64,000 nt of DNA from Streptomyces sp. NBC_01689 (GTDB lineage: Bacteria > Actinomycetota > Actinomycetes > Streptomycetales > Streptomycetaceae), in contig NZ_CP109592.1 of the NCBI RefSeq assembly GCF_036250675.1, forward strand, positions 6,944,001 through 7,008,000, given 5' to 3'. The notes below the pieces were generated by a model. It worked only from the letters and a program-made list of their open reading frames with translations, was not told where the DNA came from and did no database searches. Positions 1-64,000 of this stretch are shown piece after piece. Within the stretch, counting starts at the first letter, position 1. Each line of letters opens with the position of its first letter. The position numbers were made by a program, and so were the translations under genes.

Positions 1-1
1 C

Positions 2-1051
2 GACACCCTCGGCGCCGCGCTGGGCACCCGCACCGGCGCGGAGCCCGTCGAAGCCGCCCCCGGCCTCACCGCCTGGCGTCCCGACGCGACCGAACGCTTC
101 CGCGAGGACCTCGCCGCCTTCCAGGACCGCGCGACCACCGCCCTCGATCTGCTCGGCGCCGCCCGGCTGGACGCCGAGGAGCTCACCCCGCTGCCCGGCG
201 CCGAGGAACTGGCCCTGCTGCGCGCCCTGCGCGACGCGGCGACCTCGGAGAGGTACGACCTCCTGGTCGTCGACCTCCCCCCGACCCCCGAGGCTCTCGC
301 CCTGCTGGCGCTCCCCGAGGAACTGCGCCGCTATCTGCGCCGGCTGCTCCCCGCGGAACGCCAGGCCGCCCGCGCCCTGCGGCCCGTCCTCGGCCGGCTC
401 GCCGGGGTCCCGATGCCCGCCGAGTGGCTCTACGAGACGGCGGCGCGCTGGGACGGGGAGCTGGCCGCCGTGGAAGCGGTCGTCGGGGACCGCGCCACGA
501 CCGTACGGGTGGTCGCCGAACCCGGACCGGCCGGCACCGACGCCGTCCGCACCGCCGTCACCGGCTTCGCGCTGCGCGGTCTGCGCGTCGAGACACTGCT
601 CGCCAACCGCGTGCTGCCCGCCGCCACCCCGGACGCCTGGCTGGGCGCCCTCGCCGCGCAGCAGCACAAGGCGCTCGACGAATGGCGGGAGACGTACACC
701 GTCCACGAGACCGCGCACCTGGGCCGCGATCCGCGCGGCGCCGACGACCTCGGCGCGCTCCCGGTGCCGGGTGTCAACGAGACGCCGCCCCCGGTCGAGT
801 GGCCCGTCCTCGACCACCTCGCCGACGACGGCGTCCTCGTGTGGCACATCCCGCTCCCCGGCGCGATACGCGAGGAACTGGACCTGATCCGCAGGGGCGA
901 CGAACTGGTCCTCACCGTGGGGCAGTTCCGCCGGATCGTGCCGCTGCCGTCCGCCCTGCGCCGCTGTGGCGTGGACGGTGCCGCGCTGCGTGAGGGGGAA
1001 CTGCGGATCCGTTTCGCCCCGGACCCCGATCTGTGGCCGCGCGCACGGTGA
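2..1051 (+). CDS. ArsA-like anion-transporting ATPase, C-terminal part (5' truncated)
   Basis: The frame is open from the first bases of the window, so the gene begins upstream and only about 349 codons are visible. The translation carries an ArsA/GET3-like C-terminal half. A hydrophobic strand followed by an Asp-Leu-Pro-Pro-Thr-Pro segment near base 270 looks like the switch region. The later segment ending in LLANRVLP resembles the nucleotide-binding strand seen in actinobacterial ArsA paralogues. The Walker A loop should lie upstream and cannot be checked. Actinobacterial ArsA-like proteins of this kind often occur in pairs and have no shown arsenic role. It lies 57 bp upstream of a DUF5304-type gene on the same strand, so co-transcription is likely. 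The family call is fairly secure; the substrate is unknown. Confidence 0.75.
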   Translation, partial: DTLGAALGTRTGAEPVEAAPGLTAWRPDATERFREDLAAFQDRATTALDLLGAARLDAEELTPLPGAEELALLRALRDAATSERYDLLVVDLPPTPEALALLALPEELRRYLRRLLPAERQAARALRPVLGRLAGVPMPAEWLYETAARWDGELAAVEAVVGDRATTVRVVAEPGPAGTDAVRTAVTGFALRGLRVETLLANRVLPAATPDAWLGALAAQQHKALDEWRETYTVHETAHLGRDPRGADDLGALPVPGVNETPPPVEWPVLDHLADDGVLVWHIPLPGAIREELDLIRRGDELVLTVGQFRRIVPLPSALRRCGVDGAALREGELRIRFAPDPDLWPRAR

Positions 1052-1108
1052 ACCGGGTACCCCTGTTCGGGTAACGTCGAAGGGAGGAACCGTAGGCAGG
1101 AGCCCGCC

Positions 1109-1579
1109 ATGAGCGAAGAGCGCCCCACGTCCGACGCCGCTCAGCAGGAGACGGTGGACGAAGCGCGCGTCAGCGACGCCGACGCCTGGGCGAAGGCGTG
1201 CGCCGAGGATCTCGCGGCGGAGAAGGCCCGCCGCCGCACCCAGTACGGGCCACCGCCGGGCTCCGCCTCCGAGGAACTGCGCAAGCTCGTCGACGCGGTC
1301 GCCGACAAACTGTCCGGACTGAACTCACCGCTGTTCGGCGCGATCGCCTCGGGCACCGCCCAGCAGATGGTCAGCCAGGTCGTGCAGCAGGCCAAGGCGG
1401 CCGTCGAACCCGTCATGGAACGCAACCCCGACGTCTTCGACCACCTCGCGGCCGCGGGCTCCGAGCTGCTCGCCGCGTACCGCTCGGCCGTCGAGGCGCA
1501 GGAACGGCGCTGGACGACCCGGGACACCGGCCCGCACGACGAGGGCACCGGTCCGGGGGAGCGGATTGACTTGGACTGA
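1109..1579 (+). CDS. DUF5304-type conserved actinobacterial protein
   Basis: This 156-residue acidic protein has no signal peptide or membrane segment. The central part, roughly residues 40-110, is predicted amphipathic helix (SEELRKLVDAVADKL, then AQQMVSQVVQQAKAAVEPVM). Both ends are hydrophilic and probably disordered. The ATG is preceded by GGAGG-like sequence about 22 bases upstream and by CAGGAG closer in, which fits the chosen start. It sits between an ArsA-like ATPase and glucokinase, an order conserved in Streptomyces. I recognise the family as one of unknown function and infer no role beyond possible co-expression with the upstream ATPase. Confidence 0.8.
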   Translation: MSEERPTSDAAQQETVDEARVSDADAWAKACAEDLAAEKARRRTQYGPPPGSASEELRKLVDAVADKLSGLNSPLFGAIASGTAQQMVSQVVQQAKAAVEPVMERNPDVFDHLAAAGSELLAAYRSAVEAQERRWTTRDTGPHDEGTGPGERIDLD

Positions 1580-1633
1580 AGGCCGCTCGGGTACGGTTGG
1601 CCGTAGCGGGGCTCGACCGAAACTGAGGGATTC

Positions 1634-2587
1634 ATGGGACTCACCATCGGCGTCGACATCGGCGGCACGAAGATCGCGGCCGGTGTGGTCGACGAGGAAG
1701 GCAACATCCTCTCGACGCACAAGGTGCCGACTCCCAGCACGCCGCAGGGCATCGTGGACGCCATCGCCGCCGCCGTCGAGGGTGCGCGAGCCGGTCACGA
1801 CATCGTCGGGGTGGGCATCGGTGCGGCCGGTTACGTGAACCGCCAGCGCTCGACGGTCTACTTCGCGCCCAACATCGACTGGCGGCAGGAGCCGCTCAAG
1901 GCCGAGGTCGAGGCGCGCGTGGGGCTGCCGGTCGTGGTGGAGAACGACGCGAACGCGGCGGCGTGGGGCGAGTACAAGTTCGGCGCGGGCAAGGGCCACC
2001 GGAACGTCATCTGCATCACGCTGGGCACGGGCCTCGGCGGCGGCATCATCATCGGCAACAAGCTGCGCCGCGGGCACTTCGGTGTGGCCGCCGAGTTCGG
2101 CCACATCCGGATGGTGCCGGACGGTCTGCTGTGCGGCTGCGGCTCGCAGGGCTGCTGGGAGCAGTACGCCTCCGGCCGCGCCCTGGTTCGCTACGCCAAG
2201 CAGCGGGCCAACGCCACCCCCGAGAACGCGGAGATCCTGCTCGCGCTGGGCGACGGCAACCCCGACGGCATCGAGGGCAAGCACATCTCGGTGGCCGCGC
2301 GGCAGGGCGACCCGGTCGCCGTGGACTCCTACCGCGAGCTGGCCCGCTGGGCCGGCGCGGGCCTCGCCGACCTCGCGTCGCTCTTCGACCCGTCGGCCTT
2401 CATCGTCGGCGGCGGCCTGTCGGACGAGGGCGAACTGGTCCTCGACCCCATCCGGAAGTCGTACAAGCGCTGGCTCGTCGGAGGCAACTGGCGCCCCGTG
2501 GCCGATGTGATCGCCGCCCAGCTCGGCAACAAGGCCGGACTCGTGGGCGCGGCGGACCTGGCCCGGGAGCCCGACCCGATCATGTGA
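1634..2587 (+). CDS. glkA: Glucokinase, ROK family
   Basis: ATP-dependent glucokinase that phosphorylates glucose to glucose-6-phosphate in the cytoplasm. In Streptomyces GlkA also mediates glucose repression (family knowledge). The 317-residue length matches the Streptomyces enzyme. The N-terminal phosphate loop reads GVDIGGTK (residues 6-13), a second nucleotide loop TLGTGLGGG follows near residue 135, and the ROK zinc motif CGCGSQGCWE lies near residue 170 just after EFGH. The start is an ATG about 8 bases after GAGGG. The gene follows a DUF5304-type gene after 54 bp and probably has its own promoter in that gap. Its ROK zinc Cys residues are all present, so the enzyme should be functional. 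Confidence 0.95.
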   Translation: MGLTIGVDIGGTKIAAGVVDEEGNILSTHKVPTPSTPQGIVDAIAAAVEGARAGHDIVGVGIGAAGYVNRQRSTVYFAPNIDWRQEPLKAEVEARVGLPVVVENDANAAAWGEYKFGAGKGHRNVICITLGTGLGGGIIIGNKLRRGHFGVAAEFGHIRMVPDGLLCGCGSQGCWEQYASGRALVRYAKQRANATPENAEILLALGDGNPDGIEGKHISVAARQGDPVAVDSYRELARWAGAGLADLASLFDPSAFIVGGGLSDEGELVLDPIRKSYKRWLVGGNWRPVADVIAAQLGNKAGLVGAADLAREPDPIM

Positions 2588-2809
2588 CCCCCTGTGACCA
2601 CCCGACAGCGCCCGCCGGCCCCCGAGGACGGCGGGCGCCGTCGTACGGGGCCTTCCCCAGGGCGCGGGAGCGCGCGGGCTGGCACGGCTCCCGGCAGCCG
2701 GGACGGGACCGGCCCCGGCGTGCGGCCGACCGCGGCCCACCCGCGGCCGAGGACCGGACCGCCCCCGATTTCCCCCCACCCGGCGGAGCGCCCCCGTATC
2801 TTGATCGGC

Positions 2810-3562
2810 ATGGCGACGACCCCGCTGCCCCACTCCCGCACCGAACCCGACGGCTCCGCCGTCGTCCGGGTGCTCAGCTACAACATCCGCTCGATGCGCG
2901 ACGACACCGGCGCCCTCGCGCGGGTGATCGGCGCCTGCGCGCCGGACCTCGTCCTGGTCCAGGAAGCCCCCCGCTTCTTCCGCTGGCGCAAGAAGCTGGC
3001 CCGTCTCGCGGCCGCTTCCGACCAGATGATCCTCTCCGGCGGCGCCCCGGCGGCCGGCCCCGCGCTCCTGTGCTCCCTGCGGGCCACCGTCGAGCGGACC
3101 GAGGACGTCCTGCTCCCGCTCACGCCGGGCCTGCACCGCCGAGGCTTCGCCACGGCCGTCGTCCGTTTCGGCGGTGCGCGCCTGGGCGTCCTGAGCTGCC
3201 ACCTGTCGCTCGACGGGGACGAGCGTCATGAGCAGGGCGGCCTGCTTCTTGACCGCGTCGCGGCCCTCGGCACCCCGCACGCGGTGGCGGGCGGTGACCT
3301 GAACGACCTGCCCGGGGGCCGTACCTTCCAGCGGCTCTCGGCCTCCCTCCAGGACGGCTGGGCGACCCGCCCCTGGGGCGCCGAGCACACCTGGATCCGC
3401 GACGCGCCGCACCGCCGTATCGACGCCGTCTTCGCCACGAAGGGCATCGAGGTGCTGGGCTGTGGGGTGCCGCTGGGCCTGCCCGGCGTGACGGAGACGG
3501 ACCTGAGGGCGGCCACGGACCATCTGCCCGTACTGGCCGCCCTCAGAGTGCCGGCGTCCTGA
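2810..3562 (+). CDS. Endonuclease/exonuclease/phosphatase family protein
   Basis: A 250-residue protein of the EEP fold, which covers Mg-dependent phosphodiesterases acting on nucleic acids, phosphoinositides or sphingomyelin. The order of motifs fits: YNIRS near the N terminus (metal-binding Asn), DLVLVQEAP (catalytic Glu), GGDLND (Asp and Asn), and ATDHLPV at the C terminus (Asp-His pair). An in-frame GTG at 2594 would add 72 low-complexity residues. The ATG at 2810 is preferred because the domain begins right after it, although no strong ribosome binding site is visible. It faces the minus-strand gene at 3595 across a hairpin. The substrate cannot be told from sequence. Confidence 0.8.
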   Translation: MATTPLPHSRTEPDGSAVVRVLSYNIRSMRDDTGALARVIGACAPDLVLVQEAPRFFRWRKKLARLAAASDQMILSGGAPAAGPALLCSLRATVERTEDVLLPLTPGLHRRGFATAVVRFGGARLGVLSCHLSLDGDERHEQGGLLLDRVAALGTPHAVAGGDLNDLPGGRTFQRLSASLQDGWATRPWGAEHTWIRDAPHRRIDAVFATKGIEVLGCGVPLGLPGVTETDLRAATDHLPVLAALRVPAS

Positions 3563-3567
3563 GACGC

Positions 3568-3590
3568 GGGTCCCGCGGGGCGCGGGACCC
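3568..3590. terminator. Hairpin between convergent genes
   Basis: A perfect 10-bp inverted repeat with a 3-base loop (arms GGGTCCCGCG and CGCGGGACCC) fills the 32-bp gap between two converging stop codons. It can serve both strands. It lacks a T tract, as many Streptomyces terminators do. Confidence 0.65.
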
Positions 3591-3594
3591 TGGC

Positions 3595-4296
3595 TCAGAC
3601 CACCGCGCCCCGCCCCGGATCGTCCTCGTCGTCGGCGTCGGGGTTCATGCGCATCACGAGAGTGGCGAAACCGCCCAGGAAGCCGCCGATGCCCACGGTC
3701 GCCAGCCACCAGGTCATGTCCCAGCCGAGCAGGACGGCCAGCAGGAGCACGACCGGACCGCCGATGACGGCCAGCCAGGCGAACTTGGCCGTGGTGTCGG
3801 CGGCCGGCAGCGGAGGCGGCTCGGGCGGCACGAAGTGCCCCTCGTCGTCCTCGTCGAAGTCGTCCTCGGCGGGTTCCGCCGCCCGGTAGTCACGGGGTCC
3901 GCCGACGCCGGGGGCGAAGGAGACGGAGCTGCCGAGAGCCTGTGCGGCGGAGGGCCGGTCCCCGCGCTCGTCTTCCCCGTCGGCGCCCCGGGCCGGGTCC
4001 GTCCCGCCGGTCGTGCCGGCGTCGCTCCCGTCGCCCTTGTCGCGCGGCTCGGCCTTGTCCCCGCCCCCACGGCCCGTGGGGGTGCCGTTCGTCTCCGGGC
4101 CGAGGAGCGCCAGGTCCTCGACCGACTTGAACGGTTTCGCGCCGGGCGGGTCCTTCGGTTCCTCGCCGTACCCCTCGACGATCGCCTTCCACGCGGCTTC
4201 CTCGTCGAACGGGACACCCTGTCCGTCCCCCGGGGGCCCGCCGACGGGCACGCCCTTCTCGTCGGGCTCGCCGCGTTCCGCGTCCTGCTCAGCCAC
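3595..4296 (-). CDS. Acidic protein with C-terminal membrane hairpin, unknown function
   Basis: A 233-residue protein in two parts. Residues 1-165 are hydrophilic, rich in Gly, Pro, Asp and Glu, and likely disordered; they hold a short ordered-looking stretch around AAWKAIVEGYG. Two hydrophobic segments near residues 168-190 and 192-212 form a probable membrane hairpin, followed by an acidic tail. I chose the GTG at 4296, which follows AGGAAGGG by 7 bases, over an upstream ATG that would lie inside the preceding gene. The start overlaps the end of the hydrolase gene at 4289 by 8 bp, so the two are translationally coupled. I do not recognise a function. Confidence 0.75.
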   Translation of the reverse strand: MAEQDAERGEPDEKGVPVGGPPGDGQGVPFDEEAAWKAIVEGYGEEPKDPPGAKPFKSVEDLALLGPETNGTPTGRGGGDKAEPRDKGDGSDAGTTGGTDPARGADGEDERGDRPSAAQALGSSVSFAPGVGGPRDYRAAEPAEDDFDEDDEGHFVPPEPPPLPAADTTAKFAWLAVIGGPVVLLLAVLLGWDMTWWLATVGIGGFLGGFATLVMRMNPDADDEDDPGRGAVV

Positions 4297-5098
4297 CGGT
4301 GGCCGTCCCTTCCTGCTGACCCGCCTGTACCGCGTCGGACCGCTCGCCGACGCCGGGCGCGAGCCGGCCGATGAACGCGTAGCTCTCCTCGAAGACCCGG
4401 TCCGCGTCATGGTCCAACGTCGCCACGTGGTAGCTGTGTTCCAGGAGGACCTCCGTCACATCCGTGGACGACACCCGGCCGAGGACGCGCGCCGAGTCCA
4501 CCGGCGGCACCACATGGTCCTGCGGGCTGCGCAGCAGCAGGAGCGGCTGGGTCACCTGGGGCAGCTCCCCGTCGACGATCCGGTAGAAGTTCCGCATGGA
4601 GTGCGCTGCCCGCAGGGGGACCCGGTCGTAGCCCAGTTCCGTGACCCCCTCCTTGGCGATGTCGCTCGCGATACCGCCCACGGTCGGTACGAAGTGACGG
4701 AGCAGGGGAAGGGCGTACGCGGCGGCCCCGTGCACCCTGTTCGCCGGGTTGACCACGACGATGCCGCTCACCTCGTCCCCGTGCTTCGCCGCCAGCCGCA
4801 GGGCCAGCGCGCCGCCCAGGGAGAGTCCGAGGACGAACACCCGGGTGCAGCGCTCCCGGAGGGCGCGCAGCTCGCGGTCGACCTCCGCGTACCAGTCCTG
4901 CCAGCCGGTGAGCTGCATGTCCTCCCAGCGCGTGCCGTGCCCGGGCAGCAGCGGGAGCGCGACGGTCAGCCCGCGCTCGGCGAGGAACTCGGCCCAGGGG
5001 CGCAGCGACTGGGGCGACCCAGTGAAACCGTGGCAGAGGAGGACGCCGACCTCTCCGCCCTCGTGGCGGAACGGCTCGGCTCCAGGGAGGACCGGCAC
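4289..5098 (-). CDS. Alpha/beta hydrolase (carboxylesterase / monoacylglycerol lipase-like)
   Basis: A 269-residue serine hydrolase. Oxyanion loop CHGFTGSP lies near residue 22, the nucleophile elbow GLSLGG is at residues 91-96 (Ser93), the acidic residue is probably in SPQDHVVP, and the catalytic His is in EHSYHVATLDHD near the C terminus. I place the start at GTG 5098, which has AGGAG seven bases upstream. Longer starts add a proline-rich extension with no domain. It lies divergent from the PlsC gene at 5310 and is coupled to the downstream membrane gene. The fold resembles Geobacillus-type carboxylesterase Est30 and bacterial monoacylglycerol lipase, so a lipid or ester substrate is inferred; its neighbour is an acyltransferase. 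Confidence 0.85.
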   Translation of the reverse strand: MPVLPGAEPFRHEGGEVGVLLCHGFTGSPQSLRPWAEFLAERGLTVALPLLPGHGTRWEDMQLTGWQDWYAEVDRELRALRERCTRVFVLGLSLGGALALRLAAKHGDEVSGIVVVNPANRVHGAAAYALPLLRHFVPTVGGIASDIAKEGVTELGYDRVPLRAAHSMRNFYRIVDGELPQVTQPLLLLRSPQDHVVPPVDSARVLGRVSSTDVTEVLLEHSYHVATLDHDADRVFEESYAFIGRLAPGVGERSDAVQAGQQEGTATGG

Positions 5099-5309
5099 CT
5101 TCGGTCTCCTGTTCGTCAGGACGGGCGGAACGGGACAAGGCGGGTGGGCGGACCGGAACAAGACGGGCGACCCGAACGGAGGCGGAACACGGCCCCGGAG
5201 ATCCGGGCGTACTTCACCGTACGCGACCGCACTGACACCGACCAGGGTCGTCGGGTCCTTTGACAGTCCTCCGGGATAAGGTCTGAGCGACGACACAGGA
5301 GGCATTCGG

Positions 5310-6092
5310 TTGATCTACGGCGCCATGAAGTTTTCCATCGGAGGGCCGCTGAAGCTCGCCTTCAGGCCCTGGGTGGAAGGCCTCGAGCACATTCCCGCCG
5401 AGGGCCCCGCCATCCTGGCAAGCAATCATCTGTCCTTCTCGGACTCGTTCTTCCTGCCCGCGGTCCTCGACCGCAAGGTGACCTTCATCGCGAAGGCGGA
5501 GTACTTCACGACGCCCGGCGTCAAGGGCAGGATGACCGCCGCGTTCTTCAAGGGCGTGGGGCAGCTCCCGGTGGACCGCTCCGGCGCGCGCGGCGCCGGC
5601 GAGGCGGCGGTCAAGAGCGGTATCGACGTCATCGAGCGGGGTGAGCTGTTCGGCATCTACCCGGAGGGCACGCGTTCGCCCGACGGACGCCTCTACCGCG
5701 GCAAACCGGGCGGCCTCGCGCGGGTGGCCCTCGCCACCGGCGCCCCGGTCATCCCGGTCGCCATGATCGACACCGAGAAGATCCAGCCGCCGGGCAAGGT
5801 GATGCCCAAGCTGATGCGTCCGGGCATCCGCATCGGCGAGCCGCTCGACTTCAGCCGCTACAGCGGCATGGAGCACGACCGCTTCGTGCTGCGCGCGGTG
5901 ACCGACGAGGTCATGTACGAGATCATGAAGCTGTCCGGCCAGGAGTACGTCGACATCTACGCGACCGCGGCCAAGCGGCAGCTCGCGGACGCGGCGAAGG
6001 CCGAGAAGCAGGCGCAGAAGGAAGCGGAACAGGCGCAGAAGGAGGCCGCGAAGGCGGCCGGGACCGAAGAGGGACGGGCGGGCGGCTCCTAG
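5310..6092 (+). CDS. 1-acyl-sn-glycerol-3-phosphate acyltransferase (PlsC-like)
   Basis: Membrane-associated enzyme of phospholipid synthesis that adds the second acyl chain to lysophosphatidic acid. The catalytic HX4D box is intact as NHLSFSD (His40, Asp45), and the substrate-binding block YPEGTRSPDG lies near residue 115. The last 40 residues form a Lys/Glu/Ala-rich helix with repeated QKEAEQAQKEAAK, a probable coiled tail. The start is a TTG with AGGAGG seven bases upstream; an internal ATG at 5325 is an alternative. It is divergent from the esterase and upstream of the MacS-like kinase. Actinobacteria carry several PlsC paralogues, so the exact acyl acceptor is not fixed. Confidence 0.85.
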   Translation: MIYGAMKFSIGGPLKLAFRPWVEGLEHIPAEGPAILASNHLSFSDSFFLPAVLDRKVTFIAKAEYFTTPGVKGRMTAAFFKGVGQLPVDRSGARGAGEAAVKSGIDVIERGELFGIYPEGTRSPDGRLYRGKPGGLARVALATGAPVIPVAMIDTEKIQPPGKVMPKLMRPGIRIGEPLDFSRYSGMEHDRFVLRAVTDEVMYEIMKLSGQEYVDIYATAAKRQLADAAKAEKQAQKEAEQAQKEAAKAAGTEEGRAGGS

Positions 6093-6125
6093 ACGCTCGC
6101 GTCGGAGGCGGTTGGGGCGGGGGGC

Positions 6126-7319
6126 ATGGCCAAGCGCGAGAGAGTCATGAGGATGTCGGTCGAGCAGCCGCTGTGGCGTGCGCTCACCGCGTACCGCGTG
6201 CTGACGATGCTGTACGCGATCGGCCTCTTCGGGTTCGCGACCGATCGGTTCGCCCGCCCCTGGGTGGCCGTCGGCTACTACGCCGTCCTGTTCGTCTGGA
6301 CCCTCGCGACCCTCCCCAGGGTGGCGAACGCGGCGAGCTGCACCAAGCGGTTCCTCGCCGCCGACCTCGCCGTGGCGCTCACCGGCATCCTCCTCACCCC
6401 GGTCGCGGTCACCCACCACGGCATCGTGACCGGCGGGCCGACGCTCCCCTCGATATGGACCGCGGGCTCCGTCCTGGCCTTCGCCATCAAGGGCGGCTGG
6501 CGCTGGGCGGCCTTCGCGTCCACGCTCGTCGCGGCCGCCAACCTGGTCGAGCGCGGCGCCCCGACCCGGGACACCGTCCACAACGTGATCCTCGTCTGGG
6601 TGGCGTCCATCGCCATCGGCTACGTCGTCGAGGTCGCCCGCGCCTCCGAGCTCACCCTCGCCCGCGCCCTGGAGATCGAGGCCGCCACCCGAGAACGCGA
6701 GCGCCTCGCCCGTGACATCCACGACGGGGTCCTGCAGGTCCTCGCCATGGTGCAGCGGCGCGGCGGCGCCCTCGGCGGCGAGGCCGCGGAGCTGGGCCGG
6801 ATGGCGGGCGAGCAGGAGGTGGCACTGCGCACGCTGGTCTCCGGCGGACTGCTGCCCGTCTCCCGGGTGTCCGAGGACGCCGCGCTCGGCGCGGTGGTAC
6901 GGGCCGTCGAGGAGCCCGACGACGACGCGGGCCCCGTCGACCTGCGCGTGCTGCTCGCCCGGTACGCCACCGCGCGCGTGACCCTCTCCGAGCCGGGCGC
7001 CCCGGTGCCGTTGCCCGCGGTGGCCGCCCGGGAGCTGGCCGCAGCCGTCGGCGCCGCCCTGGACAATGTGCGCAGACACGTCGGGGAGAGCGCCCGTGCC
7101 TGGATCCTGGTCGAGGACGAGCCGGACGCGGTGATCGTGACCGTGCGCGACGACGGCCCGGGCATCCCCGAGGGGCGGCTCGCCCAGGCCGAGGGGGAGG
7201 GGCGGCTCGGCGTGGCCCTGTCGATCCGCGGGCGGCTGCGCGAGCTGGGCGGCGCGGCCGAACTGATCTCGGTCCCGGGCCAGGGCACGGAGGTCGAGCT
7301 GAAGGTACCGAAGGCCTGA
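6126..7319 (+). CDS. macS: MacS-like sensor histidine kinase (DUF5931 type)
   Basis: Membrane sensor of a two-component system. Residues 15-175 carry about five to six hydrophobic segments. The dimerisation block with the phosphoacceptor is ERLARDIHDGVLQ (His199), a NarL-partner (HisKA_3-like) arrangement. The ATPase domain has the N box near residue 305 (LDNVRRH) and DDGPGIPEG. The 397-residue length and position next to a LuxR-type regulator and pfkA match the Streptomyces MacRS system (SCO2120/2121), reported to affect morphology and actinorhodin. The ATG at 6126 is used; an ATG nine codons later is possible. A small ORF lies between this gene and its regulator. Confidence 0.85.
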   Translation: MAKRERVMRMSVEQPLWRALTAYRVLTMLYAIGLFGFATDRFARPWVAVGYYAVLFVWTLATLPRVANAASCTKRFLAADLAVALTGILLTPVAVTHHGIVTGGPTLPSIWTAGSVLAFAIKGGWRWAAFASTLVAAANLVERGAPTRDTVHNVILVWVASIAIGYVVEVARASELTLARALEIEAATRERERLARDIHDGVLQVLAMVQRRGGALGGEAAELGRMAGEQEVALRTLVSGGLLPVSRVSEDAALGAVVRAVEEPDDDAGPVDLRVLLARYATARVTLSEPGAPVPLPAVAARELAAAVGAALDNVRRHVGESARAWILVEDEPDAVIVTVRDDGPGIPEGRLAQAEGEGRLGVALSIRGRLRELGGAAELISVPGQGTEVELKVPKA

Positions 7320-7347
7320 CGGCGAAAGCTGGACGGACGGGGCGGGC

Positions 7348-7437
7348 ATGGCAGACACAGAGATGACGGACGTGACAGACGTGACAGACGTGGCGGACGT
7401 GGCGGATACGACGGAACAGGGGGAGCGGCGGACATGA
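7348..7437 (+). CDS. Possible 29-residue linker ORF between sensor and regulator genes
   Basis: An ATG-initiated 29-codon ORF lies between macS and macR. Its product is hydrophilic and repeats the triad V-T-D / V-A-D four times. The coding DNA is a 9-base tandem repeat (GACGTGACA, then GACGTGGCG). Its TGA overlaps the regulator's ATG as ATGA, so it could couple regulator translation to upstream reading. The binding site before it is weak. It may be a real small protein, a coupling device, or a chance frame over a repeat. Confidence 0.35.
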   Translation: MADTEMTDVTDVTDVADVADTTEQGERRT

Positions 7438-8126
7438 CGGAGGCGGAGCGGCAGGTGGGCGAGGACCCGATCAAGGTCATGGTGGTGGACGACCACCCCA
7501 TGTGGCGCGACGCGGTGGCCCGCGATCTCGCCGCGGCCGGTTTCGCCGTGGTGGCCACGGCGGGCGACGGTGAGCAGGCCGTACGGCGGGCCAGGGCGGC
7601 CGGCCCGGACGTTCTCGTGCTGGACCTGAACCTGCCGGCCAAGCCCGGTGTCCAGGTCTGCAAGGAACTGGTCGGAGCCGACCCGGCGCTGCGCGTCCTC
7701 GTGCTGTCGGCCAGCGGGGAGCACGCGGACGTGCTGGAGGCGGTGAAGTCCGGGGCGACCGGCTATCTGCTGAAGTCGGCGTCCACGGAGGAGCTGACCG
7801 AGGCGGTGCGCCGGACGGCGGCCGGTGACCCGGTGTTCACCCCGGGCCTCGCGGGTCTGGTCCTCGGTGAGTACCGCAGGCTCGCCTCCGAGCCGGTGCC
7901 GGCCGCGGGCGCGGGCGAGCCCAAGGCCCCGCAGCTGACCGACCGGGAGACGGAGGTGCTGCGCCTGGTGGCGAAGGGCCTGAGCTACAAGCAGATCGCG
8001 GAGCGGCTGGTCATCTCCCACCGCACGGTCCAGAACCACGTGCAGAACACCCTGGGCAAGCTCCAGCTGCACAACCGGGTGGAGCTGGTCCGCTATGCCA
8101 TAGAACGTGGTCTTGACGAGGCGTAA
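7434..8126 (+). CDS. macR: MacR-like response regulator, NarL/LuxR family
   Basis: A 230-residue transcription regulator. The receiver domain spans residues 13-130 with the acidic pocket VVDDH (Asp19, Asp20), the phosphoacceptor Asp64 in LVLDLNLP, and Lys113 in YLLKS. A LuxR-type helix-turn-helix covers residues 165-225 (LTDRETEVLRLVAKGLSYKQIA, shown in two parts: LTDRETEVLRL and VAKGLSYKQIA). The ATG follows GGGGAG by about 8 bases. It is the natural partner of the adjacent kinase. MacR of Streptomyces is reported to bind TGAGTAC-N2-GTACTCA; I find no full copy of that palindrome in this window. Confidence 0.88.
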   Translation: MTEAERQVGEDPIKVMVVDDHPMWRDAVARDLAAAGFAVVATAGDGEQAVRRARAAGPDVLVLDLNLPAKPGVQVCKELVGADPALRVLVLSASGEHADVLEAVKSGATGYLLKSASTEELTEAVRRTAAGDPVFTPGLAGLVLGEYRRLASEPVPAAGAGEPKAPQLTDRETEVLRLVAKGLSYKQIAERLVISHRTVQNHVQNTLGKLQLHNRVELVRYAIERGLDEA

Positions 8127-8211
8127 ACCCGGTGTTGTCCACCATCGAGTGAATGACGAGTGATCAACACCCGCACATTTCAACGGAATTGCCCTTCCGC
8201 CCCATGACGAA

Positions 8212-8225
8212 GTGACCTGGATCAC
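8212..8225. promoter_or_regulatory. CRP-like palindrome upstream of pfkA
   Basis: GTGA-N6-TCAC (bases 8212-8225) lies 47-60 bp before the pfkA start. The spacing and arms match the CRP-family half-site pattern. No experiment supports it here; such 8-base palindromes also arise by chance. Confidence 0.35.
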
Positions 8226-8271
8226 TATTAGCGTGAGTCCCCTCAGGCAATCGCGGCGAAGGGACTTTTCC

Positions 8272-9300
8272 ATGCGGGTCGGAGTACTGACCGGAGGCGG
8301 CGACTGCCCCGGACTCAACGCCGTCATCCGGGGCATCGTCCGCAAGGGCGTGCAGGAGTACGGCTACGACTTCGTCGGCTTCCGGGACGGCTGGCGCGGA
8401 CCTCTCGAGAACGACACCGTCCGGCTCGACATCCCCGCCGTCCGCGGCATCCTGCCCCGCGGCGGCACCATCCTCGGCTCCTCGCGGACGAACCCGCTCA
8501 AGCAGGAGAACGGCATCCGGCGCATCAAGGAGAACCTCGCCAAGCAGGAGGTCGAGGCGCTCGTCGCGATCGGCGGCGAGGACACCCTCGGGGTCGCCGC
8601 ACGCCTGCACGACGAGTACGGCATCCATGTCATCGGTGTGCCGAAGACCATCGACAACGACCTGTCCGCCACCGACTACACCTTCGGCTTCGACACCGCG
8701 GTCGGCATCGCGACGGAGGCGATCGACCGCCTGCACACGACCGCCGAGTCGCACATGCGCGTCCTCGTCGTCGAGGTGATGGGCCGTCACGCGGGATGGA
8801 TCGCCATCCACTCCGGGCTCGCGGGCGGCGCGAACGTCATCCTCATCCCCGAACAGCGCTTCGACGTCGACCAGGTCTGCGCCTGGGTCACGTCGCGGTT
8901 CAAGGCCTCGTACGCCCCGATCGTGGTCGTCGCCGAGGGTGCCATGCCCAAGGACGGCGACGCGGTCCTGAAGGACGGCTCGCTCGACTCCTTCGGGCAC
9001 GTCCGGCTCTCCGGCGTCGGCGAGTGGCTGGCCAAGGAGATCGAGAGCCGGACCGGCAAGGAGGCCCGCACCACGGTCCTCGGCCACGTCCAGCGCGGCG
9101 GCACCCCCAGCGCCTTCGACCGCTGGCTCGCCACCCGTTTCGGCCTGCACGCCATCGAGGCGGTCCGGGACGGCGACTTCGGCAAGATGGTCGCCCTGCG
9201 CGGGACGGACATCGTGCGGGTCCCGATCGCGGAGGCCACGGCCAAGCTGAAGACGGTCGACCCGAAGCTGTACGAGGAGGTCGGCGTCTTCTTCGGCTGA
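8272..9300 (+). CDS. pfkA: 6-phosphofructokinase with pyrophosphate-type active-site residues
   Basis: Glycolytic enzyme of the PfkA family, 342 residues. The phosphate loop is GGGDCPGLNA (residues 8-17), the catalytic block is PKTIDND (124-130) and the substrate loop is MGRHAGW. The residue equal to E. coli Gly104 is Asp104 here (GGED, 101-104), and the one equal to Gly124 is Lys125. In this family that pair marks pyrophosphate-linked enzymes, whereas Streptomyces paralogues have been described as ATP-dependent. The ATG at 8272 follows GAAGGGA; the in-frame GTG at 8212 is too far upstream. It corresponds by neighbours to the third Streptomyces pfkA. Donor specificity needs assay. Confidence 0.9.
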   Translation: MRVGVLTGGGDCPGLNAVIRGIVRKGVQEYGYDFVGFRDGWRGPLENDTVRLDIPAVRGILPRGGTILGSSRTNPLKQENGIRRIKENLAKQEVEALVAIGGEDTLGVAARLHDEYGIHVIGVPKTIDNDLSATDYTFGFDTAVGIATEAIDRLHTTAESHMRVLVVEVMGRHAGWIAIHSGLAGGANVILIPEQRFDVDQVCAWVTSRFKASYAPIVVVAEGAMPKDGDAVLKDGSLDSFGHVRLSGVGEWLAKEIESRTGKEARTTVLGHVQRGGTPSAFDRWLATRFGLHAIEAVRDGDFGKMVALRGTDIVRVPIAEATAKLKTVDPKLYEEVGVFFG

Positions 9301-9319
9301 CCCGCCCGCCCGCCCGTCC

Positions 9320-9351
9320 ACGCGCCGCCACGCCCACCCGTGGCGGCGCGT
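9320..9351 (+). terminator. pfkA terminator hairpin
   Basis: Perfect 13-bp stem with a 6-base loop (arms ACGCGCCGCCACG and CGTGGCGGCGCGT) starts 20 bp after the pfkA stop. It has no T tract. The gene on the other side is convergent, so it may act on both strands. Confidence 0.7.
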
Positions 9352-9364
9352 CCGGCGTCCGGCA

Positions 9365-9418
9365 CGCTCAGCCCCTGCAGCGATCGCTCTCCGACAGGAG
9401 CCGTGCAGGGGATGAGCG
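9365..9418. terminator. Second structured hairpin between pfkA and trpE
   Basis: Arms of 15 bases (9365-9379 and 9404-9418) pair with a single mismatch, and the loop holds a further short GCTCT/GGAGC-type pairing. It probably reinforces termination between the two converging genes. Confidence 0.45.
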
Positions 9419-9513
9419 GATGCCGGTGCGAGCAGCTCTCGTGACGAGCGGCCTCTTGCGTGAGCGGCTCCTGGGACGAGGGTCTCCGACGCGACGGTCC
9501 GCGACGTCCTCGA

Positions 9514-11418
9514 CTACACCGCGGGCCGCCGTTCGGAGAACGTCCTGGTGCCGCGCAGCTGAACGATCAGCTCCCGTACGACGGCGGTCCCGTTCAGCGT
9601 CAGCACCGACTCCGGATGGAACTGGACGCCCGCGAACCCGGGCCCGCGCAGCGCGTGCACCTCCCCGGTGCCGCTCCGGGCGACCTCGACACCGTGCGCC
9701 GCCAGCTCCGCCGACGCCTCCTCGTCGCAGTGCGCCACGAAGCTGTTGTAGAAGCCGACGGTCTCCGGCCGCCCGAACAGGTCGACCGTGGCCTGCGCGC
9801 CCTGGTACGGGACCTCCTTGCGGACGATCTCCAGGCCCAGTTCCGCCGCGATCAGCTCGTGGCCCAGGCACACGCCGAGGACCCCGTGCCGGTGGTCCCG
9901 GATCACCTCGGACGCGAGGCCGCGCAGGAACCGCATCTTGGGGTCGTCCGTGTCGGAGGGGTCACCGGGGCCGGGACCGAGCACCACCGGACCCCCGTGG
10001 GCGCGGACCGACTCCCGCAGCCCGGGCTCGTCGTAGCGCCGCACGGTCACCTCCAGCCCCGACGACCGCAGCACATGCGCGAGTATCGCGGTGAAGGTGT
10101 CCTCCCCGTCCACCACGAGGGCATGACCCCGCAGCGCGTCGGTCCGCTCCTGCATCCGCAGCCAGAACGGCGCGAGCGAGGCCCGCCGGCCGTCGAGCGC
10201 GGCCCGCACCCGCGGATCGTCGGCCAGCCGGCCGCGCGCGCCCGGAGCGCGCGGGCTCCGCTCCACCACCCCGAGCGCCGCCAGCACCCCCGCCGCCTTC
10301 GCGTGCGTCTCGGCGACCTCGCCCGCCGGGTCCGAGCCCCGGACCAGGGTGGCGCCCACGGGGACCCGCAGCCGTCCGTCCGCGTCGATGTCGGCGGTCC
10401 GGATCAGGATGGGGGAGTCGAGGGTCTGCGCGCCGCCCGCGTCCCGCCCGAGCAGGGCCAGCGCCCCGGCGTAGTAGCCGCGTCCGGTGCCGTCCGGCCC
10501 GAGCGGCTCGTACCGCTCGATCACCCGGCAGGCGTTCTGCACCGGCGACCCCGTGACGGTCGCCGCGAACATGGTCTCCTTCAGGACCTCGCGCGCGTCG
10601 AGCGAGGAGCGGCCCCGCAACTCGTACTCGGTGTGCGCGAGATGGGCCATCTCCTTGAGGCGCGGCCCGATCACGACCCCGCCCATGTCACCGACCGTGC
10701 ACATCATCTTGAGTTCCTCGTCCACGACCATGGAGAGCTCCTCGGTCTCCTTGGCGTCGGAGAGGAAGCCGAGCAGCCCCTCGGCGGAGGGTCCCCCGGC
10801 GGGATAGCGGTAGGTGCCGCTGATCGGGTTCATCACGACGGTCCCGCCGGACATCCGCACGTGCACCTCGGGGCTCGCCCCGACCAGCGTCCGCTCCCCG
10901 GTGTGCACGACGTACGTCCAGTACGCGCCCCGCTCGCCGACCAGCAGCCGCCGGAAGAGAGCCAGCGCGTCGGCCTTTCCGAACCCCGGGATCCGCCCCT
11001 CGTAGGTGCGCCTGATGACGAAGTTCGCCCCTTCGCCGCGCCCGATCTCGTCCCGCAGCACGCGGCCGACGATGCCGGCGTACTCCTCGTCACCGATGTC
11101 GAAGCCGCCGCCCTCGACGCGCACGTCGTGGGCCGGCAGCTGGGCCAGCGCCTGCTCCAGCGGCAGCTCGTGCCTCTCCTCGGGGCTCAGCGCCGCGAGC
11201 GGCGTGCCGTCGTCGCGCACGTCGAAGCCGCGTTCACGGATCTGGCGGAAGGGCACGAGCGCCAGGGACTCGTCGGGCAGATCGGCGAGCCGGCCGTACA
11301 CGGCCACCGGCCCGCGCAGCACCTCCACCGTGCCGCCGTCCTCGGTGGCGCGGCCCGGGGTACGGCGGCACAGCAGGGCGAACGGGCGGGGATCGTCCAG
11401 CAGGTCGAGCAGATTCAT
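9514..11418 (-). CDS. trpE: Anthranilate synthase, fused TrpE-TrpG
   Basis: Converts chorismate and glutamine to anthranilate, the first step to tryptophan. The 634 residues hold a TrpE-like chorismate-binding domain (to about residue 425; motifs GSPVQNACRVI and IRTAD near its end) fused to a class I glutamine amidotransferase (about 440-634). The amidotransferase triad is visible as GVCLGHE (Cys) and FHPES (His, Glu); Glu replaces the usual Gln after CLGH. I start at ATG 11418 because the trp leader ends shortly upstream. It is divergent from DAHP synthase. Expression should follow charged tRNA-Trp through the leader described separately. Confidence 0.93.
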   Translation of the reverse strand: MNLLDLLDDPRPFALLCRRTPGRATEDGGTVEVLRGPVAVYGRLADLPDESLALVPFRQIRERGFDVRDDGTPLAALSPEERHELPLEQALAQLPAHDVRVEGGGFDIGDEEYAGIVGRVLRDEIGRGEGANFVIRRTYEGRIPGFGKADALALFRRLLVGERGAYWTYVVHTGERTLVGASPEVHVRMSGGTVVMNPISGTYRYPAGGPSAEGLLGFLSDAKETEELSMVVDEELKMMCTVGDMGGVVIGPRLKEMAHLAHTEYELRGRSSLDAREVLKETMFAATVTGSPVQNACRVIERYEPLGPDGTGRGYYAGALALLGRDAGGAQTLDSPILIRTADIDADGRLRVPVGATLVRGSDPAGEVAETHAKAAGVLAALGVVERSPRAPGARGRLADDPRVRAALDGRRASLAPFWLRMQERTDALRGHALVVDGEDTFTAILAHVLRSSGLEVTVRRYDEPGLRESVRAHGGPVVLGPGPGDPSDTDDPKMRFLRGLASEVIRDHRHGVLGVCLGHELIAAELGLEIVRKEVPYQGAQATVDLFGRPETVGFYNSFVAHCDEEASAELAAHGVEVARSGTGEVHALRGPGFAGVQFHPESVLTLNGTAVVRELIVQLRGTRTFSERRPAV

Positions 11419-11465
11419 CGGTCCTGTTCCTTCTCGCATCGGAGAGGAACGACCCCGGAGAACGC

Positions 11466-11492
11466 CGAAGGCCGCCCCTCGGGCGGCCTTCG
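11466..11492 (-). terminator. trp attenuator hairpin
   Basis: An 11-bp stem with a 5-base loop (core arms GAAGGCCGCC and GGCGGCCTTC) lies between the leader peptide stop and the trpE start. It is the terminator half of a ribosome-mediated attenuator. No clear T run follows it. Confidence 0.8.
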
Positions 11493-11513
11493 CGAAGTCT
11501 TGCGTACGCGCAG

Positions 11514-11570
11514 TCAGTGGGCCGCCGGATGAGCGGTCCACCACCAGGTCTGGTGCGAGTGCGCGAACAT
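11514..11570 (-). CDS. trpL: trp leader peptide with three tandem Trp codons
   Basis: An 18-codon ORF on the minus strand encodes MFAHSHQTWWWTAHPAAH. The three consecutive tryptophan codons just upstream of a strong hairpin are the hallmark of ribosome-mediated attenuation. A trp attenuator of this type has been described for an anthranilate synthase gene in Streptomyces venezuelae. When Trp-tRNA is scarce the ribosome stalls on the Trp codons and the hairpin at 11466-11492 should not form, which lets trpE be transcribed. Confidence 0.88.
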   Translation of the reverse strand: MFAHSHQTWWWTAHPAAH

Positions 11571-11861
11571 GCGCCGCACCCTACCCGAAGCCGGGCGACG
11601 GGCGACAGCGCGACACGTCCGCGCGCCGCCCCCGGCTTCGGACGTCCGTTCGACGTCGACACGTCCGGGTCCCGCGCCGGTCCAGTGATCTCCCTAGACT
11701 GTGGACGGCGCGAGCGGGGCCGCACCGGCCGCGACGCGCCCGCCACGACCGACGACCCGCAGCTCACACCGGCTGCCGGACCGTCTCGCCAGGTGCGTGA
11801 CACGTCTCAATCGCTGGGCACCGGGAGGGGACGCCGGGCGCGACCCCGTAGTGTTGTGCAG

Positions 11862-13214
11862 GTGACCGTGAACGCTAAGTCCAGCGCGAGCGCTGGCAAC
11901 ACCTGGCGAGACCTGCCCGCGGCGCAGCAGCCCGAGTACCCCGATGCCGAGGCTCTGCGCGATGTGATCGCGGACCTCGAGTCGTATCCGCCGCTCGTCT
12001 TCGCGGGCGAGTGCGACCAGCTGCGCGCCCGGATGGCATCCGTCGCCAAGGGAGAGGCGTTCCTCCTCCAGGGCGGCGACTGCGCCGAGGCCTTCGACGC
12101 GGTGTCGGCCGACCAGATCCGCAACAAGCTCAAGACCCTGCTCCAGATGGGCGCGGTCCTCACGTACGCCGCCTCGGTGCCGGTGGTGAAGGTCGGCCGG
12201 ATCGCCGGCCAGTACTCCAAGCCGCGCTCCAAGAGCACCGAGACCCGGGACGGCGTGACCCTGCCGACGTACCGGGGAGACTCGGTCAACGGCTTCGACT
12301 TCAACGAGGAGGCCCGGGTCCCGGACCCCGAGCGGCTGAAGCGGATGTACAACGCGTCCGCCTCCACCCTCAACCTGGTGCGCGCCTTCGCCACCGGCGG
12401 TTACGCCGACCTGCGCCAGGTCCACGCCTGGAACCAGGACTTCGTGCGCTCGTCCCCCTCGGGCCAGCGGTACGAGCAGCTGGCGCGCGAGATCGACAAC
12501 GCGATGAACTTCATGCGGGCCTGCGGCACCGACCCGGAGGAGTTCAAGACCGTCGAGTTCTACGCGTCCCACGAGGCGCTGCTCCTCGACTACGAGTCGG
12601 CGCTGACCCGCGTCGACTCGCGCACCGGCAAGCTGTACGACGTGTCGGGTCACATGGTGTGGATCGGTGAGCGCACCCGGCAGCTGGACGGCGCGCACAT
12701 CGAGTTCGCCTCGAAGATCCGCAACCCGATCGGCATCAAGCTGGGTCCGACGACGACGGCCGAGGACGCGCTGCAGTACATCGACCGCCTGGACCCGGAG
12801 CGCGAGCCGGGCCGGCTCACCTTCATCGTGCGGATGGGCGCGGACAAGGTCCGCGACAAGCTGCCCGAGCTGGTGGAGAAGGTCAGCGCCTCCGGTGCCA
12901 CCGTGGCCTGGGTGACCGACCCGATGCACGGCAACACCTTCGAGGCGGCCTCGGGCCACAAGACCCGCCGCTTCGACGACGTGCTCGACGAGGTCAAGGG
13001 CTTCTTCGAGGTCCACAAGGGTCTGGGCACGCACCCCGGCGGCATCCACGTCGAGCTCACCGGTGACGACGTCACCGAGTGCGTGGGCGGTGGTGACGAG
13101 ATCTTCGTCGACGACCTGCACCAGCGCTACGAGACGGCGTGCGACCCGCGGCTGAACCGCAGCCAGTCCCTCGACCTGGCCTTCCTGGTCGCCGAGATGT
13201 ACCGGGACCAGTAG
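11862..13214 (+). CDS. aroH: 3-deoxy-7-phosphoheptulonate synthase, class II (plant type)
   Basis: First enzyme of the shikimate pathway: phosphoenolpyruvate plus erythrose-4-phosphate to DAHP. The 450 residues carry class II landmarks: LLQGGDCAEAF with the metal-binding Cys, GIKLGPTTTAEDAL, TDPMHGNT, and GIHVELTGDDVTECVGG. I chose GTG 11862 because the family N terminus (TWRDLPAAQQP) begins soon after; the long in-frame upstream extension has no homology. It is divergent from the trpE leader, so the two share a 291-bp promoter region. A hairpin follows the stop codon. The fold and family are certain; allosteric control by aromatic amino acids is not visible. Confidence 0.95.
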   Translation: MTVNAKSSASAGNTWRDLPAAQQPEYPDAEALRDVIADLESYPPLVFAGECDQLRARMASVAKGEAFLLQGGDCAEAFDAVSADQIRNKLKTLLQMGAVLTYAASVPVVKVGRIAGQYSKPRSKSTETRDGVTLPTYRGDSVNGFDFNEEARVPDPERLKRMYNASASTLNLVRAFATGGYADLRQVHAWNQDFVRSSPSGQRYEQLAREIDNAMNFMRACGTDPEEFKTVEFYASHEALLLDYESALTRVDSRTGKLYDVSGHMVWIGERTRQLDGAHIEFASKIRNPIGIKLGPTTTAEDALQYIDRLDPEREPGRLTFIVRMGADKVRDKLPELVEKVSASGATVAWVTDPMHGNTFEAASGHKTRRFDDVLDEVKGFFEVHKGLGTHPGGIHVELTGDDVTECVGGGDEIFVDDLHQRYETACDPRLNRSQSLDLAFLVAEMYRDQ

Positions 13215-13264
13215 CGGACCGGTGGCGGACCGAGGTCCGTCCCGCCCTCGTGGCGGAGTGCGGT

Positions 13265-13294
13265 GGGGCGCGGATCACATGCGATCCGCGCCCC
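13265..13294 (+). terminator. DAHP synthase terminator
   Basis: Perfect 12-bp stem with a 6-base loop (arms GGGGCGCGGATC and GATCCGCGCCCC), about 50 bp after the stop, followed by TTCCCGCTTTT. A good intrinsic terminator. Confidence 0.85.
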
Positions 13295-13329
13295 TTCCCG
13301 CTTTTGCGGACTCCGGGCGCCGGGTAAGG

Positions 13330-13348
13330 TTAGGTTAGCCTCACCGTT
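13330..13348 (+). promoter_or_regulatory. Iron-box-like site (DmdR/IdeR type) upstream of bfd
   Basis: TTAGGTTAGCCTCACCGTT resembles the DtxR-family iron box TTAGGTTAGGCTAACCTAA with about 14 of 19 positions matching; its left half is perfect. It ends 45 bp before the bfd start. It suggests induction of the ferredoxin under iron limitation. Confidence 0.65.
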
Positions 13349-13393
13349 CATCGGGAGGGCATGACCGTCGACCCCGTCCGGGAGGTGATCCGC

Positions 13394-13654
13394 GTGTACG
13401 TCTGCAGCTGCTTCGGTGTCACCGAGGCGCAGGTGAAGAAGCACGCGGAGGACGGCGCCTGCACCCCGCGCCAGATCGCGTCGGTGAGCAAGGCGGGCAC
13501 GGACTGCGGGTCGTGCGTCCGTCAGATCCAGTCCCTGCTGGGCCGCGGCGCGTGTCCGCGCCGCGAACTCGCTGAGCAGGGCAGGCCGGCTCTCGCGGAG
13601 CTCTCCGGTCTCGCGGGACACCCGGTGTCCGCGGTGACGGCCGAGGCCGCCTAG
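13394..13654 (+). CDS. bfd: Bacterioferritin-associated ferredoxin, (2Fe-2S)-binding
   Basis: Small ferredoxin (86 residues) that reduces bacterioferritin and helps release its iron. The four cluster cysteines are in place: Cys4 and Cys6 (MYVCSCFG) and Cys38 and Cys41 (DCGSC). The GTG at 13394 is chosen because it follows GGAGGTGATC, an unusually complete Shine-Dalgarno sequence, by 3 bases; an ATG 33 bases upstream has poor spacing. It converges with bacterioferritin, its expected partner. An iron-box-like site upstream suggests the ferredoxin rises when iron is low. Confidence 0.9.
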   Translation: MYVCSCFGVTEAQVKKHAEDGACTPRQIASVSKAGTDCGSCVRQIQSLLGRGACPRRELAEQGRPALAELSGLAGHPVSAVTAEAA

Positions 13655-13678
13655 TCTCCGTACCGGCTCCGCGCCGGG

Positions 13679-14158
13679 TCAGCTCTCCGGCTGCTCGATC
13701 AGCTGCGCGATGTAGAGCGCCTCACCGAGTTTCTCCACCAGCTCCAGCTGGGTGTCCAGATAGTCGATGTGGTGCTCCTCGTCCTCGAGGATCGACTCGA
13801 AGATGTTCGCGGAGGTGATGTCGCCCTTGCTGCGCATCACCTCGATCCCGCGCTTGAGGCGGTCGATCGCCTCGACCTCGACCTGCCGGTCGGCCTGGAA
13901 CATCTCCGTGACGGTCTGGCCCACCCGGACGTGGAACAGCCGCTGGTAGTTGGGCAGGCCCTCCAGGAAGAGGATGCGGTCGGTGAGTACCTCCGCGTGC
14001 TTCATCTCGTCGAAGGACTCGTGCCGCGTGTACTTCGCGAGTTTCGTCCAGCCGAAGTTCTCCTGCATCTTCGCGTGCAGGAAGTACTGGTTGATCGCGG
14101 TCAGCTCGCCGGTGAGCTGCTCGTTGAGGAACTCGATGACCTCGGGGTCGCCCTGCAT
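13679..14158 (-). CDS. bfr: Bacterioferritin
   Basis: Iron-storage ferritin of 159 residues that assembles into a 24-mer. All di-iron ferroxidase ligands of the E. coli protein are present at the same numbers: Glu18, Glu51, His54, Glu94, Glu127 and His130. The haem ligand Met52 is present too. The ATG at 14158 has GGAAGGAG eight bases upstream; a longer in-frame start adds unrelated residues. It converges with bfd across 24 bp, so the store and its reductase are neighbours. No iron box is obvious in its own upstream region. Confidence 0.95.
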   Translation of the reverse strand: MQGDPEVIEFLNEQLTGELTAINQYFLHAKMQENFGWTKLAKYTRHESFDEMKHAEVLTDRILFLEGLPNYQRLFHVRVGQTVTEMFQADRQVEVEAIDRLKRGIEVMRSKGDITSANIFESILEDEEHHIDYLDTQLELVEKLGEALYIAQLIEQPES

Positions 14159-14314
14159 CGCAGAGGCTCCTTCCAAGCTGGGGAACTGGGCAGGTTGCGC
14201 CGCATCCTCGCACCGGCGCCCCGGGCCGTCCAGTAAGTGCATGCTTAGTAGGAGTTGCCCGAATAGGGGCTGTGCTGGTCATGGACACCGTCCCGGGTCT
14301 GTCAGGATGGAGTC

Positions 14315-14947
14315 ATGGGTCAGCCGGTGGAGCGAGGAACGGGAGCGGCGGCACAGTCGGAGCTTCCGCCGGGACAGCGACTGCAGCGTGGCTGGCCCGT
14401 CACGCACTACGGTCCCGTACCCAAGTTCCGCCCCGAACGCTGGGAGTTCAGGGTCTTCGGCGCCACCGCCGACGGCGAGAAGCGCTGTTGGACCCACGAG
14501 GAGTTCACGGCCCTTCCGTACACCTCGGTCACGGGTGATCTGCACTGTGTCACGAAGTTCAGCATGCTCGGGGCCGAATGGGGCGGCATCCCCGCGCGCA
14601 CCATCCTGGAGATCGCCCCGCCCTCGCCCGCCGTCACCCATGTGATGGTCTGGGCCGAGTACGGATTCAGCTCGAACCTGCGCCTCGACGACTTCGCCTC
14701 CGACCGTGCGATCTTCGCCACCCACAAGGACGGTGAACTGCTGACCGCCGAGCACGGGTTCCCGCTCCGTCTGGTCGTCCCGCACCTCTATGCCTGGAAG
14801 GGCCCCAAGTGGGTCCGCGGCGTCGAGTACATGACGGCGGACCGCCGGGGCTTCTGGGAGGAGCGCGGCTATCACAACATCGGCGACCCGTGGCGTGAGC
14901 AGCGCTATTCCTACCAGGAGGAGCCCGGGGACGGCCCCGAGCTCTGA
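14315..14947 (+). CDS. Sulfite oxidase-like molybdopterin-binding oxidoreductase
   Basis: A 210-residue cytosolic protein with the oxidoreductase molybdopterin-binding domain. The molybdenum-ligating cysteine is Cys78 in DLHCVTKFS, and FPLRLVVPHLYAWKGPKWV is the usual region contacting the cofactor. It lacks the haem and dimerisation domains of full sulfite oxidase, and has no twin-arginine signal, so it is a small cytosolic relative of the YedY/MsrP fold. The substrate is unknown. The ATG follows AGGATGGAG closely. It is divergent from bfr with a 156-bp gap and runs toward the DUF4396 gene. Confidence 0.85.
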   Translation: MGQPVERGTGAAAQSELPPGQRLQRGWPVTHYGPVPKFRPERWEFRVFGATADGEKRCWTHEEFTALPYTSVTGDLHCVTKFSMLGAEWGGIPARTILEIAPPSPAVTHVMVWAEYGFSSNLRLDDFASDRAIFATHKDGELLTAEHGFPLRLVVPHLYAWKGPKWVRGVEYMTADRRGFWEERGYHNIGDPWREQRYSYQEEPGDGPEL

Positions 14948-14970
14948 CCCGGACCGCGCCGCCGGGTGTC

Positions 14971-15483
14971 TCAGTGGTGGTAGCGGTGCACCACGGCGTG
15001 GCCCTTGCCGCGGCCGATCATCCACCGGTTGACCGGGGTGGTCGCCACGAAGGCGAGGGTCAGGGAGACGGCCAGCGCTCCCCAGAACAGCGTCTCGTCG
15101 AGATGCGCGTCCATCGCGTCCGGCCACAGCACGATCACGCCGTTGTCGATCAGTTCCATCACCGCGATGGACAGGGTGTCGGCGGCGAGCGCGACCCGGA
15201 GGGCGGTCCTGAGGTTCACGCCTGCGCCGAGCACTCCGCGCAGGGTGAGCGAGTAGCCGAGGGCGAAGGCGAGAGTGATCGCCAGGATCATCGTCGGCAC
15301 ATTGCCCCAGCCGAGCGCGGTGCCGGCCACCATGCCGAGCACCTCGCCGAGGGCGCAGCCGGTGAGGCAGTGCAGGGTGGCCCGGGCGGCCGTCGGCCAG
15401 GTGACCCCACCCGTGGCGTGGGTGTGGGGGTGGGTGTGCGCGGGTGCCGTGGAGCCGGTGTGGGTGTCGTCGTCGTGTCGCAT
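14971..15483 (-). CDS. DUF4396 membrane protein with His-rich N terminus
   Basis: A 170-residue membrane protein. Residues 1-25 are rich in His, Asp and Thr (HTHPHTH) and look able to bind metal. Four to five hydrophobic segments follow; the first holds the typical DUF4396 stretch LHCLTGCALGEVLGM with two cysteines. Family members of this kind are common in Actinobacteria and have no proven function. A palindrome resembling a CsoR operator lies about 60 bp upstream of the start. Copper handling is therefore an attractive inference, supported by the His-rich tail and the Cys pair, but not shown. Confidence 0.8.
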   Translation of the reverse strand: MRHDDDTHTGSTAPAHTHPHTHATGGVTWPTAARATLHCLTGCALGEVLGMVAGTALGWGNVPTMILAITLAFALGYSLTLRGVLGAGVNLRTALRVALAADTLSIAVMELIDNGVIVLWPDAMDAHLDETLFWGALAVSLTLAFVATTPVNRWMIGRGKGHAVVHRYHH

Positions 15484-15543
15484 GAGGAGCCCCCGAGGTG
15501 AGGTGACGGTTCCCGTACGAGCGGAACCGCCCTCCTCAACGAC

Positions 15544-15560
15544 ATACCCCCTAGGGGTAT
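15544..15560 (-). promoter_or_regulatory. CsoR-like operator (ATACCCC-N3-GGGGTAT)
   Basis: Two perfect 7-bp arms separated by three bases lie 61-77 bp upstream of the DUF4396 start. G/C runs flanked by TAT ends resemble copper-sensor CsoR operators of actinobacteria. It likely overlaps the gene's promoter. Confidence 0.6.
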
Positions 15561-15603
15561 TCCTGACCGATGCGCGGCGCTTCCGGGGCGCGGACCCGCG
15601 GGC

Positions 15604-16473
15604 TCAGCCGTCGCGCAGCTTCTTCAGCCGCTCCACGTCGGCGGCGTGGCCCTCCTTGCCGCCGGGCGTCTCGATGATCAGCGGTACGCCCTCGGTGGCG
15701 GGGTGCGTCATCAGGGCGCGGAACGGGTCCTCGCCGATGTGACCGGAGCCGATGTTCTCGTGGCGGTCCTTGTGGGCGCCGACCACGTCCTTGGAGTCGT
15801 TGGCGTGGATCAGCCCGAGCCGGCCCTCGCCGACGGTGTCCACCAGCAGATCCAGGGTTCGGTGCATCCCGTCCGGGCCGGTCAGGTCGTGGCCGGCCGC
15901 GTAGATGTGGCACGTGTCCAGACAGACCCCCAGTTTCGGATGGGCGTCCAGTGCCTCGAAGTACGGCCCGAAGTCCCAGGTGCGGGAGCACAGGGAGGCA
16001 CCCTGCCCCGCGGTCGACTCCAGCAGGAGACACGGGTCGTCGTCGTGGGTCAGCTCGTCCAGCAGCGGCAGCAGATGCCGGCGCACCTGCGCGAGGGCCA
16101 CCGCACGGTCCCGTCCCCCGGTGGCGCTGCCCGTGTGCACCACCACGCCGAGCGCCCCGATCTCCCGGCCCCGGCGCAGCGAGTGCCGCAGCGACTCCAC
16201 CGACCTCTCGGCCGTCGCCTCGGTGTGCGAGCCGAAGTTGATCAGGTACGGGGCGTGCACGTAGGCGGGGATCGAGCCGGCCGCGCAGGCCGCGCGGAAC
16301 TCCTCGTCCTGCCGCGGGTTCCCGGCGGGCGTCGCCCAGCCGCGCGGGTTGGCGACGAAGACCTGGACGGCCTCCGCGCCCATCTCGCGCGCGTAGGCGA
16401 GACCGACGGAGTTGAGGCCGCCCGCCACGGGGACATGGCCGCCGACGGGGTTGCGGAGCTGCTTGCTGGTCAC
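15604..16473 (-). CDS. nfo: Deoxyribonuclease IV (AP endonuclease)
   Basis: Base-excision repair enzyme that cuts DNA 5' of abasic sites, a TIM barrel with three zinc ions. The family motifs appear in order: NPRGW, HAPYLINFG, VVHTGSATG, LLLESTAGQG, CLDTCHIYAAGHD, HANDSKD, HENIGSGHIG and IIETPGG, which supply the His, Glu and Asp ligands. GTG 16473 gives about 289 residues, the usual length. Its ribosome site is badly spaced (GGAGGG ends one base before it), so the true start is uncertain by a few codons. It lies downstream of the PASTA kinase on the same strand with a repeat-rich 185-bp gap. Confidence 0.9.
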   Translation of the reverse strand: MTSKQLRNPVGGHVPVAGGLNSVGLAYAREMGAEAVQVFVANPRGWATPAGNPRQDEEFRAACAAGSIPAYVHAPYLINFGSHTEATAERSVESLRHSLRRGREIGALGVVVHTGSATGGRDRAVALAQVRRHLLPLLDELTHDDDPCLLLESTAGQGASLCSRTWDFGPYFEALDAHPKLGVCLDTCHIYAAGHDLTGPDGMHRTLDLLVDTVGEGRLGLIHANDSKDVVGAHKDRHENIGSGHIGEDPFRALMTHPATEGVPLIIETPGGKEGHAADVERLKKLRDG

Positions 16474-16555
16474 ACCCTCCAGGGTGTCACGCACCCGGGA
16501 CCGCACCGTCGGCGGACCTCGTGGTCCGGCGGGGCCCCGTGCCGCAGGGCCCCCG

Positions 16556-16611
16556 CCCCGTGGCATCCGGGGCCCGGCCCCGTGGCATCCGCCCCCGTCC
16601 CATGGCATCCG
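16556..16611. repeat. Three copies of a 14-base repeat between kinase and nfo
   Basis: CCCCGTGGCATCCG occurs at 16556-16569 and 16578-16591, and a near copy (TCCCATGGCATCCG) at 16598-16611. Spacing is 22 then 20 bases. No function is evident. Confidence 0.6.
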
Positions 16612-16658
16612 GCCCCGGTCCGCCGGCCGCGGCCGGGCTCAGCGGACCGCGGCCCGGC

Positions 16659-18620
16659 TCAGCGGATCTCGATGGTGATCGTCGACCCCTTGGGCGCCGT
16701 CTTCCCGCCGTCCACCGACTGGCTCTTGACCTGGTCACCGAAGAGCCCGAGCAGACCGCGGTCCTCGTCGACCTCGAACCCGGCGTCCTCCAGCGCCTTC
16801 TTCGCGTCGTCCACGCTGTCGCCGACCACGTCCGGGACCCGGACCATCTCGGGACCCTTGGACACCGTCAGCGTGACGGTGTCGCCCGTGGCCGCCTCGC
16901 CGCCGGCCTCCGGCGACTGCCGGGCGACCTGCCCCCGGTCGAACTCCGAGGTGACCCGCTGCGCGGCCGTCCTCACCTTGAGGCCCGCCTGTTCGAGCTC
17001 GGCCCTGGCGTCCTCGACGGACGTCCCCGTGACGTCCGGGATCTCCACCGGACTGCCCTTGCTGACCACGAGGGCGATGGCCGAACCGGCGTGCCGCGAT
17101 GTGTCCGCGGGCGGGTCGGTACGGATCACCGAACCCTTGAGCACGTCGTCGCTGAACTCCCGGGTGATCATGCCCGCGGCGAGACCCTCGTCCTTCAGCG
17201 CGTCCCTCGCCTTGGACAGCGTGAAGCCGTTCAGGTCGGGCACCCGCACCGTCTTCGGCCCGTCGGAGACGGTCAGCGACACGGAGTCGTGGTCGCGGAT
17301 GCGCGCGCCGGGCCGCGGATCACTGCTGATCACGGTGCCCCGCTGCACGGTGTCGCTGTACGCGTGCCGCACCGGCCCGACGTCTAGGCCCGCCGACTCG
17401 ATCCGTGACCTGGCCTGCGCCTCCGTCTTCGCCAGCAGCAGCGGGACCTTGGTGAACTGGCCCGAGTTGATGTACCAGACGCCCGCGCCGACACCGAGCG
17501 CCAGCAGGATCGCGGTGACGATCACGATCGTCCCGCGCCGGGAGCGCGAGCCGCGCCGCCGCGCCGGGACGGGCGGTTCCGAGGCGAACACACCGGTCTG
17601 CTCGAACCTGCTGGTCCGGTTGAGTTCGTCGGCGCCGCCCGCCCCGGCCCCCTCGTCGTCGTTCACCGGCAGCAGGCGCGGCACGGACAGGGACCGCGGG
17701 ATCACGCTCGTACGGTCCTCCGCGTTGTCGTGGCCCGCGGTGACGGCCTGCGGCGGTACGGCGTCGAGCTGCTCGGCGCTGAGTCCGGCCCGGGCCTCCA
17801 GCACCTGGCCGAGCAGCGCCACCGCGTCGTGCGGACGCAGACCGGGATCGCGGGCGGTGGCGGCGGCGACCAGCCGGTCGAGCGCGAAGGGCATGCCCGG
17901 CACGGCGGCGGACGGCGGCGGCACGTCCGCGTGCAGATGCTGGTAGAGCACCTGGGCGGGGGAGTCGCCGGAGTGCGGCTTGCCGCCGGTGAGCATCTCG
18001 TAGAGGACGACCCCGCAGGCGTACACGTCGACGCGGGTGTCGGCGGTGCCGTGCTCGATCTGCTCGGGTGCGAGATACGACACCGTGCCGAGGACGGACC
18101 CCGTCGTCTGCGTGACGGTGTCCACCGCCCGGACGAGGCCGAAATCCGCCACCTTGACCCGGCCGTCGTCCCCTATGAGGACGTTCTCCGGCTTCATGTC
18201 CCGGTGCACGAACCCGGCGCGGTGCGCGGCGCCGAGCGCGGCGAGGACCGGCTCCAGGACGTCCAGCGCGGCCCGCGGCTGGAGCGCCCCGCGCTCCCGC
18301 AGCACGTCGCGCAGGGTGCACCCCGCGACGTACTCCATGGCCAGATAGACGTACGACTCGTCCGTCCCCTGGTCGAAGACCTGCACCACGTTGGGGTGGG
18401 CGAGCCGGGCCACCGACTTGGCCTCGCGTATGAACCGTTCGACGAAGGAGACGTCGGCGGCCAGCGCAGGGTGCATCACCTTGAGCGCGAGCACGCGGTC
18501 CAGACGCGTGTCCAGGGCCCTGTAGACCGTGGCCATCCCGCCGACCGCGATCCGGGCGTCGACGCGATAGCGGCCGTCGAGCATCTGCCCGACAAGCGGG
18601 TCCTGAAGGGTCGTATCCAC
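16659..18620 (-). CDS. PASTA-domain Ser/Thr protein kinase (PknB/PknL type)
   Basis: Membrane-anchored Hanks-type kinase of 653 residues. The kinase domain (about 18-280) has the glycine loop AVGGMATVY, ATP-binding Lys47, catalytic HRDMKPEN (Asp141), DFG at 159-161 and LAPEQ. A linker rich in Arg leads to one membrane segment (IVIVTAILLALGVGAGVWYI), followed by four extracellular PASTA repeats of about 65 residues that bind peptidoglycan fragments or lipid II. Start GTG 18620. It probably senses wall status. Its neighbours aroH and an Rv2175c homologue recall the mycobacterial pknL locus; in Streptomyces coelicolor the counterpart is, as I recall, PkaF. Confidence 0.93.
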   Translation of the reverse strand: MDTTLQDPLVGQMLDGRYRVDARIAVGGMATVYRALDTRLDRVLALKVMHPALAADVSFVERFIREAKSVARLAHPNVVQVFDQGTDESYVYLAMEYVAGCTLRDVLRERGALQPRAALDVLEPVLAALGAAHRAGFVHRDMKPENVLIGDDGRVKVADFGLVRAVDTVTQTTGSVLGTVSYLAPEQIEHGTADTRVDVYACGVVLYEMLTGGKPHSGDSPAQVLYQHLHADVPPPSAAVPGMPFALDRLVAAATARDPGLRPHDAVALLGQVLEARAGLSAEQLDAVPPQAVTAGHDNAEDRTSVIPRSLSVPRLLPVNDDEGAGAGGADELNRTSRFEQTGVFASEPPVPARRRGSRSRRGTIVIVTAILLALGVGAGVWYINSGQFTKVPLLLAKTEAQARSRIESAGLDVGPVRHAYSDTVQRGTVISSDPRPGARIRDHDSVSLTVSDGPKTVRVPDLNGFTLSKARDALKDEGLAAGMITREFSDDVLKGSVIRTDPPADTSRHAGSAIALVVSKGSPVEIPDVTGTSVEDARAELEQAGLKVRTAAQRVTSEFDRGQVARQSPEAGGEAATGDTVTLTVSKGPEMVRVPDVVGDSVDDAKKALEDAGFEVDEDRGLLGLFGDQVKSQSVDGGKTAPKGSTITIEIR

Positions 18621-18838
18621 GCAGGCGAGTCTACGAGCCGTCGCCGCCGGCCCTCCTGTCGTGGCCCGTACCGGGGCGGGACTGCAGCCGACCTGTGACG
18701 CATGTCGCGCCGAAGGAGTGACGGCGGATCGCCCCGGCCTGCGACCGGCGCCCGCGCCCCGCCCCGTACACCGCGGCGGCCGGAAACGGCTGTCACGGGC
18801 CACGACGGGGCGGCACCCGTGAGGAGCGGATCCACGAC

Positions 18839-19636
<798 letters not shown>

Positions 19637-19837
19637 TCAGCCTCCTTGGACGGCGGTGAGGACTTCGACACGGTCGCCCTCGGAGAGGGACGTGGACGAC
19701 CACTGGGTGCGCGGGACGACGGTCTCGTTCAGCGCGGCGGCGACGCCGGAGGGCGCCGCGGTGAGGGTGGTGACGAGCACGTCGAGGGCGGTGCCCGCGG
19801 CGACGAGCCGGGGCTCGCCGTTGACGAGGATGTTCAT
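19637..19837 (-). CDS. thiS: Sulfur carrier protein ThiS
   Basis: A 66-residue ubiquitin-like sulfur carrier. It ends in Gly-Gly, the residue pair that is adenylated and then thiocarboxylated. The N terminus MNILVNGEP is typical. Its ATG overlaps the thiO stop as ATGA and its own stop lies three bases before thiG, so translation of all three is coupled. Confidence 0.95.
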   Translation of the reverse strand: MNILVNGEPRLVAAGTALDVLVTTLTAAPSGVAAALNETVVPRTQWSSTSLSEGDRVEVLTAVQGG

Positions 19838-21012
19838 ACGGGCTGCTCCGTGCGGGTGAGGCTGAACCGGTGAGGGGTGAAGGGGCGCGCTTCCTCGGGA
19901 AGCTCGCCCGAGGCGAGGACGTGCGCCATGACGTCCCCGGTGACCGGGGTGAGCAGGACGCCGTTGCGGTGGTGGCCGGTGGCCAGCAGCAGTCCGTCCA
20001 GCCCGGTCGGGCCGAGCATCGGGGCGTTGTCCGGGGAGCCGGGGCGCAGTCCCGCCCGGGTCTCGGTGAGCGGCAGTTCGGTGATCCCGGGAACCAGCTC
20101 GTGGGCGTCGCGCAGCAGCTCGTACACGCCGCCCGCGGTCACCGTGGTGTCCCAGCCCAGCTCCTCGCTGGTCGCGCCGACGACGAGCTCGCCGCTCTCG
20201 CGCGGCACCAGATAGACCTGGCTGCCGCGGACCACGGCGCGGACGGTGCGGCTCAGGAACGGTGCGTACCGCTTCGGCACGGTCAGCCGCAGCACCTGCC
20301 CCTTCACCGGCCGCACGGGCGGCCGCACCTCGTCGGGCAGGCCCTCAAGGCGTCCGCTCAGGCTACCGGCGGCCAGCACCACCCGTGCCGCCGACTGCTG
20401 CTCGCCGGCCGAGGTGACGACCCCGGTGGCCCGCTCCCGGACCACCGTCAGCCGCTCCGCCCAGGTCCGGTGGAACACCACTCCGGCCCGCTCGCAGGCC
20501 ATGACCAGGGCCTTCGCCAGACGGCGCGGGTCGATCTGGTGGTCGCCGTCTACCCGCAGGCCACCCCGGACACCGGGCGCGAGCATCGGCTCCAGCCGAC
20601 GGCACTCGCGGCCGCTGAGCCACTCCGAGTCGAGCCCCGAACGGTTCTGCAGGGCGTGCAGTTCACGCAGGTGGGCGCGGTCGTCGGAGTCCAGCGCGAC
20701 GGCCAGCGTGCCGCACCTGCGGTAACCGAGATCCTGGCCCGTCGCCTCGGTGAGCTCGGCGACGAAGTCCGGATAGCGGCGGGCGGAGGCGAGGTTCAGG
20801 CCCAGCAGGGTCTGCTCGCCGTGGTGCAGCTCGGTGACGGCCGCCAGCATCCCGGCGGCGACCTGCGCGGCCCCGCCGCCCGGCTCCGGGTCCACGACCG
20901 CCGTACTGAAGCCGCGCTGCGCGGCCCGCCACGCGGTGACCAGGCCGATGACGCCGCCCCCCACCACCAGGACGTCGGACGTGACGGATCGCTCCGCCGG
21001 TGTACGCGACAT
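19834..21012 (-). CDS. thiO: Glycine oxidase ThiO
   Basis: FAD-dependent glycine oxidase that supplies dehydroglycine for thiazole synthesis. The 392 residues begin with the dinucleotide-binding VVGGGVIGL motif near residue 15, then the DAO-family blocks VDPEPGGGAAQVAAGML and, at the C terminus, LRPGSPDNAPMLGP and TGHHRNGVLLTP. It is the first gene of the thiO-thiS-thiG operon. The ATG lies just after the TPP riboswitch, whose end contains the only plausible binding site, so the riboswitch may control translation. Confidence 0.93.
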   Translation of the reverse strand: MSRTPAERSVTSDVLVVGGGVIGLVTAWRAAQRGFSTAVVDPEPGGGAAQVAAGMLAAVTELHHGEQTLLGLNLASARRYPDFVAELTEATGQDLGYRRCGTLAVALDSDDRAHLRELHALQNRSGLDSEWLSGRECRRLEPMLAPGVRGGLRVDGDHQIDPRRLAKALVMACERAGVVFHRTWAERLTVVRERATGVVTSAGEQQSAARVVLAAGSLSGRLEGLPDEVRPPVRPVKGQVLRLTVPKRYAPFLSRTVRAVVRGSQVYLVPRESGELVVGATSEELGWDTTVTAGGVYELLRDAHELVPGITELPLTETRAGLRPGSPDNAPMLGPTGLDGLLLATGHHRNGVLLTPVTGDVMAHVLASGELPEEARPFTPHRFSLTRTEQPV

Positions 21013-21022
21013 GGGCGTCCAG

Positions 21023-21118
21023 CCCCTCCCTTCGCCGGCATGACCCGGATCAGGTTCGTACGGTCGGAGGCCGCCAGCCTCCCTCTCAGCCCGGTGCGTC
21101 CGGGCTCCCGCGAGTGCT
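21023..21118 (-). promoter_or_regulatory. TPP riboswitch (THI element)
   Basis: Read on the minus strand the leader holds CTGAGAGGG, then GAACCTGATCCGGGTCATGC, then GGCGAAGGGAG, the conserved core of the thiamine pyrophosphate aptamer, in the right order. It ends about 10 bases before the thiO start and should repress the operon when TPP is high. Confidence 0.95.
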
Positions 21119-21173
21119 CTACGGTGACCACCCTAGCTCTCCGCCATATGTCTCAGTAAGGGAGCCTCCGTCC

Positions 21174-21548
21174 ATGGCCCGCTCGCTCGACGGCCTCGTC
21201 CTCGCCCCGGTCGCCGACCAGGCGCCGGGCCAGGTGGGGACCGGCACCCGGTTCACGTACCACGAGGAGGACGGCGTGATCTGGGCCGAGTACGCGGGCG
21301 GGGACATCGTCCACGGCCGTCTGGTGGGCACCCGGGAGGGCGACCGTCTCGACTTCCGGTACGTACAGCTGGGGCAGGACGGGACCACGTCCGGGGGCCA
21401 CTGCGTGTCCCTCGTGGTGGAGCTCCCGGACGGCCGGCTGCGGCTGGAGGAGACCTGGGAATGGGAGTCCCGGACCGGCAGCGGGACGAGCGTGGTGGAA
21501 CAGGCCGGACCCCCGGCGCGGGACCCGGACACCGGCCGGACCGGCTGA
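21174..21548 (+). CDS. Small beta-rich protein, family often mislabelled N-acetylglutamate synthase
   Basis: A 124-residue soluble protein whose core (residues 25-100) reads as alternating beta strands: GTRFTYHEEDGVIWAEYAGG, then GRLVGTREGDRLDFRYVQL, GHCVSLVVELPDGRLRLEETW and SGTSVVEQ. I recognise this as a small, widespread family that databases often label N-acetylglutamate synthase, yet it has no GNAT fold. A lipocalin-like or other ligand-binding barrel is possible. The ATG follows GGGAG about 8 bases upstream. It is divergent from the thiO riboswitch. No function is proven. Confidence 0.7.
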   Translation: MARSLDGLVLAPVADQAPGQVGTGTRFTYHEEDGVIWAEYAGGDIVHGRLVGTREGDRLDFRYVQLGQDGTTSGGHCVSLVVELPDGRLRLEETWEWESRTGSGTSVVEQAGPPARDPDTGRTG

Positions 21549-21591
21549 ACCCGACCCGTTCCGTGGAACAGCTCACCGAGCACGTCCGCTG

Positions 21592-21608
21592 ACTGACGGA
21601 TTGTCAGT
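21592..21608 (+). promoter_or_regulatory. Inverted repeat between promoter elements of the FAD oxidoreductase gene
   Basis: ACTGAC-N5-GTCAGT lies between a CTGACT element (21589-21594) and a TATGGT element (21613-21618). The latter ends six bases before GTG 21625, so the transcript would be leaderless. The repeat looks like a repressor site. Confidence 0.45.
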
Positions 21609-21624
21609 TGTCTATGGTGATCAG

Positions 21625-22857
21625 GTGAACGAGCAGACGCAGGGGCAGACGCAGGGGGCCGTGGAACGCCGGGTCGTCATCGCGGGCGCGGGCATGGCCG
21701 GCGTGCAGACCGCGGTCGCCCTGCGCGAACAGGGCTTCACCGGCGCCGTGACACTGATCGGCGCCGAACCGCACCAGCCGTACGACCGGCCGCCGTTGTC
21801 CAAGGCGGTGCTGCTCGGCAAGGCCGAGCACTCCGCCTTCGACATCGACTTCGAGGCGCTGGGCATCGAACTCAGGCTTGGCTGCGAGGCCCTGGGCCTG
21901 CGCCCCGACGACCACGAACTGGACACCGCCGCGGGCCCGGTGCGCTACGACCTCCTGGTCCTGGCGACCGGCGCGGAACCGATCCAGCTCCCCGGCGCCG
22001 AGGACATGCCCGGGGTCCATCTCCTGCGCACCCTGGACGACGCCGAACGGCTCCGTCCCGTGCTCGCCCGGCAGCACGACATCGTGGTGGTCGGGGCGGG
22101 CTGGATCGGCGCGGAGTTCGCCACGGCGGCGCGTGAGGCCGGCTGCGCGGTGACGGTCGTCGAGGCCGCCGACCGGCCGCTGGCGGGGGCGCTGCCCGCC
22201 GAAGTGGCCGCGCCGATGGCGGCCTGGTACGCGGACAGCGGGGCCTCGCTGCGCACCCACGCGCGCGTGGAGCGCGTCGAGCACGGCGCCGTGGTGCTCG
22301 ACGACGGGTCCCGGGTGCCCGCGGGAGCCGTGGTCGTCGGCATCGGCGCCCGGCCGGCCACCGCCTGGCTGGCGGGCTCGGGCATCGAGCTCGGGGCCCA
22401 CCGCGAGGTCGTGGCCGACAGCCACCTGCGCACCTCCCTGCCGGACGTCTACGCGGTCGGCGACTGCGCGTCCTTCCCGTCGGGCCGGTACGAGGAGCGC
22501 CTCCTCGTCCACCACTGGGACAACGCGCTGCAGGGGCCGCGCACGGTGGCCGCCAACATCATCGGCGAGTCCCCGGTGGCCTACGACCCGGTCCCGTACT
22601 TCTGGTCCGAGCAGTTCGGCCGTTTCGTCCAGTACGTGGGCCACCACGTACCCGCCGACACGACCGTCTGGCGAGGCGATTCCTCGGGCGCCGCCTGGAC
22701 GGTCTGCTGGCTGCGCGACTCCCGCCTCGTCGCCCTCCTGGCGGTGGGCCGCCCCCGCGACCTGGCCCAGGGCCGCCGGCTGATCGAGGCGGGCGTGACA
22801 CTGGACCCGGAGATCCTCTCCGACCCGTCCCGCCCCCTGAAGGAGGCCTTGGCCTAG
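21625..22857 (+). CDS. NAD(P)/FAD-dependent oxidoreductase, ferredoxin reductase-like
   Basis: A 410-residue flavoprotein of the class I rubredoxin/ferredoxin reductase type. It has an N-terminal FAD motif (IAGAGMAGVQTA, near residue 15), the Rossmann block YDRPPLSK, a second NAD-binding motif VVGAGWIGAEFA near residue 155, and the FAD-closing block VYAVGDCASFP near residue 280. The C-terminal 85 residues form the reductase-like domain. Such enzymes pass electrons from NAD(P)H to a ferredoxin or rubredoxin, often for P450s or dioxygenases, but no partner gene lies nearby. GTG 21625 is chosen over TTG 21601 because a -10-like element sits six bases before it. Confidence 0.87.
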   Translation: MNEQTQGQTQGAVERRVVIAGAGMAGVQTAVALREQGFTGAVTLIGAEPHQPYDRPPLSKAVLLGKAEHSAFDIDFEALGIELRLGCEALGLRPDDHELDTAAGPVRYDLLVLATGAEPIQLPGAEDMPGVHLLRTLDDAERLRPVLARQHDIVVVGAGWIGAEFATAAREAGCAVTVVEAADRPLAGALPAEVAAPMAAWYADSGASLRTHARVERVEHGAVVLDDGSRVPAGAVVVGIGARPATAWLAGSGIELGAHREVVADSHLRTSLPDVYAVGDCASFPSGRYEERLLVHHWDNALQGPRTVAANIIGESPVAYDPVPYFWSEQFGRFVQYVGHHVPADTTVWRGDSSGAAWTVCWLRDSRLVALLAVGRPRDLAQGRRLIEAGVTLDPEILSDPSRPLKEALA

Positions 22858-23169
22858 GTCGTGTCCGGGCCGGGCCCCCCGGATCCCTTCGGGCCGGCGT
22901 CGGGCGGGCGGGCATGGGCGGACGGGCCTACGGGCGGAAGCGCGGGCGGGAGGTGCCCCGGCCGTCCGTTCCCCGGATGCCCGGGACGCCCCGGATGACC
23001 TGGATGCCCCGGATGGCCGAGTGGTGGAACCGGGCGGGGCGCTCGCCGTGCGGAGTCCCGTCGAGCCGCCCGGCAGGTGGCCCGCGGGCGTTCCGGCGTG
23101 CCCGGACCGGGAGGAAATCCGCGGGATTCACGCGCTTCTGACGCGGGACGGGGGGCGCTCGGGTACCGA
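22858..23169. other. Non-coding gap with short GGATG repeats
   Basis: About 340 bp separate the flavoprotein from the next gene. Between 22970 and 23025 there are several copies of CCGGATG or CTGGATG spaced 9-12 bases apart. I see no convincing ORF, RNA or strong terminator. Confidence 0.5.
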
Positions 23170-23192
23170 GTGTCAGTCCGGGATGGCAGGCT
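23170..23192 (+). promoter_or_regulatory. Possible PafBC-type leaderless promoter
   Basis: GTGTCAGTC (23170-23178), eight bases, then CAGGCT (23187-23192). This is the layout of the RecA-independent damage promoter TTGTCRGTG-N8-TANNNT with two mismatches in the first block and one in the second. The start GTG begins seven bases later, as expected for a leaderless message. Confidence 0.35.
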
Positions 23193-23198
23193 TGTCCC

Positions 23199-23564
23199 GT
23201 GACCGAGATTGACGCAAAGATCGATGCTCTCGTCCCCGCCTGGCTCACCCTCCCCGACATCGCCGAACAGTTCGGCGTCGAGGTGACGCGCGTCCGGCAG
23301 CTGGTCAAGGAAGGCCAGCTGATCGCCGTACGCCGTGGTGAGAACCGCGCGCTGCACGTCCCCGCCGCTTTCATCGACGAGGACAAGGTCGTCAAGGGCC
23401 TCACCGGCACCCTGACGCTCCTGCGGGACGACGGCTTCACCGACGAAGAGATGCTCGAGTGGCTCTTCACCCCCGACCCGACCCTGCCCGGCACCCCCGC
23501 GCAGGCGCTGAGCGAGAATCGCGGCACGGAGGTGAAGCGCCGCGCCCAGGCGCTCGCCGTCTGA
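23199..23564 (+). CDS. Rv2175c-family DNA-binding protein
   Basis: A 121-residue protein with an N-terminal winged helix-turn-helix ([20 protein letters not shown], residues 17-36) and a C-terminal helical domain that in the family covers Rv2175c_C. Mycobacterium tuberculosis Rv2175c binds DNA weakly and is a substrate of the kinase PknL, whose gene is adjacent there. Here a PASTA kinase lies about 4.6 kb away in the same conserved neighbourhood. The mycobacterial phosphorylated Thr lies in an N-terminal extension that this protein lacks. GTG 23199 seems to be read from a leaderless message. Confidence 0.85.
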
Positions 23565-23580
23565 TCCGACACCACGTCCG

Positions 23581-23645
23581 GCGTACGGACCACGGCCGGC
23601 CGGGGCCACGCCCGCGGCCGCCCTGGTCCGTACGCGCCGCAGCGC
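23581..23645. terminator. Long-loop hairpin before thiE
   Basis: Arms GCGTACGGACCA (23581-23592) and TGGTCCGTACGC (23634-23645) are perfect over 12 bp, with a GC-rich 41-base loop that can fold further. It lies 17 bp after the Rv2175c-like stop and 17 bp before thiE, so it may end one transcript or shape the other's leader. Confidence 0.55.
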
Positions 23646-23661
23646 CACGGGGGACCCACGC

Positions 23662-24306
23662 ATGCCCGAGAACACCGCCCGCCTCGCCGACGCCCGTGTC
23701 TACCTCTGCACGGACGCGCGCACGCGCCAGGGGGACCTCCCCGAGTTCCTCGACGCCGTCCTGGCGAACGGCGTCGACATCGTGCAGCTGCGCGACAAGG
23801 GCATGGAGGCGGCCGAGGAGCTGGAGCACCTCCAGGTCTTCGCGGACGCCTGCGCCCGCCACGGCAAGCTGCTCGCGGTCAACGACCGGGCGGACGTCGC
23901 CCACGCGGCCCGCGCCGACGTGCTCCACCTGGGCCAGGGCGACCTTCCCGTCCCCGCGGCCCGCGCCCTCCTCGGCGACGAGGTCCTGATCGGCCGTTCC
24001 ACCCACGCGGCGCGGGAGGCCTCGGCCGCCGCCGTCCAGGAGGGCGTGGACTACTTCTGCACCGGCCCCTGCTGGCCCACCCCCACCAAGCCCGGCCGGC
24101 ACGCACCGGGTCTCGACCTGGTCCGGCACACCGCCGCGCTGGGCACCGGCCGGCCCTGGTTCGCCATCGGCGGCGTCGACCTGGGCAACCTCGACGAGGT
24201 GCTGGAGGCGGGCGCCCGCCGCGTCGTCGTCGTCCGCGCGATCACCGAGGCGGACGACCCCGGGGCGGCGGCGTCGGAGTTCGCGAAGCGGCTGCGGCAC
24301 GCCTGA
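23662..24306 (+). CDS. thiE: Thiamine-phosphate synthase
   Basis: Joins the pyrimidine pyrophosphate and thiazole phosphate to make thiamine phosphate. The 214-residue TIM barrel has the pyrimidine-binding VQLRDKG, the Mg-binding [24 protein letters not shown] and [11 protein letters not shown] blocks, then [10 protein letters not shown]. The ATG has weak binding-site sequence (GGGGGACC). Unlike thiO it has no recognisable TPP aptamer in the 97 bp upstream, so its control differs from that of the thiazole operon about 2.6 kb away. Confidence 0.93.
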
Positions 24307-24394
24307 CCGCCCTTCTGTCCGAGGGGTGGACAAGAAGTCGACGATTCGGACAATTCTTCGTGGTTCGGTTGGGGGACCGCCGCCCCCTGGCTAA

Positions 24395-25327
<933 letters not shown>

Positions 25328-25383
25328 ACCGGTCGCACCCACGTACGACACACTGCGTAGCGGCCACTGGGAGAGGGGCGTAC

Positions 25384-26397
25384 ATGGGCTTGACGGTCCT
25401 CTATATCGCTTTCGGCATCGTCGCACTGTGGCTCCTCGGTGAGGTCCTGCTGCAGTACAAGGCGCGGCTGCGCTACCGGCTGCTCGCCTTCGTCGGCTTC
25501 GCCGGTGTGGTCCTCGGTGTGCTGATCCCGTCGGTGATCGTCGTCGGGCTGGGCGCGGCCGCCTTCGCGGTCGGCCAGACGTACGTCACGCTGTCGTTCC
25601 GTCGCGGCTTCGCGGCCGGCTGGGCGGTGGGCAACCGCCAGGCGGCCGACAGGGACCCGGACCAGGAACCGGCCAAGGGCTCGGGCCGGAGCAAGCGCCG
25701 CAGGGGCGAGCCGGACCGCGTGGACCCGGCCCTGGAGGGCTCGGACCCGGAGGCGGAGCAGGAGGCCACCGAGGGCGCGCGGTATCCGCAGGGCGAGGAC
25801 GACTTCACCCGCGACGACGACGTCTTCACGCCCGCGCACTCCGACCGGTTCATGCCGACCGGCTCCGGCGACCTCACGGCGACCGGCAGCACCGCCGTGT
25901 ACGAGCCGCAGCCCCTCCCGGACGACACCGGCTCGTACGGCGTCTACAGCGACGCGGCCTACGCGGCCGCCGCCGGGCAGCCCGACCAGGCCTACGCCGC
26001 CGCGCCCTCCCAGGACCAGCAGGCGTACGCGTACGACGGCTACTCCGGCTACGACCAGCAGCAGTACGGCTACGACAACGGCCAGCAGCAGTACCCGGCC
26101 TACTCCGACCCGTACATCGGCACGCAGACGTACAGCGGCGCCGCGTACGACATGACGTACGGCGGCGGTGACCAGCAGTACACGCAGCAGGGCTACGGCC
26201 AGGACCAGTACGGCACCGGCGGCTACGGTGCCGAGACCCCGGCGGGCGGCGTCTGGGTCCCCCAGCAGCGCGGCACGGAAGGCCAGTACGGCGGCGAGCT
26301 CCCGCCCGAGCAGCAGTATCCGTACCAGGACAACGGCCAGGGCAACGGGAACGCCAACGGGAACGGCGCCGGGTTCGACGAGCAGTACCGGTACTGA
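25384..26397 (+). CDS. Membrane-anchored protein with long Gln/Tyr-rich disordered tail
   Basis: A 337-residue protein. Two N-terminal membrane segments (about residues 3-22 and 35-60) are followed by a basic patch (SGRSKRRRG near residue 100), an acidic linker, then about 170 residues of low complexity dominated by Gln, Tyr, Gly and Asp, with repeated units such as QQQYGYDN, QQQYPAYSD and QQGYGQDQYG. This composition is prion-like. The cytoplasmic tail could self-associate or recruit proteins at the membrane. It begins 56 bp after metF with GAGAGG in front of the ATG. I do not recognise a named function. Confidence 0.8.
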   Translation: MGLTVLYIAFGIVALWLLGEVLLQYKARLRYRLLAFVGFAGVVLGVLIPSVIVVGLGAAAFAVGQTYVTLSFRRGFAAGWAVGNRQAADRDPDQEPAKGSGRSKRRRGEPDRVDPALEGSDPEAEQEATEGARYPQGEDDFTRDDDVFTPAHSDRFMPTGSGDLTATGSTAVYEPQPLPDDTGSYGVYSDAAYAAAAGQPDQAYAAAPSQDQQAYAYDGYSGYDQQQYGYDNGQQQYPAYSDPYIGTQTYSGAAYDMTYGGGDQQYTQQGYGQDQYGTGGYGAETPAGGVWVPQQRGTEGQYGGELPPEQQYPYQDNGQGNGNANGNGAGFDEQYRY

Positions 26398-26438
26398 CCC
26401 GGCCCTCCTCAGTGGCGGGAGCGCTCCGGAAGCGTGAA

Positions 26439-26459
26439 GGGGCCGTCCTGGACGGCCCC
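26439..26459. terminator. Bidirectional hairpin
   Basis: GGGGCCGTCC and GGACGGCCCC (10 bp arms, one-base centre) sit between converging stops at 26397 and 26489. It serves both the Gln/Tyr-rich gene and the desaturase-like gene. Confidence 0.65.
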
Positions 26460-26488
26460 GGGGGACGAGATCAGCGGGGCCCGCGCGG

Positions 26489-28012
26489 TCACTGCGAGCC
26501 CCGGAACTCCGGCCCCTCCACGATCAGCCCGGCGACCAGCGCGCCCGACATCCCCGCGTGCGGAAGGCCGCCGCCGGGATGCGTCCAGCCCCCGACCGAG
26601 AAGAGCCCCGGCACACGGGTGCCGTTCGACGGGTGCAGCAGCCGGCCGGACGCCGCCGCGAGCGCCGGTGCGGGCACCGCGCCCCCCTCGGCGCCCGTCG
26701 CCTCCGCGATGTCGGCCGGGGTGCGGACCTCGTGCCAGAGCAGGCGTTCGCGTACGTCCGGCACAGCACGGCGGGTGGCGTCGAGCACCCGCTCCACGTC
26801 CGTCCCCGACACCCGCAGACCCGCGGGCACCGTGACCGTCACGGTGACCGCCTCGTGCTCCGGGCCGGGCACGGAACCCGGGTCGTCCGGACGCGTGACC
26901 GTCACCGTGGGCGCGGCGGGGAGTCCGGACCGGCCGCCGAAGAGCCGCTCCAGCTCCTCCGCGCGGTCGGCCGTGTGCACCACCGTCCGGTGCGCCACCC
27001 CCGCCGGGCGCCCGCCGCGCAGCGCCAGCAGCAGGGTCAGCCGGCTCGCCGCGCCCCGCTGCGGAGCGGGCTCGTCGCCGCCGTGCGGCGGCGTCCCGGC
27101 GAGGAGGCGCTCCAGCATCCCGGGCGCGACACCGGCGACCACGAAGTCCGCGTCCTCGACCGCGGTCGTCGCCGCGCCGGACGCCGGCGAGGGGTCCTCG
27201 CCGAGCTCGACGCCCACCGCCCGCCCGTCCTTCTCCACGATCCGCCGGACCGCCGTCCCGAAGCGGAACTCCACCTTGCGGGCCAGGCACCGTTCGTACA
27301 TCGCGCGTGCCAGCTCCCGCATTCCTCCGCGCACGTACCAGGTGCCGAAGGCGTGCTCCATGTACGGAAGCACCGCCGCGCTCGCCGGCGCGACGCGCGG
27401 GTCGAGCCCGTACGCGAGGGCGTGGCTCTCCAGGAGGGCGGCGAGGCGCGGGTCGCGCAGCTCCCACGCGCCGACCTCGGCGAGGGTGCCGGCCCTGCGG
27501 GTGCCCAGCAGTCTTCGCCGCGGCACGGCGGGATAGGGCTCACGGTCGGCCAGCACCCGCCAGTTCGGCCACAACGGCTCCTCCAGGAGGGGGCGCCGCG
27601 TCCGGTCCCAGGCCTCCCGGGCCCGCACCAGGAAGTCGCCCCAGCGCTCGCCCGCGTCCGCCCCGAGCGCGTGGTCGAGGGCGGCGACGACACCCGCGCG
27701 GGAGGCGTTGGGCAGCGAGACCTCGGTGCCGTCCGCGAAGACGTGGTGCGCGGACGGGTCGACCTGGACCAGGTCGACACACGCCTCCAGCGGCTCCCTG
27801 CCGGTCTTGACGAACAGATCGCGCAGGACGGCGGGCACCCGCAGCAGACCGGGGCCCGTGTCGAAGGCGAAACCGTCGCGCTCGAAGCGGCCCAGCGCTC
27901 CGCCGTACGTCGACGCGCGCTCGTACACCACCACCCGGTGACCCGCGACGGCCAGCCGGGCGGCGGCCGCCATCGCGCCCGTCCCGGCGCCGATCACCGC
28001 GATCCGTCCCAT
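26489..28012 (-). CDS. Phytoene desaturase-like FAD oxidoreductase
   Basis: A 507-residue flavoprotein of the carotenoid desaturase / amine oxidase fold. The N-terminal FAD motif is IGAGTGAMAAAARLA followed by VVVYERASTYGG (residues 5-35). The C terminus has the second FAD block LFSVGGWTHPGGGLPHAGMSG. The central region is variable, and no squalene or carotenoid synthase lies beside it, so the substrate is unclear; it may be a carotenoid, another prenyl lipid or a retinol-type molecule. The ATG at 28012 lacks a strong binding site. It is followed downstream by a shared hairpin and preceded by the DUF4126 gene 54 bp upstream on the same strand. Confidence 0.83.
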   Translation of the reverse strand: MGRIAVIGAGTGAMAAAARLAVAGHRVVVYERASTYGGALGRFERDGFAFDTGPGLLRVPAVLRDLFVKTGREPLEACVDLVQVDPSAHHVFADGTEVSLPNASRAGVVAALDHALGADAGERWGDFLVRAREAWDRTRRPLLEEPLWPNWRVLADREPYPAVPRRRLLGTRRAGTLAEVGAWELRDPRLAALLESHALAYGLDPRVAPASAAVLPYMEHAFGTWYVRGGMRELARAMYERCLARKVEFRFGTAVRRIVEKDGRAVGVELGEDPSPASGAATTAVEDADFVVAGVAPGMLERLLAGTPPHGGDEPAPQRGAASRLTLLLALRGGRPAGVAHRTVVHTADRAEELERLFGGRSGLPAAPTVTVTRPDDPGSVPGPEHEAVTVTVTVPAGLRVSGTDVERVLDATRRAVPDVRERLLWHEVRTPADIAEATGAEGGAVPAPALAAASGRLLHPSNGTRVPGLFSVGGWTHPGGGLPHAGMSGALVAGLIVEGPEFRGSQ

Positions 28013-28066
28013 GCCGCGACTTTATCGGCCACCACCGACAGGCCCGGCCGGGGGCCTCTCGTGAGG

Positions 28067-28723
28067 TCAGCCGGGTGGCGGGCCGACGTGTGCGGCGAGC
28101 CGTCGCTCCTCCCGGCGCTGGGCCCTGCGGCGCAGGAACCGCCGGATCCGGGATACCAGGAAGACGAGGGTCAGCAGCCCCGCGAGCAGGAGTACGGCGG
28201 CGACGACCGCCGCGGCCACGGGGTGGAACATCGCGAACGTCAGGATCCCGGCGACCCCGAGGTCCTCCGCGAGACTCATCCCGACGTTGGTGAACGGCTC
28301 GGGGGAGGTGTTGATCGCCATCCGGGTCCCGGCCTTGACCGCGTGGCTGGCCAGCGCGGTGGACCCGCCGATCGCGCCCGCCGCCAGATCGGGGAGCGAC
28401 CCGCTGTGCCCCGCGAGCAGCGCACCGACCACGGCCCCCGCCACCGGCCGGATCACGGTGTGCACCGAGTCCCACACGGTGTCCACGTAGGGGATCTTGT
28501 CGGCGACCGCCTCGCACAGGAAGAGGACGCCCGCCGCGATGAGGACGTCGGGGCGCTGCAGGGCGGCGGGGACGTCGTCGCTCAGGCCGGTCGCGCCGAA
28601 GACGCCGAGCAGCAGCACCACCGCGTACGCGTTGATGCCGCTGGCCCAGCCGCTGGTGAAGACCAGGGGGAGTACGGACACGGCAGCGATCGTAACCAGT
28701 CGACGGCAGTCCGTCCTGGGCAT
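28067..28723 (-). CDS. DUF4126 membrane protein
   Basis: A 218-residue integral membrane protein with about five hydrophobic segments (roughly residues 10-45, 58-72, 90-105, 112-130 and 165-195). The first holds GWASGINAYAVVLLLG, typical of DUF4126. The C-terminal tail is strongly basic (RIRRFLRRRAQRREERR) and should face the cytoplasm. Start ATG 28723 is used; a GTG 14 codons later (SVLPLVF) is equally plausible since neither has a clear binding site. It may share a transcript with the desaturase-like gene. Function unknown. Confidence 0.78.
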   Translation of the reverse strand: MPRTDCRRLVTIAAVSVLPLVFTSGWASGINAYAVVLLLGVFGATGLSDDVPAALQRPDVLIAAGVLFLCEAVADKIPYVDTVWDSVHTVIRPVAGAVVGALLAGHSGSLPDLAAGAIGGSTALASHAVKAGTRMAINTSPEPFTNVGMSLAEDLGVAGILTFAMFHPVAAAVVAAVLLLAGLLTLVFLVSRIRRFLRRRAQRREERRLAAHVGPPPG

Positions 28724-29076
28724 GAGCGCCCACGGGTAGGTATCCGTACCCGGTGACGGGGATGAGTACCCGCGCGGATGGGGCCCGGCCCCCGGGAACG
28801 GGAGAGTGGGGGCACGGAAGGGGGCGCGGCTCCGGTACCGCCGGCACGGGGCGGCGGAACGGTTCCCGCGCCCTTGGCCGCTCCTTCCGCCGGCCCGGTC
28901 GGCGGAAGTGAGGCACGGGGGACCCGGGGGACGACCGGACGGGCCCCGACGGGGAACACGGGGGAGTACGGCGAGTGCGCCGGTCCGAAGGGTCCGCGGG
29001 GGACGTGGCCGCCTCGGACCGGCGCTCTCGCGCGGATCCGTCCGCGACGGCCCGCGACCCCCGCGCGCAGGACGTC
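28724..29076. other. Non-coding gap, very GC-rich
   Basis: This 353-bp stretch between two minus-strand genes holds G-runs and a TGAGTACCC half-site at about 28763. It must contain the DUF4126 promoter. I see no ORF with a domain, no RNA and no clear terminator. Confidence 0.5.
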
Positions 29077-29700
29077 CTAGCTGCCGCTCACCCGTCCCTG
29101 GAGCAGCCGTGAGAGGGCCGCGTGGACGTCGTCCAGGGACCGTTCGGGCTGGAAGGCCTGCCAGTCCAGGGCGGCCACCAGGACCATGCCGACCAGAGCG
29201 GCCGCGGTCAGCGGGATGTCGATCTCGTCGCTGAGCTCACCGCCCGCGACCCCCGCGCGCAGCACGTCCTCGACGACCGCGACGGCCTCCCGCCGGACCA
29301 CCATGAGCGTGGACTGCCAGGCCCGGTTGGTGCGCCAGACCTCGGCCACGTACAGCTGGGTGAAGGCCGGATAGCGGTCCATGAAGACGAGCCCGGCCCG
29401 GATCATCGCGTCCAGGGCGTCGACCCTCGTGCCGCCCTCGCGGCCGGTCCGTTCCGCGGCCTCGCGCAGGGAGGCGGTGAGGAGTCCCACGCCGTGCCGC
29501 AGCAGTTCCTCGAAGAGGACGGCCTTGCTGGCGAAGTTGTAGTAGACGGTGCCCTTGGCGACCCCGGCGCGTTCTGCGATCTCGTCCACGGTGGTGGCGG
29601 AGAAGCCCTGTTCCGCGATGAGGGTGACGGCCGCTTCGTAGAGCTTCTGCCGGGTGACCTCGCGGCGGCCGCCGCCTGCCGTGGTGCTGCTGCTTTCCAT
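29077..29700 (-). CDS. TetR family transcriptional regulator
   Basis: A 207-residue repressor. The DNA-binding domain (residues 14-60) reads VTRQKLYEAAVTLIAEQGF then TTVDEIAERAGVAKGTVYYNF, a textbook TetR helix-turn-helix. The C-terminal ligand domain is helical and non-specific. The ATG at 29700 lies 11 bp after the permease stop, so it is the last gene of the ABC-permease-regulator transcript. A palindrome upstream of the first gene (32677-32690) is its likely operator, which implies autoregulation. Ligand unknown. Confidence 0.9.
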   Translation of the reverse strand: MESSSTTAGGGRREVTRQKLYEAAVTLIAEQGFSATTVDEIAERAGVAKGTVYYNFASKAVLFEELLRHGVGLLTASLREAAERTGREGGTRVDALDAMIRAGLVFMDRYPAFTQLYVAEVWRTNRAWQSTLMVVRREAVAVVEDVLRAGVAGGELSDEIDIPLTAAALVGMVLVAALDWQAFQPERSLDDVHAALSRLLQGRVSGS

Positions 29701-29711
29701 GGTCCTGATTG

Positions 29712-31796
29712 TCACAGGCTCAGCTCCGGGTGAAGACGGTCCAGGGTCCACACCTGCCTGCCGCGCGCCGACAGGGCGGTGAGCGCGAGGGCGCCCGCGG
29801 TGAACGCCGCGAGGACGGCGCACGCCTGCCAGACGGGTCCCAGGCCGCCCCCGGTGATCAGTCTGCGCAGGGCCTCGACCACGTAGCTCATCGGCAGGAA
29901 GGGGTGGATCGCGTTGAAGAAACGCGGACTCGTCTGGACGGGGTAGGTGCCGCCGGCCGACGTCAGCTGGAGCATCAGCAGGGCGAGCACCAGGATCCGC
30001 CCGGCCGCTCCGAAGCGGGCGTTCAGCCACTGGACGACGGCCGCGAAGCACGCCGTCACCAGACACAGGAAGCCGACCGTCCCGGCCGCGCGCGCCATCT
30101 CCAGGCCGATCGCCCAGTGCAGCACGGACATCAGGGCCACCGTCTGCAGCACTCCGAGGACGGCCACCGGCAGCCAGCCCGCCAGGGCGATGCGCCAGGC
30201 GGAGGCGCCGACGGCCAGGGCGCGCCGGTTGAGCGGCGGGATCAGCATGTAGGCGACCATCGCGCCCACCCACAGCGACAGCGGGATGAAGTACGGGGCG
30301 AAACCGGTGCCGTAGTTGGGTGCCTTGTGCAGGTCCTCGGAGGCGAGCCGGACCGGGTCGGCCATGACGTGGGTGCGCCGGTCGCGGTCCTGCCGGTCGT
30401 AGTCGGGGATCCGGCCGGCGCCGTCGTGCAGCCCGCCCGCCAGTTTCCCGGAGCCGCCGACGAGCCGGTGGATCCCTCCGTCGAGGTCGCTCGCGCCCGT
30501 CGCCAGCCGGCCGACGCCCGTGTCGAGGTCCGCCGCTCCGGTCCTGGCCGTGCCGAGTCCGGTGTGCAGCTTCGCGGCACCCGCGGCGACCTTCGCGGCT
30601 CCGGAGTCCAGCTCGTTGATCTTGGAGACGGCGTCGTCGAGGTCCTCGGAGAGGTGCGGTGAGCGCTTCGCGAGCGCGCGGGCCTGCTTCTCCAGCGTTC
30701 CCAGGTTCCGGTCGAGGGTGTCGAGGTCACCGCCCTGGTCGTCGACGAGCGTGTCGAGGTCGCCGGCGACCGAGGCCACGTCCGCGGCGGCCTGCCGTGC
30801 CTTCTTGAGGTCGGGGCAGGCGGGGTCGGGGACCGGGAGGGTCTCGCACCGTGCCCGGTAGACACCGTTCAGCACGGTGGAGGCGGTACGGGCGCCCTTG
30901 GCGGCGGCCGGAGCCGCCTCCACCAGGCCCGCGAGGTTGTGGCGGACCGCCGAGGCCGAGTCGGCGACGAGACGGGCCGTGTCGCCGATCGACTTCTCGT
31001 TGGCCTTCAGGAAGGGGCCCGCCTCGTCCGCGGCGCCGTTGACCCTGGTGGCCAGTTTCCGGGTGCCGTCCGCGACCTGCCGGGAACCGTCCTCCAGGTC
31101 GCCCGCTCCCTTGTCGAGCCGCTTCAGGCCCGCGGAGAGCTTCCCGCTGCCCTTCCCGGCTTCCTCCAGGCCGTCCGCGAGGTCCTTGGAGCCCGTCTTG
31201 GCCTTGCCGATACCGCCCTTGAGCCGGTCGGCCCCCTCGGCGGCCTTCTCGGTCTCCCCGTGGATGTCGGAGAACGAGATGAAGATCTTGTCGAGGAACG
31301 ATCTCGACGCCTTCGTGGAGGCCGCGGTGCGCACCTCGCTGAAGACGGTGCGCGAGATCTGTCCGACGATGTAGTTGTTCGCGTCGTTGGTCCGCACCTG
31401 GAGCGCGCCGGTCTCCGGCGTGTCCCCCGAGCTGGAGGCGATCCTGCGGCTGAAGTCGGACGGCATGGTCAGCGACAGGTAGTACGTGCCGTTCTCGACG
31501 CCCTTACGGGCCTCGGCGGCGCTCACCTCGTGCCACTCGAAGGTGTCGCTGTCGCGCAGCCCCTCGGTGATGTCGTCGCCCGCCCGGATCCTGGCGCCCC
31601 CGGCCGTCGCTCCCCGGTCGTCGTTGACGAGCGCCACGGGGATGCGGTCGAGACGGCCGTACGGGTCCCAGAAGGACCACAGGTAGAGGGCGCCGTAGAG
31701 CAGGGGCAGCAGAAGCAGCGCCGCGAGCGCGGCGCGCGGGAGCCGCCCGCGGCCGAACCGCCTGAGCTCAAGGACGGCCAGTCTCGGCGAGCGCAT
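29712..31796 (-). CDS. YhgE/Pip-family membrane protein (ABC-2-like permease)
   Basis: A 694-residue membrane protein. One N-terminal membrane segment (LAALLLLPLLYGALYLW) leads to a large external region, residues 50-440, made of helical repeats with Gly-Leu spacing (KDLADGLEEAGKGSGKLSAG and similar). Five or six membrane segments follow in the last 230 residues. YhgE/Pip proteins act in phage infection and in export or ESX-type surface processes; here an ATP-binding partner suggests transport. The ATG has GAAGGAGG six bases upstream and overlaps the ABC gene by 29 bp. Confidence 0.88.
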   Translation of the reverse strand: MRSPRLAVLELRRFGRGRLPRAALAALLLLPLLYGALYLWSFWDPYGRLDRIPVALVNDDRGATAGGARIRAGDDITEGLRDSDTFEWHEVSAAEARKGVENGTYYLSLTMPSDFSRRIASSSGDTPETGALQVRTNDANNYIVGQISRTVFSEVRTAASTKASRSFLDKIFISFSDIHGETEKAAEGADRLKGGIGKAKTGSKDLADGLEEAGKGSGKLSAGLKRLDKGAGDLEDGSRQVADGTRKLATRVNGAADEAGPFLKANEKSIGDTARLVADSASAVRHNLAGLVEAAPAAAKGARTASTVLNGVYRARCETLPVPDPACPDLKKARQAAADVASVAGDLDTLVDDQGGDLDTLDRNLGTLEKQARALAKRSPHLSEDLDDAVSKINELDSGAAKVAAGAAKLHTGLGTARTGAADLDTGVGRLATGASDLDGGIHRLVGGSGKLAGGLHDGAGRIPDYDRQDRDRRTHVMADPVRLASEDLHKAPNYGTGFAPYFIPLSLWVGAMVAYMLIPPLNRRALAVGASAWRIALAGWLPVAVLGVLQTVALMSVLHWAIGLEMARAAGTVGFLCLVTACFAAVVQWLNARFGAAGRILVLALLMLQLTSAGGTYPVQTSPRFFNAIHPFLPMSYVVEALRRLITGGGLGPVWQACAVLAAFTAGALALTALSARGRQVWTLDRLHPELSL

Positions 31797-32649
31797 CGGC
31801 CGCCTCCTTCTCGTCGGTCGCGTGGGGTTCGTCGGTCGCGTCGGTCTTGCCGATCTCGTCGGTCTGGTCGGGTTCGTCGGTCGCGTCGGGTTCGTCGGTC
31901 CGGTGGGAGACATCGGCCCGGCCGGGACCGGCGTCCGTTCCGGTGGGCGTCCCGGCCGGGCCCGTGGACACGGTGACGGCCCCCTCGGGGGCTTCGCTGC
32001 ACACCGCGAGGACGGTGGTGCCGGATGCGGCGATCGACGCCAACAGGGCCCACACCTCGGCCCGTTCCGCGTCCGACAGCTTGAGGTCGGTGTCGTCGAC
32101 GCCGAGCACCCCGGGCCGGCCGACCAGGGCCAGGGCGACGGACAGCCGCAGGCGCTCCAGGCGCTCCAGGTCACGTACGGCGGTGCGGGCTCCCTTGGGC
32201 AGGGCTTCCCGGTCCAGCCCGGCGGCGGTCAGCGCGTCGTCGATCCGCCGTTCCGCCGCGGCGGCCCGCTCGGCCCCCGGACGCCACAGCCCCCGCAGCG
32301 GACCCCCGAACCGCCTTTGCAGCAGCGCCCGTTCGAGCAGGTGCTCGCCGACGGTCAGGGCCGGATCCAGGTCGGTGACGCCGGGGACGTGGGCGAGGGC
32401 GCTCACCCGCCGCACCGCCGCCATCTGCTTCGGCAGGGCCGAGCCGCCGACGACGGCGCTCCCCTCGGTGGGCCGCATCCGGCCCGTGAGGGTGAGCAGC
32501 AGGCACGTCCGGCCGGAGCCGGACGGACCCTCCACCGCGATCAGCGAACCGGGCTCCGCGGTCACCCCCACCCCGCGGAACGCCCAGCCGCGGGGCCCCC
32601 GCACCCCGAGCTCCCTGGCCGTGACACCGAGTCCGTGCGGACCGTCCAC
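31768..32649 (-). CDS. Degenerate ABC transporter ATP-binding protein with repeat tail
   Basis: A 293-residue ATPase domain. Walker A is intact (EGPSGSGRT, near residue 40). The ABC signature LSGGQ is missing; the matching place reads DLERLERLRLS. Walker B is VLGVDDTD with Asp where the catalytic Glu is normal. The last 65 residues are a Thr/Asp/Glu-rich tail with repeats such as DEPDATDEPDQTDE. It should pair with the YhgE-like permease, whose start it overlaps. Hydrolysis may be slow or absent, so it may act more as a switch or anchor. Start GTG 32649. Confidence 0.8.
   Translation of the reverse strand: MDGPHGLGVTARELGVRGPRGWAFRGVGVTAEPGSLIAVEGPSGSGRTCLLLTLTGRMRPTEGSAVVGGSALPKQMAAVRRVSALAHVPGVTDLDPALTVGEHLLERALLQRRFGGPLRGLWRPGAERAAAAERRIDDALTAAGLDREALPKGARTAVRDLERLERLRLSVALALVGRPGVLGVDDTDLKLSDAERAEVWALLASIAASGTTVLAVCSEAPEGAVTVSTGPAGTPTGTDAGPGRADVSHRTDEPDATDEPDQTDEIGKTDATDEPHATDEKEAADALAETGRP
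31807..31905. repeat. Imperfect tandem repeat coding the ABC protein's acidic tail
   Basis: Repeats of TTCGTCGGTCGCGTCGG and shorter variants run through this stretch on the plus strand. On the coding strand they give the Asp/Glu/Thr tail. Such repeats expand and contract easily between strains. Confidence 0.6.
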
Positions 32650-32676
32650 AGCGTCCCCATCCCCTGAACATTTTGA

Positions 32677-32690
32677 ACTGACTGGTCAGT
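32677..32690. promoter_or_regulatory. TetR-type operator upstream of the ABC operon
   Basis: ACTGAC-TG-GTCAGT, a palindrome with perfect 6-bp arms, lies 28 bp before the ABC gene start. A TTGCAC element on the minus strand overlaps it. It is the obvious target for the TetR protein coded at the operon's end. Confidence 0.65.
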
Positions 32691-32742
32691 GCAAAAACTA
32701 ACGCGAACCTTCGATCGAAGCAAAGCCGCAGGTCAGAACGGA

Positions 32743-32765
32743 TTGTCAGTGGCATACCGCACGAT
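32743..32765 (+). promoter_or_regulatory. RecA-independent DNA-damage-type promoter (PafBC-like)
   Basis: TTGTCAGTG, eight bases, then CACGAT. The first block matches the mycobacterial RecA-NDp consensus TTGTCRGTG exactly, the spacing is exact, and the second block matches two of three fixed bases of TANNNT. It lies 49 bp before the HEPN gene. Confidence 0.55.
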
Positions 32766-32813
32766 GGGCACATACGGCCACAGTGCCGTCACACAGACGA
32801 CAGGAGGTTCGTC

Positions 32814-33353
32814 ATGGCCACCTCTTCCGCAGCAGCCGCCCACCGGCGCCGCGCCACCGGCCCTGCCCCCTCACTGACCGGCCCGGCGACCGACGTGCAC
32901 CCCGTGCTCCGCCGGACCACGGCCCCGCCCGCCGCCCTCGACCTGCTGGCCCAGGCCCGCGCCGGCCTCGAAGAGGCGGCGGTCCTGGAAACCCCCAACG
33001 ACCGCTACGCGACGGCCCACTTGGCCGCCCTGCGCACCGCCGCCGCCGTCCTCGCGGCACGGGGACGCCCCGAACCCACCGCCCGGCGCCGGGCCCGTAT
33101 CCGCAGCGCCTGGGAGGTACTTCCCGAGATCGCGCCCGAACTGACCGAGTGGAGCGCCCTGTTCGCCTCCGGAGCGGGCCGCCGCGCCCGGGCCGAGGCC
33201 GGCATCCAGGGCGCGGCGGGCACCCGCGACGCCGACGACCTCATACGCGACGTGGCGATGTTCCTGCGCATCGTCGAACGGATGCTCGTCCTGCAGCCCG
33301 TCCTGCCGCAGCCACGGCAGGACGGGGACCGGGAGGTGCCGGACGCGGGCTGA
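32814..33353 (+). CDS. SAV_6107-family HEPN domain protein
   Basis: A 179-residue, largely helical protein. After a 35-residue disordered start comes the HEPN-like core: ALDLLAQARAGLEEAAVLE, then NDRYATAHLAALRTAAAVLAA, then a helix pair ending in LIRDVAMFLRIVERML. The stretch RYATAH fits the R-X4-H pattern of HEPN ribonucleases, although its position early in the domain is unusual. The ATG has AGGAGG seven bases upstream. HEPN domains are small helical units found in RNases and stress systems; this family has no proven activity. A promoter resembling the PafBC damage promoter lies upstream. Confidence 0.82.
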   Translation: MATSSAAAAHRRRATGPAPSLTGPATDVHPVLRRTTAPPAALDLLAQARAGLEEAAVLETPNDRYATAHLAALRTAAAVLAARGRPEPTARRRARIRSAWEVLPEIAPELTEWSALFASGAGRRARAEAGIQGAAGTRDADDLIRDVAMFLRIVERMLVLQPVLPQPRQDGDREVPDAG

Positions 33354-33659
33354 CCGGCCCCTGGCCGACCGGATGTCCGGCCGGGCATCCGGTCGGCCGG
33401 CGGGTGCGTCCCGGTCCGGTGTCCGATCGGCCCCGGGGCGGTCCCGGCGTCCGACGCGGCCCGTGCCCACCACCCGGGTCGGTCACGTGATCCACGTGGT
33501 GATTCACCCCGTGATTCACCCCGTGATCCGGCGCGTGAGACGGAGGATCGGGTACGGCGGCGGAGGCAATAGGGTGGGCAGGCCTGATGCCTCCCGCCGG
33601 GAGGCCCCCCGATCGCTCCGCCCCATCCGAGGCGGTGCCGCGCCGAGGAGTCAACTGCC
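33354..33659. other. Intergenic region with GTGATTCACCCC direct repeats
   Basis: The 306-bp gap holds two full tandem copies of GTGATTCACCCC (33499-33510, 33511-33522) and a third partial copy, flanked by CACGTGATCCACGTG. The next gene starts 135 bp later. The block could bind a regulator. No ORF or RNA is convincing. Confidence 0.55.
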
Positions 33660-34430
33660 GTGTCGGACCCGATGCGCCCCCGCGCTTCTCTCCGTACCGC
33701 CGTGGTCTGGGAGGTCCTCAAGGACGCCCTCGACCGCAGGGTCAAGGCGACCGGACGAGAGTCCCTGGACGTTCTCGACACCGGGGGCGGCAGTGGCAAC
33801 TTCGCGGTGCCCGTCGCCCGCCTCGGTCACCGGGTCACCGTCGTCGACCCCAGCCCGAACGCGCTGTTCGCGCTGGAGCGCCGGGCCGCCGAGGCCGGTG
33901 TCGCCGACCGCGTCAAGGGCGTGCAGGGCGACGCCGGCGGTCTCTTCGACGTCGTCGGGCGAGGCGGCTACGACGCGGTGCTGTGCCACGGCGTCCTGGA
34001 GTACGTGGACGACCCGGCCGAGGGCGTGCGCAACGTGGTGGACGCGCTGCGCCCCGAGGGTGTCCTCAGCCTGCTCGCCGCCGGCCTGGGCGGCGCGGTG
34101 ATCGCCCGCGCCCTCGCCGGACACTTCAAGGAGGCCCGCCACGCCCTCGGGGACCCGGACGGACGCTGGGGCGAGGGCGACCCCGTGCCCCACCGCTTCA
34201 CCGCCGAGCAGCTCACCGCGCTCGTCGAGGGCGCGGGCCTGCGGGTCGGTGCGGTGCACGGCGTACGGGTCTTCGCCGACCTGGTGCCCGGCGTCCTCGT
34301 GGACACCGAGCCGGGCGCCCTCGAAGCCCTCCTGAAACTGGAGGCGGCGGCCGCGGAACTCGCCGCGTTCCACTCCGTGGCCACACAGCTTCATGTGCTC
34401 GGTGAGACACAGGTGGCCGACGAGGCCTGA
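33660..34430 (+). CDS. SAM-dependent methyltransferase, CmoM/SmtA-like
   Basis: A 256-residue class I methyltransferase. Motif I is VLDTGGGSGNFAVPVARLG (near residue 38), the acidic loop is VVDPSPNAL, and motif IV is YDAVLCHGVLEYV. The layout and the HRFTAEQL region resemble CmoM, which methylates the carboxymethoxyuridine of tRNA, but many related enzymes act on small molecules. GTG 33660 follows GAGGAG by nine bases. It lies downstream of the HEPN gene on the same strand with a 306-bp gap, so the two may be separate units. Confidence 0.8.
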   Translation: MSDPMRPRASLRTAVVWEVLKDALDRRVKATGRESLDVLDTGGGSGNFAVPVARLGHRVTVVDPSPNALFALERRAAEAGVADRVKGVQGDAGGLFDVVGRGGYDAVLCHGVLEYVDDPAEGVRNVVDALRPEGVLSLLAAGLGGAVIARALAGHFKEARHALGDPDGRWGEGDPVPHRFTAEQLTALVEGAGLRVGAVHGVRVFADLVPGVLVDTEPGALEALLKLEAAAAELAAFHSVATQLHVLGETQVADEA

Positions 34431-34706
34431 GTCGTTCACCGTGGTCCGCCCCCTGATCAGCGGCGGGGCGGCAGATGGAGTACGCCACAGGCCACCCGAT
34501 CGAGCCCTCGGCGCCGTATGATCGAGGGAGACCGTCCGGCATGACGGGCCGGTCGCTGGGGAATGCACGCCTCAGCGGATCGGGGTGGCATGGCGGGTCC
34601 CGGTTGGCGAATTGGCGCAGAGGGGCGGGTTTCACGGGGGCGATTCCCTGCCTATCCTGAAGGGGACCCCCGGTCGCCCCGGCGACTGCACGATGAGGAG
34701 GACGCC

Positions 34707-35102
34707 GTGCCGCTCTCGGAGCACGAGCAGCGAATGCTCGAGCAGATGGAGCGAGCGCTGTACGCCGAAGATCCCAAGTTCGCGACAGCGCTTGAGGGAA
34801 GCGGGCTGCGTACGTACACCCGGCGACGGGTCTACCAGGCGGTCGCGGGCTTCCTGGTGGGTATCGCGCTCCTCATGGCCGGAATGGTCACGGTACAGAT
34901 CTGGCTGAGCGTGGTGGGATTCCTCGTCATGCTGGGCTGTGCGGTGCTCGCCGTCACCGGTTGGCGCAAGGCTCCCAAGCCCGGGGAACAACCCGCGACG
35001 CCCGGCGGACCCGCCGCGCGTCGCCAAGCCCGACAGCGACGGTCCGTGATGGACCGCATCGAACAACGCTGGCAGCGTCGCCGCGACGAGCAGGGCCAGT
35101 AG
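34707..35102 (+). CDS. DUF3040 membrane protein
   Basis: A 131-residue protein. The N terminus PLSEHEQRMLEQMERALYAEDPKFA is the DUF3040 signature. Two membrane segments follow at about residues 44-64 and 67-86, then a basic tail (RRQARQRRS, RWQRRRDEQ). GTG 34707 follows GAGGAGGAC directly. In mycobacteria the same family lies just upstream of mraZ and rsmH. Here the dcw cluster begins 6.5 kb further on, with a MoxR operon and carbonic anhydrase in between. Function unknown. Confidence 0.88.
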   Translation: MPLSEHEQRMLEQMERALYAEDPKFATALEGSGLRTYTRRRVYQAVAGFLVGIALLMAGMVTVQIWLSVVGFLVMLGCAVLAVTGWRKAPKPGEQPATPGGPAARRQARQRRSVMDRIEQRWQRRRDEQGQ

Positions 35103-35145
35103 CAGCAGTGGCGGCCGCCGAGGTGACGACGGAGCGGCCGCGTCC

Positions 35146-35206
35146 GTAGGACATGGCTGAGGGGGTGCCACCCGGACCGGGTGGCACCCCCTCAGCCATG
35201 TCCTAC
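35146..35206. terminator. 61-base near-perfect palindrome after the DUF3040 gene
   Basis: Two exact 30-base arms (35146-35175 and 35177-35206) meet around a single A. It starts 44 bp after the stop codon. It would form a very stable hairpin in RNA from either strand and probably ends transcription. Confidence 0.8.
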
Positions 35207-35513
35207 GTAGGTGTGTGCCGTCCCCAGCCCCCCCCGCCACGCCCGGCCCCACCGCACCGGGACCCGCCGAGCGAGGCCGCCCTCGCACGCGGTGGTTGCT
35301 GCCCCCCGTGCGGGTCCGTCGCGGCATCCCAGGTGACCCCTCGTGCGACGACCGGTCCACCACGCGCCCCGCGCCGGCGTCCGTCCTGTTGCCCGCGTCC
35401 GTGCCCGCGTCCGAGCCCGTGCCCGTGCCGTGCATGTTGCCCGCACCCGCACCCGCCCGTGCCCGTGTTGCGCCCGACCGGTGCTCCTCCGCCACGCGCT
35501 CCCTGCCCATCAC

Positions 35514-35558
35514 CACGTGTGGCCCGCACCCCTGGTCCCGGGGTGCGGGCCACACGTG
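35514..35558 (-). terminator. Terminator of the MoxR-DUF58-transglutaminase operon
   Basis: A perfect 19-bp stem with a 7-base loop (loop TGGTCCC on the plus strand) lies 25 bp beyond the transglutaminase stop on the minus strand. It is long enough to act without a T tract. Confidence 0.8.
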
Positions 35559-35582
35559 ATGGTGAGCGCGGTGACCGGCGCG

Positions 35583-37973
35583 TCAGCCGTTCTGCCCCGA
35601 GGGGCGTCGCAACAGGGTCTCCTTGCGTGCCGCCAGGCGGGCCGTCACAGCAGCCCGCCGGGCCGACGCCGCCCAGACCACCCTGATGGCCGAGCGCGGC
35701 GCGACCACTGCCCGCAGCCGGGCCGTCCGGCTCGCGGTGGCGCGCAGCGCCGCCGTGACCCGGCGGGCGTCCTCGGCGAGCCCCGCGACCGGCCGGGGAC
35801 GCGGAGCGTAGAGAACCTGCTCCACCGCCGCCGCGATCCGTTGCACCGCTTCCGCGGCCTCCCAGTCGAGAAGCCCCATGCGCACGATCCGCTCCGCAGC
35901 CCTGCGCGGCGTCAGGGACTCGTCCGGCACGATCCCGTAGTCCCACGCCGTGTCGGTCACCTCCAGCCAGGCCGCCAGCGTGTACGCCGCCGCGTCCGCC
36001 TCGCCCCGGCCGTGCGCGCCGAGCCGCCGGGTCCGGACCCGCAGCCGCCAGAGCATCGGGAGCGACGGCACCGCCAGTACGAGGAGCACCGACAGGGCCA
36101 GCCCCAGGGTCTCGAACCACGGTGTGCCGCCGTCCTCGGAGCTCACCGCGGCGGCCGCGGACTGGCTCGGGCACCCCTCCAGCCGCTTCTCCTGGGCCGA
36201 GCAGGTGGTGCCGGCGGACGGCGCGGTGGACGGCGCCGTGGACGCCGAGGTCGTCGGTTGCGGCAGCGTCGGCGTGTCCAGGCCCGGGGTGGCCGTCTGG
36301 GTGTAGTCGGGCACCGATCCCCGGCTCGGGGTCGGCTCGAAGCGGGTCCAGCCCACGCCCTCGAAGTACAGCTCGGGCCAGGCGTGCGCGTCCCGGAGTC
36401 CCACCGACATCGAACCGTCGGCCTGCGGGGAGCCGGGTGTGAAGCCCACCGCGACCCGGGCCGGTATCCCCAGCGTGCGGGCCATCGAGGCCATCGCGAA
36501 GGAGAAGTGGACGCAGAACCCGCGCTTGTCCCTCAGGAACCGGGCGATCGCCGCCGATCCGCTGCCGACCTGCACCTGGGTGTCGTAGGTGAATCCGCCG
36601 CTCACCGCGAAGTAGTCCTGGAGCTTGACCGCCTGCTCATAGTGGTTCGTCGAGCCCCCGGTGACCTTGCGCGCGGTCTGGGCCACCACCGCGGGCAGCG
36701 ACTCGGGAACCTTGGTGAACTCGCGCTTCAGGGCCTTCGGCGGCTCCGGGGCGTCCGACAACTGCGCCGCGGTCGGCTCCACGATCAGGCTGGTGACGTC
36801 GTACTGCAGACCGCGGGTGTTCTGGCCGTGGTCGCCGACGAGCGTGCGGCCCACCGGTTCGTAGCGCCAACTGCCCTTGATGCTCACCCCGCTCGCGGGG
36901 TACGGCATCGGAAGCCAGTCCTGCGCGTACCAGTCGGCCGCCGCGATACGGGTGCGGACCTCACTGCGCCGTACGTCGCCCCCGAGGCCGACCGGCGTCG
37001 GGAACGTGTCGGGCACGTCCTGGATGTGCCGTTGGGCCGGCTTCCACGCCGTACCGTCGAAGTCGTCCAGGGACACGATCCGCAGATACATGTCCTGGGT
37101 GTCCTGAGTGCTGGTGCGGTACGACATGACCTGCCGGTCCTCGTCCACGTTCAGGCTGTCGCGGAGGGACACCAGCGGGTTCACCGCGGAGATCGTGCCG
37201 CCGCCACCGGAGCCCGGGCCGACACCCGCACCGGCGGCGTCCAGCAGACCGCCGTCGAGCGCGGGCAGGCCGAGCGGTACCACCAGGGCGACACCCAGCG
37301 CGACCGCGCCGATGCGCCGCCCCGTGCGAACCGGTGCGGTCGCGCCCGTGGAGACCTCGGGCCCCCGGGTGCGGGGCGCGCCGCCGAAGACACGCCCCCA
37401 CTGCGAGAGCCGGTCACGGCCCTCCGCCAGGAGCAGCATCAGATAACCGCCGGCCGCGAGCAGGAACCACAGCCAGGCGGCCCCGCCGCCCGACAGCCCC
37501 GCGGCGACCGAGTACAGGGCGAGCAGCGGGAGTCCGGCCGGGGCCGCGCTGCGGAAGGTGACCGCGAGCGCGTCCACCGCGAGCCCGATCACCAGGACAC
37601 CGCCGACCAGCATCAGCCGGATGCCGTCGGACAGCGGCGCCGGGATCGCGTACCGCCCCACGTCGTCCGTGCCCGACTGGAGCAGGTCGCCCAGGTGCCG
37701 GAACGCCTCCGGGCCGGGAACGAACCCGAGGACCGCCTGCTGCCGGGCGAAGACGAGGGTCAGCAGCATCAGCGTGACCAGCGCCTGCGCGGCCACGGTC
37801 AGCGGCCGGGCCAGCGGAACCCGCCGGGTCAGCGCGCCGACACCGGCCTGCAGCGCCAGCAGGCACACCGCCTGGAACAGCCAGGTCACCGGTTCGACCA
37901 GCGGCAGCAGGGCGCACGCCGCCATCAGCGTGGCCGCCGCCGAGCACAGTGTCAGTCGTGCGCGCCCGCTCAT
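35583..37973 (-). CDS. Transglutaminase-domain membrane protein (DUF3488/TgpA type)
   Basis: A 796-residue membrane protein. Five to six membrane segments fill residues 1-240, then a large external domain with a transglutaminase-like core. The catalytic Cys is in KRGFCVHFSFAMASMA, the His in LRDAHAWPELYF, and the acidic residue in WTRFEPTPS. A further membrane segment and a cytoplasmic DUF4129-like tail close it. The ATG overlaps the DUF58 stop as ATGA. With MoxR and DUF58 it forms a conserved three-gene unit. The related Pseudomonas TgpA is essential, but the substrate is not known. Confidence 0.9.
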   Translation of the reverse strand: MSGRARLTLCSAAATLMAACALLPLVEPVTWLFQAVCLLALQAGVGALTRRVPLARPLTVAAQALVTLMLLTLVFARQQAVLGFVPGPEAFRHLGDLLQSGTDDVGRYAIPAPLSDGIRLMLVGGVLVIGLAVDALAVTFRSAAPAGLPLLALYSVAAGLSGGGAAWLWFLLAAGGYLMLLLAEGRDRLSQWGRVFGGAPRTRGPEVSTGATAPVRTGRRIGAVALGVALVVPLGLPALDGGLLDAAGAGVGPGSGGGGTISAVNPLVSLRDSLNVDEDRQVMSYRTSTQDTQDMYLRIVSLDDFDGTAWKPAQRHIQDVPDTFPTPVGLGGDVRRSEVRTRIAAADWYAQDWLPMPYPASGVSIKGSWRYEPVGRTLVGDHGQNTRGLQYDVTSLIVEPTAAQLSDAPEPPKALKREFTKVPESLPAVVAQTARKVTGGSTNHYEQAVKLQDYFAVSGGFTYDTQVQVGSGSAAIARFLRDKRGFCVHFSFAMASMARTLGIPARVAVGFTPGSPQADGSMSVGLRDAHAWPELYFEGVGWTRFEPTPSRGSVPDYTQTATPGLDTPTLPQPTTSASTAPSTAPSAGTTCSAQEKRLEGCPSQSAAAAVSSEDGGTPWFETLGLALSVLLVLAVPSLPMLWRLRVRTRRLGAHGRGEADAAAYTLAAWLEVTDTAWDYGIVPDESLTPRRAAERIVRMGLLDWEAAEAVQRIAAAVEQVLYAPRPRPVAGLAEDARRVTAALRATASRTARLRAVVAPRSAIRVVWAASARRAAVTARLAARKETLLRRPSGQNG

Positions 37974-39328
37974 CGGACTCCACCCCCCGCCGTGCTCCCC
38001 GTGGACGCGGCGTCCGTGCGCTGCCGGTCCGCCGTCCGCCACAGATCCGCGAGATCCGCGCCGCGTGGCACCGACACGGCGGTCCAGCCCGCCTCGCGCA
38101 GCATCCGCAACGGGTCCACGCTGCTGCCCGAGGGGCCGGGGACGTCGGTGGGTTCCCGCAGCCAGGACTCGCTGTCCAGCAGGAAGGCGACGGCTCCGCC
38201 GCTGCGCTGGCGCATCTTGGCGAGCACCGTCGCCTGCTCCTCGTCCAGATCGCCGAGGAAGGCGATCAGCAGCCCTTCGTTCCCGCTGCGCAGGACGTCG
38301 TAGGCGCGGGACAGCCCCGTGCCGTCCGAGTGGTCGATGACCGCGAGCGTGTCCATCATCAGACCGGCGGCGTCCGCCGACTGCTGGCTCGCGCCCGCGA
38401 ACCCGTCGGCGCCCTCCCCGGGCACCGAACTGCCGTCGTCCGTCAGCAGTCTGACGGAGAATCCCCGCTCCAGCATGTGCACCAGTGCCGACGCCGTGCC
38501 CGAAACCGCCCATTCGAAGGCCGAGTCGGGACCCGCGCCCTCGTAGGCCGTGCCCCGGGTGTCGAGCAGCACCGTGCAGCGGGAGCGCTGCGGCTGTTCC
38601 TCACGACGGACCATCAGTTCGCCGTAGCGCGCGGTCAGGCGCCAGTGCACGCGGCGCAGGTCGTCGCCGTAGCGGTAGCCGCGCGGGATGATGTCGTCCT
38701 CGCCGGCCAGCGCCAGCGAGCGCTGCCGTCCCTCGCCGTACCCCTTCGCCTCGCCGGTCAGCCGGACCGGCGGCAGCGTCTCCACCCGCGGGATGACGGT
38801 CAGGGTGTCGTACGCGGAGAAGGAGCGGGTCAGCTCGCACATGCCGAAGGGGTCCGTGAGCCGCAGTTGCAGCGGACCGAGCGGATAGCGGCCCCGCAGG
38901 TCGGAGCGCACCCGGTAGGACACCTCGCGGCGGCCGCCCGCCTCCACCCGGTCCAGGACGAACCGGGGGCGCGGGCCGAGGACGTAGGGCACCCGGTCCT
39001 GGAGCATCAGCAGTCCGGTGGGCAGCCGGGAGACGTTGTCCATCCGGAGGTGGACCCGGGCCTCGGAGCCGGAGGGCACGCGGGCGGGGGAGAGCCTGCG
39101 GCTGCCCGCGACGCGGTACCGGGTGCGGTACAGCACGGTCGCGCAGACCAGGGGGAGCGCGGCGAGCAGCAGGCCGACCCGGAGCAGATCGCTCTGCCCG
39201 AGGACGTACGCGCAGATCACGGCGGCGACCCCGGCGGCCAGGAAGGAGCGTCCGCGTGTGGTGAGACCGGCGAGCGCGGTGCGCAGACCGCCCTTCTCCT
39301 CCTCGGTGCCGCCCGTCCCCCAGGACAT
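37970..39328 (-). CDS. DUF58 domain protein
   Basis: A 452-residue protein with two N-terminal membrane segments (residues 28-45 and 48-65), a beta-rich region, and the DUF58 core with a von Willebrand A-like metal site (CTVLLDTRG near residue 245). The segment EDDIIPRGYRYGDDLRRVHW is the hallmark of the family. The ATG overlaps the moxR stop by one base (TGATG) and its own stop overlaps the transglutaminase start by four. DUF58 proteins are thought to be partners or substrates of MoxR ATPases. Confidence 0.9.
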   Translation of the reverse strand: MSWGTGGTEEEKGGLRTALAGLTTRGRSFLAAGVAAVICAYVLGQSDLLRVGLLLAALPLVCATVLYRTRYRVAGSRRLSPARVPSGSEARVHLRMDNVSRLPTGLLMLQDRVPYVLGPRPRFVLDRVEAGGRREVSYRVRSDLRGRYPLGPLQLRLTDPFGMCELTRSFSAYDTLTVIPRVETLPPVRLTGEAKGYGEGRQRSLALAGEDDIIPRGYRYGDDLRRVHWRLTARYGELMVRREEQPQRSRCTVLLDTRGTAYEGAGPDSAFEWAVSGTASALVHMLERGFSVRLLTDDGSSVPGEGADGFAGASQQSADAAGLMMDTLAVIDHSDGTGLSRAYDVLRSGNEGLLIAFLGDLDEEQATVLAKMRQRSGGAVAFLLDSESWLREPTDVPGPSGSSVDPLRMLREAGWTAVSVPRGADLADLWRTADRQRTDAASTGSTAGGGVR

Positions 39329-40371
39329 CAGAGCCTCCGGGGCGGCTGCTGGCCGAACGCGGGCGCTCCGCGGCCCATGGTGAAGCCGGAGCCGGCCTGC
39401 TGCTGGGGCGTGGCCGGAACCGGCGTGTGCTGCAGGATCTCCTGGACGACCTGCTCGGCCGTACGACGGTTCAGCTGTGCCTGGGCGGTGGGGAGCAGAC
39501 GGTGCGCCAGGACCGCCACGGCGAGGGCCTGGACGTCGTCCGGCAGCGCGTACTCCCGGCCGCTCAGGGCGGCGGACGCCTTCGCCGCGCGCAGCAGGTG
39601 CAGCGTGGCACGCGGTGAGGCGCCGAGTCTCAGGTCGGGATGGGTGCGGGTGGCGGCGACCAGGTCCACCGCGTACCGCCGGACGCTGTCGGCGACGTGG
39701 ACCGTGCGGACGGCGTCGATCAGCTTCACGATCTCGTGCGCGTGCGCCACGGGCTGGAGGTCGTCCAGCGGGTTCACACCGCCGTGGACGTCCAGCATCT
39801 GCAGTTCGGCCTCCGCGCTGGGATAGCCGATGGAGACACGGGCCATGAAGCGGTCGCGCTGGGCCTCCGGGAGCGGATAGGTGCCCTCCATCTCGACGGG
39901 GTTCTGCGTGGCGACCACCATGAAGGGACTGGGCAGTTCGTACGTCTGCCCGTCGATGGTGACCTGGCGCTCCTCCATCGACTCCAGGAGCGCGGACTGC
40001 GTCTTGGGCGACGCGCGGTTGATCTCGTCGCCGATCACGATCTGCGCGAAGATCGCGCCCGGCTTGAACTCGAAGTCACGGCGCTGCTGGTCCCAGATGG
40101 ACACACCCGTGATGTCCGAGGGCAGCAGGTCGGGCGTGAACTGGATACGCCGCACCGAGCAGTCGATGGACCGTGCCAGCGCCTTGGCGAGCATGGTCTT
40201 GCCGACGCCGGGCACATCCTCGATCAGAAGATGCCCCTCGGCGAGCAGCACGGTCAGCGAAAGCCGTACGACCTCTGGCTTGCCCTCGATCACTTCTTCC
40301 ACCGAACTGCGGACTCGCTCCGCAGTGGCGGTCAGATCCGTGAGGCTCGCTCGATCGTCATAGGTCGTCAC
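39328..40371 (-). CDS. MoxR-type AAA+ ATPase
   Basis: A 347-residue AAA+ ATPase that probably acts as a chaperone for its DUF58 partner. Walker A is EDVPGVGKTMLA (near residue 50), Walker B is IVIGDEINRA, sensor 1 lies in VVATQNPVE and the arginine finger region in EAQRDRFMARV. It is first in the MoxR-DUF58-transglutaminase operon. Start GTG-like codons upstream are absent, and ATG 40371 follows weak AGGGCCG. The order and tight overlaps imply assembly of the three proteins in a membrane complex. Confidence 0.92.
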   Translation of the reverse strand: MTTYDDRASLTDLTATAERVRSSVEEVIEGKPEVVRLSLTVLLAEGHLLIEDVPGVGKTMLAKALARSIDCSVRRIQFTPDLLPSDITGVSIWDQQRRDFEFKPGAIFAQIVIGDEINRASPKTQSALLESMEERQVTIDGQTYELPSPFMVVATQNPVEMEGTYPLPEAQRDRFMARVSIGYPSAEAELQMLDVHGGVNPLDDLQPVAHAHEIVKLIDAVRTVHVADSVRRYAVDLVAATRTHPDLRLGASPRATLHLLRAAKASAALSGREYALPDDVQALAVAVLAHRLLPTAQAQLNRRTAEQVVQEILQHTPVPATPQQQAGSGFTMGRGAPAFGQQPPRRL

Positions 40372-40633
40372 CCGGCCCTCCTCGGCCCTTTCCCGGGCCG
40401 ACGCCCTGTGCGGACCGGCCCACCCCGAAAAACGGACACCACGCGTGAAGTTGCGCGTGAGGCCACCCCCGCATTCTTGTTGCCGTTACCGGTTCGTGTC
40501 ACTCGCCTGTGGATAACTGGCCGCGATATGTCGGGTCTTACGGGCTTTTGGGCGCCGGAAGGTCGGGGTCGTTTCGTGATGCGAGGGTCCCACGCGGGCC
40601 CCCGCGTCAGTACGAGGGGGCCGGTGGAAGCGT

Positions 40634-41197
40634 TCAGGCGGGATCGATCTCGCGCAGCAGACCCGTCTTCACGTCGAAGACGAAGCCGCGCACGTCGTCC
40701 GCGTGGAGCAGGAACGGCGAGGTGCGCACCCGCTGCATCGACTGCCGCACGTCCTGGTCGACGTCCCGGAAGGCCTCGACCGCCCACGCGGGGCGCTGGC
40801 CCACCTCCATCTCCAGGTCGTGCCGGAACTCCTCGGTGAGGGACTCCAGACCGCAACCGGTGTGGTGGATGAGCACGACGCTCCGGGTGCCGAGCGCCCG
40901 CTGGCTGATGGTGAGTGAGCGGATCACGTCGTCGGTGACCACACCGCCGGCGTTGCGGATGGTGTGGCAGTCACCGAGTTCCAGGCCGAGCGCGGCGTGC
41001 AGGTCGAGCCGTGCGTCCATACAGGCGACCACGGCCACCTGCAGCACGGGCCGCGCGTCCATCCCCGGGTCGGTGAAGGCGGTGGCGTACCGGTGGTTCG
41101 CGTCGACGAGGCGATCGGTCACGGTGCCGTCGGGGGAGACGCCGCGGGCGGCTATGGCGTCTTCGGGCTCAGTGGGTACGGATGCAGAAGTCGTCAT
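40634..41197 (-). CDS. Beta-class carbonic anhydrase
   Basis: Interconverts CO2 and bicarbonate in the cytoplasm. The 187-residue protein has the zinc motif ACMDARLD (Cys59, Asp61, Arg63) and HHTGCG (His112, Cys115), the minimal beta-class set. The N terminus is short and there is no signal peptide. Start ATG 41197 is chosen by family likeness; a GTG at 41218 is also possible and neither has a strong binding site. It ends 262 bp before the MoxR operon on the same strand and is divergent from the dcw cluster. Confidence 0.88.
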   Translation of the reverse strand: MTTSASVPTEPEDAIAARGVSPDGTVTDRLVDANHRYATAFTDPGMDARPVLQVAVVACMDARLDLHAALGLELGDCHTIRNAGGVVTDDVIRSLTISQRALGTRSVVLIHHTGCGLESLTEEFRHDLEMEVGQRPAWAVEAFRDVDQDVRQSMQRVRTSPFLLHADDVRGFVFDVKTGLLREIDPA

Positions 41198-41218
41198 GGT
41201 GATGACGTTACTGGTCAC

Positions 41219-41630
41219 CTATGAAGTAGTCCTGCTGTGAGGGTGGACAAAGAACGTCATCGTGTCTTGTTGTGAGGTAACCCACATGGGCGCCAGGTAC
41301 CGGCCTTATGGGTGATCTTTACCGATTCACGGCTTCGTCCGGGGCTCGGTCGAGGAGGGTTCCGCGACGCGCATGCCGGTTGATTGACCGCGAGACGGCG
41401 TGGACTAAAGTGGCGCGAAGCGGGAGTCGAGGCTCCCCGCAGGACTGTTTTCCCCCGGAGACCCGGCGATTTTCCGGCGTCTTCCCCGCGTGCGCGGCGC
41501 GTACGTACGGCTCGGCCTCCTCCCGCTCCCGGTCGGCTGACGCCACTCACCCGGCGGCGGCAGACCTCCCCTTCCCGAGCGGGCGGGGACCCGGCGGTGC
41601 GTGCGTGCGCGCCGGATCTGAGAGGGCCCC
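41219..41630. other. dcw cluster upstream region, no mraZ
   Basis: This 412-bp region between carbonic anhydrase and rsmH must hold promoters for both. It contains no mraZ-like ORF on either strand, although mraZ usually precedes rsmH in bacteria. Confidence 0.65.
41384..41411 (+). promoter_or_regulatory. Candidate promoter of the dcw cluster
   Basis: TTGACC (41384-41389), 16 bases, then TAAAGT (41406-41411). Both hexamers are close to the main sigma factor consensus. The start point would lie about 210 bp before rsmH. Confidence 0.55.
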
Positions 41631-42590
41631 TTGAGCAGCGAGAGTCGACACGTCCCGGTGATGCTCCAGCGGTGCCTGGACATGCTGGCCCCGGCCCTCG
41701 CCGAGCCGGGAGCCGTCGTCGTCGACTGCACGCTCGGACTCGGCGGCCACAGCGAGGCGCTCCTCACCCGGTTCCCCGAGGCCCGGCTGGTGGCCCTGGA
41801 CCGCGACAAGGAAGCGCTGCGTCTCTCCGGTGAGCGGCTCGCGCCCTTCGGTGAGCGCGCCACCCTCGTGCACGCCGTCTACGACGAACTGCCCGACGTG
41901 CTCGCCCGCCTGGACCTCCCGCGCGTCCAGGGCGTCCTGTTCGACCTCGGCGTCTCCTCCATGCAACTCGACGAGGCCGACCGCGGGTTCGCGTACGCCC
42001 AGGACGCCCCGCTCGACATGCGCATGGACCAGACGACCGGGATCAGCGCGGCCGAGGTGCTCAACACCTACGCGCCGGGCGAACTGGTACGCATCCTGCG
42101 CGCGTACGGCGAGGAGAAGCAGGCCAAGCGGATCGTCTCCGCCGTGGTGCGCGAACGCGAGAAGGAGCCGTTCACCAACAGCGCGCGGCTCGTCGAGCTC
42201 ATCCGCGACTCCCTGCCGCAGGCCGCCAAGCGCACCGGCGGCAACCCGGCCAAGCGCACCTTCCAGGCACTGCGCATCGAGGTCAACGGAGAGCTGAGCG
42301 TCCTGGAGAGGGCGGTCCCCGCCGCGGTGAAGGCGCTCGCGGTCGGCGGCCGGATCGCCGTGCTGTCCTACCACTCGCTGGAGGACCGGCTGGTCAAGCA
42401 GGTCTTCGCGGCGGGCGCCGCCACCACCGCGCCGCCCGGCCTGCCGGTGGTGCCCGAGCGCTACCAGCCCCGGCTCAAGCTGCTCACCCGCGGTGCCGAA
42501 CTTCCCACCGAGGAAGAGGTCGCCGAGAACCGGCGAGCGGCTCCCGCGCGCCTGCGCGGGGCACAGCGCATCCGTGAGGACGCCGAGTGA
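41631..42590 (+). CDS. rsmH: 16S rRNA (cytosine-1402-N4)-methyltransferase
   Basis: Methylates N4 of C1402 in the ribosomal P site. The 319-residue protein has the SAM-binding block [13 protein letters not shown] near residue 30, [13 protein letters not shown], and FQALRIEVN plus [11 protein letters not shown] in its C-terminal half, all typical of RsmH (MraW). Start is a TTG preceded by AGAGGG. It is the first gene of the dcw cluster here. The ftsL gene follows after a 120-bp stretch that itself contains a small open frame. Confidence 0.95.
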
Positions 42591-42612
42591 GGCGCCGGGA
42601 GGGGGAGAGCGA

Positions 42613-42714
42613 GTGAGTGGGAAACCCGAACGCACGGCGCGGCCGAGGACCGGCGGCGCACCTCCGCGACGCGACCGCGGGTCGGGAAGGCGAACCCGCC
42701 GGGAGGGCCTGTGA
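42613..42714 (+). CDS. Possible small basic ORF coupled to ftsL
   Basis: A 33-codon GTG ORF has GGGAGGGGGAG just upstream and ends in a TGA that overlaps the ftsL GTG (GTGA). The product would be very rich in Arg, Gly and Pro with no known domain. It may be a translated leader that couples ftsL to rsmH, or just high-GC noise with a good binding site. Confidence 0.3.
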   Translation: MSGKPERTARPRTGGAPPRRDRGSGRRTRREGL

Positions 42715-43388
42715 CCAGCAGACCCGAGCTCAAGGGCCGAGCGGCCCGGCTCGCCCGGCTTCTCCCCGCCGGTGCGGCCCACGCCGCCCGCACCCCCTTC
42801 GTCCTGCTCGTCGTGCTCCTGCTCGGCGGCGGACTGATCGGCCTGCTCGTGCTGAACTCCGCGCTGAGCGAGGGTTCCTTCCACCTCGACGACCTCCAGA
42901 GGGGCACCAAGACCCTGACCGACGAGGAACAGGCGCTGCAGCGGGACGTCGACGCCTACTCCGCGCCCGACGCCCTCCAGCGCCGCGCCCGTGAGCTCGG
43001 CATGGTGCCGGGCGGCGACCCCGCCTTCCTCGGTCCGGACGGCACCGTCAAGGGGGTGCCCGGAGCCGCCGCCCGGGATTCCTCCCTGCGGAACCCGGCG
43101 CCGCGTTCGCCCCTCGTCCTCGCCTCCCCGCCGGCCGAGAGCCAGGCCCCGCGCACCGGCGCTCCGGCCACCGGTGCTCCGGCCACGGGCGCCGCGAGCA
43201 CCGGCGCCCCCACCGCGCCGCCGGCCGCCACCCCCGCCGCGACCACCCCGGCCGCCACCCCGCGGGCCGTGGTCACCCCCGGCGGCCCCGCCACCTCCCG
43301 CGCACGGACCCTCGCCTCCGTCCCCACGCCCGCCGCCACCCCCACCCTCACCCCGTCCACGCAGCGCTCCTCGACCCCCGGCAGGTGA
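42711..43388 (+). CDS. ftsL: Cell division protein FtsL
   Basis: Bitopic divisome protein that links FtsQ/DivIC to FtsW-FtsI. The 225 residues hold a short basic cytoplasmic part, one membrane segment (FVLLVVLLLGGGLIGLLVL, residues 30-48), then a heptad-rich coiled coil to about residue 100 (LDDLQRGTKTLTDEEQALQ, ALQRRARELGM). The last 110 residues are an Ala/Pro/Thr-rich tail, longer than in most bacteria. GTG 42711 matches the family N terminus. Its stop overlaps the ftsI GTG by four bases. Confidence 0.9.
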   Translation: MTSRPELKGRAARLARLLPAGAAHAARTPFVLLVVLLLGGGLIGLLVLNSALSEGSFHLDDLQRGTKTLTDEEQALQRDVDAYSAPDALQRRARELGMVPGGDPAFLGPDGTVKGVPGAAARDSSLRNPAPRSPLVLASPPAESQAPRTGAPATGAPATGAASTGAPTAPPAATPAATTPAATPRAVVTPGGPATSRARTLASVPTPAATPTLTPSTQRSSTPGR

Positions 43389-45346
43389 CGGAAGTGTCCG
43401 ACAGGGAACCGCCACGCCGCCGTGTGCCCGGCCCCGCCCGGCCCGCACGCCCCGGCGCCCAGCGCCGTCCGGGCCCCGGTGCCCGCCCCGCACGCCGCCC
43501 CGGCGCGCCCAGACCCGGCGGCTCGCGCCCCCTGCGCCTCGGCAGCCCGCGCCCCCGGCTGCGCATGGTCAGCCTCGCCCTGACGCTGGTGATGGCCGCC
43601 TTCGTCGTCCGGCTGCTCCAGGTGCAGGCCGTGGACGCGAGCGCGTACACCGCGAAGGCCGAACAGAACCGCTACGTCGGGCGCACGCTGGCCGCCACCC
43701 GCGGCGGGATCACGGACCGCAACGGAGTCGAGCTGGCGACGAGCGTGGACGCGTACGACATCACCGCCGACCCCACGATGTTCACCCCGGCGGCGACGAA
43801 GGTGCCGGACGCTCCCGAGCAGGCCGCGGCGCTGCTCGGCCCGATCCTCGACCAGAGCGCGGACACCGTCGCGAAGAAGCTGCGGACCAGGAACACCCGC
43901 TACACGCTGCTCGCGCACCGCCGGACCCCCCAGGTCTGGAAGCAGATCAAGGACCTGAAGACCACGCTCGCCGCCAAGGCGGAGACCGACCCGGGCGCGG
44001 TCAACTTCCTCGCCGGCGTCCTCGCGGTCCCGGCGAGCAAGCGCGTGTACCCGAACGGCGATCTCGCCGCCGGGATACTGGGCTGGGTCAACGCCGACGG
44101 CAAGGGCGGCGGCGGTGTCGAGCAGCAGCTGAACAAGGAGCTCTCCGGCAAGGACGGCAAGATCCGCTACGCGCAGTCCGGTGGCCGTCAGGTACCGACC
44201 GTGGGCTCCACCGAGACCCCCGCGGTGGCCGGTTCCGACGTCGAACTGACCATCGACCGCGACATCCAGTGGGCCGCGCAGAACGCCATCACCGAGCAGG
44301 TCCGGAAGTCCAAGGCGGACCGCGGGTACGTGATCGTCCAGGACGCCCGTACCGGGGAGGTGCTGGCGATGGCCGACTCGCCCGGCTTCGACCCGAACGA
44401 CCTCTCCCAGGCCAGCGCGGCGGCGCTGGGCAACGCGGCCCTCCAGGACGCCTACGAACCCGGCTCCACCGCCAAGGTCATGTCGATGGCCGCCGTGCTG
44501 GAGGAGAACGTCGCCACGCCCGGCACCCACGTGGTCGTGCCGAACCGGCTGCACCGCGGCGACCGGCTCTTCCAGGACGACGTCGACCACCCGACCTGGA
44601 ACCTGACGCTCAACGGCGTGCTCGCCAAGTCCAGCAACATCGGCACCATCCTGGCCACCGGACAGCTCGGCAAGACGCAGAAGCAGGCCAACAAGATCCT
44701 CTACTCGTATCTGCGCAAGTTCGGCATCGGCGGCTACACCGGACTCGACTTCCCCGGCGAGACGAGGGGCATCCTCGCGCCCGCCGACAAGTGGTCGACG
44801 TCGCAGCAGTACACGATTCCTTTCGGCCAGGGCGTCTCCATCAACGCGATGCAGGCCGCCTCCGTCTACTCGACGATCGCCAACGGCGGCGTGCGCGTGG
44901 AGCCGACGCTGGTGCGCGGCGCGAAGGGCCCCGACGGCCGCTTCACCCCCGTCGCCCCGCCGAAGAAGACCAGGGTCGTGAGCGCGAAGACGGCCAGGAC
45001 CCTCGCCCAGATGCTGGAGTCCGTCGTGGACGACGAGGAGGGCACCGGCGCCAAGGCGCGCATCCCCGGCTACCGGGTCGCGGGCAAGACGGGTACGGCC
45101 AACCGCGTGGATCCGGCCACCGGCAAGTACCACGGCTACACCTCGTCGTTCGCCGGGTTCGCTCCCGCCGACAAGCCCCGGATCACCGTCTACTGCGCGA
45201 TCCAGAACGCCACCAAGGGCAGCTACTTCGGCGGCCAGATCTGCGGCCCCATCTACAAGCAGGTCATGGAGTTCGCGCTGAAGACCCTGCAGATCCCGCC
45301 CACCGGGGCCGGGGCCGCGAACCTCCCCGTCTCCTTCACTCCGTGA
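43385..45346 (+). CDS. ftsI: Septal peptidoglycan transpeptidase FtsI (PBP3)
   Basis: Class B penicillin-binding protein that cross-links septal peptidoglycan. The 653 residues have a Pro/Arg-rich cytoplasmic start of about 60 residues, one membrane segment, the PBP dimerisation region, and the transpeptidase domain. Active-site motifs are STAK (Ser361, Lys364), SSN (416-418) and KTG (568-570). No PASTA domains follow. GTG start overlaps ftsL by four bases. It acts with FtsW, coded downstream. Confidence 0.95.
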   Translation: MTEVSDREPPRRRVPGPARPARPGAQRRPGPGARPARRPGAPRPGGSRPLRLGSPRPRLRMVSLALTLVMAAFVVRLLQVQAVDASAYTAKAEQNRYVGRTLAATRGGITDRNGVELATSVDAYDITADPTMFTPAATKVPDAPEQAAALLGPILDQSADTVAKKLRTRNTRYTLLAHRRTPQVWKQIKDLKTTLAAKAETDPGAVNFLAGVLAVPASKRVYPNGDLAAGILGWVNADGKGGGGVEQQLNKELSGKDGKIRYAQSGGRQVPTVGSTETPAVAGSDVELTIDRDIQWAAQNAITEQVRKSKADRGYVIVQDARTGEVLAMADSPGFDPNDLSQASAAALGNAALQDAYEPGSTAKVMSMAAVLEENVATPGTHVVVPNRLHRGDRLFQDDVDHPTWNLTLNGVLAKSSNIGTILATGQLGKTQKQANKILYSYLRKFGIGGYTGLDFPGETRGILAPADKWSTSQQYTIPFGQGVSINAMQAASVYSTIANGGVRVEPTLVRGAKGPDGRFTPVAPPKKTRVVSAKTARTLAQMLESVVDDEEGTGAKARIPGYRVAGKTGTANRVDPATGKYHGYTSSFAGFAPADKPRITVYCAIQNATKGSYFGGQICGPIYKQVMEFALKTLQIPPTGAGAANLPVSFTP

Positions 45347-45422
45347 CCCGCCCCGAGCCCCAGCCCGCCCCCGACCGCACACCCTGATCAGCCCGTACGT
45401 ACAACGGACCAGGAACCACCTC

Positions 45423-47078
45423 GTGACAACGATCACCCCGGATCCCCGCAACCAGGGCACCGCCCGCCCCTCGCTTCGCTCCGGCGGGGGTGAGCCCGGT
45501 ACGCTCACCGCCGTGCCACACGCTGATCAGTCCCAAACCACCCAGAAGGGCGTTCCTGTGACATATCCGGGGCCGCCGCGACCGGTCCAGAACTCCGCAA
45601 CACCCCTCGCGGAGCTCGCCGATCAGCTGGGTGCGAGCGCCCCGGCGTCGAGCGCGGAGATCACGGGCATCACCCATGACTCCCGCGCCGTGCGCCCCGG
45701 CGACCTCTACGCCGCGCTGCCCGGCGCCCGCCTGCACGGAGCCGACTACGTCACCCAGGCCGCCGGCCTCGGCGCGGTCGGCGTGCTGACCGACCCGTCC
45801 GGTGCCGAGCGGGCCGCCGCCACCGGCCTGCCGGTCCTCGTGGTCGACGACCCGCGCGGACGCATGGGCGAGCTCGCGGCCACGATCTACGGCCATCCCG
45901 GCCGCGACCTGCTCCAGATCGGCATCACCGGGACGTCCGGAAAGACCACCACGGCGTACCTCGTCGAGGGTGGTCTGAAGACGGTCCGCAACACCGGCCT
46001 GATCGGCACGGTGGAGATGCGCATCGGCGAGGAGCGCATCAAGTCGGAGCGCACCACCCCCGAAGCGACCGACCTCCAGGCGCTGTTCGCGGTCATGCGC
46101 GAACGCGGCGTCGACGCGGTCGCGATGGAGGTGTCCAGCCACGCCCTCGTGCTCGGCCGGGTCGACGGCTGCGTCTTCGACATCGCCGTCTTCACCAACC
46201 TCAGCCCGGAACACATGGAGTTCCACTCCGACATGGAGGACTACTTCCGGGCCAAGGCGCAGCTGTTCACTCCGGAACGCAGCAAATTCGGCGTGATCAA
46301 CCACGACGACGCCTACGGACGCCGGCTGACCGAGGAGAGCGGCGTCCCCTTCGTCACCTTCTCCGCGGAGGGCCACCCGGACGCCGACTGGCGGGCCGAG
46401 GAGGTCGAGGTCGGTCCGATGGACTCGGTCTTCGTCGCGGTCGGCCCCAAGGGCGAGCGGATCACCGCGCGCTCGCCGCTCGCGGGCCCCTTCAACGTGG
46501 CGAACACCCTCGCCGCGATCGTCGCCCTCGCCGCCGCCGGGATCGACGCGCAGACCGCGGCCGACGGCATCGCCGCCGTACCGGGCGTGCCGGGCCGTCT
46601 GGAACGCGTGGACGCCGGACAGCCCTTCCTCGCGGTCGTCGACTACGCGCACAAGACGGACGCCGTCGAGTCGGTGCTGCGCGCGCTGCGCAAGGTCACC
46701 GAGGGCCGGCTGCACGTCGTGCTCGGCTGCGGCGGCGACCGCGACACGACCAAGCGGATGCCGATGGGCGCCGCCGTGGCGCGACTCGCCGACACCGCCG
46801 TACTGACATCGGACAACCCCCGCTCCGAGGACCCCCTGGCGATCCTCGCGACGATGCTCGCGGGGGCCGCCGAGGTGCCCGCCCACGAGCGCGGCGAGGT
46901 GCAGGTCTTCGAGGACCGGGCCGCCGCCATCGCCGCCGCCGTCGCCCGGGCCCGGCCCGGCGACACCGTGCTGGTCGCGGGCAAGGGCCACGAGCAGGGC
47001 CAGGACATCGCCGGGGTGGTGCGTCCCTTCGACGACCGCCAGGTGCTTCGCGAAGCTATCCAGAAGACCCAGGGATGA
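45423..47078 (+). CDS. murE: UDP-MurNAc-tripeptide synthetase MurE
   Basis: Adds the third residue of the peptidoglycan stem peptide. The 551-residue Mur ligase has the ATP loop GTSGKTTT, the central-domain HAL-containing block EVSSHALVLGRVDG, and GCGGDRD. The specificity motif DNPRSEDP (Asp464-Arg467) marks a diaminopimelate-adding enzyme rather than lysine; in Streptomyces the residue is LL-DAP. GTG 45423 has AGGA eight bases upstream; about 60 poorly conserved residues precede the domain. The 77-bp gap after ftsI is the largest in this part of the cluster. Confidence 0.94.
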   Translation: MTTITPDPRNQGTARPSLRSGGGEPGTLTAVPHADQSQTTQKGVPVTYPGPPRPVQNSATPLAELADQLGASAPASSAEITGITHDSRAVRPGDLYAALPGARLHGADYVTQAAGLGAVGVLTDPSGAERAAATGLPVLVVDDPRGRMGELAATIYGHPGRDLLQIGITGTSGKTTTAYLVEGGLKTVRNTGLIGTVEMRIGEERIKSERTTPEATDLQALFAVMRERGVDAVAMEVSSHALVLGRVDGCVFDIAVFTNLSPEHMEFHSDMEDYFRAKAQLFTPERSKFGVINHDDAYGRRLTEESGVPFVTFSAEGHPDADWRAEEVEVGPMDSVFVAVGPKGERITARSPLAGPFNVANTLAAIVALAAAGIDAQTAADGIAAVPGVPGRLERVDAGQPFLAVVDYAHKTDAVESVLRALRKVTEGRLHVVLGCGGDRDTTKRMPMGAAVARLADTAVLTSDNPRSEDPLAILATMLAGAAEVPAHERGEVQVFEDRAAAIAAAVARARPGDTVLVAGKGHEQGQDIAGVVRPFDDRQVLREAIQKTQG

Positions 47079-47082
47079 ACTT

Positions 47083-48489
47083 GTGATCGCCCTCTCTCTC
47101 GCCGAGATCGCAGCAGTCGTCGGCGGGCAGACGCACGACATACCGGATCCGGACCTACAGGTCACCGGACCGGTCGTCAGAGACTCCCGTGAAGTGGAGC
47201 CAGGCAGCCTCTTCGTCGCCTTCGCCGGCGAGCGCGTGGACGGTCACGACTTCGCCCGCGCGGTCGTCGACGCGGGCGCGGCCGCCGTCCTGGCCTCCCG
47301 GCCCGTCGGCGTGCCCGCGATCGTGGTCGAGGACGTCCAGACGGCCCTAGGCGCCCTCGCCCGCCACGTCGTCGAACGGCTCGGCGCGACCCTCGTGGCC
47401 CTCACCGGTTCCGCGGGCAAGACCAGCACCAAGGACCTGATCGCCCAGGTGCTGCGGAGCAAGGCGCCGACCGTTTTCACGCCCGGTTCGCTCAACAACG
47501 AGATCGGACTGCCGCTGACCGCGCTCACCGCCACCGAGGAGACGAAGTACCTCGTGCTGGAGATGGGCGCCCGCGGCATCGGCCACATCCGTTATCTCGC
47601 GGATCTCACCCCGCCGAGAATCGGTCTCGTCCTCAACGTCGGCACCGCCCACATCGGCGAGTTCGGCGGCCGCGAACAGATTGCACAGGCGAAGGGCGAG
47701 CTCGTCGAGAGCCTCCCCGAGGACGGTGCGGCGATCCTCAACGCCGACGACCCCCTCGTCCGCGCCATGGCGTCCCGGACGAAGGCGCGGGTGGTGCTTT
47801 TCGGAGAGTCCGGCGAAGCGGACGTACGCGCCGAGAACGTGCGTCTCACGGACCTCGGACAGCCCGTGTTCAGCCTTCACACACCCTCCGGGTGCAGTGA
47901 TGTGACCATGCGCCTGTACGGTGAGCACCACGTGTCGAACGCGCTCGCCGCGGCCGCCGTCGCCCATGAGCTGGGCATGTCCGCAGACGAGATCGCCCGC
48001 GCGCTCTCCGAGGCGGACTCCCTCTCCCGCTGGCGGATGGAGGTCACCGAGCGCCCGGACGGCGTGACGGTCGTCAACGACGCCTACAACGCGAACCCCG
48101 AGTCCATGCGAGCCGCCCTGCGCGCGCTCGTGGCGATGGGACGAGGGCGTCGTACGTGGGCGGTGCTCGGTCAGATGGCCGAGCTCGGGGACGAGGCTCT
48201 CGCCGAGCACGACGCGATCGGGCGGCTCGCCGTCCGACTCAACGTCAGCAAGCTCGTCGCGGTCGGGGGCAGGGAAGCGTCCTGGCTCCAACTGGGCGCA
48301 TATAACGAGGGTTCGTGGGGTGAGGAGTCGGTGCACGTGTCCGACGCACAGGCGGCTGTCGACCTGCTGCGCAGCGAGTTGCGCCCGGGGGACGTCGTGC
48401 TCGTGAAGGCGTCCCGGTCGGTCGGGCTCGAACGAGTGGCGCAGGCGCTGCTCGCAGACGGTGCCGAGGGTGAGGTTGCTGCCCGATGA
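47083..48489 (+). CDS. murF: UDP-MurNAc-tripeptide D-alanyl-D-alanine ligase MurF
   Basis: Completes the stem peptide by adding D-Ala-D-Ala. The 468 residues show the ATP loop LTGSAGKTSTKDL near residue 108, LEMGARGIGHI in the central domain, and VVNDAYNANPESM near residue 330. GTG 47083 lies four bases after the murE stop. Its own stop overlaps the mraY start by four bases. The order murE-murF-mraY follows the usual dcw arrangement. Confidence 0.95.
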   Translation: MIALSLAEIAAVVGGQTHDIPDPDLQVTGPVVRDSREVEPGSLFVAFAGERVDGHDFARAVVDAGAAAVLASRPVGVPAIVVEDVQTALGALARHVVERLGATLVALTGSAGKTSTKDLIAQVLRSKAPTVFTPGSLNNEIGLPLTALTATEETKYLVLEMGARGIGHIRYLADLTPPRIGLVLNVGTAHIGEFGGREQIAQAKGELVESLPEDGAAILNADDPLVRAMASRTKARVVLFGESGEADVRAENVRLTDLGQPVFSLHTPSGCSDVTMRLYGEHHVSNALAAAAVAHELGMSADEIARALSEADSLSRWRMEVTERPDGVTVVNDAYNANPESMRAALRALVAMGRGRRTWAVLGQMAELGDEALAEHDAIGRLAVRLNVSKLVAVGGREASWLQLGAYNEGSWGEESVHVSDAQAAVDLLRSELRPGDVVLVKASRSVGLERVAQALLADGAEGEVAAR

Positions 48490-49559
48490 TGAAGCAGATC
48501 CTGTTCGCAGGAGTCATTGGTCTGTTCCTCACCCTGGTCGGCACGCCGTTGCTGATCAAGCTGCTGGCCCGCAAGGGTTACGGGCAGTACATCCGCGACG
48601 ACGGCCCGCGCGAGCACGCCAGCAAGCGCGGAACGCCGACGATGGGCGGTATCGCCTTCATCCTGGCGACGGTCGCCGCGTACTTCCTCAGCAAGGCGAT
48701 CACCGGCTACCCCCCGACCTACTCGGGTCTGCTGGTGCTCGGGCTCATGGTGGGCATGGGCCTCGTCGGCTTCCTCGACGACTACATCAAGATCGTCAAG
48801 CGGCGCTCGCTCGGTCTGCGGGCCAAGGCCAAGATGGCCGGCCAACTGCTCGGCGGCATCGCCTTCGCCGTGCTCTCGCTGCAGTTCGCGGACGCCCGCG
48901 GCAACACCCCGGCCTCCACCAAGCTGTCGTTCATCACCGACTTCGGCTGGACGATCGGCCCGGTGCTCTTCGTGGTCTGGGCGCTGTTCATGATCCTCGC
49001 GATGTCGAACGGCGTGAACCTGACCGACGGTCTGGACGGTCTCGCCACCGGCGCCTCGGTCCTCGTCTTCGGCGCCTACACCTTCATCGGCGTCTGGCAG
49101 TTCCAGGAGTCCTGCGCCAACGCGCAGACCCTGACCAACCCCAACGCCTGCTACGAGGTGCGCGACCCGCTCGACCTCGCGGTGGTCTCGTCCGCCCTGA
49201 TGGGAGCCTGCCTCGGCTTCCTGTGGTGGAACACCTCGCCCGCCAAGATCTTCATGGGTGACACCGGTTCGCTGGCGCTCGGCGGTGTGCTCGCCGGCCT
49301 CGCGATCTGCTCCCGCACCGAACTGCTCATCGCCATCCTCGGCGGCCTGTTCGTCCTCATCACGATGTCGGTGGTCATCCAGGTCGGCTCGTTCCGGCTC
49401 ACCGGCAGGCGCGTCTTCAGAATGGCACCACTCCAACATCACTTCGAACTCAAAGGCTGGTCAGAAGTGTTGGTGGTGGTCCGATTCTGGATCATCCAGG
49501 GCATCTGTGTGATCGTCGGACTGGGTCTCTTCTACGCGGGATGGGCGGCCGAGAAGTGA
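48486..49559 (+). CDS. mraY: Phospho-N-acetylmuramoyl-pentapeptide transferase MraY
   Basis: Integral membrane enzyme that makes lipid I from UDP-MurNAc-pentapeptide and undecaprenyl phosphate. The 357 residues contain about ten membrane segments. Catalytic and Mg-binding motifs are FLDDYIKI (DDY), NLTDGLDGLATG and PLQHHFELKGW; the early block TPTMGG is also present. Two adjacent ATG codons are possible starts; the first overlaps the murF stop as ATGA. It is the target of several nucleoside antibiotics made by Streptomyces. Confidence 0.95.
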   Translation: MMKQILFAGVIGLFLTLVGTPLLIKLLARKGYGQYIRDDGPREHASKRGTPTMGGIAFILATVAAYFLSKAITGYPPTYSGLLVLGLMVGMGLVGFLDDYIKIVKRRSLGLRAKAKMAGQLLGGIAFAVLSLQFADARGNTPASTKLSFITDFGWTIGPVLFVVWALFMILAMSNGVNLTDGLDGLATGASVLVFGAYTFIGVWQFQESCANAQTLTNPNACYEVRDPLDLAVVSSALMGACLGFLWWNTSPAKIFMGDTGSLALGGVLAGLAICSRTELLIAILGGLFVLITMSVVIQVGSFRLTGRRVFRMAPLQHHFELKGWSEVLVVVRFWIIQGICVIVGLGLFYAGWAAEK

Positions 49560-51001
49560 CCTCTCCGGTGCCTTCCGGGCCGTTCGACTTCCAGGGCAAG
49601 CACGTCACCGTCGCCGGGCTCGGGGTCTCCGGCGTCCCGGCGGCGCGGGTCCTGCACGGACTCGGCGCCGTCGTCACGGTCGTCAACGACGGCGACGACG
49701 AGCGCTCCCGCGCGCAGGCCGCGGAGCTGGAGGCGCTCGGCGTCACCGTGCGCCTCGGCGACGGCGACACCCTGCCCGGGGGCACCGACCTCATCGTCAC
49801 CGCGCCCGGCTGGAAGCCCGGCAAGCCGCTGTTCACGGCGGCCGCCGCCGCGGGCGTCCCGGTCTGGGGCGACGTCGAACTCGCCTGGCGCCTGCGGGAA
49901 CTCGACGGCCGCAAAGCCGCTCCCTGGCTCGCCGTCACGGGCACCAACGGCAAGACCACGACCGTCCAGATGCTCGCCTCGATCCTGGAGGCGGCGGGCC
50001 TGCGCACGGCCGCCGTCGGCAACATCGGGGTCTCCCTGCTGGACGCCGTGCTGGGCGAGGAGACCTACGACGTCCTCGCGGTGGAGCTGTCCAGCTACCA
50101 GCTGCACTGGGCACCCTCGCTGCGCGCCGACTCCGCCGTCGTGCTCAACCTCGCGCCCGACCATCTCGACTGGCACGGCTCCATGGAGGCCTACGCCGCC
50201 GACAAGGGCCGTGTCTACGAGGGCAATCGGGTCGCCTGCGTCTACAACGTCGCCGACAAGGCCACCGAGGACCTGGTGCGCGAGGCGGACGTCGAGGAGG
50301 GCTGCCGCGCCGTCGGCTTCACGCTCGGCACCCCGGGACCGTCCCAACTCGGCGTCGTGGACGGCATCCTGGTCGACCGCGCCTTCGTCGAGAACCGGCA
50401 GAAGAACGCCCAGGAGCTCGCCGAGGTCTCCGACGTGCGCCCGGCGGCCCCGCACAACATCGCCAACGCCCTTGCGGCGGCGGCCCTCGCGCGCGCCTTC
50501 GGCGTCCCGGCCGGCGCCGTGCGCGACGGACTGCGGGCCTTCACCCCGGACGCCCACCGCATCGCGCACGTGGCCGACGTGGACGGGGTCGCCTACGTCG
50601 ACGACTCCAAGGCGACCAACACCCACGCGGCGGAAGCCTCCTTGGCGGCCTACGAGTCGATCGTGTGGATCGCCGGCGGCCTCGCCAAGGGCGCGACCTT
50701 CGACGAACTGGTCACCAGGTCGGCGGGGCGGCTGCGGGCGGCCGTGCTGATCGGCGCCGATCGCGCGCTGATCCGCGAAGCCCTCGCGCGACACGCCCCG
50801 GAAGTACCCGTCGTCGACCTCGACCGCACGGACACTGGGGCGATGCTCGCGGCGGTCCGGGAGGCCGCACGGCTCGCCGGGCCGGGAGACACTGTCCTGC
50901 TGGCGCCGGCCTGTGCGTCCATGGACATGTTCGCCAACTACAACAAGCGCGGTGACGCTTTCGCGGAGGCGGTTCGCGAACTCGGCACCGCGAGCGCCTG
51001 A
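49541..51001 (+). CDS. murD: UDP-MurNAc-L-alanine:D-glutamate ligase MurD
   Basis: Adds D-Glu to the stem peptide. The 486-residue protein has an N-terminal Rossmann domain (VTVAGLGVSGVPAARVL), the ATP loop VTGTNGKTTT near residue 130, ELSSYQLHW, the NLAPDHLDWH block, and DDSKATNTHA. ATG 49541 overlaps mraY by 19 bp; a GTG at 49556 that overlaps the mraY stop by four bases is an equally good start and shortens the protein by five residues. MurC is not in the window. Confidence 0.93.
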   Translation: MGGREVTSPVPSGPFDFQGKHVTVAGLGVSGVPAARVLHGLGAVVTVVNDGDDERSRAQAAELEALGVTVRLGDGDTLPGGTDLIVTAPGWKPGKPLFTAAAAAGVPVWGDVELAWRLRELDGRKAAPWLAVTGTNGKTTTVQMLASILEAAGLRTAAVGNIGVSLLDAVLGEETYDVLAVELSSYQLHWAPSLRADSAVVLNLAPDHLDWHGSMEAYAADKGRVYEGNRVACVYNVADKATEDLVREADVEEGCRAVGFTLGTPGPSQLGVVDGILVDRAFVENRQKNAQELAEVSDVRPAAPHNIANALAAAALARAFGVPAGAVRDGLRAFTPDAHRIAHVADVDGVAYVDDSKATNTHAAEASLAAYESIVWIAGGLAKGATFDELVTRSAGRLRAAVLIGADRALIREALARHAPEVPVVDLDRTDTGAMLAAVREAARLAGPGDTVLLAPACASMDMFANYNKRGDAFAEAVRELGTASA

Positions 51002-51186
51002 CGGCGGGACCCAGGCGCCCCGGGACCCTTGGGAGGGACGCGTGACGCCAGTGCGGTCGGGGCTTCGCAGGCGGCTTTCGGCGGGCGGGACGGCGCTGTG
51101 CCGCCCCCGCCCGCCCGCCGTGTCCGTACGGCCCGGGAGGACCGCCGAGAGGGCGCCCTTCCGCGCTCCTGGGGAGGGAGCCGGCG

Positions 51187-52548
51187 ATGGCCGGTAGCCG
51201 TACGGGCCGCCCGCCCGTCCAGCGCGCCCCCCGGCGCCCCTCCTCCGCGGGCACCGCGCGCGACAACCCCGTGGCCCGCCTCGTCGTCCGCGCGCGCAAG
51301 GCATGGGACCGGCCGCTGACCGCCTACTACCTGATCCTCGGCAGCAGCCTGCTGATCACCGTGCTGGGCCTCGTGATGGTCTACTCGGCGTCGATGATCA
51401 CGGCACTGCAGCTGTCGCTGCCCGGATCGTTCTTCTTCCGCAAACAGTTCCTCGCCGCCTCGATCGGCGCCGTGCTGCTGGTGGTGGCGATGCGGGTGCC
51501 GGTGAAACTCCACCGGGCGCTGGCCTATCCGATCCTGGCCGGCGCGGTCTTCCTGATGGTCCTCGTCCAGGTGCCGGGGATAGGGATGTCGGTCAACGGC
51601 AACCAGAACTGGATCTCCCTGGGCGGCTCGTTCCAGATCCAGCCCAGCGAGTTCGGCAAGCTCGCGCTCGTCCTGTGGGGAGCCGACCTCCTCGCCCGCA
51701 AACAGGACAAGGCGATGCTGGCGCAGTGGAAGCACATGCTGGTGCCGCTCGTCCCGGTCGCCTTCCTGCTGCTCGGCCTGATCATGCTCGGCGGCGACAT
51801 GGGCACGGCGATCATCCTCACCGCCATCCTCTTCGGGCTGCTGTGGCTGGCCGGAGCGCCCACCCGGCTGTTCGCGGGTGTCCTGGCCGTCGCGCTGACG
51901 ATCGGCTTCGTCCTCATCAAGACCAGCCCCAACCGGATGTCCAGGCTCGCCTGCATCGGCGCCACCGAACCCGGCCCGAACGACACCTGCTGGCAGGCCG
52001 TCCACGGCATCTACGCCCTCGCCTCCGGCGGCCTGTTCGGATCCGGCCTCGGCGCCAGCGTGGAAAAATGGGGCCAACTGCCCGAAGCACACACGGACTT
52101 CATCTTCGCCATCACCGGGGAGGAACTCGGCCTCGCGGGGACACTGTCGGTCCTCGCCCTCTTCGCGGCTCTAGGCTATGCGGGTATCCGCGTGGCCGGA
52201 CGCACGGAGGACCCCTTCGTGAGGTATGCCGCGGGAGGCGTGACCACCTGGATCACGGCCCAGGCCGTGATCAACATCGGTGCGGTGCTCGGTCTGCTGC
52301 CGATCGCCGGAGTCCCGCTCCCGCTGTTCTCCTACGGGGGTTCCGCCCTGCTGCCGACCATGTTCGCCATCGGACTTCTGATCGCCTTCGCGCGCGACGA
52401 GCCCGCTGCGCGGGCGGCGCTGGCGATGCGGCAACCCCGCTTTGGCAGAAAGCGTGCTGCCGTGCGAGGCTCCGCGGGGGCCGCGGGGCCTCGGAGATGG
52501 AACACGATGCGACGGCGCGCCGCGGCGCGTTCGTCCGGAGAGCGGTGA
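51187..52548 (+). CDS. ftsW: Septal peptidoglycan glycosyltransferase FtsW
   Basis: SEDS-family polymerase that works with FtsI at the septum. The 453 residues carry ten membrane segments after a basic start of about 45 residues. Signature blocks are MVYSAS, NQNWISLGGSFQIQPSEF, GGDMGTA and ITGEELGLAG, then PLPLFSYGGSA. ATG 51187 has GGGGAGGGA seven bases upstream. A 185-bp gap after murD leaves room for its own promoter, and one GTGTC (GACAC complement) at 51120 fits the WhiA core motif. The C-terminal tail is very basic. Confidence 0.95.
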   Translation: MAGSRTGRPPVQRAPRRPSSAGTARDNPVARLVVRARKAWDRPLTAYYLILGSSLLITVLGLVMVYSASMITALQLSLPGSFFFRKQFLAASIGAVLLVVAMRVPVKLHRALAYPILAGAVFLMVLVQVPGIGMSVNGNQNWISLGGSFQIQPSEFGKLALVLWGADLLARKQDKAMLAQWKHMLVPLVPVAFLLLGLIMLGGDMGTAIILTAILFGLLWLAGAPTRLFAGVLAVALTIGFVLIKTSPNRMSRLACIGATEPGPNDTCWQAVHGIYALASGGLFGSGLGASVEKWGQLPEAHTDFIFAITGEELGLAGTLSVLALFAALGYAGIRVAGRTEDPFVRYAAGGVTTWITAQAVINIGAVLGLLPIAGVPLPLFSYGGSALLPTMFAIGLLIAFARDEPAARAALAMRQPRFGRKRAAVRGSAGAAGPRRWNTMRRRAAARSSGER

Positions 52549-52554
52549 ATTTCG

Positions 52555-53646
52555 GTGCATGTCGTACTCGCCGGCGGGGGGACCGCCGGCCACATCGAGC
52601 CCGCGCTCGCCCTCGCGGACGCCCTGCGCAGGCAGGACCCGACCGTGGGGATCACGGCCCTGGGCACGGAACGCGGACTCGAGACCCGGCTCGTGCCCGA
52701 GCGCGGATACGAACTCGCGCTGATCCCCGCCGTTCCGCTGCCGCGCAAACCCACCCCCGAGCTGATCACCGTCCCCGGACGGCTGCGCGGCACGATCAAG
52801 GCGGCCGAGCAGGTCCTGGAGCGCACCAAGGCGGACGCGGTGGTCGGGTTCGGCGGCTATGTCGCGCTGCCCGCCTATCTCGCGGCCAAGCGCCTCGGCG
52901 TCCCGATCGTCATCCACGAGGCCAACGCCCGGCCCGGCCTCGCCAACAAGATCGGCTCGCGGTACGCGGCACAGGTCGCCGTCTCGACCCCCGACAACAA
53001 GCTGCGGGGCGCCCGCTACATCGGCATCCCGCTGCGCCGCTCCATCGCCACCCTCGACCGGGCCGCCGTACGCCCCGAGGCACGCGCCGCGTTCGGGCTC
53101 GACCCCAACCTGCCGACGCTGCTGGTCTCCGGCGGCTCGCAGGGCGCACGGCGCCTCAACGAGGTCGTCCAGCAGGCCGCTCCGTACCTCCAGCAGGCCG
53201 GCATCCAGATCCTGCACGCGGTCGGACCGAAGAACGAACTGCCGCAGGTGCACCAGATGCCGGGGATGCCCCCGTACATCCCGGTACCGTACGTGGACCG
53301 GATGGACCTCGCGTACGCCGCGGCCGACATGATGCTCTGCCGCGCGGGCGCGATGACCGTCGCCGAACTCTCCGCCGTCGGGCTCCCGGCCGCCTACGTC
53401 CCGTTGCCCATCGGCAACGGCGAACAGCGGCTCAACGCCCAGCCGGTGGTCAAGGCGGGTGGCGGACTGCTGGTCGACGACGCGGAACTGACGCCCCAGT
53501 GGGTGCAGCAGAACGTGCTGCCCGTGCTCGCCGACCCGCACCGGCTGTACGAGATGTCCCGCGCCGCCAGCGAGTTCGGGCGCCGCGACGCCGACGACCT
53601 GCTCGTCGGCATGGTGTACGAGGCGATCGCCTCACGCCATCACTAG
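52555..53646 (+). CDS. murG: Lipid II synthase MurG
   Basis: Adds GlcNAc from UDP-GlcNAc to lipid I on the inner face of the membrane. The 363-residue GT-B glycosyltransferase begins with [19 protein letters not shown], then [14 protein letters not shown] and [13 protein letters not shown], and the C-terminal donor site has [25 protein letters not shown] and [14 protein letters not shown] 52555 follows GGAGAGCGG by about 9 bases and lies six bases after the ftsW stop. Confidence 0.95.
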
Positions 53647-53671
53647 GCACATGTGAGGGAAGGCAGGGAGC

Positions 53672-54475
53672 GTGGCCGGACCGACGACCGCCGAGCGCGG
53701 TGAACGGCAGAAGCTGAGGTCCGGCCCGCCCCGGCCGCCCCGCCAGACGCGGCTGCGCCGCCTCCGTGTGCTCATCGCCCTGCTGCTCGCCCTGGTGTTG
53801 GCCGGCGCCGGGGTGGTCTGGCTGCTGTACGGCTCGCAGTGGCTGCGGGTCGAGCGGCTGTCCGTCTCCGGCACCCGGGTGCTGACACCGCGGCAGGTGC
53901 GCGAGGCGGCCGACGTGCCGGACGGGACGCCGCTGGTCTCCGTCGACACCGACGCCGTGGAGGCGCGGCTGCTGCGCAGACTGCCCCGGATCGACTCGGT
54001 CGACGTCGTCCGTTCCTGGCCGCACGGAATCGGGCTGAAGGTGACCGAACGCACCCCGGTCCTGGTGGTGCGAGCCCCGGGCAAGGGGGGCAAGGGCGGC
54101 AAGTACGTCGAAGTGGACGCCAAGGGTGTGCGGTTCGCGACGGTTCCGACGGCCCCGAAGAACGTGGCCCTGCTCGAACTGACGCCGTCCCGTACGGCGG
54201 CCCTGCGCCGTTTTCCCGCCGACCGGCTGGTGCGCGAGGCGGTGCGGGTCGCCGGGGACCTCCCGGCCTCCGTCGCCCGCGCCACCCGGACCGTCAAGGT
54301 CCGCTCGTACGACTCCATCTCGCTGGAACTGGGCGACGGGCGCGACGTCGAGTGGGGGAGCGGGGAGAAGGGTCGCGCGAAGGCGCGGACACTCACCGCT
54401 CTCATGAAAGCAGCTCCGAAGGCCCGGCACTTCGACGTGAGCGTCCCCACCGCCCCCTCGTCAGCCGGTAGTTGA
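53672..54475 (+). CDS. ftsQ: Cell division protein FtsQ (DivIB)
   Basis: Bitopic divisome protein. The 267 residues have a basic cytoplasmic part of about 32 residues, one membrane segment (LLLALVLAGAGVVWLLYG), a POTRA domain (LRVERLSVSGTRVLTPRQV to LKVTERTPV, residues 55-130), then a beta domain. GTG 53672 has GGCAGGGA just upstream. Together with FtsL and DivIC it activates FtsW-FtsI. In Streptomyces it is needed for efficient sporulation septation rather than for growth. Confidence 0.92.
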   Translation: MAGPTTAERGERQKLRSGPPRPPRQTRLRRLRVLIALLLALVLAGAGVVWLLYGSQWLRVERLSVSGTRVLTPRQVREAADVPDGTPLVSVDTDAVEARLLRRLPRIDSVDVVRSWPHGIGLKVTERTPVLVVRAPGKGGKGGKYVEVDAKGVRFATVPTAPKNVALLELTPSRTAALRRFPADRLVREAVRVAGDLPASVARATRTVKVRSYDSISLELGDGRDVEWGSGEKGRAKARTLTALMKAAPKARHFDVSVPTAPSSAGS

Positions 54476-54565
54476 CGCACATCAGCGCAGGCCAGCACCC
54501 TGGTTGGGCAGCGCTACGGCTGATCACATAGGGTGAAAAGAAAAACGGGAGGTTCGGCGTGTTCG

Positions 54566-54656
54566 TTGAACGTGCGCCACTTGTCGACTTAGTGTCCTGT
54601 TCGGAAGAGTCCAAGGAACAGACACACTGGTAACCCTAAACTTCAGCGTTAGGGTT
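54566..54656 (+). promoter_or_regulatory. ftsZ promoter region
   Basis: TTGAAC (54566-54571), 18 bases, then TAGTGT (54590-54595) make a good promoter. GACAC at 54621-54625 fits the WhiA core motif. AACCCTAA and TTAGGGTT (54632-54639 and 54649-54656) form an 8-bp inverted repeat. Streptomyces ftsZ is known to have several promoters here, one raised during sporulation. Confidence 0.6.
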
Positions 54657-54750
54657 CGGGTCGGCGTTCGGACCGTCCCATTCGGCATCAGTCGTCGGAT
54701 CGCGAGCGTGCGAGGCGACGACACGTAACTCGAGGCGAGAGGCCTTCGAC

Positions 54751-55944
54751 GTGGCAGCACCGCAGAACTACCTCGCAGTCATCAAAGTCATCGGTGTCGG
54801 CGGCGGTGGTGTCAATGCCATCAACCGGATGATCGAGGTCGGTCTCAAGGGCGTCGAGTTCATCGCCATCAACACGGACGCGCAAGCTCTGTTGATGAGC
54901 GACGCCGACGTCAAACTCGACGTCGGCCGCGAACTCACCCGCGGACTCGGCGCCGGAGCCAACCCGGCCGTCGGCCGGAAGGCGGCCGAGGATCACCGCG
55001 AGGAGATCGAGGAGGTCCTCAAGGGGGCCGACATGGTCTTCGTGACGGCCGGCGAAGGCGGCGGCACCGGCACCGGCGGCGCCCCCGTCGTGGCCAACAT
55101 CGCCCGTTCGCTGGGCGCCCTGACCATCGGCGTGGTCACCCGTCCGTTCACCTTCGAGGGACGGCGCCGCGCCAACCAGGCGGAGGACGGCATCGCCGAA
55201 CTCCGCGAAGAGGTCGACACCCTCATCGTCATCCCGAACGACCGGCTGCTGTCCATCTCGGACCGTCAGGTCTCGGTCCTCGACGCGTTCAAGTCGGCGG
55301 ACCAGGTCCTGCTCTCCGGTGTCCAGGGCATCACCGACCTCATCACCACGCCCGGCCTGATCAACCTGGACTTCGCCGACGTCAAGTCCGTGATGTCCGA
55401 GGCGGGTTCCGCGCTGATGGGCATCGGCTCGGCGCGCGGCGACGACCGTGCGGTGGCGGCCGCGGAGATGGCGATCTCCTCGCCGCTCCTGGAGGCCTCC
55501 ATCGACGGCGCCCGCGGTGTCCTGCTCTCCATCTCCGGCGGTTCCGACCTCGGCCTGTTCGAGATCAACGAAGCCGCCCAGCTGGTCAGCGAGGCCGCGC
55601 ACCCCGAGGCCAACATCATCTTCGGCGCGGTCATCGACGACGCGCTGGGCGACGAGGTGCGGGTCACCGTCATCGCCGCCGGCTTCGACGGCGGCCAGCC
55701 GCCGGCCAAGCGGGACAACGTCCTCGGCTCCACCGCGGCCAAGCAGCGCGAGGAGCCCGCGCCGGTACGGACCCCCGAGAGCCGTCCGTCCTTCGGCTCG
55801 CTCGGCTCCGTCACGCCGAAGGAGGCGCCGGAGCCCGCTCCGGAGCCGGTCCCCGAGATCCAGGTGGCCCCGCCGGTCCCGCCGTCCCGCACCTACTCGG
55901 ACAGCGCGGCCGAAGAGCTGGACGTGCCGGACTTCCTCAAGTGA
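54751..55944 (+). CDS. ftsZ: Cell division GTPase FtsZ
   Basis: Tubulin-like GTPase that forms the Z ring. The 397 residues hold the GTP-binding loop GGGTGTG (103-109), the T7 catalytic loop NLDFAD (205-210), a variable acidic/Pro linker from about residue 318, and the C-terminal peptide ELDVPDFLK that binds SepF. GTG start with GAGAGG eight bases upstream. It has its own promoter region of 275 bp. Its stop overlaps the pgeF start (GTGA), so the next gene is coupled. Confidence 0.97.
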
Positions 55945-56678
55945 TAGGACAGCGCTCCGAGACGAGCACCGTGAGCGGCGCGCACTTCGCCTTCACCGAC
56001 CGGTGGGGCGGGGTGAGCGCCGTTCCGTACGAGGAGCTCAACCTCGGCGGAGCGGTCGGCGACGACCCCGACGCCGTACGGACCAACCGTGAACTGGCCG
56101 CCAGGTCCCTCGGCCTGGACCCGGACCGGGTCGTCTGGATGAACCAGGTGCACGGGCCGGACGTGGCGGTCGTGGACGCCCCCTGGGGCTCCTCGGAGAT
56201 CCCGTCCGTCGACGCGGTCGTCACCGCGCGCCGGGGGCTCGCCCTCGCCGTCCTCACGGCCGACTGCACACCGGTCCTGCTCGCCGATCCCGTCGCCGGG
56301 ATCGCGGCGGCCGCCCACGCGGGACGGCCCGGGATGGTCGCGGGGGTCGTCCCCGCCGCCGTACGGGCCATGGTGGAACTCGGCGCCGAGCCGGCCAGGA
56401 TCGTGGCCCGCACCGGACCCGCGGTCTGCGGCCGGTGCTACGAGGTGCCGGACGCGATGCGCGCCGAGGTCGCCGCCGTCGAACCCGCCGCCCACTCCGA
56501 GACCAGCTGGGGCACCCCCGCGGTCGACGTGACCGCCGGGGTGCACGCGCAACTGGAGCGGCTCGGGGTGCGCGACCGGCAGCAGTCGGCGGCGTGCACG
56601 CTGGAGTCGAAGGACCACTTCTCGTACCGACGGGACCGCACCACCGGGCGGCTCGCGGGCTATGTCTGGCTGGACTGA
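55941..56678 (+). CDS. pgeF: Peptidoglycan editing factor PgeF (YlmD, laccase-domain)
   Basis: A 245-residue protein of the DUF152/YfiH family, which removes wrongly incorporated L-Ser from peptidoglycan precursors and shows purine nucleoside or laccase-like activity. The conserved Cys-His metal site is visible as [13 protein letters not shown] (Cys) and [13 protein letters not shown] (His), with [16 protein letters not shown] 55941 overlaps the ftsZ stop by four bases. In Streptomyces this gene is ylmD; loss affects sporulation septa only mildly. Confidence 0.9.
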
Positions 56679-56684
56679 TGGGGC

Positions 56685-57404
56685 ATGACGGACCGTAAGG
56701 CTCAACTCGCCGCGAACCTGGCGAAAGTGGAAGAACGCATCGCCGCGGCGTGCACGGCCGCCGGGCGCAAGCGCGAAGAGGTGACCCTGATCGTGGTCAC
56801 CAAGACCTACCCCGCGAGCGATGTGCGGATCCTGTCGGAGCTCGGCGTGCGCCATGTCGCCGAGAACCGGGACCAGGACGCGGCCCCCAAGGCCGCCGCC
56901 TGCTCCGATCTGTCCCTCGCCTGGCACTTCGTCGGTCAGTTGCAGACCAACAAGGTGCGTTCGGTGGTCGGTTACGCGGATGTGGTGCAGTCCGTCGACC
57001 GCTCCCGGCTCGTCACGGCCCTGTCCAAGGAGGCGGTGCGGGTGGAGCGCGAGGTGGGGTGTCTCATCCAGGTCGCGCTGGACGCGGAGGAGAGCGGCCG
57101 GGGCGAGCGCGGCGGCGTGGGGGCGGGCGGGGTCGAGGAGTTGGCGGACCTCGTCGAGCGGTCTCCGGGACTGCGGCTCGACGGGCTGATGACCGTCGCA
57201 CCCCTCACCGGGCCCTACGCGGGGCGCCCCCAGGACGCGTTCGCGCGACTGATGGATTTGTCGACTGCTATGCGCCGCGCGCATCCGGCTGCGAACATGG
57301 TGTCCGCAGGGATGAGTGCGGACCTCGAACAGGCCGTGACGGCCGGAGCGACACATGTGCGCGTCGGTACGGCGGTACTCGGAGTCCGACCCGGGCTCGG
57401 GTAA
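56685..57404 (+). CDS. ylmE: YggS-family PLP-binding protein YlmE
   Basis: A 239-residue pyridoxal-phosphate protein that keeps the cell's PLP and amino acid pools balanced. The cofactor lysine is Lys40 in LIVVTKTYP; HFVGQLQTNK and GLMTVAP are also typical, and the C-terminal MSADLEQAVTAGATHVRVG binds the phosphate. ATG 56685 lies six bases after the pgeF stop. It sits between ftsZ and sepF as in many Gram-positives, and deletion in Streptomyces has been reported to alter septation. Confidence 0.92.
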   Translation: MTDRKAQLAANLAKVEERIAAACTAAGRKREEVTLIVVTKTYPASDVRILSELGVRHVAENRDQDAAPKAAACSDLSLAWHFVGQLQTNKVRSVVGYADVVQSVDRSRLVTALSKEAVRVEREVGCLIQVALDAEESGRGERGGVGAGGVEELADLVERSPGLRLDGLMTVAPLTGPYAGRPQDAFARLMDLSTAMRRAHPAANMVSAGMSADLEQAVTAGATHVRVGTAVLGVRPGLG

Positions 57405-57533
57405 CGTCGCCAAGAAGTCGGACCACAGCAGAAAATATGGTCATTACCGCCACAGGCGGGCATAACGACCTCGTGGATCGCGGGCACTTGGCTATTCGTC
57501 AGCCGATCCACCACAGAGCGGAGGACTCAGAGC

Positions 57534-58175
57534 ATGGCCGGCGCGATGCGCAAGATGGCGGTCTACCTCGGCCTCGTGGAGGACGATGGGTACGACGGCA
57601 GGGGATTCGACCCCGACGACGAGTTCGAGCCCGAGCTTGATCCGGAGCCCGAGCGGGACCGCCGGCGGCACGAGCCGCCGCACCAGTCACATCAGGCGCA
57701 CCAGTCCCAACGGGACGAATCGGTACGAGTGGTGCAGCCTCCCGCGCAGCGCGAGCCGGTGCCGCATTCCGCTTCGCTGTCTGCGGAATCAGGCCGTCCG
57801 GCGCGCATCGCGCCCGTGGCATCCATCACACAAGAACGCGCGAGCCTGGAGAAGAACGCACCGGTGATCATGCCCAAGGTCGTGTCGGAACGAGAGCCGT
57901 ACCGGATCACCACGCTCCACCCGCGGACGTACAACGAGGCCCGTACCATCGGGGAACACTTCCGTGAAGGCACCCCGGTGATCATGAATCTGACCGAGAT
58001 GGATGACACGGACGCGAAGCGACTTGTCGACTTTGCGGCCGGTTTGGTGTTTGGTCTCCACGGCAGCATCGAGCGGGTGACGCAGAAGGTGTTCCTGTTG
58101 TCGCCTGCTAACGTCGATGTCACGGCGGAGGACAAGGCCCGCATCGCAGAGGGCGGGTTCTTCAACCAGAGCTGA
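57534..58175 (+). CDS. sepF: Cell division protein SepF
   Basis: Anchors FtsZ to the membrane in organisms without FtsA. The 213 residues start with a short amphipathic helix ([16 protein letters not shown]) that inserts into the membrane. An acidic and Gln/His-rich linker follows, then the globular SepF domain from about residue 118 ([51 protein letters not shown]) that binds the FtsZ tail. ATG has GGAGG nine bases upstream. A 129-bp gap before it could carry a promoter. Confidence 0.94.
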
Positions 58176-58225
58176 GACGCAGGACCGGAACAACGTGGGA
58201 AACAGGGGAGAGGGAAGCACGGATC

Positions 58226-58510
58226 ATGAGCGTGGTCGGGCAGGTTCTGTACATCGCGCTGATGTGTTTCCTCATCGTGCTGATCTTCCGGTTGGTCATG
58301 GACTACGTCTTCCAGTTCGCCCGCTCATGGCAACCCGGCAAGGCGATGGTGGTCGTTCTCGAGGCCACTTACACTGTCACCGATCCACCGCTCAAGCTTC
58401 TGCGGCGGTTCATTCCGCCGCTGCGTCTCGGGGGCGTGGCGCTTGACCTGTCCTTCTTCGTACTGATGATCATCGTCTACATCCTGATCTCCGTCGTGAG
58501 CCGGCTGTGA
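58226..58510 (+). CDS. sepG: YggT-family membrane protein YlmG (SepG)
   Basis: A 94-residue protein with two YggT-type membrane segments (residues 5-25 and 70-90) and a short basic loop. In Streptomyces venezuelae the product SepG (YlmG) recruits SepF-linked factors and helps place FtsZ during sporulation and condense the nucleoid. ATG 58226 follows GAGAGGGAAG. It lies 50 bp after sepF and 46 bp before divIVA. Confidence 0.9.
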   Translation: MSVVGQVLYIALMCFLIVLIFRLVMDYVFQFARSWQPGKAMVVVLEATYTVTDPPLKLLRRFIPPLRLGGVALDLSFFVLMIIVYILISVVSRL

Positions 58511-58556
58511 ACGATACGGTCTTGCCGAATGCCGACGACTACGTTGAGGTGAAGAG

Positions 58557-59786
58557 ATGCCGTTGACCCCCGAGGACGTGCGGAACAAGCAGTTCACGAC
58601 CGTCCGCCTCCGAGAAGGCTATGACGAGGACGAGGTCGATGCCTTCCTCGACGAGGTCGAAGCCGAACTGACGCGCCTGCTCCGCGAGAACGAGGACCTG
58701 CGGGCGAAGCTGGCCGCGGCCACGCGCGCGGCCGCGCAGAACCAGCAGCAGCAGGGCATGCGCAAGCCGCCCGAGCAGCAGGACCAGCAGCAGGGGCCGC
58801 CGCAGGGCATGCGCGGTCCGGGCGCTCCCGTACCCGCCGGCATATCGGGCCCGCCGCAGCAGCAGATGGGCGGCCCCATGGGCGGCCCGCCCCAGCTGCC
58901 GAGCGGTGCGCCGCAGCTGCCCGCGGGCCCCAGCGCCCAGGGTGGCCAGCAGGGCCAGGGCCCCATGGGTCAGGGTCCGATGGGCCAGGGCCCCATGGGC
59001 CAGGGTCCGATGGGCCAGGGCCCCATGGGCCAGGGTCCGATGGGTCAGGGTCCCGGTCAGCAGATGCAGCAGCAGATGCCCGGCCAGATGCAGCAGATGC
59101 AGCAGATGGGCGGCCCGATGGGCGGACCCATGGGTGGTCCCATGGGCGGTCACGGCCAGCAGATGGGGCAGCCCGGCCAGGGTCCCGGTGGCGACAGTGC
59201 CGCCCGGGTGCTCTCGCTGGCCCAGCAGACCGCCGACCAGGCGATCGCCGAGGCCCGTTCCGAGGCCAACAAGATCGTCGGTGAGGCCCGCAGCCGCGCC
59301 GAGGGTCTGGAGCGCGACGCCCGCGCCAAGGCCGACGCGCTGGAGCGGGACGCGCAGGAGAAGCACCGCGTCGCGATGGGCTCCCTGGAGTCCGCCCGCG
59401 CCACGCTGGAGCGCAAGGTCGAGGACCTGCGCGGCTTCGAGCGCGAGTACCGCACGCGTCTGAAGTCCTACCTGGAGTCGCAGCTGCGGCAGCTGGAGAC
59501 GCAGGCGGACGACTCGCTCGCCCCGCCGCGTTCCCCGGCCGCTCCCTCGCTGCCCTCGCCCGCGGCGCCCTCGATGGCTCCGGCCGGCGCGAGCGCTCCG
59601 TCCTACGGCGGCGGACAGGGCATGGGCGGTGCTCCGGCACCGGCGGCGCCCTCGTACGGCGGGCAGCAGCAGATGTCTCCCGCGATGACCCAGCCGATGG
59701 CTCCGGTGCGGCCCCAGGGCCCGTCGCCGATGCAGCAGGCGCCCTCGCCGATGCGCGGGTTCCTCATCGACGAGGACGACAACTGA
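58557..59786 (+). CDS. divIVA: Polar growth determinant DivIVA (Wag31)
   Basis: Marks hyphal tips and branch sites and directs polar wall growth. The 409 residues begin with the membrane-binding block [20 protein letters not shown], then a coiled coil to residue 60 ([18 protein letters not shown]). The middle (65-215) is Gln/Pro/Gly/Met-rich and has six tandem GQGPM repeats. A second long coiled coil covers about 220-320 ([19 protein letters not shown] onward). The tail is Pro/Ala-rich and ends in [14 protein letters not shown] has GAGGTGAAGAG before it. Confidence 0.96.
58953..59042 (+). repeat. Six 15-base units inside divIVA (GQGPM x6)
   Basis: Units alternate between a CCCATG and a CCGATG version, giving 30-base dimers. 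A diverged seventh unit follows. Copy number is likely to vary between strains. Confidence 0.85.
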
Positions 59787-59822
59787 CGGCCTCCCGTACG
59801 CCTTAGGCGTCGGCCGGCGTTC

Positions 59823-59862
59823 AGGGCGGGGCCCCCGGATCTTCCGGGGGCCCCGCCCTTTT
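59823..59862 (+). terminator. dcw/divIVA terminator with T tract
   Basis: A perfect 17-bp GC-rich stem (59823-59839 and 59843-59859) with a 3-base loop is followed by TTTT. It is the clearest intrinsic terminator in the window and closes the division cluster. Confidence 0.93.
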
Positions 59863-60034
59863 CCCGTGCCGCCGCGGACGACCCGCGGTTCCCGTGGGAC
59901 ATCCGTACGGGGTACGCGACGCCGAAGGCCGGGGCCCGCCGACATCGTCGGCGGACCCCGGCCGGGTCCCTCTTCGTCGGCGGATGCCGGGTGCGCGCGG
60001 TCAGGCATGCTCCCCGGGGATCGTCGCGGGCTTT

Positions 60035-60071
60035 CCTCCGCGCTTCCGTCCCCGGGACGGAAGCGCGGAGG
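60035..60071 (-). terminator. ileS downstream hairpin
   Basis: Arms of 18 bases pair perfectly (60035-60052 and 60054-60071) around a single C. It lies 40 bp past the ileS stop on the minus strand and has no T tract. Confidence 0.7.
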
Positions 60072-60110
60072 GGGGGGCGGCGAGGCGGGGATGGGCCCCG
60101 CCGCCCGGTG

Positions 60111-63100
60111 TCAGGCCTTGTGCAGACGGAAGGTCAGCGACAGGGACTCGTCGGTGAACGGGGCCCCGTAGGCGTCGTCGGCCTGGCCCTGGGCGAAGTC
60201 CGTGGCGAGGACCTCGTCGGCGATGAGGTCCGCGTGCTCGGACAGGGCCGAGATGACGGCCGGGTCCGTGGACGTCCAGCGCAGGGCGATCCGGTCCGCC
60301 ACGTCGAGGCCGCTGTTCTTGCGGGCCTCCTGGATGAGGCGGATCGCGTCGCGGGCGAGGCCCGCCCGGCGCAGCTCCTCGGTGATCTCCAGGTCGAGCG
60401 CGACCGTGGCCCCCGAGTCGGAGGCCACCGACCAGCCCTCGCGCGGGGTCTCCGTGATGATGACCTCGTCGGGAGCCAGGGTGACCGTCTCGCCCTCGAC
60501 CAGCACCGCGGCCGTGCCCTCGCGCAGGGCGAGGGAGAGGGCCGCCGCGTCCGTCTCGGCGATGGCCATGGCGACGGCCTGGACGCCCTTGCCGAAGCGC
60601 TTGCCGAGCGCGCGGAAGTTCGCCTTGGCCGTGGTGTCGACCAGCGAGCCGCCCACTTCGGAGAGCGAGGCGAGACCGCTGACGTTCAGCTCCTCCGTGA
60701 TCTGCGCGTGCAGTTCGGGGTCGAGCGAGTCGAAACCGGTCGCCGCGATCAGCGCCCGGGAGAGCGGCTGGCGGGTCTTGACGCCGGACTCCGCGCGGGT
60801 GGCGCGGCCGAGCTCGACGAGCCGGCGGACCAGCACCATCTGCCGTGACAGCCCGGGGTCGATCGCGGACAGGTCCGGCTCCGGCCACGACGACAGGTGC
60901 ACGGACTCCGGGGCGCCCGGCGTGACCGGCGCGATCAGGTCCTGCCAGACCCGCTCGGTGATGAACGGGGTGAGCGGGGCCATCAGCCGCGTCACCGTCT
61001 CGACGACCTCGTGCAGGGTGCGCAGCGCGGCCTTGTCCCCCTGCCAGAAGCGACGGCGAGAGCGGCGCACGTACCAGTTGGAGAGGTCGTCGACGAACGC
61101 CGAGAGAAGCTTCCCGGCGCGCTGGGTGTCGTAGGCCTCCAGCGCCTGGGTCACCTGGTCGGTGAGGGCGTGCAGTTCGGACAGGAGCCAGCGGTCCAGG
61201 ACCGGACGGTCGGCCGGGGCCGGGTCCGCCTCGCTGGGCGCCCAGCCGGAGGTGCGGGCGTACAGGGCCTGGAAGGCGACCGTGTTCCAGTACGTCAGGA
61301 GCGTCTTGCGGACGACCTCCTGGATGGTGCCGTGGCCGACCCGGCGGGCCGCCCAGGGGGAACCGCCGGCCGCCATGAACCAGCGCACCGCGTCCGCGCC
61401 GTGCTGGTCCATCAGCGGGATCGGCTGCAGGATGTTGCCCAGGTGCTTGGACATCTTGCGGCCGTCCTCGGCGAGGATGTGGCCCAGGCAGACCACGTTC
61501 TCGTAGGACGACTTGTCGAAGACGAGCGTGCCGACCGCCATCATCGTGTAGAACCAGCCGCGCGTCTGGTCGATGGCCTCCGAGATGAACTGCGCCGGGT
61601 AACGGCTCTCGAAGATCTCCTTGTTCTTGTACGGGTAGCCCCACTGCGCGAACGGCATCGAACCCGAGTCGTACCAGGCGTCGATGACCTCCGGGACGCG
61701 GGTGGCCGTCGCCTCGCACTGCGGGCAGGTGAAGGTGACGGCGTCGATGTACGGGCGGTGCGGGTCCAGCTCCGACTGGTCGGTGCCGGTCAGCTCGGTC
61801 AGCTCCGCGCGGGAGCCGACACAGGTGAGGTGGTCGTTCTCGCAGCGCCACAGCGGGAGCGGGGTGCCCCAGTAGCGGCTGCGGGACAGGGCCCAGTCGA
61901 TGTTGTTGTTCAGCCAGTCGCCGAAGCGGCCGTGCTTGACCGACTCCGGAAACCAGTTGGTCTTCTCGTTCTCCTGGAGGAGACGGTCCTTGACGGCGGT
62001 GGTGCGGATGTACCAGGACGGCTGCGCGTAGTAGAGGAGCGCGGTGTGGCAGCGCCAGCAGTGCGGGTAGCTGTGCTCGTACGGGACGTGCTTGAAGAGC
62101 AGTCCGCGGTCCTGGAGGTCCTCGGTGAGCTTCTCGTCCGCCTTCTTGAAGAAGACGCCGCCGACGAGCGGGACGTCCTCCTGGAAGGTGCCGTTCGGGC
62201 GGACCGGGTTCACCACCGGCAGTCCGTACGAGCGGCAGACCTTCAGGTCGTCCTCACCGAAGGCGGGGGACTGGTGGACGAGGCCCGTACCGTCCTCGGT
62301 CGTCACGTACTCGGCGTTCACCACGTAGTGCGCGGGCTCGGGGAACTCGACCAGCTCGAAGGGCCGCTGATAGGTCCAGCGCTCCATCTCGGCGCCGGTG
62401 AAGGTCTCACCGGTGGTCTCCCAGCCCTCGCCGAGCGCCTTCCCGACGAGCGGCTCGGCGACGACGAGCTTCTCCTCGCCGTTCGTGGCGACCACGTAGG
62501 TGACGGCGGGGTGCACGGCGACCGCGGTGTTGGAGACCAGCGTCCACGGCGTCGTCGTCCACACCAGGAGGGCGGCCTCGCCGGCCAGCGGACCGGAGGT
62601 GAGGGGGAAACGGACGTAGACGGACGGGTCGACGATGGTCTCGTAGCCCTGTGCCAGCTCGTGGTCCGACAGGCCTGTCTCGTCGCGGGGGCACCACGGC
62701 GCGACGCGGTAGTCCTGGACCAGCAGGCCCTTGTTGAAGATCTCCTTCAGCGACCACCACACGGACTCCACGTACTCGGGGTCCATCGTGCGGTACGCGT
62801 CGTCCAGGTCGACCCAGTAGCCCATGCGGTTGGTGAGGTCGGTGAAGGCGTCGGTGTGACGGGTCACGGACTCGCGGCACCTGGCGTTGAACTCGGCGAT
62901 GCCGTACGCCTCGATGTCCTGCTTGCCCGTGAAGCCGAGCTCCTTCTCCACGGCGAGCTCCACCGGCAGGCCGTGGCAGTCCCAGCCGGCCTTGCGGGCG
63001 ACGTGGTAGCCGCGCATGGTGCGGAAGCGCGGGAAGACGTCCTTGAAGACGCGCGCCTCGATGTGGTGCGCTCCCGGCATGCCGTTCGCGGTGGGCGGGC

Positions 63101-63248
63101 CCTCGTAGAACACCCACTCGGGGCGCCCCTCGGACTGCTCCAGGCTCTTGGCGAAGATCTTCTGCTCGCGCCAGAAATCGAGCACGGCGTGCTCGAGGGC
63201 GGGCAGGTCGACCTGGGCGGGCACCTGGCGGTACGTCGGCGTTGTCAT
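60111..63248 (-). CDS. ileS: Isoleucyl-tRNA synthetase, type 2 with GAHH signature
   Basis: Charges tRNA-Ile. The 1045 residues fit the eukaryote-like IleRS2 class found in Actinobacteria. The catalytic signature reads GAHH (Gly59-Ala60-His61-His62), where class I enzymes normally read HXGH. KMSKH in GRKMSKHLGN is the second signature. The CP1 editing domain covers about residues 200-400, and the C-terminal half has the anticodon-binding helices and the extended tail of type 2 enzymes. ATG 63248 follows CCGGAGG, which lies in the T-box leader; a longer in-frame start would read through that leader. Confidence 0.95.
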   Translation of the reverse strand: MTTPTYRQVPAQVDLPALEHAVLDFWREQKIFAKSLEQSEGRPEWVFYEGPPTANGMPGAHHIEARVFKDVFPRFRTMRGYHVARKAGWDCHGLPVELAVEKELGFTGKQDIEAYGIAEFNARCRESVTRHTDAFTDLTNRMGYWVDLDDAYRTMDPEYVESVWWSLKEIFNKGLLVQDYRVAPWCPRDETGLSDHELAQGYETIVDPSVYVRFPLTSGPLAGEAALLVWTTTPWTLVSNTAVAVHPAVTYVVATNGEEKLVVAEPLVGKALGEGWETTGETFTGAEMERWTYQRPFELVEFPEPAHYVVNAEYVTTEDGTGLVHQSPAFGEDDLKVCRSYGLPVVNPVRPNGTFQEDVPLVGGVFFKKADEKLTEDLQDRGLLFKHVPYEHSYPHCWRCHTALLYYAQPSWYIRTTAVKDRLLQENEKTNWFPESVKHGRFGDWLNNNIDWALSRSRYWGTPLPLWRCENDHLTCVGSRAELTELTGTDQSELDPHRPYIDAVTFTCPQCEATATRVPEVIDAWYDSGSMPFAQWGYPYKNKEIFESRYPAQFISEAIDQTRGWFYTMMAVGTLVFDKSSYENVVCLGHILAEDGRKMSKHLGNILQPIPLMDQHGADAVRWFMAAGGSPWAARRVGHGTIQEVVRKTLLTYWNTVAFQALYARTSGWAPSEADPAPADRPVLDRWLLSELHALTDQVTQALEAYDTQRAGKLLSAFVDDLSNWYVRRSRRRFWQGDKAALRTLHEVVETVTRLMAPLTPFITERVWQDLIAPVTPGAPESVHLSSWPEPDLSAIDPGLSRQMVLVRRLVELGRATRAESGVKTRQPLSRALIAATGFDSLDPELHAQITEELNVSGLASLSEVGGSLVDTTAKANFRALGKRFGKGVQAVAMAIAETDAAALSLALREGTAAVLVEGETVTLAPDEVIITETPREGWSVASDSGATVALDLEITEELRRAGLARDAIRLIQEARKNSGLDVADRIALRWTSTDPAVISALSEHADLIADEVLATDFAQGQADDAYGAPFTDESLSLTFRLHKA

Positions 63249-63255
63249 CAGCGAG

Positions 63256-63565
63256 CTTCCTCCGGCGGACTTTCTGCCTTCCGTCCGGAGGGACGAGAGC
63301 CCTTGCCGCTGCCCAGTAGCTGCTGCGGACGCCGTGTGCGGCGTGCTCCCGCGGTACCACCCTCCTTGGCTCGCCGGCACGTGCTGTGCGCCGGCGGGCC
63401 CCCTCATTGGGGTCGCGATGCCGGGTCTACTCGCCGCGGCCTGTCGGCTGCGGCTTTCTTCCGGCGGCTCCGGGGTGATCTTCGCGTCGCGCTGGCCCCC
63501 GGGCTTCCACCGTCCCCGGGTCGCTCCTGGCCGCGTACGCCGCTACTCGTCCCCATCCACGCTTC
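63256..63565 (-). promoter_or_regulatory. Isoleucine T-box leader of ileS, probably translational
   Basis: On the minus strand the leader contains the T-box core AGGGTGGTACCGCGG (63349-63363) and, upstream, a Stem I with AGTA and GAA loop parts and the codon ATC (63477-63479) followed by A in the specifier position. CCTCCGG (63285-63291) is an exact complement of the CCGGAGG ribosome site (63259-63265), and no T run follows the core. Uncharged tRNA-Ile should free the ribosome site. Confidence 0.88.
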
Positions 63566-63877
63566 TCGCTGGGCCCAGTGTACGGCGCCGCACGCACGGC
63601 GGCCGACCGGTTTTCCGGTGTCCTCGGGCGCCGCGGACCGGGGTGTCGCGGCGGCGGTCGGGCTGACCCGAATGCCGGGGCGCCGCGTCCCGCGTTCCGG
63701 GACGCCGGTCCCGGCGGATTACCCGGCGGGGAGCTGGGCACAACGCATGCAGGCTCGTCAGGCGGGACCTGCGTGGCGTCGGAAGGTGGGCGTGCCCCGT
63801 TGCCGCGGGCCGGAAGTCGATTTATCGTCCCAGAGCGATTTGCGCGCAAGATCACAATATGTGAAGGGGCCGCGGCC
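63566..63877. other. Divergent promoter region between ileS leader and the DksA-like gene
   Basis: About 310 bp upstream of the ileS T-box and of the plus-strand gene must hold two promoters. It falls in GC content near 63830-63860 (CGATTTATCG, ATCACAATATGTG), where the plus-strand promoter probably lies. No RNA gene is seen. Confidence 0.5.
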
Positions 63878-64000
63878 ATGGTGGCGAAGAAGACCGCCGT
63901 ACAGCAGTCGGCGTCCGGAAGGTCCACGGGTCCGGCGGCCAAGGACGTGAGCGGCAAGAAGAGTGCGCGGGGGGCGTCGGCGGAGCACGGGAACGGCGCG
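63878..64000 (+). CDS. N terminus of a TraR/DksA-like protein (3' truncated)
   Basis: Forty-one codons are visible before the window ends. The start, MVAKKTAVQQS, and a Lys/Ala/Ser-rich disordered stretch match the N terminus of the Streptomyces TraR/DksA C4-type zinc-finger protein that lies beside ileS (SCO2075-like). GAAGGGG lies eight bases before the ATG. The zinc finger itself is outside the window, so the call rests on gene order and the short N terminus only. Confidence 0.5.
   Translation, partial: MVAKKTAVQQSASGRSTGPAAKDVSGKKSARGASAEHGNGA

Follow-up and report, generated by a model that had tools for sequence, protein, structure and literature searches.

Type 2 isoleucyl-tRNA synthetases (IleRS2) carrying G/AXHH at the place of the class I signature HXGH have been described by Brkic et al. 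2023 (PMC10485003). The legend to their tree of 379 sequences gives 86 G/AXHH and 77 HXGH enzymes for IleRS2, 158 HXGH enzymes for IleRS1 and 41 archaeal sequences, four group counts that sum to 362. The starting case of that study was the IleRS2 of S. griseus, an enzyme that shares the motif and is inhibited by mupirocin with a Ki in the mM range (PMC10485003), and the S. griseus IleRS can sustain the growth of E. coli without a functional IleRS (PMC4861432). Motif exchange in other IleRS2s established that G/AXHH causes hyper-resistance: the Ki of the D. radiodurans enzyme fell from 6600 uM with its ALHH to 8.1 uM as an HVGH mutant, that of the Priestia megaterium enzyme (PmIleRS2) rose from 1.08 uM for the HVGH wild type to 460 uM for the GVHH mutant (Table 1), and that of the Thermus enzyme rose from 0.20 to 35 uM when it was made GVHH (PMC10485003). 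According to the structures, the shifted motif of IleRS2 accommodates a His in third place with its nitrogen positioned as that of the canonical first His, and modelling lets this third His clash with mupirocin (PMC10485003). Engineered GVHH lowers the activity of two IleRS2s (kcat from 66 to 6.2 per s in one and from 27.9 to 7.0 per s in the other; PMC10485003), and the activity level of the enzyme analysed here can therefore not be read from the motif alone.

The window, i.e., the whole stretch of 64,000 nucleotides of Streptomyces sp. NBC_01689 that was analysed, contains one IleRS gene, ileS, with the following features of the gene, its product and its leader:

60111..63248, minus strand: ileS, encoding an IleRS of type 2 with 1045 amino acids (translation; TIGR00392; isoleucine--tRNA ligases of Streptomyces as nearest proteins, at up to 94% identity)
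61443..61457, minus strand: KMSKH, residues 598-602, the second class I signature with His in fifth place (sequence)
63063..63074, minus strand: GAHH, residues 59-62, replacing HxGH (reverse complement GGAGCGCACCAC, Gly-Ala-His-His)
63081..63098, minus strand: PPTANG, residues 51-56, with Thr53 at the position of the type 1 Tyr (sequence)
63259..63263, minus strand: GGAGG, ten bases ahead of the ileS start codon ATG (63248) and likely the Shine-Dalgarno sequence of the gene
63349..63363, minus strand: AGGGTGGTACCGCGG, the T-box sequence of the ileS leader (pattern)
63467..63562, minus strand: candidate for the T-box Stem I (RF00230 with 36.1 bits against a gathering score of 93)

The mechanical list of open reading frames lets the ileS frame begin at an upstream ATG at 63407; the start at 63248 has GGAGG ahead of it and agrees with the N-termini that were read for 11 of the best 120 relatives. 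Among these best 120 of 7999 scored relatives, those named by organism are Streptomyces. In a profile search the product scores 904.7 bits against TIGR00392 and passes the curated cut-off of 621.4. The best matches among solved structures are the PmIleRS2 chains 8c8w, 8c8v, 8c9d and 8c8u with 887-900 bits and 1ile, which we take to be the Thermus IleRS, with 895.5 bits, whereas the type 1 structures score lower, with 340-348 bits for the PmIleRS1 chains 8c9e/8c9f and 350.6 bits for 1ffy, which we take to be the S. aureus IleRS. The identity of the 8c-series chains is given in the data availability statement of PMC10485003. Eukaryote-like IleRS have Phe or Thr where type 1 enzymes have Tyr-59 (PMC4861432), and with Thr53 the window IleRS bears this mark of type 2, the type 1 enzymes reading PPYANG. 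By the structure-chain scores and by the tree described below, in which it lies on the side opposite the IleRS1-type rows with a branch support of 100, the protein is nearer to type 2 than to type 1. A plus-strand frame of 409 amino acids at 58557-59786, situated past the end of ileS, shows tandem GQGPM units and, by eye, a DivIVA-like N-terminus.

The swapped signature itself, first noticed in a sequence-only reading of the window, was confirmed: GGAGCGCACCAC on the minus strand, in the frame starting at 63248, encodes Gly-Ala-His-His at residues 59-62. That reading had left room for a true HXGH elsewhere in the first 80 residues; a pattern search for H-x-G-H over all 1045 residues found none. 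Alignment of the motif columns, a check it had proposed, here with solved IleRS2 chains, places GAHH opposite HVGH of 1ile and 8c8v and opposite GVHH of 8c8w, gap-free across the motif in all three cases. With Gly in first and His in third place the enzyme fits the G/AXHH definition. All 52 Streptomycetaceae rows, the window's own genome included, have GxHH at these columns, and the motif is thus more than a chance occurrence.

The distribution of GxHH was determined from 269 rows aligned with the window protein (Streptomycetaceae, 52; a draw over the phylum, 70; a draw over the class Actinomycetes, 67; named loci, 80). The Streptomycetaceae rows stem from 52 genomes, one of which entered through the class draw, out of 119 with a match among 121 searched, the phylum draw from 69 genomes out of 157 with a match among 158, G270 giving two rows, and the class draw from 67 genomes out of 155 with a match among 158. 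Best-scoring loci were taken automatically and the others were picked by hand, mostly one per family and in Streptomycetaceae the lowest scoring, so that the row sets are not random samples; they may also overlap, with L200/L019 and L204/L111 as possible pairs. Within the phylum draw, GxHH is present in 35/35 IleRS2 rows of the T-A-N type, while the 14 IleRS2 rows of the PPF type have HxGH (13) or HxGN (1) and none of the 21 IleRS1-type rows has GxHH (HxGH 10, HxGT 11). The class draw holds 54 GxHH rows out of 67, the remaining 13 being of the PPF type with HxGH. The named loci, which were found with patterns including YEGPPTAN and are the 80 top-ranking ones among at least 590 matches, divide into 48 GxHH and 32 HxGH rows, a proportion uninformative on frequency. 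By record title, their GxHH enzymes belong to Actinomycetota, Chloroflexota, Ignavibacteria, Gemmatimonadota, Acidobacteria, Clostridia and Bacilli, and also to one Deinococcota bin and to gammaproteobacterial bins; many of these rows are metagenome bins.

Several individual rows deserve mention. Two IleRS matches are listed for each of G133, G209, G239 and G270 in the phylum draw and for G310 and G399 in the class draw, and the G270 pair was read: it comprises two IleRS2 genes, L092 and L093, one with GVHH and one with HYGH. As G270 is a draft of 97% completeness with 2% contamination, it may be a mixed bin. In family f67, L172 (G347) has GTHH and the four other rows read (L171, L185, L186, L195) have HYGH, which suggests a gene replacement. 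The one row titled Bifidobacterium, L209, has GTHH. Bifidobacteria are intrinsically resistant to mupirocin, one strain having an MIC above 1,024 ug/ml, and this was attributed to other substitutions and to mupB (PMC11091697); that account is compatible with a role of GTHH but is no evidence for it, since other determinants are invoked.

In a FastTree tree of 162 rows, from which the motif columns had been left out, at least two changes are required to separate GxHH from all other rows, and the window protein lies within nested sets of 3, 17 and 26 rows, every one of them GxHH. Distribution and tree thus agree with the published picture. They also bear on how the swap spread. It could be a nearly neutral state that the IleRS2 fold has reached by fixation within lineages, with resistance as a by-product rather than the cause of its spread, and we regard this as a serious contender, slightly short of an even chance. 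The fixation of GxHH across groups as wide as the Streptomycetaceae and most of the class draw fits such a history, as does its presence, by record title, in many phyla that need not have met mupirocin, and as few as two changes on the tree imply that the motif is mostly inherited. The authors of PMC10485003, however, favour selection by the antibiotic, and their reconstruction contains at least two gains of the motif.

The second class I signature is altered as well. The Streptomycetaceae and class sets together contain 106 GxHH rows, each with a His in the fifth place (103 KMSKH, 3 RMSKH); this His is also found in 1/35 GxHH rows from other classes of the phylum and in 19/48 GxHH rows of the named loci. 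A strict rule by which KMSKH would be a required partner of GxHH is not supported, because KMSKH also occurs in three canonical HIGH rows of Bacillota (L220, L228, L231) and because GxHH rows of other classes nearly all do without it; a test of the coupling by independent pairs had 2 pairs available. That both signatures of the housekeeping IleRS were remodelled together in Actinomycetes, with KMSKH close to fixation beside GxHH and its extra His aiding ATP or pyrophosphate handling or the exclusion of mupirocin, appears improbable to us. 'KMSKH' is absent from the text of PMC10485003, the Fig. 2b of which covers the KMSKS region and may show the change, and a literature search for KMSKH returned papers that, judging by their titles and the opening of their abstracts, have no bearing on it; its presence in the actinomycete GxHH enzymes read may be less known. 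In L263 and L271, GxHH enzymes of two bins with Bacilli in the title, the signature reads KMHKS, the third residue of KMSKS now being His.

A further deviation concerns type 1 enzymes. HXGH is stated to be present in all IleRS1 in the legend to Fig. 2 of PMC10485003. In 11/21 IleRS1-type (PPYANG) rows of the Actinomycetota phylum draw, the fourth His of HIGH is replaced by Thr, giving HxGT (L041, L050, L052, L055, L056, L060, L062, L084, L089, L102, L105). The same form was found in 12/23 readable rows among 24 loci of one class, for which 26 genomes were searched; besides the eleven rows listed above, IleRS1-type genes with HxGT include L277, L280, L281, L282, L284 and L290, and the names given for relatives of one such enzyme include Candidatus Aquicultor. 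A literature search on the IleRS HIGH motif in Coriobacteri-named taxa gave no match, and HxGT in some IleRS1-type enzymes of Actinomycetota may be less known.

The sequence-only reading had treated ileS as the housekeeping gene and as the sole IleRS gene of the window, and this extends to the genome. The assembly (9,958,319 bases, 9.96 Mb, in 2 contigs) is rated 100% complete with 2.61% contamination, and the window gene is the single place over the TIGR00392 cut-off; a second ileS over this cut-off was found nowhere in the genome. Seven weaker matches are spread over three other open frames with lengths of 879, 1037 and 639 amino acids, which by their length we take to be ValRS, LeuRS and MetRS. 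Exactly one IleRS match at E <= 1e-100 was obtained in 119/121 Streptomycetaceae genomes from 17 genera, and the two genomes in which a match at this threshold was absent are G022 and G074, the latter of 76% completeness. The housekeeping role was judged right. IleRS homologues such as SbzA can occur in Streptomyces (PMC9437257), and in CARD-type annotation ileS of Streptomyces is labelled as a gene for mupirocin resistance (PMC12982422), both of which would suit a second, specialised IleRS, be it a copy that confers resistance or a homologue serving biosynthesis. We consider such an origin of the window gene very improbable: unless the assembly misses a gene, it is already contradicted by the genome, which is rated complete and has no other IleRS above the cut-off, the family genomes with any match have just one each, and a conserved T-box leader precedes the gene. 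A sequencing error or misalignment is weaker still, to the point of being negligible, and GAHH as an artefact was ruled out by the gapless alignment, by the absence of HxGH elsewhere in the protein and by the independent genomes with the same motif.

The pattern of the T-box sequence recurs upstream of ileS in 31/31 other Streptomycetaceae loci with flanks. At the gathering threshold Rfam gave no T-box match in the ileS leader, and the candidate Stem I comes from a permissive search below that threshold; by reading of its alignment, an AUC (Ile) codon at 63479-63477 would lie in the specifier loop. A hairpin over the Shine-Dalgarno sequence is predicted from the pairing CCUCCGG/CCGGAGG, but its stability does not exceed that of shuffled sequences, with a z of -1.04 and 27/200 shuffles folding as well or better. 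Translational ileS T-boxes of Actinobacteria were predicted in 2005 (PMC1262725), and those of Nocardia and Mycobacterium have been solved with tRNA-Ile (PMC7583486). By analogy with these leaders, ileS expression is probably under the control of a translational T-box, in which uncharged tRNA-Ile would release the Shine-Dalgarno sequence of ileS. The sole match of the window at the Rfam gathering threshold is a TPP riboswitch on the minus strand (21010-21121, 63.4 bits).

Taken together, we are highly confident that the window gene encodes an ordinary, single housekeeping IleRS2 with a natural GxHH motif, for which mupirocin resistance is to be expected without a second ileS and a translational T-box is probable. 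Many members of the IleRS2 branch naturally carry G-x-H-H in place of H-x-G-H. By analogy with the published enzymes, the tip of helix alpha1 would be shifted in IleRS2 such that a third-position His can be accommodated next to the adenine with no clash, its nitrogen would occupy the usual place of the nitrogen of the first HxGH His, and activation of isoleucine should still function. The bulky third His should collide with mupirocin. As activation should tolerate the third His while mupirocin should be kept out by it, a high resistance of the cell is expected with this single ileS. The high-level resistance proposed in the sequence-only reading is hence predicted by published GXHH enzymes, but it is not new, the S. 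griseus IleRS2 being a precedent; the observation was correct, and the literature already covers the motif, the mechanism and the genus itself. Housekeeping IleRS enzymes of Streptomyces, and those of most actinomycete families sampled, normally carry the swapped signature, and organisms with such an IleRS should be expected to be intrinsically mupirocin-resistant. For annotators this means that the swap should be taken neither as an error nor as a newly acquired resistance gene.

Compared with the described systems, the window IleRS is closest to the S. griseus IleRS2, likewise a type 2 housekeeping enzyme of Streptomyces with a non-canonical signature (PMC4861432; PMC10485003), which differs in being from another species and the motif of which is taken here from the paper. 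The D. radiodurans IleRS2, compared through the same paper, also has a natural non-canonical motif with His in third place and a Ki of 6.6 mM, but it reads ALHH rather than GAHH and belongs to another phylum (PMC10485003). The best solved relatives by sequence are the structures of the Priestia megaterium IleRS2 (8C8U, 8C8V; mutant 8C8W), the mutant showing how GxHH fits into an IleRS2. Here the sequence-only reading was mistaken in ascribing a natural GXHH enzyme to the species, since the wild type of this species, with its Ki of 1.08 uM, has HVGH and GVHH was made by mutation, which also sets it apart from the window IleRS. The MupA and MupB models match the window protein over most of its length with 782.5 and 741 bits, far under their curated cut-offs of 1900 bits each, and the gene here is a single chromosomal one. 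The ileS leader is of an already known kind: with the actinobacterial translational ileS T-boxes (PMC1262725; PMC7583486) it shares the T-box before ileS and a possible hairpin covering the Shine-Dalgarno sequence, and it differs in a Stem I that scores under the Rfam gathering threshold.
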